Part shown: positions 1 through 38,691 of the stretch, piece after piece
Layout: the number at the start of each line of letters is the position of its first letter
Position numbering within the stretch: position 1 is the first letter of the stretch
Origin: Phenylobacterium sp.
Lineage (GTDB): Bacteria > Pseudomonadota > Alphaproteobacteria > Caulobacterales > Caulobacteraceae
Direction of reading: 5' to 3'
DNA: 38,691 nucleotides
Assembly: GCF_030651755.1 (NCBI RefSeq)
Contig: NZ_JAUSBZ010000111.1
Coordinates: 1 to 38,691 of the forward strand
Program-made: the position numbers and the translations under genes
The notes under the pieces: model-generated
What the model was told of the DNA's origin: nothing
Seen by the model: only the letters and a program-made list of their open reading frames with translations
Database searches by the model: none

Positions 1-502
1 GCGACAGGCTGCGTTCAGACGCGCTCAGGCAGTCGCTGTGGGCGGCCATGGCCCGGTGCAGGGCCTGGTCGCGCCGGGGCTCGACCTGCTGGAGGGAGAA
101 GCCGCCAAAGGCTACGGCGGGATCATCCTGGGCGATCAAGCCAAGCCATGTGGAGAGGAAGCCTGCGCTGTCAGGCGCCATGTCGCTGTCAAGAAACAGG
201 AAGTGGCCGGCCCGGGCGTGGCTGACCAGCCGGTTGCGACCCTTGGCCCGCCCCTCGTTGGCGGCCAGGGTGACCAGGCGTGTCGGCAGGGGCAGGTCGG
301 CGACCACGGCCTGAACGGCGGCGCTGAGGGCCGGGTCGCCGGTCCCATCGTCGAGGATGATGATCTCCACGGCCACGGCCACGGCCTCGCGCCCCAGGGC
401 GGCGAGCAGGGGGCATGGGTCGTCGCCCTTGAACGGGATCAGCACCGAAAGGCGGGGTTGGGCGCGGTCCCAGAGGGGATTATCGAACAGGGTGACGCTC
501 AT
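1..502 (-). CDS. hfsG: Family 2 glycosyltransferase, HfsG-like (partial, C-terminus outside window)
   Basis: The gene starts with ATG at 502 and reads off the left edge with no stop, so about 167 N-terminal residues are visible. They show a GT-A fold start: RLSVLIPFKGDD, then EIIILDDGTGD, LVTLAANEGRAKGRN and the metal-binding stretch FLFLDSDMAPD, typical of family 2 inverting glycosyltransferases. The start codon overlaps the flippase stop as ATGA (499-502), implying translational coupling in one operon. Family 2 enzymes add sugars from nucleotide donors to a growing glycan at the inner membrane. The order sugar-phosphate transferase, flippase, family 2 transferase matches hfsE-hfsF-hfsG of the Caulobacter holdfast locus. 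The family call is firm; the hfsG name rests on synteny. Confidence 0.75.
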   Translation of the reverse strand, partial: MSVTLFDNPLWDRAQPRLSVLIPFKGDDPCPLLAALGREAVAVAVEIIILDDGTGDPALSAAVQAVVADLPLPTRLVTLAANEGRAKGRNRLVSHARAGHFLFLDSDMAPDSAGFLSTWLGLIAQDDPAVAFGGFSLQQVEPRRDQALHRAMAAHSDCLSASERSLS

Positions 503-1941
503 GCTGGTTTGGCTCTCATGTCCCGCAGCAGGGCGAGGCCCCGGCTGCGCAGGGCGCCGGTGTCCAGGACAAATGTGATGGCGCCGAAGACCAGACCGCC
601 GAGGCCCGCCTTCAGCAGCAGCTCGGTCCAGCCGCCTGAGGCGGGCACCCGGCTGACCGCCAGGGCCATGACGGCGGTGGCGCCCAGCGTCTGGACCAGG
701 GGCAGCCAGGGGATGGGCAGGACGAGGCTTCGGGCGCCGAGGGCCATGGAGGCCGCCAGTCCAAGGGCGTAGCTGGCGAGGGTCGCCCACAGCGCCCCGT
801 CCAGGCCAAAGCGCGGGATCAGGATCAGGTTGAGGACGACATTGGCGATCGCCGGGATGGACATGGCCCCCAGCAGCAGCTGGGTCCGCTGGCCGAGGGT
901 GAAGGCCTGGTGGAAATAGTAGGTGGTCAGGCCCGCCAGCAGGCCGCTGAGCGCGATCCAGGGGGTGACGTGGGCGGCGCCCGCCGCGAGGTCGGAACCG
1001 ACCATCAGCTGGGCCAGCGGCGCGGCCACCAGGGCCAGGCCCACGGCGGCCGGGACGCAGAGCAGCAGCATCAGGCTCGCCTGTTCCCGAGCCGCGCGGC
1101 CAAGCTCGCCGGGGCCGCCCCGTTCCAAGGCGGCGATCAGGGCCGGGCCGCCGGCGGCGCCGAGCCAGATGAACAGGACATCCAGGGTGCGGTTCGCGAG
1201 GCTGTAGCCGGCGTGATAGACGCCCACCGAAGCCTCATCGAGGAAGGCCGCCAGCAGGAACCGGTCGGTGGTCGACAGGACCAGGGCCAGAATCAGGGAC
1301 AGGGCGACGGGCGCGCCATAGCCGAGATAGGCCTTGGCCCGGGGGGCCTCGAACCGCCCCTGCCGGCTGTAGGTCAGCTCGGAGGGCAGGGTCCAGGCCA
1401 TGCAGATCACCGCGGCCACCCCGAACCCAATGACCGGCGCGGCGCCGCCGAACCCCTGCCAGGCCAGGACCGCTCCGAAGGCGAAGGCGCCGAGGCTTTG
1501 AATGATGTCGATGGAGGCCGCGCCCGCCACCTCGCCCGCCGCCCGGCGGCGTTCCTGGGCGAGTTTGGCGAAGGTGCGAGGCAGAACGGCCAGGACCCCG
1601 CAAACCACGGCCATCTTCAAGCCCGGGGCCATGGGGATCAGCAGGGCGGCGATCAGGGCGATGGGCAGAACCACCACCAGGGCGAGCCAGGTGCGATAGA
1701 TGGTGGCCGAATGATCTCCCCCCCGACCCTTGTCGGACTCGCCGACCCAGAACCTGGCCATCGCCGCTTCGTTCCAGGTGAAGACGGCGGTGTGAAGCAG
1801 GCTCATGACCGAGAAGCCCAGGGCGTAGTCGCCGAACTGGGAAGGGGAGAGCAGGCGGGTGAAGGTGACGATGGTCGCCAGCCCCACCAGGCCCTGAATG
1901 ATGTTGACCGGCAGGTAGCCGACTACGCCGCGCCAGAACAT
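499..1941 (-). CDS. hfsF: Wzx-type polysaccharide flippase, HfsF-like
   Basis: This 480-residue protein is hydrophobic throughout, with about 12 to 14 predicted membrane segments. It begins GVVGYLPVNIIQGLVGLATIVTF followed by TRLLSPSQFGDYALG, the N-terminal pattern of the polysaccharide-transport (PST/MOP) superfamily. Such flippases move undecaprenyl-linked repeat units across the inner membrane. The gene follows the sugar-phosphate transferase gene by 10 bp and overlaps the downstream glycosyltransferase by four bases, so the three form one minus-strand operon. In Caulobacter the equivalent position is held by HfsF, the holdfast flippase. The transporter family is certain from the sequence; the holdfast role is inferred from gene order. 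An exopolysaccharide or O-antigen flippase is the alternative. Confidence 0.8.
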   Translation of the reverse strand: MFWRGVVGYLPVNIIQGLVGLATIVTFTRLLSPSQFGDYALGFSVMSLLHTAVFTWNEAAMARFWVGESDKGRGGDHSATIYRTWLALVVVLPIALIAALLIPMAPGLKMAVVCGVLAVLPRTFAKLAQERRRAAGEVAGAASIDIIQSLGAFAFGAVLAWQGFGGAAPVIGFGVAAVICMAWTLPSELTYSRQGRFEAPRAKAYLGYGAPVALSLILALVLSTTDRFLLAAFLDEASVGVYHAGYSLANRTLDVLFIWLGAAGGPALIAALERGGPGELGRAAREQASLMLLLCVPAAVGLALVAAPLAQLMVGSDLAAGAAHVTPWIALSGLLAGLTTYYFHQAFTLGQRTQLLLGAMSIPAIANVVLNLILIPRFGLDGALWATLASYALGLAASMALGARSLVLPIPWLPLVQTLGATAVMALAVSRVPASGGWTELLLKAGLGGLVFGAITFVLDTGALRSRGLALLRDMRAKPA

Positions 1942-1951
1942 GTCTTGCCGC

Positions 1952-3559
1952 CTAGCGCACGGCCTGCCGATCCCCGAGCAGGCAGGGGATGGTCATGGCG
2001 ATGATGTAGAGGTCCAGCCAGACCGACTGGCGCTCAATGTACTCGATGTCGAGCTCGACCCGGCGGCGGACATCCTCAGGGGTGTCCACCGGCCCCCTGG
2101 AACCATGGATAGCCGCCCAGCCGGTCATGCCGGGCTTCATGCGGTGGCGGTGGGCGTATTCGGCCACGAGGCGGGCGGACTCCACATCGCCGGTCATCAT
2201 GCCGATGGCGTGGGGGCGGGGACCGACCAGAGACATTTCGCCGCTCAGCACATTGAAGATCTGCGGCAGCTCATCGAGGCTGGTGCTGCGGATCAGCCGG
2301 CCTACGCGGGTGACGCGGTCGTCGTCGGCCTGCACCTGGCGGCGCGCATTGGCGTCAGCCACGTCGTGGCGCATGGAGCGGAACTTCCAGACCACGATCT
2401 CTTCGTTGTTGAAGCCCTGGCGGCGCTGGGTGAACAGAATCGGGCCGGGGCTGTCGAGGCGGATGGCCAGGGCGACCAGGAACATGATCGGCAGGGCGAT
2501 CAAGAGCGCCAGGCTGCCGATGAGCAGGTCCAGCGACCGCTTGACGATGGCCCGGCCCAGGTGGCGCGGAATCCCGGAAACCCTCGCGAGGGGCAGGTCG
2601 CTGATCGGGGCGGTGTGCTGGGGGGAGATGGCGTCGGCGGGGACCAGCTCGTCCTCCAGCAACAGGCTGATCTCGTTGGGCAGGGGGCGGAGATTGGCGA
2701 TCACCTGGCGCACGCGGGCCTGGGCGCCTGTGGGCACCGCGACGATCACCCGATCCACATAGGGCATGATCCGGTGGCTCAGCAGGGCCTGGGTGTCGCC
2801 CAGCACGGGAACGCCACGCAGGGAGTCCGGCGCCCGGGCCAGCCGGTCGTCGAACACGCCGAGAATATTGACCTCGCCGGACTTCATCGCCTGACCGATC
2901 AGCCGCTCGGCGGCCTTGGTCGCGCCGACGATCACCACATTGGGGGTGAGGCGGCCCTCGGCGCGCCAGCGGCGCACCCGCAGCCACCACAGGGCGTGGA
3001 GGGCGTAGAGGCCGAGGAAGGCCGCCACGGTCCAGACCGCCAGCTGCGTCAGGACCTCAGCCACGGGAAGGAATGCCGCCAGCATCAGCACCGCCGCACC
3101 GACCCCTGAGGCGACGGCCACGGAGGTCCTGGCCAGATGGTAGGAGAGGCCCTGGCGGCTGCGGAAGGCGTAGAGGTCGAACAGGCTGAGCGTGACCATC
3201 ACCGCCAGGGCCGGCGCCGCATAGACCCCGGCCTGATCGCCGCCGGCGACAAAGGCGGCCAGGGCGCAGACGCCGAGCCACAGGCCGTCGATTCCTTGAA
3301 AGGCCCATGCATAGGCCTGCCCATCCAGCCGTCGGCGGGTGGGGCTGAGGCGACCCGGCCGCATGGGGCCGCGCCGGTCCCGGGCCTGCACGGCCTCAGC
3401 CGGGGGCAGGGCCTCATCGTAGGCCGCGGCGAAGTTGGGATCGTCCTGGGAAGGGCTCCACGCCTCCGGCGTCGGGGTCGTGGGGGCCCCTTCTTCACGT
3501 CGGGGAAGGCGGACGAGGTTGGACATTCTGCGCAAGGGACCCTTGAGGTTCCCGCCCAT
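1952..3559 (-). CDS. hfsE: Undecaprenyl-phosphate sugar-1-phosphate transferase, HfsE-like
   Basis: The 535-residue protein is a polyisoprenyl-phosphate hexose-1-phosphate transferase, which loads the first sugar phosphate onto undecaprenyl phosphate. Membrane segments lie near residues 85-210. A Rossmann-like CoA-binding_3 region follows (VVIVGATKAAERL through GVPVLGDTQALL). The C-terminal catalytic domain starts KRSLDLLIGSLALLIALPIM and shows the family motifs SPGPILFTQRRQG, WKFRSMR, TSLDELPQIFNVLSGEMSLV, GPRP and KPGMTGWA. It is the first gene of the cluster and immediately precedes the flippase. A second start at residue 12 (MSNLVRL, 3526) is possible. Synteny favours HfsE of holdfast synthesis over other exopolysaccharide initiators such as the PssY/PssZ paralogues. 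Confidence 0.82.
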   Translation of the reverse strand: MGGNLKGPLRRMSNLVRLPRREEGAPTTPTPEAWSPSQDDPNFAAAYDEALPPAEAVQARDRRGPMRPGRLSPTRRRLDGQAYAWAFQGIDGLWLGVCALAAFVAGGDQAGVYAAPALAVMVTLSLFDLYAFRSRQGLSYHLARTSVAVASGVGAAVLMLAAFLPVAEVLTQLAVWTVAAFLGLYALHALWWLRVRRWRAEGRLTPNVVIVGATKAAERLIGQAMKSGEVNILGVFDDRLARAPDSLRGVPVLGDTQALLSHRIMPYVDRVIVAVPTGAQARVRQVIANLRPLPNEISLLLEDELVPADAISPQHTAPISDLPLARVSGIPRHLGRAIVKRSLDLLIGSLALLIALPIMFLVALAIRLDSPGPILFTQRRQGFNNEEIVVWKFRSMRHDVADANARRQVQADDDRVTRVGRLIRSTSLDELPQIFNVLSGEMSLVGPRPHAIGMMTGDVESARLVAEYAHRHRMKPGMTGWAAIHGSRGPVDTPEDVRRRVELDIEYIERQSVWLDLYIIAMTIPCLLGDRQAVR

Positions 3560-3740
3560 TATGGGCTGCGCCTCTGATCGACAGGTTAACCGCCGGCCTA
3601 ACCCTGTTTGCCATGCGCATGATTTTGAGCCGTTGCCCCGGGGCCAGGGTTTCGGCTATGCAGTCCCTCCTTCGAGACCGCCCGGGGAGTCACCTTCCCG
3701 AGCGACCTTGGAGACGGGAGACAACCCGGTTCAAAACAAT

Positions 3741-3830
3741 GGTGACGTGGCCGAGTGGCTGAAGGCAACGGTTTGCTAAATCGTCATACCTGAAAGGGTA
3801 TCGAGGGTTCGAATCCCTCCGTCACCGCCA
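3741..3830 (+). tRNA. tRNA-Ser (anticodon GCU)
   Basis: The 90-nt gene has acceptor arms GGTGACG and CGTCACC, discriminator G and an encoded CCA end. The anticodon stem ACGGT/ATCGT encloses the loop TTGCTAA, giving anticodon GCT, which reads AGC and AGU serine codons. The long variable arm (CATACC...GGTATC) is the class II mark of serine tRNAs, and the T arm GAGGGTTCGAATCCCTC is intact. A T5 run at 3832-3836 follows directly and may help termination. It sits alone between the hfs-like operon and the lectin-like gene. Confidence 0.97.
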
Positions 3831-3873
3831 CTTTTTCCTCAGACCCTGTGCGCCCTGCTCGCCGCCGTGGGGG

Positions 3874-5256
3874 TCAATAGGGCCTTTGGCCGGGGACCCG
3901 GGCGGCGAGGGCGCTGTAGCGGCGGTCGAGGTCGGCCTGTTCGGCGTTGGTCAGGCCGCCCTGGCTGTATTGGCTCTCCAGTCGCGCGATCTTTTGGAAT
4001 TCGGCGCGCAGGCGCATGGCGTTCTGGGTGGTCAGGGTGCGCCCGCGGACGGCCGCGTCGATGCGGGCGTCAAACTGGGCCTGCCGCTGGCTGATGCTCT
4101 CCCAGCCATACTGGCCAAATTGATCCTGGCCGGGGATACGGGCGCTAAGCGCCTCGAAGCGTCGATCCAGATCGGCCTGTTGGGCGCTGGTCATGCCGCC
4201 TTGCATGTATTGTGTTTCAAGACGCGCGATCTCCCTGAACTCGGCCCGCAGGCGCGCGGCCTCCTGGGTGGTCAGAGTGCGATCCCGCAGCCCCGCATCA
4301 ATACGGGCGTCAACCTGGACCTGACGCTGGTCGATGCTCTGCCAGCCATATTGGCCATACTGACCCTGGCCTGGGATGCGGGCGTTGAGCGCCTCGAAGC
4401 GCCGATCAAGGTCAGCCTGCTGGGCGCTGGTCATGCCGCCCTGAACATATTGGGTTTCAAGACGCGCGATGTCGCGAAACTCCGCCCGCAGGCGCGCGGC
4501 GTCCTGGGTGGTCAAGGTTCGGTCACGCAGGCCCGCGTCGATCCGGGCGTCGATCTGGGCCTGACGTTGGTTGATGCTGTCCCAGCCGTACTGACCGTAC
4601 TGAGGGGCGCCTGGGATCTTGGCGCTCAGGGCGTCGAAGCGGCGATCAAGGTCGGCCTGCTCGGCGTCGGTCATGCCGTTGCGCGCATATTGCGCCTCCA
4701 GGCGGGCGATACTCTGAAACTCCGCCCGCAGTCGGTCGGCGTCCTGGGTGCTCAGGGCGCGGGAGGTCTGGCCCGCGCTGATACGACCCTCCAGCCATGT
4801 CTGGCGGCTCGCCATCGGGACCCAGGTCTGGTGGGTTCCGTAGCCAGGTTGGCCCCAGGTCGGATCTCCCGTGCCAGGCATGTTGGCGCTCTGGCCGCCG
4901 CCGACGCCGAGCATGGCCTGGGCGATGGCGCCGATGACGCTTGCGGCGGTGGAGCCCTGCGGGGCCGCCTGATCCACATAGCCGCCGGCATTGCCGGTCG
5001 CCCCCTGGCAGGCCAGCACGCCGTTCTGGTTCATCAGATCGCTGCGGCACTGCGGATAGTAGATGCTGCTCCAGCGGTAACGACCCTGATCATCGCGACA
5101 CTCGGCGGTGACATATCCCGTCTGCAGGGTCTGCACGTTCTGACACGAGCCCCCCAGGCTTGCGGTCGGCTGAGCGCGATACTGCGCCTGGGCGCCGGAG
5201 GCTGAAGCTGCGACCAGGCCCGCAGTCAGGGCGGCGAGGGTGAGCATACGGGTCAT
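3874..5256 (-). CDS. Secreted CVNH-domain protein with four 80-residue repeats
   Basis: I place the start at ATG 5256, preceded by GGAAG seven bases upstream, giving 460 residues. Residues 1-24 form a signal peptide ending GAQAQ. Residues about 34-84 resemble a cyanovirin-N homology (CVNH) lectin unit: SCQNVQ, VTAECRDDQGRYRWSSI, NQNGVLAC, with cysteines 38, 53, 70 and 83 that could form two disulfides. A Gly/Ala/Gln-rich linker follows. Residues 151-460 are four tandem repeats of 80 residues (the last about 70), each with RLRAEFxxIARLExQY, MTxAxQADLDRRFxAL and IPGQxQYGQYGW. The repeats look helical, probably coiled coil. A glycan-binding envelope or matrix role is an inference from CVNH; no function for the repeats is known to me. 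Longer in-frame starts exist upstream but lack the signal-peptide logic. Confidence 0.8.
   Translation of the reverse strand: MTRMLTLAALTAGLVAASASGAQAQYRAQPTASLGGSCQNVQTLQTGYVTAECRDDQGRYRWSSIYYPQCRSDLMNQNGVLACQGATGNAGGYVDQAAPQGSTAASVIGAIAQAMLGVGGGQSANMPGTGDPTWGQPGYGTHQTWVPMASRQTWLEGRISAGQTSRALSTQDADRLRAEFQSIARLEAQYARNGMTDAEQADLDRRFDALSAKIPGAPQYGQYGWDSINQRQAQIDARIDAGLRDRTLTTQDAARLRAEFRDIARLETQYVQGGMTSAQQADLDRRFEALNARIPGQGQYGQYGWQSIDQRQVQVDARIDAGLRDRTLTTQEAARLRAEFREIARLETQYMQGGMTSAQQADLDRRFEALSARIPGQDQFGQYGWESISQRQAQFDARIDAAVRGRTLTTQNAMRLRAEFQKIARLESQYSQGGLTNAEQADLDRRYSALAARVPGQRPY
3877..4806 (-). repeat. Four in-frame 240-bp tandem repeats inside the CVNH-protein gene
   Basis: The unit length is 240 bp, seen for example in the recurrence of ggtcatgccgcc near 4189 and 4429. 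Units encode residues 151-230, 231-310, 311-390 and 391-460. The two middle units are the most alike and the outer two more diverged, the usual result of internal duplication. There are no spacers of other origin, so this is a protein repeat and not a CRISPR array. Confidence 0.9.
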
Positions 5257-5684
5257 GAGGGGTCTTCCGAGCTTGGGCTTGGGATACGGGGACCCCTTCG
5301 GGAAGGGCTCCAGCGTTCCACAGAGCCTCCAAGCCTGACTCTGCGTATGAGAAACGCCCTTGCGAACACTTGGTTGCTGCAAGCAGCAGTAGGGCCAATG
5401 CTCGACCCTTAAATTGAGACCCAGGACTGGATGTGCTGGGTCAGGAAACCGACAGGACGTCAGCCAAACGAAGGCGGGATCTGCCGAACGCCAGTCCGGG
5501 TTGTGCGCATTCGTCTTGGACCTCACCCTAGGATTGGTTGAGCCGAATTACTCCCGCCACCGCAACTTGTGTGCTAGGTGTATTGGACTAATGGCGATTT
5601 TCTGAAGCCGTCGATCTTCGGCGCGCAGGATCATCGTTCCCGGCCACGGATTGCGCGCTCGCAAGCCCCCGGTTGGCTGAAAGA
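5257..5684. other. 428-bp intergenic region between divergent genes
   Basis: This gap separates the minus-strand CVNH-protein gene from the plus-strand histidine kinase gene and should hold both promoters. I found no RNA gene, no good coding frame and no GGAAC-N16/17-CGTT stress promoter for either gene. It contains a single GTTCC (GGAAC on the minus strand) near 5312-5316 without a partner CGTT at the right distance. Confidence 0.5.
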
Positions 5685-6752
5685 ATGGTTATGCCGATTC
5701 ATCGCGATGCTGTGCAGGGCCTCGGTCTGGCGATCGTCGCCTCATCGACATCGCCCCTGGTTTTGCTGGACGGCGATCTTCAGGTGGTCGGGGCGAGCAC
5801 GTCCTTTTTCCGCGCCTTCCACATTGACGCGGACAGCGCGCCCGGCCGCCGGCTTCTCGACCTCGGAGACGGGGAGTGGAATGTGCGACAACTGCACTCC
5901 CTGCTTGACGCCGTCGGGTCTGGCGCGGCCGAGATCGACGCCTACGAGATGGATCTGGCGACCGGTCGCGGCGACCCGCGCCGCCTCGTGCTCAACGCCC
6001 AGAAGCTGAACTTCGGGGATGAGACCCACCGCTACATCCTGCTCTCCGTCGTCGATGTGACTGACGCCCGCATCGCCGCCAAGCTCAAGGACGATCTTCT
6101 CCGGGAAAAGGCGATCCTGTTGCAGGAGCTGCAGCATCGGGTGGCCAACAGCCTGCAGATCATCGCCAGCGTGATTCTGCAGAGCGCCCGGAAGGTCAAT
6201 TCCGACGAGACTCGGCTGCATCTGACAGACGCCCATAATCGGGTGATGTCGGTGGCGTCCCTGCAACAGCAGCTGACCGCCTCAAGACTCGGCGAGGTCG
6301 AGCTGCGGGCCTATTTCCGCAAGCTGTGCGACAGCATCGGCGCCTCGATGATCCGCGACCACGACCAGCTGGTGCTGGAGGTGAAGGCCGATGACAGCAC
6401 CAGTGAGGCCGATGTGTCGGTGAGCCTGGGACTGATCGTCACCGAGCTGGTGATCAATTGCCTCAAGCACGCCTTTCCCGGCGGACGGCTGGGCAAGATC
6501 GAGGTCGGCTATGAGTCCCGCGGACCCAATTGGACCCTGTCGGTGGCGGACAACGGCGTCGGAATGCCCAAGGACGCCGCGAGCGCGACGCCTGGACTGG
6601 GCACCAGCATCGTGGACGCCCTGGCCCATCAACTGGACGCCAAGGTCAGGGTGATGGACGCCCATCCCGGCACGATCGTTTCAGTGGCCCACACCCAGAT
6701 CGCCGCCGTCGCTGATGAGGACGAGAGCGATCTTCCGCAGGCCGCGGGCTAG
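5685..6752 (+). CDS. Soluble PAS / HisKA_2 sensor histidine kinase
   Basis: About 355 residues with no membrane segments, so it is cytoplasmic. Residues about 12-130 look like a PAS sensor (SPLVLLDGDLQVVGAS through HRYILLSVVDVTDARI). The dimerisation helix LLQELQHRVANSLQIIASVI carries the phosphoacceptor His151 in the HisKA_2 pattern. The ATPase domain shows LIVTELVINCLKHAF (N box) and VADNGVGMP, then GLGTSIVDALA. HisKA_2/HWE kinases in alphaproteobacteria often feed the PhyR general stress pathway, and the neighbouring EcfG-type sigma gene supports that reading. Starts at TTG 5673, ATG 5685 and ATG 5691 are all possible; none has a strong ribosome site. The gene converges on the sigma-factor operon with 7 bp between stops. 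No PhyR-like response regulator is adjacent. Confidence 0.85.
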   Translation: MVMPIHRDAVQGLGLAIVASSTSPLVLLDGDLQVVGASTSFFRAFHIDADSAPGRRLLDLGDGEWNVRQLHSLLDAVGSGAAEIDAYEMDLATGRGDPRRLVLNAQKLNFGDETHRYILLSVVDVTDARIAAKLKDDLLREKAILLQELQHRVANSLQIIASVILQSARKVNSDETRLHLTDAHNRVMSVASLQQQLTASRLGEVELRAYFRKLCDSIGASMIRDHDQLVLEVKADDSTSEADVSVSLGLIVTELVINCLKHAFPGGRLGKIEVGYESRGPNWTLSVADNGVGMPKDAASATPGLGTSIVDALAHQLDAKVRVMDAHPGTIVSVAHTQIAAVADEDESDLPQAAG

Positions 6753-6759
6753 CCGCGCT

Positions 6760-7011
6760 CTACGGTTTTTCCACGGGGTCTGGCGTCGCCTCGGCAGGCT
6801 CGCCGAGATCGGTCTCCGGCGCGGTCGGATGGCCGAGCTTCTTCACATAGGCCTTGTGTTCAGTGACCAGGGCGCTTGGCGCAGGATGGGCCTCTTCGGC
6901 GCCGAGGCCATAGGCTTGGGCGCCGGGTTGCGTAGCGACCTGCCCGGACTCCTCGGACGCATCGCTCAAACGCGTAGTCGAAGAGGCGGGAGGCTTGGGA
7001 TGTTCGGCCAC
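6760..7011 (-). CDS. Unknown small disordered protein downstream of the stress sigma factor
   Basis: An 83-residue protein rich in Pro, Ala, Glu and Ser, likely disordered, with one more structured stretch LVTEHKAYVKKLG. It starts at GTG 7011, with a strong ribosome site AGGAG six bases upstream, which is the main reason for calling it real. It lies 80 bp after the sigma gene on the same strand, so co-transcription is likely. It does not show the NepR anti-sigma pattern, and I recognise no family. A role tied to the sigma factor is possible from position only. Confidence 0.6.
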   Translation of the reverse strand: MAEHPKPPASSTTRLSDASEESGQVATQPGAQAYGLGAEEAHPAPSALVTEHKAYVKKLGHPTAPETDLGEPAEATPDPVEKP

Positions 7012-7091
7012 GGCGGACTCCTGGGGCGACGCTTAGGGGGACTAGGTCAATCCCCACGGACGCAGAGTCGTTCCGGCTCGGCGGCGCCCAG

Positions 7092-7613
7092 CTAGATGCG
7101 TACGGCGTCGGAAGTCCCCCCCGAGGATTCGCCCTCGTCCTCCAGCAGCCGCTGCAGCTTGATGCGAGCGCGGTTCACCCGGCTCTTGATGGTGCCCACT
7201 GCGCAGCCGCAGATCTCGGCGGTCTCCTCGTAGCTGAGGCCCGCCGCGCCCACGAGGATCAGGGCCTCGCGATGTTCCAGAGGCAGTTGCGCCAAGGCGG
7301 CCTGGAGGTCTTGCATGGCCAGGCTCCAATCCTGGGTCGGCGGGCTGCGCAGGAGCTTGGCGTAGTCCCCGTCCTCGTCACGAACCTCCCGACGGCGGCG
7401 TGTGAGTTGCGAGTAATAGGTGTTGCGCAGGATGGTGAAGAGCCAGGCCCGCAGATTGGTGCCGGGTTCGAAGCGATCGCGATTGCTCCAGGCCTTGATG
7501 AGGGTGTCCTGCACCAGATCATCGGCGTCGGCGCCGTTATGGCTGAGCGACCAGGCGAAGGCTCTGAGGGCTGGAATCATCGCCACCACTGCGTCGCGCC
7601 AACTGTCCGTCAT
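7092..7613 (-). CDS. EcfG-type (general stress) ECF sigma factor, SigT/SigU-like
   Basis: This 173-residue protein has sigma region 2 at about residues 8-75 (ADADDLVQDTLIKAW, LRAWLFTILRNTYYSQLTRR) and region 4 at about 100-158 (LPLEHREALILVGAAGLSYE, EICGCAVGTIKSRVNRAR). The region 4 wording is typical of the EcfG/ECF15 group, which controls the alphaproteobacterial general stress response and is normally held by the anti-sigma NepR until phosphorylated PhyR removes it. The region upstream carries a clear EcfG promoter, so the gene probably autoregulates or is driven by a paralogue, as SigU is by SigT in Caulobacter. NepR and PhyR are not encoded nearby, which makes a secondary paralogue as likely as the master factor. 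Confidence 0.9.
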   Translation of the reverse strand: MTDSWRDAVVAMIPALRAFAWSLSHNGADADDLVQDTLIKAWSNRDRFEPGTNLRAWLFTILRNTYYSQLTRRRREVRDEDGDYAKLLRSPPTQDWSLAMQDLQAALAQLPLEHREALILVGAAGLSYEETAEICGCAVGTIKSRVNRARIKLQRLLEDEGESSGGTSDAVRI

Positions 7614-7663
7614 GGCCGCAGCCCCTGCCTGTCACGATTGTCTCAGCCGATGTCCCAGGCTCC

Positions 7664-7688
7664 AACGTGGCGATAGTTTTTCCGTTCC
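7664..7688 (-). promoter_or_regulatory. EcfG-type promoter for the sigma factor gene
   Basis: Read on the minus strand, GGAAC (7684-7688) is followed after 16 bases by CGTT (7664-7667), matching the EcfG consensus GGAAC-N16/17-CGTT. The -10 element lies about 50 bp before the sigma start codon, leaving a leader of roughly 45 nt. This implies autoregulation or control by another EcfG paralogue. Confidence 0.8.
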
Positions 7689-7721
7689 GGGTTGCGCCGA
7701 GCGACCCCAGCCCCGACCTTA

Positions 7722-7747
7722 GGAACGCGACGCGCTGGCTTGGCGTT
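7722..7747 (+). promoter_or_regulatory. EcfG-type promoter for egtBD
   Basis: GGAAC (7722-7726), 17 bases, then CGTT (7744-7747). It points toward egtBD, with the -10 element about 80 bp before the start codon at 7827. It is divergent from the sigma promoter, the two -35 boxes being 33 bp apart. This places ergothioneine synthesis under probable general stress control. Confidence 0.75.
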
Positions 7748-7826
7748 CATCTTTGCGCCCTCGACGGAGGGCGGACGCCGGCGACCTTGGGGGCCGGAAC
7801 CAGCGATGCTGCAGGGGAGGGGTGGA

Positions 7827-10046
7827 ATGGCGCCTTCGGACGACGCAACCATGACCCACCCGCCCCGGTCAGGGGTGGGGGAGGACCGCCTCGAACGCTA
7901 TCTGGCGTTGAGGGCGCGCAGCCAGCACCTGGCGCGGGACCTGTCGGCTGAGGATCAGCTGGCCCAGTCCATGCCAGACGCCAGCCCCACCAAATGGCAT
8001 CTGGCCCACACCACCTGGTTCTTCGAGACCTTCCTGCTGACGCCGCATCTGCCGGGCTATCGCGTCTTCGACGAGCGGTTCGGCTACCTGTTCAATTCCT
8101 ATTACGAGGCCCTGGGACCCCGCCAGCCGCGACCCCAGCGGGGCCTGTTGACCCGTCCGTCCCTGGAACGGGTCATGGCCTACCGCGCCCATGTGGACGA
8201 GGCCATGACCCGCCTGCTTCTGTCAGGCGCCGAGGATTTCGCCGGTCTGCTGGACCTGGGGATCGCCCATGAGGAACAGCATCAGGAGCTGATGCTGATG
8301 GACATCCTCCACCTGTTCGCCCAGTCCCCCCTGAGGCCGGCCTATGGGCGTGCGAGCCCGACGCCCCCGGTCGAACCGGCGGGCGAACTGACCTTCGTCG
8401 GGTTCGCCGGCGGCCTGGTGGAGATCGGTCATGGGGGCGGACGTTTCGCCTTCGACAACGAAGGCCCTCGGCACAAGGTCTATCTCGCGCCCTTCAGTCT
8501 GGCTGATCGACTGATCACCAACGGGGAGTGGCTGCGCTTTATCGAGGACGGCGGCTATGAGCGCGCCGAATTGTGGCTGTCCGATGGGTGGGCGTGTGTG
8601 CAGGCGGAGGGCTGGGCCGCGCCGCTCTATTGGGAGCCCGGGCCCGAAGGCTGGCGGGTCATGGGGCTGCAGGGACTGCGGCCGATGGACCCCGATGCCC
8701 CCGTGGCCCACCTCAGCTACTTCGAGGCTGACGCCTATGCCACCTGGGCGGGCGCCCGTCTGCCGACAGAGGCCGAGTGGGAGCATGCGGCGGGTCAGAT
8801 CCCCGTGCAGGGCGTCTTCCTGTCCCGGGCCACGCCGGCGCCGACCGCGGCGCGGGGTGAGCGGGGCGCCTTGCGTCAGTTGTACGGGGACCTGTGGGAA
8901 TGGACCCGCAGCGCCTACGGCCCCTATCCCGGTTTCGCCCCGGCGAGTGGGGCGGTGGGGGAGTACAATGGCAAGTTCATGAGCGGACAGATGGTGCTGC
9001 GCGGCGGCGCCTGTGTGACCCCGCCGGGCCATGTGCGCGCCACCTATCGCAACTTTTTCCACCCGCATCAGCGATGGATGTTCTCGGGCCTTCGCCTGGC
9101 CAGGGACGGCGCGGCGCCGGCCCCCCGTCGGAGCGCCTTTGAGGCCGATGTCCTATCGGGCCTGTCGCGCAAGCAGAAGTCCGTGCCCCCGAAGTACTTC
9201 TACGATGCGCCTGGCTCGGCGCTGTTTGAGGAAATCTGCGAGCTGCCGGAATACTATCCCACCCGGACCGAGCTGGCCTTGCTACGGCAGGTGGCCCCCG
9301 AAATGGCGTCCCATGTGCCGGCGGGCGCAGCCCTGGTGGAGTTCGGCAGCGGGGCCAGCCTCAAGACCCGCCAACTCCTGGACCACGCCCCTCAGATCGC
9401 TGTCTACACGCCCATCGACATCAGCCCCACCGCGCTGGACGCTGCCGTGGCGAGCCTGCGCGCCGACTATCCCAATCTGGCCTTGGCGCCGCTGGTGGAG
9501 GACTTCACCACCGCCCTTGATCTGCCCGCAGCGGCGCAGGAACGACCGACCTTCGGCTTCTTTCCCGGCTCGACCATCGGCAACCTCCTGCCTGAGGAGG
9601 CCGTGGAGTTTCTGGCCAATGCCCGACACCTGTTGGGCGACGGCGCGCGGTTCCTGGTTGGCGCTGATCTGGTCAAGGGCGAGGACGTTCTTGTGGCGGC
9701 CTATGACGACGCCCAGGGGGTGACGGGCGCCTTCAACCTCAACCTTCTGGCGAGGATGAACCGCGAACTGGCGGCGGACTTCGACCTCCGAAACTTCACG
9801 CACAGGGCGGTCTGGAATCAGGCCCTGTCACGGGTCGAGATGCATCTGGTGTCCCGGTGCGATCAGAGCGTTCAGGTCGCTGGGCGGCGGTTCGACTTCA
9901 CCTTGGGCGAGACGATCCATACGGAGAACTCTCACAAGTTCACCCCGGAGGGTCTGGAGGGGCTGGCGTCGCGGGCGGGTTGGCGGCTGGAGGCCCGCTG
10001 GATCAGTGAGGCGCCGGCCTTCGGGCTCTTCCTGTTGGCGGCCTGA
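7827..10046 (+). CDS. egtBD: Fused EgtB-EgtD ergothioneine biosynthesis enzyme
   Basis: A 739-residue protein, start ATG 7827 with GGAGG six bases upstream. Residues about 20-160 are a DinB-like domain with iron ligands in KWHLAH (His58/His61) and HEEQHQ (His148, His152). Residues about 185-430 are the FGE-sulfatase domain (LPTEAEWEHA, YGDLWEWT, GKFMSGQMVLRGGACVTPPG, WMFSGLRLARD). Together they make EgtB, the oxygen-dependent sulfoxide synthase acting on hercynine. After a linker of about 8 residues, residues 434-739 are EgtD, the SAM-dependent histidine trimethyltransferase: PPKYFYD, LPEYYPTRTE, VEFGSGASLKT, PGSTIGNL, and TENSHKF with the Glu and Ser used for histidine binding. Both halves look complete. 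Separate egtB and egtD genes are usual, and fungal Egt1 has the reverse order. EgtA, EgtC and EgtE are not nearby. Confidence 0.9.
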   Translation: MAPSDDATMTHPPRSGVGEDRLERYLALRARSQHLARDLSAEDQLAQSMPDASPTKWHLAHTTWFFETFLLTPHLPGYRVFDERFGYLFNSYYEALGPRQPRPQRGLLTRPSLERVMAYRAHVDEAMTRLLLSGAEDFAGLLDLGIAHEEQHQELMLMDILHLFAQSPLRPAYGRASPTPPVEPAGELTFVGFAGGLVEIGHGGGRFAFDNEGPRHKVYLAPFSLADRLITNGEWLRFIEDGGYERAELWLSDGWACVQAEGWAAPLYWEPGPEGWRVMGLQGLRPMDPDAPVAHLSYFEADAYATWAGARLPTEAEWEHAAGQIPVQGVFLSRATPAPTAARGERGALRQLYGDLWEWTRSAYGPYPGFAPASGAVGEYNGKFMSGQMVLRGGACVTPPGHVRATYRNFFHPHQRWMFSGLRLARDGAAPAPRRSAFEADVLSGLSRKQKSVPPKYFYDAPGSALFEEICELPEYYPTRTELALLRQVAPEMASHVPAGAALVEFGSGASLKTRQLLDHAPQIAVYTPIDISPTALDAAVASLRADYPNLALAPLVEDFTTALDLPAAAQERPTFGFFPGSTIGNLLPEEAVEFLANARHLLGDGARFLVGADLVKGEDVLVAAYDDAQGVTGAFNLNLLARMNRELAADFDLRNFTHRAVWNQALSRVEMHLVSRCDQSVQVAGRRFDFTLGETIHTENSHKFTPEGLEGLASRAGWRLEARWISEAPAFGLFLLAA

Positions 10047-10060
10047 GAGCAGCCCCTGGA

Positions 10061-10090
10061 CCGTTATCAGGCCTGGGGGCCAGATAACGG
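10061..10090 (+). terminator. Hairpin downstream of egtBD
   Basis: CCGTTATC (10061-10068) pairs with GATAACGG (10083-10090); inside it GGCC and GGCC pair around TGGG after one A-A mismatch. It lies 14 bp after the egtBD stop. There is no T run behind it, so it would be a weak or factor-assisted terminator, or an RNA-stabilising hairpin. Confidence 0.5.
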
Positions 10091-10200
10091 TCGGGGGTGC
10101 GAACATGGGGATGGCCGGGCTCAGAGCCCATCCCGATCTGATCGTCTCGACCAAATCGGACAAAAAAGTTCTAAAACAAAAGTTTAGAGGACTTTCTTGA

Positions 10201-10227
10201 TCCGATAACCGCTGCGCGCTTATCGGA
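10201..10227. repeat. Inverted repeat between egtBD and the KGG gene
   Basis: TCCGATAA (10201-10208) and TTATCGGA (10220-10227) form an 8-bp stem with an 11-nt loop, 8 bp beyond the stop of the minus-strand KGG gene. It could end transcription from either side. The only A/T-rich flank is AAAATT on its right, so it is not a textbook intrinsic terminator. Confidence 0.45.
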
Positions 10228-10235
10228 AAATTGCT

Positions 10236-10457
10236 CTAGCCCTCCGATGCGCCATCATCTTCACGGCGGCCGCCGCCGCGGGAAGCCTCTCCGCCCTTGC
10301 GACCGGCCGATGCGGCGAGATCGCGATCCTTGGCGAAGCTGCGCTTTTCGCCTGGGACGCTGGCGCCGCCCTTGCGCGCGATTTCGCGGCGACGCTCGGG
10401 GTTCATGGCGGCGAAGCCTCGACGGGCGCGGGGGGGATTTTGATCGGCGATGCTCAT
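10236..10457 (-). CDS. KGG-repeat stress protein (GsiB/Con-10-like)
   Basis: A 73-residue, very hydrophilic protein starting at ATG 10457, with AGGAG seven bases upstream; the longer frame to 10523 lacks such a site. It contains the stress-induced KGG repeats: RRGFAAMNPERRREIARKGG, then a second degenerate unit SAGRKGGEASRGG, with SFAKDRDLAA between them. KGG-motif proteins in bacteria are typically induced by general stress regulons and are thought to act as small hydrophilic protectants; the molecular role is not settled. Its position near the stress sigma factor and egtBD fits this. A degenerate EcfG-like promoter lies upstream. Confidence 0.85.
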   Translation of the reverse strand: MSIADQNPPRARRGFAAMNPERRREIARKGGASVPGEKRSFAKDRDLAASAGRKGGEASRGGGRREDDGASEG

Positions 10458-10535
10458 GTGGTCACTCCTGATAGGCGGCGTCGGCGCCCTGAGTGACCCT
10501 CCGGACCCGGAAGGCTCACACAAGGCTCCGCTCTA

Positions 10536-10563
10536 GCAACCCGCGAGTCGCACCAGGGGTTGC
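10536..10563 (-). promoter_or_regulatory. Weak candidate EcfG-like promoter / inverted repeat before the KGG gene
   Basis: On the minus strand GCAAC (10559-10563), 17 bases, then GGTT (10538-10541): each box differs from GGAAC/CGTT by one base. The same stretch is a perfect 7-bp inverted repeat, GCAACCC...GGGTTGC, so it could instead be an operator. The match alone is weak; the KGG gene class makes it worth noting. Confidence 0.25.
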
Positions 10564-10647
10564 GTAAGCGAATCTCTGAATTTTCGCAGGGACTTCGCCG
10601 CCCACATTGGGGGTCCGGCCAGCCCGCCCTCCGCCCCCTTGGCCTGG

Positions 10648-12000
10648 CTAGGCGGGAAGCATGACCTGCGCGGTCAGCCCGCCGCCGACGCGATTGACCA
10701 TGGTCACGTCGCCGCCATGGCTACGGGCGATGGACCGAACCACCGCCAGGCCTAGGCCGATGCCGCCGGTGCCGCGGCTCCGGGAGGGCTCGCGCCGGTA
10801 GAAGGGTTCGAAGATCCGCTCCATCTCGCTTTCGGGGATGCCGGGGCCCTCATCCTCGATCTCGATGATCACCGTGCGGCCCTCGATGATCACCCGCGCC
10901 CGAGCGCGGTCGCCGAACTTCACGGCGTTTTCGACCAGATTGGTGACCAGCCGGCGCAGGGCGATGGGATCGCCCTCAATGACAACCTTCTCGGCCCGCT
11001 CCACCTCAATGGCGGCGCCGGTCTCGGCCATCTCGTCGCAGACGCTCTCCACCAGGGAGGCCAGTTCGAGCCGGGTTCGAACCCCGGGCTTGGTCGCATC
11101 GCGGACGAAGCCCAGGGTGGCGGCGACCATGGCCTCCATCTGATCGATATCGGCCGCCATCTTGGCGCGCTGGTCCTCCGGGACGTTTTCGATACGGAAC
11201 CGCAGACGGGTGAGGGGGGTGCGCAAGTCGTGGGCGATGGCCCCGACCATGGCGGTGCGGTCCTGAACGTAGCGTCGCAGGCGTTCCTGCATCTGGTTGA
11301 AGGCGCGCACAGCCACGGAGATCTCCGCCGAGCCATGAATGGCCAGCGGCGGCGCCTCGGGGTCGCGGCCGAGGCGTTCAGCCGCCTCGGCGAACAGCCG
11401 GAACGGTTTGGACAGCCGTCTGGCGAACATCCAGGCGATGGGTGCCATGACCAGGGCCGAGAGCACAAACCAGAGCAGCACACGCTGCTGCCAGACATTC
11501 AGTCCCAGGCCCCGCTCGGGCCGGACCACCGCCCACTGGCCGTCAGGTCGCTTCATGGCGATCTCGAAGGGCGCCACAAGGAATCGGTCCTCATGCCCCT
11601 CGCCGCTGGCTCGCTCCATGCGATCACGGACGATGCGAAAGACCCGGCGGTCAGAGATCGGCAGGCGGTAGGTCTTGGCGATGATCAGGTCGCTCTTGGG
11701 GACGCCAAGGTCATCGGCCAACTGGTCCCTGGCCCACATCATGCTTTCGGCGGTGGACTGTCCGTCGGGCGGATTCTGGCTCAGCTCAAACTGCAGGTCC
11801 CGGCGTTCGATCAGAGTCCCTGGCCGTCCCTGCAGGGCCTCGGCGATCTCGGAGAACCGATAGAAATCGGGCACCGGCGGCGGCAGGTTGAACAGCAGGA
11901 AGACGCTGATCGCCTGGGCGGTGATCAGGCTGAGCCCGACCAGCATCAACACCCGGACGAACAGAGAGGCGGTCGGGCGCCTGTCGTGGCCTGGGCTCAC
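10648..12000 (-). CDS. EnvZ-like membrane sensor histidine kinase
   Basis: The 450-residue protein has a membrane helix at about 13-38, a periplasmic domain at about 39-172, a second helix at about 172-193 and a HAMP linker. The HisKA motif GAIAHDLRTPLTRLRFR carries phosphoacceptor His257. The ATPase domain follows with LVTNLVENAVKFGD (N box), IEDEGPGIPE (G1) and GTGGIGLGLAVVRSIARSHGG (G2). Its start overlaps the stop of the response regulator gene as a four-base ATGA (11997-12000), so the two are translationally coupled and form a cognate pair. The signal sensed cannot be read from the periplasmic domain. Confidence 0.93.
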   Translation of the reverse strand: MSPGHDRRPTASLFVRVLMLVGLSLITAQAISVFLLFNLPPPVPDFYRFSEIAEALQGRPGTLIERRDLQFELSQNPPDGQSTAESMMWARDQLADDLGVPKSDLIIAKTYRLPISDRRVFRIVRDRMERASGEGHEDRFLVAPFEIAMKRPDGQWAVVRPERGLGLNVWQQRVLLWFVLSALVMAPIAWMFARRLSKPFRLFAEAAERLGRDPEAPPLAIHGSAEISVAVRAFNQMQERLRRYVQDRTAMVGAIAHDLRTPLTRLRFRIENVPEDQRAKMAADIDQMEAMVAATLGFVRDATKPGVRTRLELASLVESVCDEMAETGAAIEVERAEKVVIEGDPIALRRLVTNLVENAVKFGDRARARVIIEGRTVIIEIEDEGPGIPESEMERIFEPFYRREPSRSRGTGGIGLGLAVVRSIARSHGGDVTMVNRVGGGLTAQVMLPA

Positions 12001-12746
12001 GGGCGCTTCACCTTGGCGGTGAACATATAGCCTTCGTTACGGATGGTGCGGATCAGGTCATGGCCCCCGCCGTCATCGAGCTTGCGGCGCAGGCGGCTGA
12101 TCTGGACGTCGATGGCCCGGTCAAAGGCGTCGGAATCCGGGCCGCGGGCGAAATCCAGAAGCTGATCGCGGGTCAGGACCCGCTGGGGACGTTCGACAAA
12201 GGCCCGTAGCAGGGAGAATTCCCCGCTGGACAGGTTGACCACCACGCCTTGCGGCGAGCGCAACTCCCGGCGCACCAGATCGAGCCGCCAGCCCGCGAAT
12301 TCGCAGGCGGCGCCCAGGTCTTCGCCGCCGCCCTGTCGGGTCTGTTCGGCCCGGCGCAGGACGGCGCGGATGCGCGCCAGCAGCTCCCGGGGGTTGCAGG
12401 GCTTGGACAGATAGTCGTCGGCCCCCAGCTCGAGGCCCACAATCCGGTCGGTATCCTCGCCCATGGCCGACAGCATGATGATCGGCGGCGCCTCGCCCAC
12501 CGCCAGCCGGCGGCAGATGGCCAGGCCATCCTCCCCCGGCAACATGACGTCGAGGACGATCAGGTCGACGGGATCACGCTCGAGGGCCTGCTCCATCTCC
12601 CGGGCGTCGCCCGCCGTGGTCACGGCATAGCCGTGGCGGCCCAGAAAGTCGGAGACGACGTCCCGGATGCCGGGGTCATCGTCGACCATCAGGATGCGGG
12701 CGGTTGGGCCGATCGCTTCAGTGGGGGGCGTCTGCATGCGAGCCAT
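11997..12746 (-). CDS. OmpR-family response regulator
   Basis: The 249-residue protein has a receiver domain (ARILMVDDDPGIRD, phosphorylation site Asp66 in LIVLDVMLPGEDG, conserved Lys in YLSKPCNPRELLARI) followed by an OmpR/PhoB winged-helix domain (VNLSSGEFSLLRAFVERPQR, LTRDQLLDFARG, DAFDRAIDVQISRLRRKL, IRTIRNEGYMF). It is a DNA-binding activator or repressor controlled by the overlapping kinase gene. The N-terminal ten residues may be extra; a start at residue 4 (MQTPP) is also possible. Target genes are unknown. Confidence 0.94.
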   Translation of the reverse strand: MARMQTPPTEAIGPTARILMVDDDPGIRDVVSDFLGRHGYAVTTAGDAREMEQALERDPVDLIVLDVMLPGEDGLAICRRLAVGEAPPIIMLSAMGEDTDRIVGLELGADDYLSKPCNPRELLARIRAVLRRAEQTRQGGGEDLGAACEFAGWRLDLVRRELRSPQGVVVNLSSGEFSLLRAFVERPQRVLTRDQLLDFARGPDSDAFDRAIDVQISRLRRKLDDGGGHDLIRTIRNEGYMFTAKVKRP

Positions 12747-12802
12747 TTTCGACCTCCGGCGTAACCGTCAGATTTCACGCCTGAAAAGGCGGCTGTGCGA
12801 TA

Positions 12803-13474
12803 TCAGCGCGCCAGGACCTGATCGGCGACGAAGGGATTGCTGCGCCGCTCGGCGCCAAAGCTCGACATGGGTCCGTGTCCGCAGACAAACCGCACATCGT
12901 CCCCCAGCGGCCAGAGCTTGTCTGTGATGGCGTCGATCAGGTCCTGATGGTTGCCCCTCGGGAAGTCCGTGCGGCCGATGGAGCCCTGGAAGAGCACGTC
13001 GCCCACCTGAGCAAATCGGGCCTCCCGGTGAAAGAAGACCACATGGCCCGGGGTGTGGCCTGGGCAGTGATAGACCTCGAATTCTGTCTCACCCAACTGC
13101 ACGATATCGCCATTCTCCAGCCAGCGATCGGGGGTGAAGGCGCGGGCCTCGGGCATGCCCCAACGGGCGCCGTCGGCGTCCATCTGTTCGATCCAGAAGG
13201 CGTCGTCCCGGTGCGGGCCTTCGATCGGAACGCCCGTGGCCGCCTTCAGGGCCGCGGTCCCGCCGGCATGGTCGAGGTGACCGTGGGTGATCCAGATCTT
13301 CTCCAGGGTCAGATCATTGTCCTTCAGCGCCTGCAGCAGCCGCGGGACCTCGCCCCCCGGATCAATGATCGCGGCCTTCCTGGTCTTGGCGCACCATACG
13401 ATGGTGCAGTTCTGCGCCAGGGGCGTGACCGGCGCGATCAGGGCGCGAATGGGGGGCTCTTGGCTCTGCGGCAT
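12803..13474 (-). CDS. Metallo-beta-lactamase-fold hydrolase (YcbL/glyoxalase II-like)
   Basis: A 223-residue single-domain hydrolase with the metal-binding motif THGHLDHAGG, a second His in CPGHTPGHV, the bridging Asp in VGDVLFQGSIGRTDFP and a late His in FVCGHGPMS. This set and the short length match the YcbL/glyoxalase II-related group, which hydrolyses thioesters such as S-lactoylglutathione, though the physiological substrate of YcbL-type enzymes is uncertain. It lies 56 bp upstream of the response regulator on the same strand and may share a transcript with the two-component pair. No clear ribosome site precedes ATG 13474. Confidence 0.85.
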   Translation of the reverse strand: MPQSQEPPIRALIAPVTPLAQNCTIVWCAKTRKAAIIDPGGEVPRLLQALKDNDLTLEKIWITHGHLDHAGGTAALKAATGVPIEGPHRDDAFWIEQMDADGARWGMPEARAFTPDRWLENGDIVQLGETEFEVYHCPGHTPGHVVFFHREARFAQVGDVLFQGSIGRTDFPRGNHQDLIDAITDKLWPLGDDVRFVCGHGPMSSFGAERRSNPFVADQVLAR

Positions 13475-13608
13475 GGGGCGACCATATCGGCGGCAGGGTT
13501 TCCCGCAAGGGGAGGCGGGGATGGGGCCTGTGCTTGATTGTTGGCGCGACGCTGGCCAAGGATAGGTTTTTTGGCGTCGGGTGACGCCTTCGCCAGGGGC
13601 AGAACACC

Positions 13609-15045
13609 ATGGTCGCCAGCATCCCCGCCCCAGGCCAGGCCCACTGGTCGTCCAAGGCCGCCTTTGTCCTGGCCGCGGTGGGCTCAGCGGTCGGGCTCGG
13701 CAATCTGTGGCGGTTTCCCGCTGAGGCCGGAGCCAATGGCGGCGGCGCCTTTGTTCTGATCTATATTATCTGCGTGGCCCTGATCGGCGCCCCGCTGCTG
13801 CTGGCGGAAACCCTGATTGGCCGCCATGGCCAGCGCTCCACCGTCGCCAGCGCCGCCCTGATGGCGCGACAGTCGAACGCCAGCAGCGCCTGGGCGTCAC
13901 TGGCGGTGGTCGGCATGATCGCTAACTATCTGATCCTGACCTTCTACAGCGTCGTCGCCGGCTGGGTGCTCTATTTCATCTGGACCTCGGGGAGCGACGT
14001 CCTGCGCACCATGGCGGCCGGCCAGCCCTTCGCCGGCGCCTATGCGAATCTGAGCGTCGAGCAGGTGCGCCAGCAGATGCCCGACCTCTTCTCGGATCCG
14101 GTGAAGATGAGCATCGCCCACTTCGTGTTCGCCGCCACCACCACCTTTGTTGTGGCCCGGGGGGTCAAGGGCGGGATCGAGGTGGCGGCCACCTGGCTGA
14201 TGCCGGCCTTTTTCGTCCTGCTGCTGGGCATCACCATCTATGCCGGGATCAGCGGCGATTTCTCCGCCGCCGTCGCCTTTCTCTTCACCCCGGACTTCGC
14301 CCGCGCCCTGGAGCCCCAGGTGCTGAATTCGGCCCTTGGCCAGGCCTTCTTCTCCCTGAGCCTGGGGGGCGGGGCCATGATCGCCTATGGGGCCTATGCG
14401 TCGCGCGATACGAACCTCGGCCAGACCTCGGGCATGATTTCCGCCGCCGACACCGGCGTGGCGATCATCGCCGGCCTGGCCATCTTTCCCATCGTCTTCA
14501 GCGTCGGACTGACTCCGGACGCTGGTCCGACCCTGATGTTCCAAACCCTGCCGGCCGCCTTCCACAGCATGCCGGCCGGCGCTCTGGTGGCGCTCGCCTT
14601 CTTCGTTCTCGCCCTGTTTGCGGCCCTGACCTCGTCGGTCTCCCTGCTGGAAATCTCCACGGCCTATTTTGTTGAACGCCTCCGCCTCAGCCGGGGAGTG
14701 GTGGCCAGCCTGCTGGGCGCCAGCTTCTTCCTGATCGGCATGGTCTCGGTCCTGTCGTTCAACGTCTGGGCTGATCATCGCCCCTTGGCCTTCCTGCCAG
14801 GCTTTGAGAACGCCAACTGGTTCGACGCCTTTGACGGGGTGACCGGGCGCATTCTCCTGCCCCTGTCGGGGCTGATCACAGCGGTGTTCATCGGTTGGAT
14901 CGCCGACCGCAAGCTGGTCGACGACGAGACCGGCCTGCAGCGCAGCCCCCTGCTGCCCCTGTGGCGGTTCCTGATCGCCTGGCTCTGCCCGATCGCGGTC
15001 TTCCTGATCCTGCTGTTTGGCCTGTTCCCGCAGCTGATCCGCTAG
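13609..15045 (+). CDS. Neurotransmitter:sodium symporter (SNF family)
   Basis: The 478-residue protein has about 11 to 12 membrane helices and starts with the SNF/NSS signature WSSKAAFVLAAVGSAVGLGN followed by LWRFPAEAGANGGGAF, which forms the sodium and substrate site in TM1. FFSLSLGGGAMIAYGAYASR is the conserved TM6 region, and ALTSSVSLLE belongs to the TM8 sodium site. Family members such as LeuT, TnaT and MhsT import amino acids with sodium; the substrate here cannot be assigned. AGGGG precedes the ATG. Divergent from the hydrolase gene with a 134-bp gap, and 33 bp before hrpB. Confidence 0.93.
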   Translation: MVASIPAPGQAHWSSKAAFVLAAVGSAVGLGNLWRFPAEAGANGGGAFVLIYIICVALIGAPLLLAETLIGRHGQRSTVASAALMARQSNASSAWASLAVVGMIANYLILTFYSVVAGWVLYFIWTSGSDVLRTMAAGQPFAGAYANLSVEQVRQQMPDLFSDPVKMSIAHFVFAATTTFVVARGVKGGIEVAATWLMPAFFVLLLGITIYAGISGDFSAAVAFLFTPDFARALEPQVLNSALGQAFFSLSLGGGAMIAYGAYASRDTNLGQTSGMISAADTGVAIIAGLAIFPIVFSVGLTPDAGPTLMFQTLPAAFHSMPAGALVALAFFVLALFAALTSSVSLLEISTAYFVERLRLSRGVVASLLGASFFLIGMVSVLSFNVWADHRPLAFLPGFENANWFDAFDGVTGRILLPLSGLITAVFIGWIADRKLVDDETGLQRSPLLPLWRFLIAWLCPIAVFLILLFGLFPQLIR

Positions 15046-15078
15046 GGAGCGGCCGCCGTCCCACCGCTTTCGACGTCC

Positions 15079-17511
15079 TTGCTGCCGATCCACGATGTTC
15101 TAGAGGCGTTGCAAGACGCCCTGAGCGCAGGCCCGCGCGCGGTTCTGGTGGCGCCCCCTGGGGCGGGCAAGACGACCGTGACACCGCTCGCCCTGCTGGA
15201 CGCGTCCTGGCTCGGGGGCGGGCGCATCATCATGCTGGAGCCCCGCCGCCTGGCCGCCCGGGCCGCGGCTGAACGGATGGCCGCGACCCTGGGGGAGGCG
15301 GTTGGCGAGACCGTCGGGTTTCGCGTGCGAATGCAGTCAAAGGTCTCGGCCCGCACGCGGATCGAGGTGGTCACCGAGGGGGTCTTCACCCGGATGATCC
15401 TGGGTGATCCGGGCCTGTCGGGGGTCGGCTGCGTCATTTTCGACGAATTTCATGAGCGCAGCCTCGACGCTGATCTCGGCCTGGCCCTGGCCCTGGACGC
15501 CCAGAGCCTTCTGCGGGAGGACCTGCGCCTGCTGGTCATGTCGGCCACCCTGGACGGGGCGGCTGTGGCCCGGCTGATGGGCGCCGCCCCGGTGATCGAG
15601 AGCCTGGGCCGCGCCTATCCGGTAGAGACCCGCTATCTCGGGCGAAGCGAGACCCTGCGCCTGGAAGACGCCGTGGTCCGGGCCATTGAGCGGGCCCTGG
15701 CTGAGGAGGCCGGCGGGGTGCTGGTCTTCCTGCCGGGCCAGGGGGAGATCCTGCGAACGGCGGAGCGCCTGGCCGAGCGCCTGCGCCGCGACGACGTGCT
15801 GGTTGCTCCGCTCTATGGCGCCCTGGATCCCAAGGCCCAGGACCGGGCGGTGGCCGCGCCGCCGCCGGGGCTCCGCAAGGTGGTGCTGGCCACCTCCATC
15901 GCCGAAACCAGCCTGACCCTGGAGGATGTCCGGGTGGTGATCGACTCCGGTCAGGCCCGGGTTCCGCGCTTTGATCCCTCCAGCGGCCTGACGCGGCTAG
16001 CCACGGTGCGGGTCAGCCGGGCCGCCGCCGACCAGCGTCGCGGCCGGGCCGGCCGGACCGCGCCGGGCGTCTGCTACCGGCTGTGGGACGAGGCCGAGAC
16101 CCGCGCCCTGCCGGCCTTCGCCGACCCTGAAATCCTGGACGCCGACCTGTCGGGCCTGGCCCTGGACATGGCGCGCTGGGGGGCGAAGTCGGCCGACGAC
16201 CTGGCCTTCCTCGACCCGCCGCCCAAGGCCGCCTTGGCGGAGGCTCAGGCCCTGCTGCGCCGGCTGGAGGCTGTCGATGCGGCAGGCGTCCTGACGCTGC
16301 ACGGCGAGGCCCTGGCCGACGTGCCCCTGCCGCCGCGCCTGGCGCACATGGTGCTTAGGGCCGCCGAACATGGACAGGCGGCCCGCGCGGCCAAGATCGC
16401 CGCCCTCATCACCGAGCGGGGGATCGGCGGGCGCGAGGCGCACCTCACCCACCGTCTGGAAGCCTTTGACCGCGACCGCTCGCCCCGGGCCCGGGACGCC
16501 CGCGCCCTGGCTGAGCGCTGGGGGCGGGGGGTGCGGGAAGGCCGCGCCGCCCCGCTCAGCGACGGCCAGATGCTGGCGCTCGCATACCCTGAGCGGGTGG
16601 CCAAGGCCCGTGGGCCGCAAGGGGAGTTTCAGCTGGCCACGGGCCGCGGGGCCTTTATTGAGCCCGGCGATGTCCTGGCCCGCGAGCCCTGGCTGGCGGT
16701 GGCCGAGCTCGGCGGCGGGGATCGCCGCGACCGCATCCTGCTGGCCGCGCCCCTGACGGAATCGGAGATACTGGCGGCCTTCGCGCCGATCCTGGAGACC
16801 GAGGACCGGATCGAGGAGAGCCCCGGCGGTCGGATCCGCGTGCGCCGCCTGACCCGGCTTGGACGGCTCGCCCTGCACGAAAGCCTGGATGACAATCCGC
16901 CGCCCGAGTTGGTGGCCAGGGCCCTGGCCGCGCGCCTGCGCCGGGACGGGCTGGGCGGCCTGCGCTGGGGCGCGGCGGCGAGCGCGCTGCGCCAACGGGT
17001 GGGCTTCCTCCGCGAACAGGATGAGGCGACCTGGCCGGACCTCTCCGACGAGGCCCTGGCGGCCCGGCTCGACGACTGGCTGACGCCCGTGCTGCATGGC
17101 CTTCGGGGGTTGTCTGACCTCACGCCCGACCTGTTGGACGGCGCGCTGCGGAGCCTCGTGCCCTGGGACCTCCAGCGGCGTATCGAGGCTGAGCTGCCCA
17201 CCCACTGGACCGCGCCCACCGGCAATCGGGCGCAGATCGACTATGAGGCCAACGGCGGTCCGCGGGTGGAAATCCGGGTGCAGGAGGTGTTCGGACTGAA
17301 CGAGCACCCGATGGTGGCCGGGCGCCCCCTGACGCTCGCCCTGTTGTCGCCAGCCCGCAGGCCAATCCAGCTGACCCAGGATCTGCCGGGATTCTGGCGC
17401 GGCTCCTGGCGCGATGTGCGGGCCGACATGCGCGGCCGCTATCCGCGCCATCCCTGGCCCGAAGACCCGTCGGTGGCCGACCCGACCACCCGGACCAAGC
17501 CCCGGAGTTAG
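15079..17511 (+). CDS. hrpB: ATP-dependent helicase HrpB
   Basis: The 810-residue DEAH/RHA helicase shows Walker A APPGAGKTT near residue 30, IIMLEPRRLAARAAAERMA, the DEFH box IFDEFHERS, VMSATLDG, ATSIAETSLTLEDVRVVIDSG and motif VI DQRRGRAGRTAPG, then the HrpB-specific C-terminal region ending in a domain with RVEIRVQEVFGLNEHP and PIQLTQDLPGFW. HrpB is a widespread bacterial helicase of poorly defined RNA role. The start is TTG 15079, giving the usual N-terminus LPIHDVL; no nearby in-frame ATG fits. Its stop overlaps the stop of the convergent methyltransferase gene (17508-17511). Confidence 0.93.
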   Translation: MLPIHDVLEALQDALSAGPRAVLVAPPGAGKTTVTPLALLDASWLGGGRIIMLEPRRLAARAAAERMAATLGEAVGETVGFRVRMQSKVSARTRIEVVTEGVFTRMILGDPGLSGVGCVIFDEFHERSLDADLGLALALDAQSLLREDLRLLVMSATLDGAAVARLMGAAPVIESLGRAYPVETRYLGRSETLRLEDAVVRAIERALAEEAGGVLVFLPGQGEILRTAERLAERLRRDDVLVAPLYGALDPKAQDRAVAAPPPGLRKVVLATSIAETSLTLEDVRVVIDSGQARVPRFDPSSGLTRLATVRVSRAAADQRRGRAGRTAPGVCYRLWDEAETRALPAFADPEILDADLSGLALDMARWGAKSADDLAFLDPPPKAALAEAQALLRRLEAVDAAGVLTLHGEALADVPLPPRLAHMVLRAAEHGQAARAAKIAALITERGIGGREAHLTHRLEAFDRDRSPRARDARALAERWGRGVREGRAAPLSDGQMLALAYPERVAKARGPQGEFQLATGRGAFIEPGDVLAREPWLAVAELGGGDRRDRILLAAPLTESEILAAFAPILETEDRIEESPGGRIRVRRLTRLGRLALHESLDDNPPPELVARALAARLRRDGLGGLRWGAAASALRQRVGFLREQDEATWPDLSDEALAARLDDWLTPVLHGLRGLSDLTPDLLDGALRSLVPWDLQRRIEAELPTHWTAPTGNRAQIDYEANGGPRVEIRVQEVFGLNEHPMVAGRPLTLALLSPARRPIQLTQDLPGFWRGSWRDVRADMRGRYPRHPWPEDPSVADPTTRTKPRS

Positions 17512-18296
17512 CTGGCGGCGTAGATCATCACGCCGGTGGCCACCGACAGGTTCAGGCTGTCGGCCCGGCCGCGCATGGGGATCTTGACGTTGACGTCGCA
17601 GAGCCCGGCCATTTCCGGCGGCAGGCCCTGCTGCTCATTGCCCATCAGGATCAGGGCCGGATGCACATAGTCAGCGCTGCGGTGGTCGACCTCTGCGCTC
17701 AGCAGGGTGCCGACCACAGAGCCTGGCCAGTCGCGGCGCCAGGCGGCGAATTCCGCTTCGGTGGCCTTCGCTATGGGGACGGCGAAGATCGAGCCCATGG
17801 TGGCGCGCACCGCCTCCACCGAATAGGGATCGCAGCATTCGCCCACCAGCACGACAGCTCCGCAGCCCGCCGCGTCGGCGGTGCGGATGATGGTCCCCAG
17901 ATTGCCCGGATCGCGCACCCGGTGCAGGGCGACCCAGGCCTTGGCCAGCCTGGGCTGCAGGGCGGTGAGGGGGGTGAAGACCTGGGGAAAGACGCCGACC
18001 ACGGCCTGGGGATTGTCCCGGCGGGAGACCTTGGCGAGGATTTCGGCCGTGACCTCGATCACCTCGCCGCCGGCGTCCTCAGTCGCCTCGGCTGCGGCCC
18101 GCAGCAGGGGATGGTCGGCGGCGTCGGGGCCATAGAGCAGGATCTCCGGCGCATGACCGGTCTCCACGCCCTCGGTGACATTCTTCAGCCCCTCGGCCAC
18201 AAACAGGCCGGTCTCGTCGCGGGTCTTGCGCAGGTGCAGGGCGCGCACGGCCTTGACCGTGGGATTGGTCAGGGAGGTGACGGTGCGACCGCTCAC
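17508..18296 (-). CDS. SpoU/TrmH-family RNA 2'-O-methyltransferase
   Basis: I start the gene at GTG 18296, which overlaps the upstream stop as GTGA, giving 262 residues; the longer frame to 18371 lies inside the neighbour. The N-terminal substrate-binding part is SLTNPTVKAVRALHLRKTRD...FVAEG. The C-terminal SPOUT knot shows its three motifs: RDPGNLGTIIRTADAAGC, LILMGNEQQGLP and IPMRGRADSLNLSVATGVMIY. Such enzymes methylate ribose 2'-OH in rRNA or tRNA; the exact target (RlmB-, TsnR- or YsgA-like) is not clear. It probably forms an operon with the methyltransferase gene before it. Confidence 0.9.
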   Translation of the reverse strand: MSGRTVTSLTNPTVKAVRALHLRKTRDETGLFVAEGLKNVTEGVETGHAPEILLYGPDAADHPLLRAAAEATEDAGGEVIEVTAEILAKVSRRDNPQAVVGVFPQVFTPLTALQPRLAKAWVALHRVRDPGNLGTIIRTADAAGCGAVVLVGECCDPYSVEAVRATMGSIFAVPIAKATEAEFAAWRRDWPGSVVGTLLSAEVDHRSADYVHPALILMGNEQQGLPPEMAGLCDVNVKIPMRGRADSLNLSVATGVMIYAAS

Positions 18297-19207
18297 GAAG
18301 CCCACCGGGCATAGAAGGACAGGCCGATCTCCCGCTCGCCGGACTCTTCGGCCAGGGCCAGCTCGCCCCACTCGATTGTTCCGCCGCGCTCGGCGAGGCG
18401 CTCAGCCATGAGACTCGCCAGGGCCGCGCCGGAGATCCGTGCGGCATAGGCGTTCAGGATGAGAAACGAGGCATTTTCCGAAAGAAGTTCGGCACATAGG
18501 GCCGAAAGCTCTGGCAGGTCCTCAAATAGCCGCCACACCTCGCCGGTGGGGCCGCGGCCGTACTTGGGCGGGTCAAGGATGATCCCCTCATAGCGCGACC
18601 CCCGGCGGACCTCCCGCTGCACGTAGCGCCGGGCGTCCTCGCAGATCCAGCGGATGGGACGGTCGGCGAGGTCCGAAAGCTGAGCGTTCTCCCGGGCCAT
18701 GGCGATGGCCTTCTTGGAGGCGTCCACATGGGTCACCGCCGCCCCGGCCGCGGCGCAGACCAGGCTGGCGACGCCGGTATAGCCGAACAGGTTCAGCACC
18801 CGGGGCGGCTCGACCTGCGCCTGGATCTGGCTGCGGACACGCGCCTCCAGCCATTCCCAGTTGGCCGCCTGTTCGGGGAAGAAGGCCAGGTGGCGGAAGG
18901 CGGTGAAGCGGGCGTTGAACTTCGCCTGGCGCCAGGCCATGGGCCAAGCCTCCAGCGGCGCGCCCTGGAAACGCCAGCGGCCGGCGTCCTCCTCGTCGCT
19001 CGGGTCGAAGACGGCGTCAGCGGCGGCCCAGACTTCAGGATCCAGCCTGGGCGCCCAAAGGCACTGGGGTTCGGGACGCACCACCGTATAGGGGCCATAG
19101 CGCTCAAGCTTCTTGCCATCGCCAGAGTCCAGCAGCCCATAGTCGGCCCAGCCGGTGGTTCGCATAACGCCCGGCGATGGGGCGACGGAGGGGCGTCGGG
19201 ATGTCAT
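18293..19207 (-). CDS. Class I SAM-dependent methyltransferase (RlmI/RlmK-like C-terminal domain)
   Basis: The 304-residue protein has a Rossmann SAM site VLNLFGYTGVASLVCAAAGA, the acidic VTHVDASKKAI and the catalytic-type motif IILDPPKYGRGP. These, with a segment before the SAM site like WEWLEARV, match the Methyltrans_SAM family that modifies rRNA bases (RlmI relatives), but the PUA domain of RlmI is absent. Its stop overlaps the start of the SpoU-family gene, so two RNA-methyltransferase-like enzymes are translationally coupled. A later start at 19165 (MRTTGWADY) is possible. The substrate is inferred, not shown. Confidence 0.85.
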   Translation of the reverse strand: MTSRRPSVAPSPGVMRTTGWADYGLLDSGDGKKLERYGPYTVVRPEPQCLWAPRLDPEVWAAADAVFDPSDEEDAGRWRFQGAPLEAWPMAWRQAKFNARFTAFRHLAFFPEQAANWEWLEARVRSQIQAQVEPPRVLNLFGYTGVASLVCAAAGAAVTHVDASKKAIAMARENAQLSDLADRPIRWICEDARRYVQREVRRGSRYEGIILDPPKYGRGPTGEVWRLFEDLPELSALCAELLSENASFLILNAYAARISGAALASLMAERLAERGGTIEWGELALAEESGEREIGLSFYARWAS

Positions 19208-19368
19208 GGGGTCTCGATTACGAAAAAGCCGCCTCCCGCGCCAGGGGATGTCGTTCTATAGGCCGCGGTATGGTCGGTGCGGCTGAAAAGGCTGGATAAT
19301 CAGGCGCGGGGTTGTAAGAGGGCCAAAACAGGTATCCGGTGGTCGGCTGAGTTCGAGGGGGATTTGAG

Positions 19369-19998
19369 GTGGAGAGCGTCAGCACCGCACGGCGTCGGTC
19401 GGCCCGCAAGGCCAAGGGAGACGGCCATCTGCGCAGGGCCGAGATCCTGCAGGCCGCCGAACGCATCTTTGTAGCCGAGGGATTCGAAGGCGCCACGATC
19501 CGCCGGATCGCCGAAGAGGTAGGGGTGTCGTCTACGGCGCTCTACATGCACTTTCCCGACAAGGCCTGCATCCTGGTGGAGATTTGCCAGCGGGTGATGC
19601 AGGAGCTTCTGGACCGCAACAGTCAGATCGCCCTGCGCCCCCTTGATGCGGTCAACCGCACCCGGATGATGCTGGACGCCTATATGCGGTGGGGGTTTGC
19701 GCATCCCAATGCCTACCAGCTGGTGTTCTCCGCCGCCCACCCGTTGCCGCAGGGGACCGACGCCACCGCCGAACTGGCGGCGGCCTGCTACGACAAGTTC
19801 TGTGGTGTGGTCCGCGAGATCGCCGCCGAGGGGCGCCTGCGTCTTGGGGACGGCGACAGCGCCGCCCAGTCGCTTTGGGCCGCCTGCCACGGGGTCGTCA
19901 CCCTGCGCCTGTCGCGCCCCAACTTCCCCTGGCGGTCCGAGGATGAACTGATCCAGGTGACCATTGAGGGTCTGCTCAGCGGCCTTACTGTGGACTAG
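19369..19998 (+). CDS. TetR-family transcriptional regulator
   Basis: A 209-residue regulator with GTG start at 19369 and AGGGGG upstream. The N-terminal helix-turn-helix reads ILQAAERIFVAEGFEGATIR, RIAEEVGVSSTALYMHFPDK, the classic TetR pattern, at about residues 25-70. The C-terminal half is a helical ligand-binding and dimerisation domain with a TetR_C-like pattern (MRWGFAHPNAYQLVFSAA). Its 161-bp upstream gap faces the divergent methyltransferase gene, and the convergent transglycosylase ends 17 bp after it. Ligand and targets are unknown; it may repress itself. Confidence 0.93.
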   Translation: MESVSTARRRSARKAKGDGHLRRAEILQAAERIFVAEGFEGATIRRIAEEVGVSSTALYMHFPDKACILVEICQRVMQELLDRNSQIALRPLDAVNRTRMMLDAYMRWGFAHPNAYQLVFSAAHPLPQGTDATAELAAACYDKFCGVVREIAAEGRLRLGDGDSAAQSLWAACHGVVTLRLSRPNFPWRSEDELIQVTIEGLLSGLTVD

Positions 19999-20015
19999 AT
20001 CGCGCCGACGCGTCC

Positions 20016-22103
20016 CTAAGGCGCGCCGGCCCCGGTGGGGCGCGCATAGGCGTAACCGCCCCGGGCCAGATCCTGGGAGACGGTGATCCGGGCCGTGCCA
20101 TTGTTCAGCCGGGCGCGATAGACCTGCGTGCCCTCCATCACCCGCATCACATAGTTCCGGGTTTCGGAAAACGGGATGCACTCGATGAAGTCGATGGGAT
20201 CGGTGCCGGCGCCGCGGGGGTCGCCGCAGAAACCGACCCACTGATTTGGCCGGCCAGGGCCGGCGTTATAGGCCGCGATGGCCAAGGGGTAGGAGCCGCT
20301 GAACTGGTTCAGCATCTGGGAGATGTAGGTCTGTCCCAGGCGCATATTGTAGTCGGGCTCGTCCAGCATGTCGGCCGAATAGGACAGACCCATCTGCCGG
20401 GCGACAATCTGGGCGGTGGCCGGCATCACCTGCATCATGCCCCGGGCGCCGGCCGGCGAGCGGATCACCGGATCAAAGCCGCTTTCCTGGCGGGTGATCG
20501 AGAGGGTGAGCGCCAGCTCCGGCGCGTTGGGCACCTGCGGCGGGGTCCTGTGGGGATAGCCGCGCAGGGGCAGGACGTGTCCCAGGGTGGCGGCGCCGCG
20601 CACCACCAGCATGGAGCCGGTCTGGTCCCCATAGCCCCGGGCCATGTCGACGATCAGCGCCTGCTCTGCGGCGTTGGGAACCGTGTCCTTCAGATGGAGG
20701 GCGAAGGTCCGGAAGAGGGCCGATTCGCCGATCTCATTTAGCCGGCGCGCCGCCCGCACCACGTCGCGACCCTCGAATCGGGCGCGGTCGAACTCGGTGA
20801 TCTCCGGTTCCGGGGGCAGGGTCATGGTCCCGTCGCCGACCTTCTCGCCGGCCAGCTGACCATAGAAGGTCGTATTGTGCTCGCTGGCGGCTCGATAGAA
20901 GCTTTGGGCCGCGGCGGCGTCGCCCATGGCTTCGTGAGCCCGCCCCCGCCAGTAATAGGCCCGGCCCAGGGTGATCGGGGCCGAACCGATCTCTGCGATG
21001 GCGGCGAAGTGACGATCGGCCAGTTGCGGGTTGTTTAGTCGCCGCAGGGCGATCCAGCCGGCGTAGAACTCCGCCTCGGCCGCCGAAGCTCCAACCTTCA
21101 ACCCGGTATTGGCCGAGGCGCGATAGGCGTTCCGATAGTCACCAGCCCGGATGGCGGCCAGGGTCATGGGATAGCGCTCGCGCCACACCCGGCCCGCCGC
21201 CGCCGACTCGCCGGCCTGATCCTCCGGCAGGGGCGCCAGCAGGTCATAGGCCCGGGACTCCTGACCGCGGGCGCGGTGGTAGGCGGCCCGCTCAAACGCG
21301 ATGCCGGGATGACCGGCCTGAGACGGGGTCAGGCGGGCCAGCATGCCTTCCGCCGCCGGCGAGCCCGACCGCAGGGCGATCCGGGTCTCGGCGATGGCGC
21401 GTTCGTCCGGCGGGAGCAGACCCAGCATGGCCTGGGCCGCAGGTCCCTGCTGGCCGTAAAGCAGCCGGTCAGCCCGTCTGACATGGTCCTCAGGCCGCAG
21501 ATAGCCGCCGAACTGGGCCAGCATCGAGGCCTGCACGTCGGCCTCAAACACCTGGTCGCGCCAGACTCGCCGGATCAGGGCGGTGGCCTCGGCCTGCTGC
21601 CCGGCGGCGTTCTGGGCGCTGGCCAGGGCCAGGGCGCCACGGGCGCTCGCCGGCGCCTCGCCGCCGAACCAGGCGATGGTCTGCTGCGCGCTCATGCCCG
21701 AGGTCGCCAGGAGCCGTTCGGCGTTTGTCTGTCGTGCGGCCCCCCTGGGCCAACCGGCCAGGTCCCGTCGCGCCTGATCGGCCTCGAAGAAGCCAATCGA
21801 ATCGCCGGCCACATCCACCAGTGTCCAGGTGGCCAACTTCTTTCCAGTGGGGTCGGACATGGCGCCGATGAGGCTGCGGGCGCCGGCGACATCCTTGCGT
21901 CGCGCCGCGGCCAGGGCCTGACGAAGCAATTGGCTCTCGCTGGCGCTCATCGGCGCCAGCGGCGTGCGCTGGATCGGCTGGAGTTCGATCGGCCTCGGGA
22001 ACGGGTCTGTGTCGGTGGCGCGGGGGGTTTGCGCATGAGGAACCCCGACCACGAGGAACAACGCGGCGGCGGTCAGAAGGGTCTTCGGCGCAAGGACGGG
22101 CAA
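20016..22103 (-). CDS. Soluble lytic murein transglycosylase (Slt70-like)
   Basis: I choose TTG 22103, with GGAGAG seven bases upstream, because it yields a proper signal peptide ([20 protein letters not shown] ending PHAQT); the frame open to 22205 would hide it. The 695-residue product has a long helical superhelix region like Slt70 and a C-terminal SLT domain: [20 protein letters not shown] with catalytic Glu540, [14 protein letters not shown] and [19 protein letters not shown]. It cleaves peptidoglycan in the periplasm with 1,6-anhydro products. Caulobacter has Slt-type enzymes named SdpA and SdpB; which one this matches cannot be decided here. It is divergent from dapA, sharing a control region with two related palindromes. 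Confidence 0.92.
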
Positions 22104-22164
22104 GCAGAAACTCTCCAGGCTCTCGCCCCTTGGGCGATACGGGCGGTTGCGGCGGGGGCCGCGC

Positions 22165-22240
22165 CGGACATATTGTCCGCGCAACATCATAGGCCGCAAC
22201 AGCATGCGGCGCTTTCACGGCTTTTTGCAGACAATGTCCG
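22165..22240. promoter_or_regulatory. Candidate paired operator between slt-like gene and dapA
   Basis: A perfect inverted repeat CGGACA-TAT-TGTCCG lies at 22165-22179. A related half-degenerate copy CAGACA-A-TGTCCG lies at 22228-22240 and covers the dapA start codon. Their centres are about 62 bp apart, close to six helical turns. The binding protein is unknown. Confidence 0.35.
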
Positions 22241-23118
22241 AACCTTTATTCAGGGGCGTGATGCCGGCCCTGGTGACTCCCTTCCGCGACGGCGTGGTGG
22301 ACGAGGACACCTATGTGGCCCTTATCGAGCGCCAGATCGCCGGCGGCGTGCACGGCCTGGTGCCGGTCGGCACCACCGGGGAGACCTCCACCCTGTCCCA
22401 TGACGAGCACCGGCTTGTGGTCGAGCTGTGCGTCAAGACCGCCGCCGGTCGTGTGCCGGTGATCGCCGGCGCCGGCTCCAACTCCACGCGCGAGGCGATC
22501 GAGCTGGCCAAGCACGCCAAGGCCGTCGGGGCCGACGCGGCCATGGTGGTGACCCCCTATTATAATCGCCCCAGCCAGGAGGGCATGTACGCCCACTATG
22601 CGGCGATCAATGACGCCGTTCAGCTGCCGATCATCATCTACAATGTGCCCTCGCGCACCGGGGTGGACATCGCCAACGAAACTTTGGGGCGACTGTCCAA
22701 GCTGCCCAACATCGTCGGCATCAAGGACGCCACCGGCGACATGACCCGGCCGACCATGCAGCGTCTGCTGTGCGGCGCCGACTGGGTGATGCTGTCGGGG
22801 GATGATCCCAGCGCGCTCGGCTATATGGCCCATGGGGGCCACGGCTCGATCTCGGTCAGCGTCAATGTGGCGCCGGACCTTTGCGCCACCTTCTACAACG
22901 CCGCCCTCAGCGGCGACTGGAAGACGGCCCTCTATTGGCAGGACCGGCTCTATCGCCTGCACCGGGCCCTGTTCACCGACGCCTCGCCCGCCCCCACCAA
23001 GTTCGCCATGGCCCATCTGGGCCTGTGCTCGGAAGAAGCCCGTCTGCCGATCACCCCGGCCTCTGAGGCCTCGCGCCAGGAAGTCCTGGCGGCCATGCAT
23101 GACGCCGGACTGATCTGA
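22234..23118 (+). CDS. dapA: 4-hydroxy-tetrahydrodipicolinate synthase
   Basis: Start ATG 22234 gives 294 residues, the usual DapA length; the longer frame is not needed. DapA condenses pyruvate and aspartate semialdehyde, the first step of the lysine and diaminopimelate branch. Visible motifs are [13 protein letters not shown], the GTTGE(T/S) active-site loop in [15 protein letters not shown], the catalytic Tyr region [24 protein letters not shown] and the Schiff-base lysine in [10 protein letters not shown]. It is followed 7 bp later by smpB. Pairing with a divergent peptidoglycan-cutting enzyme fits a cell-wall theme, as DapA supplies diaminopimelate. Confidence 0.97.
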
Positions 23119-23125
23119 GGGCGTC

Positions 23126-23581
23126 ATGGCGGGAAAACCCATCGCCGAGAACCGGCGCGCAAGGTTCGACTACTTCCTCGACGACGCCATGGAGGCGGGG
23201 CTAGCCCTCACCGGCAGCGAGGTGAAGTCCCTGCGGGCGGGCAAGGCCAATATCGCCGAATCCTATGCCGCGGTTGAGGGGCGCGACATCGTGCTGATCA
23301 ACGCCGACATCCCGCCCTACGCCAAGGCCAGCCACTTCAACCATGAGCCGCGGCGTCCGCGGAAACTGCTGCTGCACCGCAAGCAGATCGACCGTCTGAT
23401 CGGGGCGGTCCAGCGGGAAGGGCGCACCATCGTGCCCACCAAGCTCTATTGGAATGACAAGGGCCTGGCCAAGCTGGAGATCGCGCTCGCCAAGGGCAAG
23501 AAGCTGCACGACAAGCGCGAAACCTCGGCCGAGCGGGACTGGGCCCGGGACAAGGCCCGGCTGCTCCGCGACAAGGGGTGA
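23126..23581 (+). CDS. smpB: SsrA-binding protein SmpB
   Basis: The 151-residue protein has the SmpB oligonucleotide-binding core: [40 protein letters not shown] and [11 protein letters not shown]. The C-terminal tail [20 protein letters not shown] is basic and enters the decoding centre when tmRNA rescues stalled ribosomes. The tmRNA gene (ssrA) is not in this window. It is 7 bp after dapA, and its stop overlaps the start of the next gene as GTGA. Confidence 0.97.
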
Positions 23582-24333
23582 GCCTGACCGCCCCGAGCCC
23601 GGCCGAGATCGAGGCCATCGAGCGGGCGACCATCGCCGCCGTCGCCCATGACGCCCATGAAGTGATCGGACCCTGGATCCTGGGCTTGCGGCCAGGAACC
23701 ATCGGCCGCGCCCACAGCGCCGCGCCGCTGGCCCACACCCTGGTGCGCGATGACGGGCTGATCGCCCGGATCGAGGCGGCCTTTCGCGCCCAGGACATGT
23801 CGCCGGTCTTTCGCCTGCCAGAGGTTGAGGGGCTGTCGAGCCTCGCCGAGGCCCTGGCCAAACGGGGCTATGTTCCGATCCAGCCGACCCTGGTGATGGG
23901 CGCCGACCTGGCCAGGGTGGCTGCAGTCGCTGACCCGGACGAGGTCGTCCTGCTGGAGCGCCCGGACGAGGCCTGGGCCTCGGTGTTCCTGGGGGAGGGC
24001 TTTGATCCCGAGGACGGCGCGCAGCGGGTGGCGGTGCTGTCGAGTTCGCCGGGCGCGGTGTTCGCCGCCGTGCGCGACGGGGAGGGGACCCATGCGGTGG
24101 GCGTGCTTAGCCTGAGCGCGGACTGGGCCAGTCTGCACGGCATGCGCACCCGGCGAGGCCGCCGGGGACAGGGCCTGGCGGGACAGGTGATGGCGCGGCT
24201 GGCCCAGGCGGGTCTTGAGCGCGGGGCCACGCGGGCCTTCCTGCAGGTGGAGGCGGGCAATGCGCCGGCGCTCGCCCTCTATGCCCGGGCCGGCTTTGCG
24301 CCGCTCTGGCGCTACCACTATTGGCGGAGCTAG
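23578..24333 (+). CDS. GNAT-family N-acetyltransferase
   Basis: A 251-residue protein beginning at GTG 23578, overlapping the smpB stop. The C-terminal half has the GNAT acetyl-CoA site: [20 protein letters not shown] (motif A), then [20 protein letters not shown] and [10 protein letters not shown] (motif B). The N-terminal 130 residues are less conserved and probably fold as a second degenerate GNAT-like half. The substrate is unknown. It ends in a four-base stop overlap (CTAG, 24330-24333) with the convergent uracil-DNA glycosylase gene. Confidence 0.85.
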
Positions 24334-24986
24334 GCGGCGAGCAGCTCACGCGCCCGGATGAAGATGTCCTCGAACATCTGCGGCGTGAGCCGGCCGGTGT
24401 TCGTGTTCAGCCGCGAGCAGTGATAGGAATTGATCACCGTATAGGGGCCGGCCTGGAACTCTGAGCCATGGCCGCCGACGCCGGCCGAGGCCTTCAGGCC
24501 CAGGGCCCGCAGGACGTTGCGCCGGGACACATCCCCCAGGGTGACGATCACCTTCAGGTTCGGCAGCTCATCCAGGCGCGCCGTCAGGAAGGGCCGGCAT
24601 GTGGCCTCTTCCGCGGTCTCCGGCTTGTTGCCCGGGGGCGCGCAGCGCACGGCGTTGGTGATCAGGCAGTCGATCAGGCGCAGGCCGTCATCGGGCCGGG
24701 CCTCATAGGATCCTTCCGCAAAGCCCTGCTTGATCAGCGTCTCAAACAGCAGCACGCCGGCGAAATCGCCGGTGAAGGGACGGCCGGTGCGGTTGGCGCC
24801 CATGCGTCCGGGCGCCAGGCCCACCACGGCGAGCCGGGCCTCGGGATCGCCGAAGGAGGGCGCCGGGCCATTCCACCAGTCGGGATGGGCGTCGCGATTG
24901 ACCTGTCGATAGGCCACCAGCCGGGGGCAGAGCGGACAGTCCCGGGGCGGCTCGGCGGCGCGACCGGCGAGCTCAGCTTTCGGCAT
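24330..24986 (-). CDS. Family 5 uracil-DNA glycosylase (UdgB-type)
   Basis: The likely start is ATG 24986 (MPKAELAG), giving 218 residues and a 14-bp overlap with the NYN gene; the longer frame to 25109 lies inside that gene. A cysteine pair CPLCPRL and further Cys residues in NAVRCAPPGNKPE and EEATCRPF suit an iron-sulfur cluster. Motif A is GLAPGRMGANRTGRPFTGD, the family 5 form without the usual catalytic Asp, and motif B is INSYHCSRLNTNTGRLT. UdgB enzymes remove uracil and some deaminated purines from DNA, which matters in high-GC genomes. Confidence 0.88.
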   Translation of the reverse strand: MPKAELAGRAAEPPRDCPLCPRLVAYRQVNRDAHPDWWNGPAPSFGDPEARLAVVGLAPGRMGANRTGRPFTGDFAGVLLFETLIKQGFAEGSYEARPDDGLRLIDCLITNAVRCAPPGNKPETAEEATCRPFLTARLDELPNLKVIVTLGDVSRRNVLRALGLKASAGVGGHGSEFQAGPYTVINSYHCSRLNTNTGRLTPQMFEDIFIRARELLAA

Positions 24987-25566
24987 CGGCCTGGGCTTCG
25001 CCGCCCATGCGGCTCTCCTGCAGGAACCGGGGCAGGCGGGAGGGCCGGCCGATGATCTCCGACAGGTCGGCAAGGTCGATGAAGGCGTCGGCCTGGCGCC
25101 GCAGATCATCTGAGGCCATCGGCGGCTGCGACTTCACCGTCGAGACCACGGTCACCCGGGCGCCCCGGCGCTGAACCGCCTCCACCAGACAGCGGAAGTC
25201 TCCGTCGCCGGAGAACAGCAGCAGATGGTCGGCGTGCTCGGCCATCTCCATCATGTCGACGGCGATCTCCACATCCATGTCGCCGCGCCAGCGCTTGCGC
25301 CCTTGCGCGTCGGTGTACTCTCGGGCGGCCTTGGTCACCAGGCGGAAGCCATTGTAGTCCAGCCAGTCCACCAGGGGGCGGATGGGGGAGTACTCCTGGT
25401 CCTCCACAAGCGCGGTGTAGTAGTAGGCCCGCACCAGCACGCCGCGCTTGCGAAACTCTTCCAGCAGCTTGCGGTAGTCGATGTCGAAGCCGAGTCCCTT
25501 GGCCGCCGAGTACAGGTTCGCGCCGTCGATAAAGAGGGCGAGCCGATCGGTGGGGTAGAAGGTCAT
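24973..25566 (-). CDS. NYN-domain (LabA/DUF88-like) putative RNase
   Basis: A 197-residue PIN-like NYN protein: RLALFIDGANLYSAAKGLGF carries the first acidic site, RGDMDVEIAVDMM the second and LLLFSGDGDFRCLVEAV the third, together the metal-binding set of this nuclease fold. The C-terminal tail is polar. NYN/LabA proteins are thought to act on RNA, but few are characterised. The gene shares 14 bp with the downstream UDG gene, and its start codon is only 4 bp from the divergent folK start. Confidence 0.88.
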   Translation of the reverse strand: MTFYPTDRLALFIDGANLYSAAKGLGFDIDYRKLLEEFRKRGVLVRAYYYTALVEDQEYSPIRPLVDWLDYNGFRLVTKAAREYTDAQGRKRWRGDMDVEIAVDMMEMAEHADHLLLFSGDGDFRCLVEAVQRRGARVTVVSTVKSQPPMASDDLRRQADAFIDLADLSEIIGRPSRLPRFLQESRMGGEAQADAES

Positions 25567-25570
25567 AAGC

Positions 25571-26098
25571 GTGGAATTCCTTGAAAGCGGCGCGGGGTCG
25601 GGCTGGGACGGAGCGGTGGTGATCGCCCTGGGCAGTAATCTCGCCGGAGATTTCTCGTCCTCGGAAGCCCTTCTGGAAGCCGCCCTGGCGCGTCTGGATC
25701 AGGCGGGATTGCCTGTTCTTCATCGGTCCCGCTGGTGGCGCTCGGCCGCCTGGCCGGACCCCTCAGCCCCGGAGTATCGCAACGGCGTCGCCATTGTCGA
25801 GACGCCGAATGAACCGAGTTCGGTTCTGCGTACCCTGTTTTCAATCGAGGCGGAATTCAACCGCAATCGGGGCGAAAGGAACGCCCCCAGGACGCTGGAT
25901 CTCGATCTGATCGCCCATGGGCGTCGCGTTATCGACCTGCCAGACCTGATCCTGCCCCATCCCCGCGCCCACACCCGTCTGTTCGTCATGGGCCCGCTCG
26001 CCGAAATCGCCCCGGACTGGCGCCATCCGGTGTTGGGGGAGACGGCGCAGGCGTTGGCGGCGGGGGCGAGCGTCGGGTGTGACGCGCGGGTAGGGTGA
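25571..26098 (+). CDS. folK: HPPK, 6-hydroxymethyl-dihydropterin pyrophosphokinase
   Basis: The 175-residue enzyme transfers pyrophosphate from ATP to the pterin in folate synthesis. Motifs are VVIALGSNLAG, HRSRWWRSAAWPDPSAPEYRNGV, the loop FNRNRGERNAPRTLDLDLIA with the two catalytic Asp residues, and LILPHPRAHTRLFVMGPLAEI. The start is uncertain: GTG 25571 has AAGG eight bases upstream, but GTG 25616 or 25619, next to GGAG, gives the usual short N-terminus and leaves room for promoters between it and the divergent NYN gene. Confidence 0.95.
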   Translation: MEFLESGAGSGWDGAVVIALGSNLAGDFSSSEALLEAALARLDQAGLPVLHRSRWWRSAAWPDPSAPEYRNGVAIVETPNEPSSVLRTLFSIEAEFNRNRGERNAPRTLDLDLIAHGRRVIDLPDLILPHPRAHTRLFVMGPLAEIAPDWRHPVLGETAQALAAGASVGCDARVG

Positions 26099-26119
26099 GG
26101 GGGCGCTCTGCGTCCATTT

Positions 26120-26133
26120 CCCAAGCGCTTGGG
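26120..26133. promoter_or_regulatory. Perfect 14-bp palindrome upstream of the DUF4160/DUF2442 pair
   Basis: CCCAAGC joined directly to GCTTGGG, ending 18 bp before the DUF4160 start codon. Its place near the likely promoter suggests an operator, as expected for an autoregulated toxin-antitoxin operon. It follows the folK stop by 21 bp. Confidence 0.5.
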
Positions 26134-26151
26134 TTATGGTAAGGTCTGAAC

Positions 26152-26400
26152 ATGCCCACGGTCCTGCGCATCGGCGGCCTGCGTGTTGTGATCTACACCA
26201 ATGATCACAGGCCAGCCCATGTGCATGTCCTGGGGGCGGGGACGCAGGCCATCTTCTGGCTCGCCTGTCCCGATGGTCCGCCGAGTTTGCGGGGTAGCTA
26301 TGGCCTGACGACGGCCGAGCTGAACCGGATCGCGGACGCCTTGGCCGCTAAACTCGCGGCGCTATGTGGTGCATGGGAGCAGATCCATGGCGATTACTGA
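26152..26400 (+). CDS. DUF4160 protein, putative toxin
   Basis: An 82-residue protein with the DUF4160 signature: PTVLRIGGLRVVIYTNDHRP followed by AHVHV, then the Trp/Leu-rich middle and LNRIADALAA. AAGG precedes the ATG. DUF4160 genes are commonly paired with DUF2442 genes, as here, and are treated as putative toxin-antitoxin modules; biochemical proof is lacking to my knowledge. The stop overlaps the DUF2442 gene by 14 bp. Confidence 0.85.
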   Translation: MPTVLRIGGLRVVIYTNDHRPAHVHVLGAGTQAIFWLACPDGPPSLRGSYGLTTAELNRIADALAAKLAALCGAWEQIHGDY

Positions 26401-26803
26401 CGCTGAGCGGATCGCCGCCGAGGCGCGGCTTCAGGAGGATCTGAAGGGTCAGCCCAAAGCGGTGACGGCGCGTTACGACCGACGCGTGTCACGCATTGTG
26501 GTTGAGCTAGACAATGGCCTTGAACTGGCCTTCCCACCGCGTTTGGCCGAAGGGCTGGAGGCCGCCACGCCCGCTGAGCTGTCCGAGATCGAGATCAGTC
26601 CGCTGGGCGATGGTCTCCACTGGCCAAGCCTCGACGTGGACCTCCATGTGCCGGGACTGCTCTCAGGCGTCTTCGGCTCCAAGGCCTGGATGGCCAGAAC
26701 CCTCGGCGCAGCCGGTGGCCGCGCGCGCTCGGCGCGGAAGGCGAGCGCCGCCCGCGAGAACGGTCGGAAGGGTGGGCGGCCGAAGAAGGCTGTGATCGCC
26801 TAG
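26387..26803 (+). CDS. DUF2442 protein, putative antitoxin
   Basis: I place the start at ATG 26387 (MAITDAERI), with GGGAG seven bases upstream, giving 138 residues and a 14-bp overlap with the DUF4160 gene. The DUF2442 core reads VTARYDRRVSRIVVELDNGL, ELAFPPRLAEGLE and WPSLDVDLHVPGLLSGVFG. The C-terminal tail is strongly basic and Gly/Arg/Lys-rich (AGGRARSARKASAAREN, GRKGGRPKKA) and may bind DNA. The pair may be an autoregulated toxin-antitoxin unit using the upstream palindrome; which partner is the antitoxin is inferred. Confidence 0.83.
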   Translation: MAITDAERIAAEARLQEDLKGQPKAVTARYDRRVSRIVVELDNGLELAFPPRLAEGLEAATPAELSEIEISPLGDGLHWPSLDVDLHVPGLLSGVFGSKAWMARTLGAAGGRARSARKASAARENGRKGGRPKKAVIA

Positions 26804-27001
26804 GCTAACGAAGGTCGCAAATACGAGGATTTTGGCTGAAGTGGTGCGTGTCCCCAATTTCCTTCCCTCTGTTAAGGTTGGGGCTTGACGCCCCAAAGCG
26901 AAATGCATGGGACTTGTGCCATGGTTGGCGAGCCGGACGCGGCTGACGGGGGTGCGCCCATCTCCAACTTCACCAGATTTCGTTTAGATCGGAGGACCGA
27001 G
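26804..27001. other. Lower-GC non-coding stretch with a hairpin
   Basis: No convincing gene. TTGGGGC (26878-26884) and GCCCCAA (26890-26896) form a 7-bp stem with a 5-nt loop, with no T run behind it. The frame open from TTG 26885 is better read as starting at GTG 27002, where a strong ribosome site sits. Confidence 0.5.
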
Positions 27002-27229
27002 GTGTCAAATATAGGTCCGCGCATCGGGCTTTCGGCAGCTGTCGCTTTATTCACCATGCTGCTGTTTATGACCGCAATGCATGAGTGGGGTTCGCAAAAC
27101 ATGATTTCCTTCTTCGTTATCATGTTGCTGGTTTGTGTTCTTCAAGCAGTTTTGCTTCGGTGGATTTGGGGACGGGTGTTGTGGGGGTTCATGTGGCGGC
27201 TAATTTTCCCATCGCGTCGTAATCGCTAG
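27002..27229 (+). CDS. Small two-helix membrane protein, unknown
   Basis: GTG 27002 is preceded six bases upstream by GGAGG (26991-26995), giving 75 residues. Two hydrophobic segments are clear: GLSAAVALFTMLLFMTAM and ISFFVIMLLVCVLQAVLL, followed by a Trp/Arg-rich end (RWIWGRVLWGF, PSRRNR) of the positive-inside kind. I recognise no family. Its codon use is more AT-rich than its neighbours, in keeping with an accessory or transferred gene. It stands alone between the toxin-antitoxin pair and rpoZ. Confidence 0.6.
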   Translation: MSNIGPRIGLSAAVALFTMLLFMTAMHEWGSQNMISFFVIMLLVCVLQAVLLRWIWGRVLWGFMWRLIFPSRRNR

Positions 27230-27491
27230 AACCAGAAATCTTGCGACTTTTGGCTCGTCGCCAGATATTTGCTTGCGAATTCCGCTAAGAGGTGTCCGCC
27301 TTCCCCCGAGGAGAGCTGGAAACTGGTGCATTCGGCTTGTTCCCACACTCTAACTCCTGCGATACCCGCAGCAGTTGACGGCATGCGACGGCGTTAACGG
27401 GTTTCGGCTTGAGCACATGTCTGTCTGCGGCGTTGCACAATCGGTGCGAACCGCCTATTTTGGCGGGTTCTAGATCAGATCTGAGGATTTC
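27230..27491. other. Intergenic region before rpoZ with two small palindromes
   Basis: No gene seen. It includes CCGCC-TATTTT-GGCGG (27451-27466) and AGATC-A-GATCT (27472-27482), the latter just upstream of the rpoZ ribosome site GAGGA. These may belong to the rpoZ control region; no clear promoter boxes stood out. Confidence 0.4.
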
Positions 27492-27851
27492 ATGGCCCGC
27501 GTCACCGTCGAAGATTGCATCCAGAAGGTTCCGAACCGCTTCAACCTGGTTCTTCTGGCGGCCCATCGTGCGCGGGGCATCTCCGCCGGCGCCCAGCTGC
27601 TGGTGGACCGGGACAACGACAAGAACCCCGTGGTCGCCCTGCGCGAGATCGCCGATGACGTGGTCGACGCCGAGGAGCTGCGCGAGAACCTGATCTCCAG
27701 CCTGCAGCGTGTGGACGAACACACCGAGGCCGAAGAAGAGGCCGAGACCCTGGCCCTGCTGGCCGATCCGACCCACGCCCAGATGAGCGAGCTGGAACTG
27801 ATCCGGGCCCTGCAGAGCGACCGGGATGGCGGTCAGGAGGAGCGGTACTGA
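27492..27851 (+). CDS. rpoZ: RNA polymerase omega subunit
   Basis: The 119-residue protein matches Rpo[56 protein letters not shown]. Omega assists assembly of core RNA polymerase with the beta-prime subunit and, in some bacteria, forms part of a ppGpp site. The C-terminal acidic and helical extension ([11 protein letters not shown]) is usual in alphaproteobacteria. Ribosome site GAGGA precedes ATG 27492. The (p)ppGpp enzyme gene follows 68 bp later, the common rpoZ-spoT order. Confidence 0.97.
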
Positions 27852-27919
27852 GCCCCGAAGGCGCAGACCCCCTTACCGTCCAGGCGGCCCAACCCGTCGC
27901 CGAGCCCAAGGACGCGCCC

Positions 27920-30109
27920 GTGCCGGCGCGTCCCCCCAGGCTGCTTCGCCAATATGAGCTGATCGAGAAGGTCCGCTCCTACGACCCCACCGCCGACGAG
28001 GCGCTGCTGAACCGCGCCTATGTCTACGCCATGCGGATGCATGGCTCGCAGAAGCGCGCGTCCGGCGACCCCTATTTCGCCCACCCCATCGAGGTGGCGG
28101 GCATCCTCACCGAGTACCGCCTGGACACCGCGACCATCGTCACGGCCCTGCTGCATGACGTGATCGAGGACTGTCCGGTCAGTCGGGCCGATATCGACCA
28201 GCTGTTCGGCGAAGAGATCGGCGAGCTGGTGGAGGGCGTCACCAAGCTCTCGCAGCTGGAAGGCAATTCCGAACACACCCGGCAGGCGGAGAACCTGCGC
28301 AAATTCATCCTGGCCATCTCCAAGGACGTGCGCGTCCTGATGGTCAAGCTGGCCGACCGGCTGCACAACATGCGCACGCTGGAGTTCATCAAGAACCCGG
28401 CCAAGCGCGAGCGGATCGCCCGGGAGACCCTGGACATCTATGCGCCGCTGGCGCGCTCCATCGGCTGCCACCGCATCTGCACCGAGCTGGAGGAGCTGGC
28501 CTTCATCCACCTGAACCCGGTGGCCCGCGACGCCATCGGCCGGCGCCTGTCGGCGCTGCGCCAGGAGCAGGGCGGGGCGGTTTCGGTGGTCTCCGACGAG
28601 GTGCTGGGTAAGCTGGCCGAGGCCGGCGTTCCGGCCCGGGTGTTTGGCCGCGAGAAGCATCCCTTCTCCATCTGGCGCAAGCTGCAGCGCAAATCGATCG
28701 GCTTCTCCCAGCTGTCGGACATCTACGCCTTCCGGGTGATCGTCGATTCCGAAGAGGATTGCTACCGGGCGCTGGGCGTCATCCACCGGGCCTGGTCCAG
28801 CGTGCCCGAGCGGTTCAAGGACTACATTTCGACCCCGAAGCGGAACAACTACCGCTCGATCCACACCACCGTCGTCGGCCCCCGCGGCATGCGTATCGAG
28901 ATGCAGATCCGCACCGAGGCCATGGACCGGGTGGCCGAGGACGGGGTCGCCGCCCACTGGCGCTACAAGAACGAGAGCTATGGCTTCGACGCCGAGGCCC
29001 AGGCCGCGGCCGGCGGGCGCGATCCGCTGGTCAATCTGCGCCACCTGGTCCAGCTGCTGGAGCACGGCGGCGATGTGGACGAGCTGGTGGAGCACGCCAA
29101 GCTCGAAATGTTCCTCGACCAGGTGTTCGTCTTCACGCCCAAGGGCCGGCTGGTCAGCCTGCCCCGGGGCGCCATGCCCCTGGACTTCGCCTATGCCGTC
29201 CACACCGATGTGGGCGACACCTGCATCGGGGTGAAGGTCAATGGCGAGCTGCGCCCCCTTCGCACCCTGCTGCAGAACGGCGACGTGGTGGAGGTGATCC
29301 GCGGGGCCAAGCCTGTGGTGCCGCCGGACTGGCGCTCCCTGACGGTCACCGGGCGCGCTCGCTCAGCCATCCGCCGGCACATCCGCCAGAGCGAGAAGGA
29401 CGAATTCACCAGGCTCGGCCGCGCCACGGTGGAGCAGACCTTCGAGCGGGCCGGCAAGCGCCTGGCCGACGTCTCCCTGCGGCCGGCGCTCGACCGGTTT
29501 GCGACGGCGGCGGAGGATGATCTCTATGAGGCTGTCGGCCGGGGCCGGGTGACGCCGACCCAGGTGCTGGACGTGGTCTTCCCCGGCCTGAACGCCTCTG
29601 ACCGCGCCGCGGCCACCGCCCAGCGGCGGATCGAAGGCGGCGTCGGCGCCAGGTTGTTTGTTCGCGGCAGCGGGTTGAGCCAGGGACTGAACCTGCACTT
29701 TGCGCCCTGCTGCAGCCCGGTGCCGGGGGACCGCATTGTCGGGATTCTCGACGCTGAGGGCGGCGGTCTGGCGATCCACACCATCGATTGCGCGGCCCTG
29801 GCGGAGTTCGAGGACCGCGAGGAGGTCTGGCGCGACCTGCAATGGACGCCGGAAGCCGAGCGCAACACCATCTCCCGGTCGAGCCTGGTGGCGACGATCA
29901 AGAACGCGCCGGGCATGCTGGGCCAGGTCTGTACGGTGATCGGCGAGGCGGGCGGCAACATCGTCAACCTGCGCATGCACCACCGCCAGCGGGACTTCTT
30001 CGATGTGGACTTCGACCTCGAGGTCAAGGACGCCAAGCACCTGACCCACATCGCCGCGGCCCTGCGGGCCAATCCCAGCGTCGAGACGGTGGACCGGGCG
30101 AAGGGCTGA
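27920..30109 (+). CDS. spoT: Bifunctional (p)ppGpp synthetase/hydrolase (Rel/SpoT)
   Basis: The 729-residue protein contains an HD hydrolase domain (FAHPIEVAGIL with His55, LLHDVIED with His79-Asp80), a synthetase domain (DIYAFRVIVDSEEDCYRALG, RFKDYISTPKRNNYRSIHTT, IEMQIRTEAMD), a TGS domain (VFVFTPKGRLVSLPRGAMPLDFAYAVHTDVG) and a C-terminal ACT domain (ISRSSLVATIKNAPGMLGQV). The RFKD motif is the RxKD form of bifunctional enzymes, not the ExDD of synthetase-only RelA. It makes and breaks the starvation alarmone, and single Rel-type proteins are standard in alphaproteobacteria. The start is GTG 27920; the frame is open upstream to the rpoZ end, so a few more residues are possible. Confidence 0.95.
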   Translation: MPARPPRLLRQYELIEKVRSYDPTADEALLNRAYVYAMRMHGSQKRASGDPYFAHPIEVAGILTEYRLDTATIVTALLHDVIEDCPVSRADIDQLFGEEIGELVEGVTKLSQLEGNSEHTRQAENLRKFILAISKDVRVLMVKLADRLHNMRTLEFIKNPAKRERIARETLDIYAPLARSIGCHRICTELEELAFIHLNPVARDAIGRRLSALRQEQGGAVSVVSDEVLGKLAEAGVPARVFGREKHPFSIWRKLQRKSIGFSQLSDIYAFRVIVDSEEDCYRALGVIHRAWSSVPERFKDYISTPKRNNYRSIHTTVVGPRGMRIEMQIRTEAMDRVAEDGVAAHWRYKNESYGFDAEAQAAAGGRDPLVNLRHLVQLLEHGGDVDELVEHAKLEMFLDQVFVFTPKGRLVSLPRGAMPLDFAYAVHTDVGDTCIGVKVNGELRPLRTLLQNGDVVEVIRGAKPVVPPDWRSLTVTGRARSAIRRHIRQSEKDEFTRLGRATVEQTFERAGKRLADVSLRPALDRFATAAEDDLYEAVGRGRVTPTQVLDVVFPGLNASDRAAATAQRRIEGGVGARLFVRGSGLSQGLNLHFAPCCSPVPGDRIVGILDAEGGGLAIHTIDCAALAEFEDREEVWRDLQWTPEAERNTISRSSLVATIKNAPGMLGQVCTVIGEAGGNIVNLRMHHRQRDFFDVDFDLEVKDAKHLTHIAAALRANPSVETVDRAKG

Positions 30110-30131
30110 ACCCGCCGCCCGGTCGCTATGG

Positions 30132-32510
30132 TCAACGGGTCAGTCGAGTCACGGTCAGGGCCGGATCAGCAGCGATCTCGGCCTCGGTGAAGGGCAGGGG
30201 CCACCAGGCTTCGGCGGCATAGAGACGGGTCTGGTCTCCATAGTGGGGTGAGTCCGGATGGGCGCTCTGGCCATAGCTGAGCACCGTCTCGGCCTTGGGT
30301 CCGTCCGCCTCGAATTCCACAACCTGCACATAGCTTGAGCCATGGACCGGCAGATAGGCCTTGGCCTCATCGCTCCAGACCGAACGCTGGGCGTTCAGCA
30401 CCCCGATGTCCCCGTCGGCCCCGTGGACGGCCAGCCGCTCAGCGCCCACCGGGCGGACCTGAACCTGACCCCAGGGGGAGTCCAGCGCCAGGCCGCGGGA
30501 CTGGGTCAGGCGGACGGCCTCGGCCAGGGCGCGCAGGGCGGCGGCGCGCACCTCGGGCGATGGGCTCAGGCCGTGCGGGGTGGTCACCGGCTGCTTTGGA
30601 TCGAAGGGGATCGCATAGAGGTCAGGGATCTTGTGGGCGGTGGTCCAGAACTCCAGGAAGAGGTGGGTTCCGACGCTGTCGGCGTCGGCCCGACGATCCC
30701 AGCGGGCCAGGACGGCGCAGGCCTGGGTGAGGTCGACGACCCCGGTCTCCAGGGTCTGGCGCGGGGTCTGGCCGCAGGCGGCGAGCAGGTCATCCAGAAC
30801 GAGGTCGGCGGCCAGGACCCTGTTGCGGTAGAGAATGGTCTCCACCCCCTTGCGGTCAAACAGGCGGCCGGCTTGCCCGTCGCTTCCCTCGCGCCACGCG
30901 GCGATCTCCAGCAGACCCGAGCGGGTGCGCAGGTTCTGCGGTACGCCTTCTTCGCCGATGACCCGCGGGAAGCCGGTGAGGGGCGCGGCCGGATTGGTCA
31001 GCCAGTAGCTGTCATTGCTGTTGGCCACGAAGTCGTCGCGGAACAGGGCGGGCATGGCGCTCCCGGGCATCAGGCCCGCGACGGGCGTCTCGGCTGACAC
31101 GGGCCAGTCACAGGCGCCCCGGGCGCCGTCCAGTACGAAGAGCCGGGCGGCCCGCCAATTGGCCGCCGCCGGCGCCTCGGCGGCGCAGGTCTGCATATGG
31201 GCGTCGCTGAGATTGGGTGTCGCGGTGATGTCGGCATAGAGGGCGCGGCCATGACGGTCGGCGGCGATGGTGTTCACCCAGGGCATGCCGACGCTCTCCA
31301 CCAGGGCCTGGTGGATGTCCTCGACGGAGCTCGCCACGCCGAACCGCAGCCAGACTTCCGAGGCGCGCAGATTGCCGCGGTTGGCGTCGCGCAGGGCGTA
31401 GGCGTGGGCTGTGTCCCAGGCAAAGCCGCTGGACGGAGCCGCGACGACGGGTCCGTAGGCCGTCCGATAGACCGTCCTGCGGCGCGGCTCAGCCTCGCCC
31501 TTGACGGGAACCGCGACCTCGACGGCCTCGATCGGATGAGATGCGCCATCCACCAGATAGGTCATCGGATCGCCCGGCTTCAGGTCCAACTGAAAGAGCG
31601 AGAAGTGACGGTCGGTGGAGACGGTGTGGGTCCAGGCCACGTCCTTGTTGAAGCCGATGGAGACGCCGGGCAGGCCGGCCATGGTGACGCCCATGACATC
31701 CAGCTCGCCCGGAAGGGTCAGATGAACCTGATAGAACCGGTTGGTGGTCGCCCAGGGGAAGTGCGGATTTGCCAGGACAAGGCCTCGGCCCTGCGCGGTC
31801 GCTTCCTTGCCGAAGGCCCAGCCATTGCTGCCCAGACCGGCATATTGCGCCGGCTCAGGGGCCAGGAGGGCGGTCTGGGCCGCGCCGCCCGGCGGCTTGG
31901 CCGCGACGATCGACGACAGCCAGGCCCCGGCGCTGGCCTGGACCATCTTCTCGTCGTTCAGGCGGAGCAGGTCGTCGAGGGTGATGGGCCGGACCCAGTC
32001 GGCGTCGCGGCAAGGCGCCGGCAGGGCAGCGCGGCCCGTGTCGCTGAGATAGCGATTATAGCCCGCCACATAACCCCGGACCATGTCGGCATAGCGGGGA
32101 TCGACCTCCGCAAAGGCCTGTCGCAGGGCGTCCATGTCGAAGATCGTCCGGAAGAAGACGTCGGCCTCGACATTGGGGATCGGGCGGAAGGACACCGTGG
32201 TCTCTCCATCGGCGCCGAAGGTTAGCGCCCGCTCGCCGCTGAGGGTCACGATCTGGTCGGCCATCAGACAGATGTTGTCCTGGGCGTAGGCATAGCCTGC
32301 CCCAAAGCCGAGCCCCTCCCGATCCAGGGCGCGGATATGCGGGACGCCATGAGCGGTGCGTCGGATCTCCACCTCACCCTGTCCCAGCGGGCGGTCCGCC
32401 GCCTGCGCCTGGGCTGCCCCTGCCAGGATGATGGCGGCCAGAGGCGCCATGGCCGCGCGCAGAAGCCGCGCCCCGCCGGTCGGCGGGGGTGAGAGGGATG
32501 GGGGAGTCAT
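30132..32510 (-). CDS. Secreted penicillin/AHL acylase-family Ntn hydrolase
   Basis: Start ATG 32510, with GAGGA upstream, gives 792 residues; the open frame beyond it belongs to shadows of the next gene. A signal peptide is likely (LLRAAMAPLAAIILAGAAQA, QA). The protein follows penicillin amidase order: an alpha chain (VEIRRTAHGVPHIRA, GYAYAQDNICLMADQ), then the beta chain beginning at the Ntn nucleophile Ser228 in GLGSNGWAFG, with VLANPHFPW, GVTMAGLPGVSIGFNKDVAW and FVANSNDSYWLTNP. Relatives cleave amide bonds of beta-lactams, acyl-homoserine lactones or siderophore precursors. The substrate here is unknown. It interrupts a region otherwise of housekeeping genes. Confidence 0.9.
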   Translation of the reverse strand: MTPPSLSPPPTGGARLLRAAMAPLAAIILAGAAQAQAADRPLGQGEVEIRRTAHGVPHIRALDREGLGFGAGYAYAQDNICLMADQIVTLSGERALTFGADGETTVSFRPIPNVEADVFFRTIFDMDALRQAFAEVDPRYADMVRGYVAGYNRYLSDTGRAALPAPCRDADWVRPITLDDLLRLNDEKMVQASAGAWLSSIVAAKPPGGAAQTALLAPEPAQYAGLGSNGWAFGKEATAQGRGLVLANPHFPWATTNRFYQVHLTLPGELDVMGVTMAGLPGVSIGFNKDVAWTHTVSTDRHFSLFQLDLKPGDPMTYLVDGASHPIEAVEVAVPVKGEAEPRRRTVYRTAYGPVVAAPSSGFAWDTAHAYALRDANRGNLRASEVWLRFGVASSVEDIHQALVESVGMPWVNTIAADRHGRALYADITATPNLSDAHMQTCAAEAPAAANWRAARLFVLDGARGACDWPVSAETPVAGLMPGSAMPALFRDDFVANSNDSYWLTNPAAPLTGFPRVIGEEGVPQNLRTRSGLLEIAAWREGSDGQAGRLFDRKGVETILYRNRVLAADLVLDDLLAACGQTPRQTLETGVVDLTQACAVLARWDRRADADSVGTHLFLEFWTTAHKIPDLYAIPFDPKQPVTTPHGLSPSPEVRAAALRALAEAVRLTQSRGLALDSPWGQVQVRPVGAERLAVHGADGDIGVLNAQRSVWSDEAKAYLPVHGSSYVQVVEFEADGPKAETVLSYGQSAHPDSPHYGDQTRLYAAEAWWPLPFTEAEIAADPALTVTRLTR

Positions 32511-32582
32511 GGGCCGTTTCCTCGAATGTCGAACCGGGCGTCGATCACGCCTCTGACCCAACCTTAACCTTGGCGGCCCATT

Positions 32583-32603
32583 AGTTGCAAACTGGTCGCA
32601 ACT
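32583..32603. promoter_or_regulatory. Candidate operator AGTTGC-N9-GCAACT upstream of the acylase gene
   Basis: A perfect 6-bp inverted repeat, AGTTGC (32583-32588) and GCAACT (32598-32603), centred about 80 bp before the acylase start. Placement and spacing suit a dimeric regulator such as a MarR- or TetR-type protein, but no regulator gene lies beside it. Confidence 0.35.
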
Positions 32604-32628
32604 TGTCGGGAGAGGCGCCTGGCCCGTC

Positions 32629-33174
32629 TCAGGCCGGCTGAGGCGCCATCCAGTTCCAGGGGGTCTTGGCGCCGGGGAAGGTCTGCGGCGTGCAGCGCAG
32701 ATAGAGGCTGTCGGCCCAGGTGTGGCCCAGCAGGTAGGTCTTCTTGGCGCTCCCCACCACCACGAAGCCCAGCCGCTCCAGCAACCGCCGGGAACTGGCG
32801 TTCTTGGGGTCCACATCGGCGGTGGCCTCGGTCAGGCCGCGTTCCTTGAATGCCCGGTCGATGACGGCTGAGACCGCCTCATGGGCGTAGCCCTGGCCCT
32901 GGGCCTTGGGGTGGAGGATGTAGCCGATTTCCGGATCGGCCCAGAAGCCGACCTTGCCCACCACCTCGCCGGCCTTGGTCTCGACGATGAAGTCGTCATT
33001 GCGGGTTGCCATCATGCCGTCCAGCCAAAGCTTGGTCTCTTCCAGCTTCTCGTGGGGCAGGGTGGACCAGAAGGCCATGGCATGGGCCGAGGACAGAATC
33101 TCGTGCATGGCCTCAAGGTCGCTGGCCTGGGCGGGGCGCAGTCTCAGGCGCTCGGTCGTGATAATCCCGGGCAT
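32629..33174 (-). CDS. GNAT-family acetyltransferase (RimJ/RimL-like)
   Basis: A 181-residue single-domain protein: TERLRLRPAQASDLEAMHE, VGKVGFWADPEIGYILHPKA, then the acetyl-CoA site QGQGYAHEAVSAVIDRAF and VDPKNASSRRLLERLGFVVV. This is the Acetyltransf_3 layout used by RimJ/RimL ribosomal-protein acetyltransferases and many small-molecule acetylases. The substrate is unknown. It lies upstream of the acylase gene on the same strand with a 118-bp gap, and is divergent from pyrE. Confidence 0.9.
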   Translation of the reverse strand: MPGIITTERLRLRPAQASDLEAMHEILSSAHAMAFWSTLPHEKLEETKLWLDGMMATRNDDFIVETKAGEVVGKVGFWADPEIGYILHPKAQGQGYAHEAVSAVIDRAFKERGLTEATADVDPKNASSRRLLERLGFVVVGSAKKTYLLGHTWADSLYLRCTPQTFPGAKTPWNWMAPQPA

Positions 33175-33272
33175 GAACGAACTCGGCTCCTACGAATCTC
33201 CAATCCCATATTGGCGGGCGGACGTGACATCTAGGTCGCCCTCAGATAATTCGCCCACAAGGAGTCGGCCAA

Positions 33273-33857
33273 ATGACCACAGACGAAGTGCTTGAGGAAT
33301 TCCGCGGCGCCGGCGCCCTGCGAGAGGGCCATTTCGTGCTCTCCTCGGGCCTTCACTCGGCGGTTTTCCTGCAGAAGAATTTGGTCTTCCAGTATCCTGA
33401 CCGGACTGAGCGGTTGTGCAAGGCCCTGGCGGATTTGATCCGCCGCGAGGTGGGCGAGGTCGATGTCTGCGTGTCGCCCGCGGTGGGCGGGATCATCCCC
33501 GGCTACGAGACCGCTCGCCAGCTGGGCGTGCCGTCCATGTATGTCGAGCGCGTGGACGGAAAGCTGCAGTTTCGACGGGCCTTCGCTCTGAAACCCGGCG
33601 CCCGGGTGGCCATGGTCGAGGACATCGTCTCAACGGGGCTGTCCTCCCGCGAGTGTGTCGAGGCGATCCGAGAGGCCGGCGGCGAGGTGGTCTGCGCCGC
33701 AGCCCTCGTCGATCGTTCGGGCGGCAGGGCCGATCCGGGGGCGCCCTTCCTGGTCCTGGCCCGCCTGGACGTGCCGGCCTATCCCGCTGACCAACTTCCC
33801 CCCGAACTGGCGGCGATCCCGATCGAGGACCCCGGCAGTCGGAGGCTGAACACGTGA
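33273..33857 (+). CDS. pyrE: Orotate phosphoribosyltransferase
   Basis: The 194-residue enzyme joins orotate to PRPP to give OMP in pyrimidine synthesis. It shows the N-terminal [20 protein letters not shown] and the PRPP-binding loop [20 protein letters not shown], typical of the short OPRT group. AAGGAG precedes ATG 33273. The stop overlaps the pdxJ start as GTGA, beginning a coupled pyrE-pdxJ-acpS string. Confidence 0.96.
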
Positions 33858-34615
33858 GCGGTTCCCTGCGTCTGGGGGTCAATATCGACCATGTGGCGAC
33901 CATCCGGAACGCCCGGGGCGCGGCCTATCCTGACCCGGTGCGGGCGGCGGAGCTGGCCCTGATGGCCGGCGCCGACGGCATCACCGCCCACCTGCGAGAG
34001 GATCGTCGGCATATCTCGGACGCTGACATCGACGCCCTGGCGGTGGTTCTGAGGCGCCGCGGGCGGCCGCTGAACTTCGAGATGGCGGTGACCGCCGAGA
34101 TGGAGGCCATTGCGCTCCGCCACCTGCCGCACGCAGCCTGCCTGGTGCCCGAACGCCGGGAAGAGGTGACCACCGAAGGCGGGCTCGATTTGATCAAGGG
34201 CCACAACAATGTCGCCCCGGTGGTCGGCCGGCTGGCGGCTGCGGGCATCCGCGTCTCCTGCTTCATCGACTCAGACCTGGACCAGGTGGCCGCGGCCAAG
34301 GCCATGGGCGCCCAGGTGGTTGAGCTTCACACCGGCGCCTATTGCGACGCCGTGCGCGACGGCGATCCCCGCGCGGCCGAGCACCTGTCGCGCCTGGCCG
34401 CCGCAGCGGCCGAGGCCGGGCGCCTGGGCCTGGAGGTCCATGCGGGTCACGGGATCGACTTTGAGACCGTCAAGCCGATCGCGGCCATCCCGCAGGTGGT
34501 GGAGCTGAATATCGGCCACTTCCTGATCGGTGAGGCCATCTTCATCGGCCTGCCGGCGGCCATCGCCCAGATGCGGACCCTGATGGACCAGGTTCGCGGG
34601 GAGAGGGCGGCGTGA
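33854..34615 (+). CDS. pdxJ: Pyridoxine 5'-phosphate synthase
   Basis: The 253-residue PdxJ closes the pyridoxine ring from deoxyxylulose phosphate and aminoacetone phosphate. Motifs are [72 protein letters not shown] and [15 protein letters not shown]. The start is GTG 33854, overlapping the pyrE stop; its own stop overlaps the acpS start. Confidence 0.97.
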
Positions 34616-35010
34616 TCATCGGCCTGGGCTCAGACCTCGCCGATATCCGGCGGATCGAAAAGACGCTGGACCGGTTCGGGGAACGGTTCATCCGCCGCAT
34701 CTTCACCGAGACCGAGCAGCGGCGGTCCGAACGTAAGCCCGACAAGGCCGCCAGCTACGCCAAGCGGTTCGCCGCCAAGGAGGCCTGCTCCAAGGCGCTG
34801 GGCACCGGTTTCCGCCGCGGCGTTTTCTGGCGCGACATGGGGGTGGCCAACATGCCCTCTGGCGCGCCGACCATGGCGCTGACCAATGGGGCTCTGAAGC
34901 GTTTGCAGGAGATCACGCCGGCCGGCCACAGGGCGGTGGTGCATGTGACCCTGACCGACGACCACCCCTACGCCCAGGCCTTTGTGATCATCGAGGCCGT
35001 GCCCGAATAG
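34612..35010 (+). CDS. acpS: Holo-[acyl-carrier-protein] synthase
   Basis: The 132-residue protein has the AcpS motifs [15 protein letters not shown] (metal-binding Asp8) and [18 protein letters not shown]. It attaches phosphopantetheine from CoA to ACP for fatty acid synthesis. The start is GTG 34612 in a GTGA overlap with pdxJ. The order pdxJ-acpS-lepB-rnc-era is well known in alphaproteobacteria. Confidence 0.97.
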
Positions 35011-35131
35011 CATCAGGGCGTCGGGGAATGGGCGATATGGCCGGCTTCTGGGGCGCTTGGCTTGCTACGGGACGGCCCAGACGATAGCTAATCCCATTCC
35101 GCGCGCTCTTTTCGCGCCCCAAGGACACCGC

Positions 35132-35911
35132 ATGAGTGAGAACGTGCAGAGCGCGCCGGCTTCGGAGAAGCCTGACGCCATCCAGGAGATCGTCGAGATC
35201 GTGAAAACGGTCGTCTACGCCCTGCTGATCGCCCTGGTCCTGCGGGTGCTGTTCTTCCAGCCCTTCACCATTCCCTCGGCCTCAATGGAGCCGAACCTGC
35301 TGGAAGGCGACTACATCATCGTCTCCAAATACTCCTACGGCTATTCCCGCCACTCCATTCCCTTCAGCCCGCCGCTGTTTCAGGGCCGCATCATGGCCCG
35401 CGAGCCTTCGCGGGGGGATATCGTGGTGTTCAAGCTGCCCCGGGATGGTCGCACCGACTACATCAAGCGCCTGATCGGCATGCCCGGCGACCGGATCGAG
35501 ATCCGCGGGGGCCAGATCATCCTCAATGGCGAGCCGATCCCCCGGGAGGCCATGTCGCCGGGGATCATCGACACGGGATACGGCTTCACCCGCGAAGTGA
35601 TGCGCTATCGTGAAACGATGCCCGACGGCCGGACCTATGTGACCTATGACCTGGGTCCCGACGGCGAGATGGACAACAAGGGTCCGTTCCTGGTGCCCGA
35701 GGGCCACTACTTCTTCATGGGCGACCACCGGGACAACTCCCTGGACAGCCGCGCCCCGGCCGAGATCGGGGTGGGCTATGTGCCGGCCGACCATCTGGTG
35801 GGCAAGGCGCAGGTGATCCTGCTGTCCTGGGAACGTGCGGCGTCCCTGTTCAAGCCCTGGACCTGGGTCACCGAAGCCCGGCCCGGTCGGTTCTTCAATA
35901 TCCTCCAGTGA
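35132..35911 (+). CDS. lepB: Signal peptidase I
   Basis: ATG 35132 with AAGGA six bases upstream gives 259 residues; the frame open further upstream is not used. One membrane helix lies at about 23-43 ([20 protein letters not shown]), followed by catalytic Ser51 in [20 protein letters not shown] and the catalytic Lys in [16 protein letters not shown]. The box E motif [14 protein letters not shown] is present. It cuts signal peptides at the periplasmic face of the inner membrane, which here would include the CVNH, Slt and acylase proteins. A 121-bp gap before it may hold its own promoter. Confidence 0.97.
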
Positions 35912-35921
35912 TCCACCGGTC

Positions 35922-36620
35922 ATGAACCGGCGTGCGGCCGCAGTCGCTCAGCTCGAGGCGAGGATCGGCCACCAGTTTGCAGATCGCGACCTGCTGGAGC
36001 GTGCGCTGACCCATGCCAGCGTCGGCGAGGGCGCCACCAAGGTGCGCCACTATGAGCGTCTGGAATTCCTTGGGGACCGGGTGCTGAACCTGCTGGCGGC
36101 CGAGCGCCTGATGGATCTGGACGCTGAGGCGCGGGAAGGCGATCTGAGCCGACGGCTGGCGGAGCTGGTCAACTATCAGGCGTGCGCCACGGTCGCCCGG
36201 GACATCGGCCTGGGAGAGGCCCTGCGGCTCTCGGCCAGCGCCACCAAGATCGGGGCGCGGGACTCAGACACCGTGCTGGGGGACGCCTGCGAGGCCCTGA
36301 TCGGCGCCCTCTATGTGGACGGCGGTTTCGAGACCGCCCGGACCTTTTTCCTGCGCTTCTGGGACGAGGCCTTTGCGGGCCTGAGCGCCCCTCGGAGCAA
36401 GGATCCCAAGACCCAGATCCAGGAATGGGCGCAGGGGCGGGGCCTGCCCCTACCGACCTATGGCGTGGTCGCCCGCGAGGGGCCTGACCACGCGCCCGTC
36501 TTCACCGTCGAGGTGAGGGTCCAGGGCTTTGATCCCGAAGCCGCCCAGGGACGTTCCAAACAGGAGGCCGAGAAGGCCGCCGCCCTGGCCATGCTGTTGA
36601 AACACGAAGGACCACAATGA
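35922..36620 (+). CDS. rnc: Ribonuclease III
   Basis: Start ATG 35922 ([12 protein letters not shown]) gives 232 residues and a 10-bp gap after lepB. The RNase III signature [20 protein letters not shown] is present, with the second acidic region [20 protein letters not shown], then a C-terminal double-stranded RNA-binding domain ([20 protein letters not shown] ending [13 protein letters not shown]). It processes rRNA precursors and structured mRNAs. Its stop overlaps the era start as ATGA. Confidence 0.97.
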
Positions 36621-37549
36621 CCCGCGCCGGCTTCGTCGCCATCATCGGAGCGCCCAATGCGGGCAAGTCCACCCTCACCAACCGTCTGGTGGGGGCCAAG
36701 GTCTCCATCGTCACCCAGAAGGTCCAGACCACGCGTTTCCCCGTGCGCGGCGTCGCCATTGAGGGCGAAAGCCAGATCGTGCTGGTGGACACCCCTGGCA
36801 TCTTCGCCCCCCGTCGGCGTCTGGACCGGGCCATGGTCCGCTCGGCCTGGGGCGGCGCCGAGGAGGCCGATGGCGTCATCCACCTGATCGATGTCCAGGC
36901 GGAACTCGCCGTGGGCGAGGGGACGGGCAGCCCGGCGGACAAGCGGGCGGTGATCGACGTCCAGACGATCATCGAGGGGCTGAAGGCGTCGGGCCGCAAG
37001 GCCATTCTGGCGCTGAACAAGATCGACGGGATCAAGCGTGAGCGTCTGCTGGCCCTGTCCCAGCGCCTGTTCGACACCGGCGTCTATTCCGAGGTGTTCA
37101 TGATCTCGGCCGCCGACGGCTCCGGCGTGGACGACCTCAAGCGTCGGATGGCTGAACTGGTCCCCGAGGGCCCCTGGCTCTATCCGGCCGAGCAGACGGC
37201 CGACCTGCCCGCCCGCCTGCTGGCCGCCGAGATCACCCGGGAGAAGCTCTATCTGCGGGTCCACGAGGAGCTGCCCTATGCGGCCGCGGTGGACACTACC
37301 GCCTTCGAGGAGCGCCGCGACGGCTCGGTGCGCATCGAACAGACCATCTATGTCCAGCGCGACAGTCAGCGGCCGATTATTCTGGGCAAGAACGGCCAGA
37401 CCCTGAAGTGGATCGGCCAGAAATCCCGCGAGGAGCTCACCGAGCTGTTCGACCGTCAGGTTCACCTGTTCCTGCATGTGAAGGTCGACGAGACCTGGGC
37501 CGACAAGCGCGAGTTCTACGGCGACGTGGGCCTCGATTTCGACGTCTGA
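36617..37549 (+). CDS. era: GTPase Era
   Basis: The 310-residue protein has the G motifs GAPNAGKST (G1), QTTRFPVRG (switch I), VDTPG (G3), LNKID (G4) and ISA (G5), followed by a C-terminal KH domain ([20 protein letters not shown]). Era binds the 3' end of 16S rRNA and aids 30S maturation. It overlaps rnc by four bases and precedes recO by 13 bp. Confidence 0.98.
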
Positions 37550-37562
37550 AGGGAGACGTCTG

Positions 37563-38294
37563 ATGGAGTTCGAGGACGACGCCTTCGTGCTTTCGGCCCG
37601 GGCCCATGGCGAGACCGGCGCCATCGTCGATCTGCTGACCTCCGAGCACGGTCGCTACGCCGCCCATGTGGCGGGCGGCGCGTCACGGCGCCTGAAGCCC
37701 TTCCTGCAGCCGGGCGCCCAGGTCCGGGTGCGGTTTCGCGCCCGGGTGGCCGAGCAGCTGGGCGCCGTCACCCTTGAGCCCATGGGGGAGGGACCCGGCG
37801 CCCTCTTCGATGACCCCCTAGCCCTGCATGGCCTCTCGGCGGCGGCGGCCGTGGCCGCCGGCGCCCTGCCGGAGCGCGAACCCCACCACGGCGCCTATCT
37901 GGCCCTGGAGTCCCTGATTTCAGCCCTCGCGGTCCCCGACATCTGGCCGGCGGTGTTCGTGCGGTTCGAGGCGGGTCTGCTGCAGGACCTGGGTTTTGGC
38001 CTGGACCTGTCCAAGTGCGCAGCCACGGGATCGGTGGACGACCTGATCTATGTCAGCCCCCGCACAGGCCGGGCGGTCAGCGCCGAGGCCGGTGAGCCCT
38101 ACAAGGACAAGCTGCTGCGCCTGCCGCCCTTCATGCTGTCGGCGCAATGGGGGCTGGAGGCCGGCGATATCGGGTCTGGTCTCGATCTGACGGGCCACTT
38201 TCTGGAGGCTTTTGTCTTCAATCCCCTCAACCGGCCCCTGCCGCCGGCCAGGGTCTGGATGATCGACCGGCTGTCTGACGCCAACCGCCTGTGA
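37563..38294 (+). CDS. recO: DNA repair protein RecO
   Basis: The 243-residue protein starts with the RecO N-terminal OB fold: DDAFVLSARAHGETGAIVDL, LTSEHGRYAAHVAGGASRRL. The C-terminal helical part (DLGFGLDLSKCAATG, LIYVSPRTGRAVS) keeps only one of the four cysteines of zinc-binding RecO proteins, as in many proteobacteria. RecO loads RecA onto SSB-coated gaps with RecR. ATG 37563 lies 13 bp after era. Confidence 0.95.
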   Translation: MEFEDDAFVLSARAHGETGAIVDLLTSEHGRYAAHVAGGASRRLKPFLQPGAQVRVRFRARVAEQLGAVTLEPMGEGPGALFDDPLALHGLSAAAAVAAGALPEREPHHGAYLALESLISALAVPDIWPAVFVRFEAGLLQDLGFGLDLSKCAATGSVDDLIYVSPRTGRAVSAEAGEPYKDKLLRLPPFMLSAQWGLEAGDIGSGLDLTGHFLEAFVFNPLNRPLPPARVWMIDRLSDANRL

Positions 38295-38320
38295 CGGGGC
38301 GGTTGCGGCGCGCTAAAATC
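38291..38320 (+). promoter_or_regulatory. Candidate housekeeping promoter for parC
   Basis: GTGACGG (38291-38297) resembles the Caulobacter -35 TTGACGS, and GCTAAAAT (38312-38319) fits -10 GCTANAWC with one mismatch, at 14-bp spacing. It overlaps the recO stop and would give a very short parC leader. Confidence 0.45.
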
Positions 38321-38337
38321 GCGCCCACGGAGAATCA

Positions 38338-38691
38338 ATGAGCAAGCACATCCCCCCGCCGTCCGATGGCGACGGCGACCGCATTATCGACGAGCCCCTC
38401 ACCGAGGCCCTGTCGCGGCGCTACCTGGCTTATGCGCTCTCGACCATCACAGGACGGGCCCTGCCGGATGTGCGCGACGGCTTGAAGCCGGTGCATCGGC
38501 GGCTGCTGTTCGCCATGCGCCAGCTCCGCCTGGATCCCAATTCCTCGGCCAAGAAGTCGGCCCGGGTGGTCGGCGACGTGATCGGTAAGTACCACCCCCA
38601 TGGGGACTCGGCGGTCTATGAGGCCCTGGTCCGCCTGGCCCAGGACTTCTCCCAGCGCTACCCGCTGATCAATGGCCAGGGCAATTTCGGC
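38338..38691 (+). CDS. parC: DNA topoisomerase IV subunit A (partial, C-terminus outside window)
   Basis: ATG 38338 with GGAG seven bases upstream; 118 codons are visible to the window edge, with no stop. The visible part shows [57 protein letters not shown] and [10 protein letters not shown]. The catalytic tyrosine lies downstream, outside the window. The RITGRAL-type wording and the position after recO fit ParC better than GyrA. ParC with ParE unlinks sister chromosomes. Confidence 0.9.

Follow-up and report, generated by a model that had tools for sequence, protein, structure and literature searches.

In a genome of Phenylobacterium sp., two matches to the promoter pattern GGAAC-N16/17-CGTT lie back to back between the gene for an EcfG-type sigma factor (herein designated sigma2) and the egtBD gene for ergothioneine synthesis. 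Do these boxes form a shared stress-control region, and which sigma factor would use it? The original prediction was that one stress sigma factor drives both itself and ergothioneine synthesis from there. We analyzed the whole stretch of DNA, referred to as the window (38,691 nucleotides, contig NZ_JAUSBZ010000111.1), together with the rest of its genome assembly (3.24 Mb in 164 contigs) and a collection of related loci and genomes. The sequences make it probable that sigma2 and the enzymes of ergothioneine synthesis belong to the general stress response of alphaproteobacteria by way of a divergent pair of EcfG-type promoters.

Two boxes and the genes that they face

The genes and elements of the locus are listed in Table 1. 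Box sequence, spacing, distance to the start codons (50 bases from the sigma-facing box to the sigma2 ATG at 7613, and 79 bases from the egtB-facing box to the egtBD ATG at 7827) and location on opposite strands were all found as predicted, and the pattern search detected no third exact EcfG box in the window. We rejected the idea of one bidirectional promoter serving both genes of the window, since its two boxes are separate. The window contains 2 matches to the GGAAC/CGTT pattern versus 0.64 expected (spacers 15-18), a count which is by itself unremarkable, given that 14 out of 100 shuffled windows carried two or more. Throughout the genome, 52 exact boxes (spacers 16-17) were counted on both strands versus 25 for the reversed pattern.

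Table 1. Features of the sigma2-egtBD locus, with positions in the window
Feature	Position	Strand	Basis or remark
PAS-HisKA_2 histidine kinase	5673-6752	plus	convergent with sigma gene
Small reading frame, GTG start, downstream of sigma2	6760-7011	minus	conserved in near kin
sigma2, EcfG-type (ECF15-like) sigma factor gene	7092-7613	minus	Pfam domains and tree
EcfG-type promoter box GGAAC-N16-CGTT	7664-7688	minus	faces sigma gene; exact match
Spacer between the two -35 elements, 33 bases	7689-7721	none	
EcfG-type promoter box GGAAC-N17-CGTT	7722-7747	plus	faces egtBD; exact match
GGGGAGGGG, likely ribosome binding site of egtBD	7814-7822	plus	read from the sequence
Fused egtB-egtD gene, 739 aa, ergothioneine synthesis	7827-10046	plus	TIGR03440 and TIGR03438
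KGG-repeat (stress-induced acidophilic motif) small protein	10236-10523	minus	adjoins egtBD

The egtBD gene is a single reading frame in the order EgtB-EgtD, and both parts exceed the curated cut-offs (573.6 bits against 360 for EgtB, TIGR03440; 390.2 bits against 290.9 for EgtD, TIGR03438), so that the predicted identity of the two enzymes stands. The cut-offs for OvoA (ovothiol) and SenA (selenoneine) were not reached by egtBD, with 94.8 versus 400 for OvoA N-terminal and 343 versus 420 for SenA. Since most of the EgtD matches listed are in frames of more than 700 aa, the fusion of EgtB and EgtD appears to be common in Caulobacteraceae.

Sigma2 has the architecture of ECF sigma factors, with sigma domains 2 and 4 alone (PF04542, 66.6 bits; PF08281, 54.9 bits); the only other domain found was PhyR_sigma2 (50.4 bits), and the protein resembles the sigma-like domain of PhyR. 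As expected for a gene of the EcfG (ECF15) type, it is preceded by a GGAAC-N16/17-CGTT box. The Pfam domains and the placement in the tree (see below) back the assignment of this gene to the EcfG type.

The canonical EcfG of the same genome is encoded on another contig (C46), directly after nepR and divergently from phyR. The same GGAAC/CGTT boxes stand before phyR and before nepR-ecfG, and this locus therefore serves as an internal control, indicating that the motif is the general-stress motif in this genome. The only PhyR over the cut-off and the only clear NepR of the genome are both encoded on C46, a second match to the NepR profile (contig C163, E 0.04) being at noise level. The two loci have the box type in common, but NepR and PhyR belong to the C46 locus; no NepR-like frame above noise was found in the window, and by this measure the sigma2 locus is not a canonical general stress response locus. 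Sigma2 and the canonical EcfG are about 45-47% identical, and in the alignment they agree at 16 of the 19 residues of the region 4 stretch AEICG..RAR, which we take to be the recognition helix.

Conservation of the boxes at related loci

When genome contigs were scanned with the sigma protein, 180 loci were confirmed; we retained the best 80 (L036-L115), and the sample therefore favours close relatives. Sixty-six of these best 80 (L036-L101) come from Phenylobacterium, other Caulobacteraceae and bacteria with less exact names whose sigma proteins are close (hereafter the closest relatives) and the other 14 (L102-L115) from other alphaproteobacteria; L038 and some other loci end at contig ends. 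Of the 66 closest relatives (among the best 80 of the 180 loci), 61 have egtB in divergent orientation to the sigma gene, and these 61 together with the window make up the set of 62 divergent pairs in which boxes were counted, anywhere between the matched parts of the sigma and egtB genes.

The exact sigma-facing box is present in 60 of the 62 loci, the exact egtB-facing box in 47 (it is missing in 15) and both in 45, versus means of 0.20, 0.23 and 0.01, respectively, after dinucleotide shuffling, and the reversed pattern occurred in one locus on one strand. After removal of similar intergenic regions, 40 regions were left, of which 39 carry the sigma-facing box, 26 the egtB-facing box and 25 both. 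The boxes enclose 55 (sigma-facing) and 46 (egtB-facing) distinct spacers, and are thus maintained amid changing surroundings. The motif scan of relatives, suggested with the original prediction as a check, thus found both boxes kept at most of the loci, and this conservation argues for a shared stress-control region. The 14 loci from other alphaproteobacteria have no egtB nearby, and the 300 bases upstream of their sigma match contain no exact box; in most of them this stretch holds nepR.

The gaps between the two -35 elements in the 45 two-box loci fall into classes of 8-9 (3 loci), 20-22 (8 loci) and 33-35 bases (29 loci), 40 of the 45 in total, and the 33-base gap of the window belongs to the last class. 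Because the classes step by about 12-13 bases and not 10.5, we do not claim that the two boxes keep a constant helical phase.

The bases flanking both -35 elements are partly conserved; in the 33-35 class, for instance, GCAA.CC precedes the sigma -35. In some relatives (L054, L065 and others) the sigma-facing box might fire in both directions, since it can be read on both strands as an exact box at 2 of the 60 loci and as a box with a single mismatch at 25 of the 60.

The spread of the egtB-facing box over the family was followed at 30 Caulobacteraceae egtB loci, where the box was sought within about 200 bases. Exact boxes were found in 3 of the 10 loci with sigma2 beside egtB (0.03 after Markov shuffling) and in 7 of the 20 loci without it (0.02 after shuffling; opposite strand, 1 of 20). 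For other alphaproteobacteria, 30 loci were chosen from the 61 out of 142 genomes with an egtB match, and 5 of them carry the exact box (0.06 after Markov shuffling; opposite strand, 2 of 30). The egtB box is far above chance, yet it is absent or inexact in many relatives. Its occurrence without an adjacent sigma2 in Caulobacteraceae suggests that the canonical EcfG may suffice for its use.

The sigma2 group, its link to ergothioneine genes and its NepR-like neighbours

Within the genus of the window, EgtD was found in 32 of the 39 genomes sampled. Sigma2, called at E of at most 1e-55, is present in 28 of these 32 versus none of the 7 genomes lacking egtD (Fisher p 2.1e-5, not corrected for kinship), and by comparison of coordinates it adjoins egtD in all 28. 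In one other genus (g3), sigma2 was detected in 4 of 12 genomes, all four beside egtD, and in a further one (g22) in none of 14. Since 2 of the 13 EgtD-lacking genomes of other genera retain a sigma2, and one genome (G030) carries sigma2 and egtB on separate contigs, the tie between sigma2 and ergothioneine is strong but not absolute. The exact egtB box was found in none of the four genomes of the window's genus with egtBD but without sigma2; one of them has GCAAC-N17-CGTT before egtB.

The tree of sigma factors consists of 127 rows, drawn from alternate loci of L036-L115 and from further selected ones, with rows of less than 140 residues and copies left out and a named SigU not among them. 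The egt-linked sigma factors of Caulobacteraceae form one group of 47 rows (100/91), 4 of which are without egtB in the fetched stretch, and the canonical EcfGs of the family form a separate branch (98/99). Sigma2 is nested in a larger group of 66 rows (95/93) together with PhyR/NepR-linked EcfGs of Bosea, Xanthobacteraceae and others; it is 60-64% identical to the sigma factors of L102-L115, and 62% identical to an EcfG of Bosea in one pairwise comparison. With a midpoint root and several long branches, the tree allows the direction of this history to be inferred only loosely, and an old duplication and a transfer are both possible as the origin of sigma2.

In 34 of the 66 closest relatives (from the best 80 of 180 loci), sigma2 is directly followed by a NepR-like gene in convergent orientation, which in none of the 34 has an EcfG box before it. 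In two cases, L082 and L087, its product scores above the Pfam NepR cut-off. When the remaining 32 loci were searched again, NepR-like matches were detected in L042, L085, L067 and L099, the latter two about 0.9 kb away from the sigma gene, and a weak one in L096. PhyR is encoded in the fetched flank of 7 of the 66 loci (L081, L082, L083, L087, L091, L093 and L097), some of the 66 having short flanks; the PhyR of L081 is cut by the locus end, and L093 has PhyR and no egtB in its stretch. A second PhyR near egt was found in two genomes of the family, G011 and G018, which are probably those of L079 and L081, the locus and genome samples overlapping.

No NepR match was detected beside sigma2 in the window, nor in the kin nearest to it (L036, L037, L038 with its short contig, L040 and L094); the tree neighbours L058, L064 and L090 have a NepR-like gene there. 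The small gene downstream of sigma2 is common to the window, its nearest kin and these three neighbours. It lies about 80 bases from the sigma gene in the window, and the gap at this position is longer in L058 and L064, several times so in L058, and contains the NepR-like gene. On the simplest reading, the lineage of the window has lost this NepR-like gene.

The PAS-HisKA_2 kinase of the window, of a class that has been reported to act in general stress responses, was set aside as a part of the module: among the 66 closest relatives (of the best 80) only L093 gave a match, 27% identical (E 1e-5 or better; some loci with short flanks).

Predicted use of the boxes and comparison with known systems

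In the general stress scheme, phosphorylated PhyR captures NepR, thereby freeing EcfG. What follows on transcription from the boxes, on the pairing of sigma factor and box, on the course of the NepR change and on the role of the locus in physiology is inferred from the sequences. Under stress, phosphorylated PhyR would bind NepR and release the canonical EcfG encoded on C46, which would transcribe sigma2 and egtBD from the GGAAC/CGTT boxes. Newly made sigma2 would then boost the transcription of egtBD and probably also its own, such self-activation being possible as predicted from its own box. Since the lineage of the window seems to have lost the NepR-like gene, sigma2 is expected there either to come under the canonical NepR or to be governed mainly by its promoter. 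Sigma2 was probably once a separately gated switch, as suggested by the convergent NepR-like gene, and sometimes a PhyR nearby, in many relatives. More tentatively, and rather less likely than not, Caulobacteraceae may carry a general-stress switch private to this one small antioxidant. A second EcfG, equipped with a NepR and at some loci also a PhyR of its own, would have evolved into a module around the ergothioneine genes, and in the lineage of the window it would have turned into a promoter-controlled amplifier upon loss of the anti-sigma factor.

As for the claim that one sigma factor drives both itself and ergothioneine synthesis, the boxes and the gene identities held, but the single sigma factor is called into question by the canonical EcfG with the same boxes on C46. 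Two versions are still in play, and in one of them, the single-sigma loop, sigma2 and not the canonical EcfG would be the main user of both boxes, forming a private positive loop on itself and egtBD. We regard this version as unlikely: the tight linkage to egtBD, the NepR-like gene adjoining sigma2 in 34 of 66 relatives (best 80 of 180) and the missing egtB box in all four sigma2-less egtBD genomes of the genus would fit it, but egtB boxes stand without adjacent sigma2 in other Caulobacteraceae and other alphaproteobacteria, the genome does encode a canonical EcfG with the same boxes, and a self-activating sigma factor ungated by an adjacent NepR, as here, would be expected to run in unstressed cells.

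Sigma2 might instead be a plain orthologue of SigU of C. crescentus, lying next to egtBD by accident. Both are second EcfGs preceded by an EcfG-type box, and the orthology is still compatible with the published grouping of SigU with SigT and also with Rhizobium etli EcfG1 (PMC3892343, in the text consulted). The egt-linked sigma factors, however, form one group apart from the canonical EcfGs in our tree, which is without a named SigU, and 61 of the 66 closest relatives (best 80 of 180) have egtB as the neighbour of sigma2, so that we regard this reading as quite improbable. The ordinary count in the window would also allow the boxes to be accidental matches, or relics that do not act as promoters. 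This deserves hardly any credence, because exact boxes recur at the related loci with diverged spacers at frequencies which exclude chance.

The preferred reading, in which the canonical EcfG opens both promoters and sigma2 adds to the output, has partial precedents, as publications on two sphingomonads already report that egtB and egtD depend on EcfG (PMC7083833, PMC6599016). According to the text consulted, both genes are EcfG-dependent by transcriptomics in Sphingopyxis granuli TFA (PMC7083833), and in Sphingomonas melonis Fr1 a TIGR03440 protein and a probable methyltransferase (rows #0597 and #0598) are among the 50 strongest EcfG-dependent genes, with log2 ratios of -4.0 and -3.9 (PMC6599016). 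The motif scores of both S. melonis genes are below the cut-off for likely direct targets (6.61 versus 10 for the TIGR03440 gene), and the text consulted of that paper names no ergothioneine, TIGR03440 being read as EgtB from the profile result obtained here (PMC6599016). In these sphingomonads, as here, ergothioneine genes are tied to EcfG; an adjacent sigma gene or an EgtB-EgtD fusion, both present here, is not described in the text consulted of the two papers. An egtBD mutant of Methylobacterium is described, in the part consulted, as highly sensitive to both heat and irradiation (PMC4621440).

What is new here is the group of egt-linked EcfGs, with a NepR-like partner in relatives: in the open-licence literature, we found no report of an egt-linked EcfG, with or without its own NepR, nor of ergothioneine control in Caulobacteraceae. 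Among the control genomes, which contain Caulobacter vibrioides, an EgtD match was found only in E. coli and Methanosarcina acetivorans. Assuming the same 14 controls, work on Caulobacter may have missed the link because C. vibrioides gave no EgtD.

Additional EcfG copies are common and poorly explained, according to the text consulted (PMC3892343). Tied to one biosynthetic output by gene order, co-occurrence and promoter, sigma2 offers a concrete testable case, that of a stress-response sub-branch dedicated to a redox buffer, the antioxidant ergothioneine. In the texts consulted, sigU of C. crescentus requires SigT and carries the SigT motif, a single gene having appeared SigU-dependent under carbon starvation (PMC3073932), and the nepR2-ecfG1 unit of Sphingopyxis granuli has the box (PMC7083833). 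As with SigT/SigU and with EcfG1/EcfG2 of Sphingopyxis, to the extent that these sources describe them, the accessory EcfG here stands under a promoter of the GGAAC-N16-CGTT type. In apparent contrast to those paralogues, sigma2 falls outside the canonical EcfG group of its family, lies beside ergothioneine genes and is faced by a convergent NepR-like gene in 34 of the 66 closest relatives among the best 80 of 180 loci.
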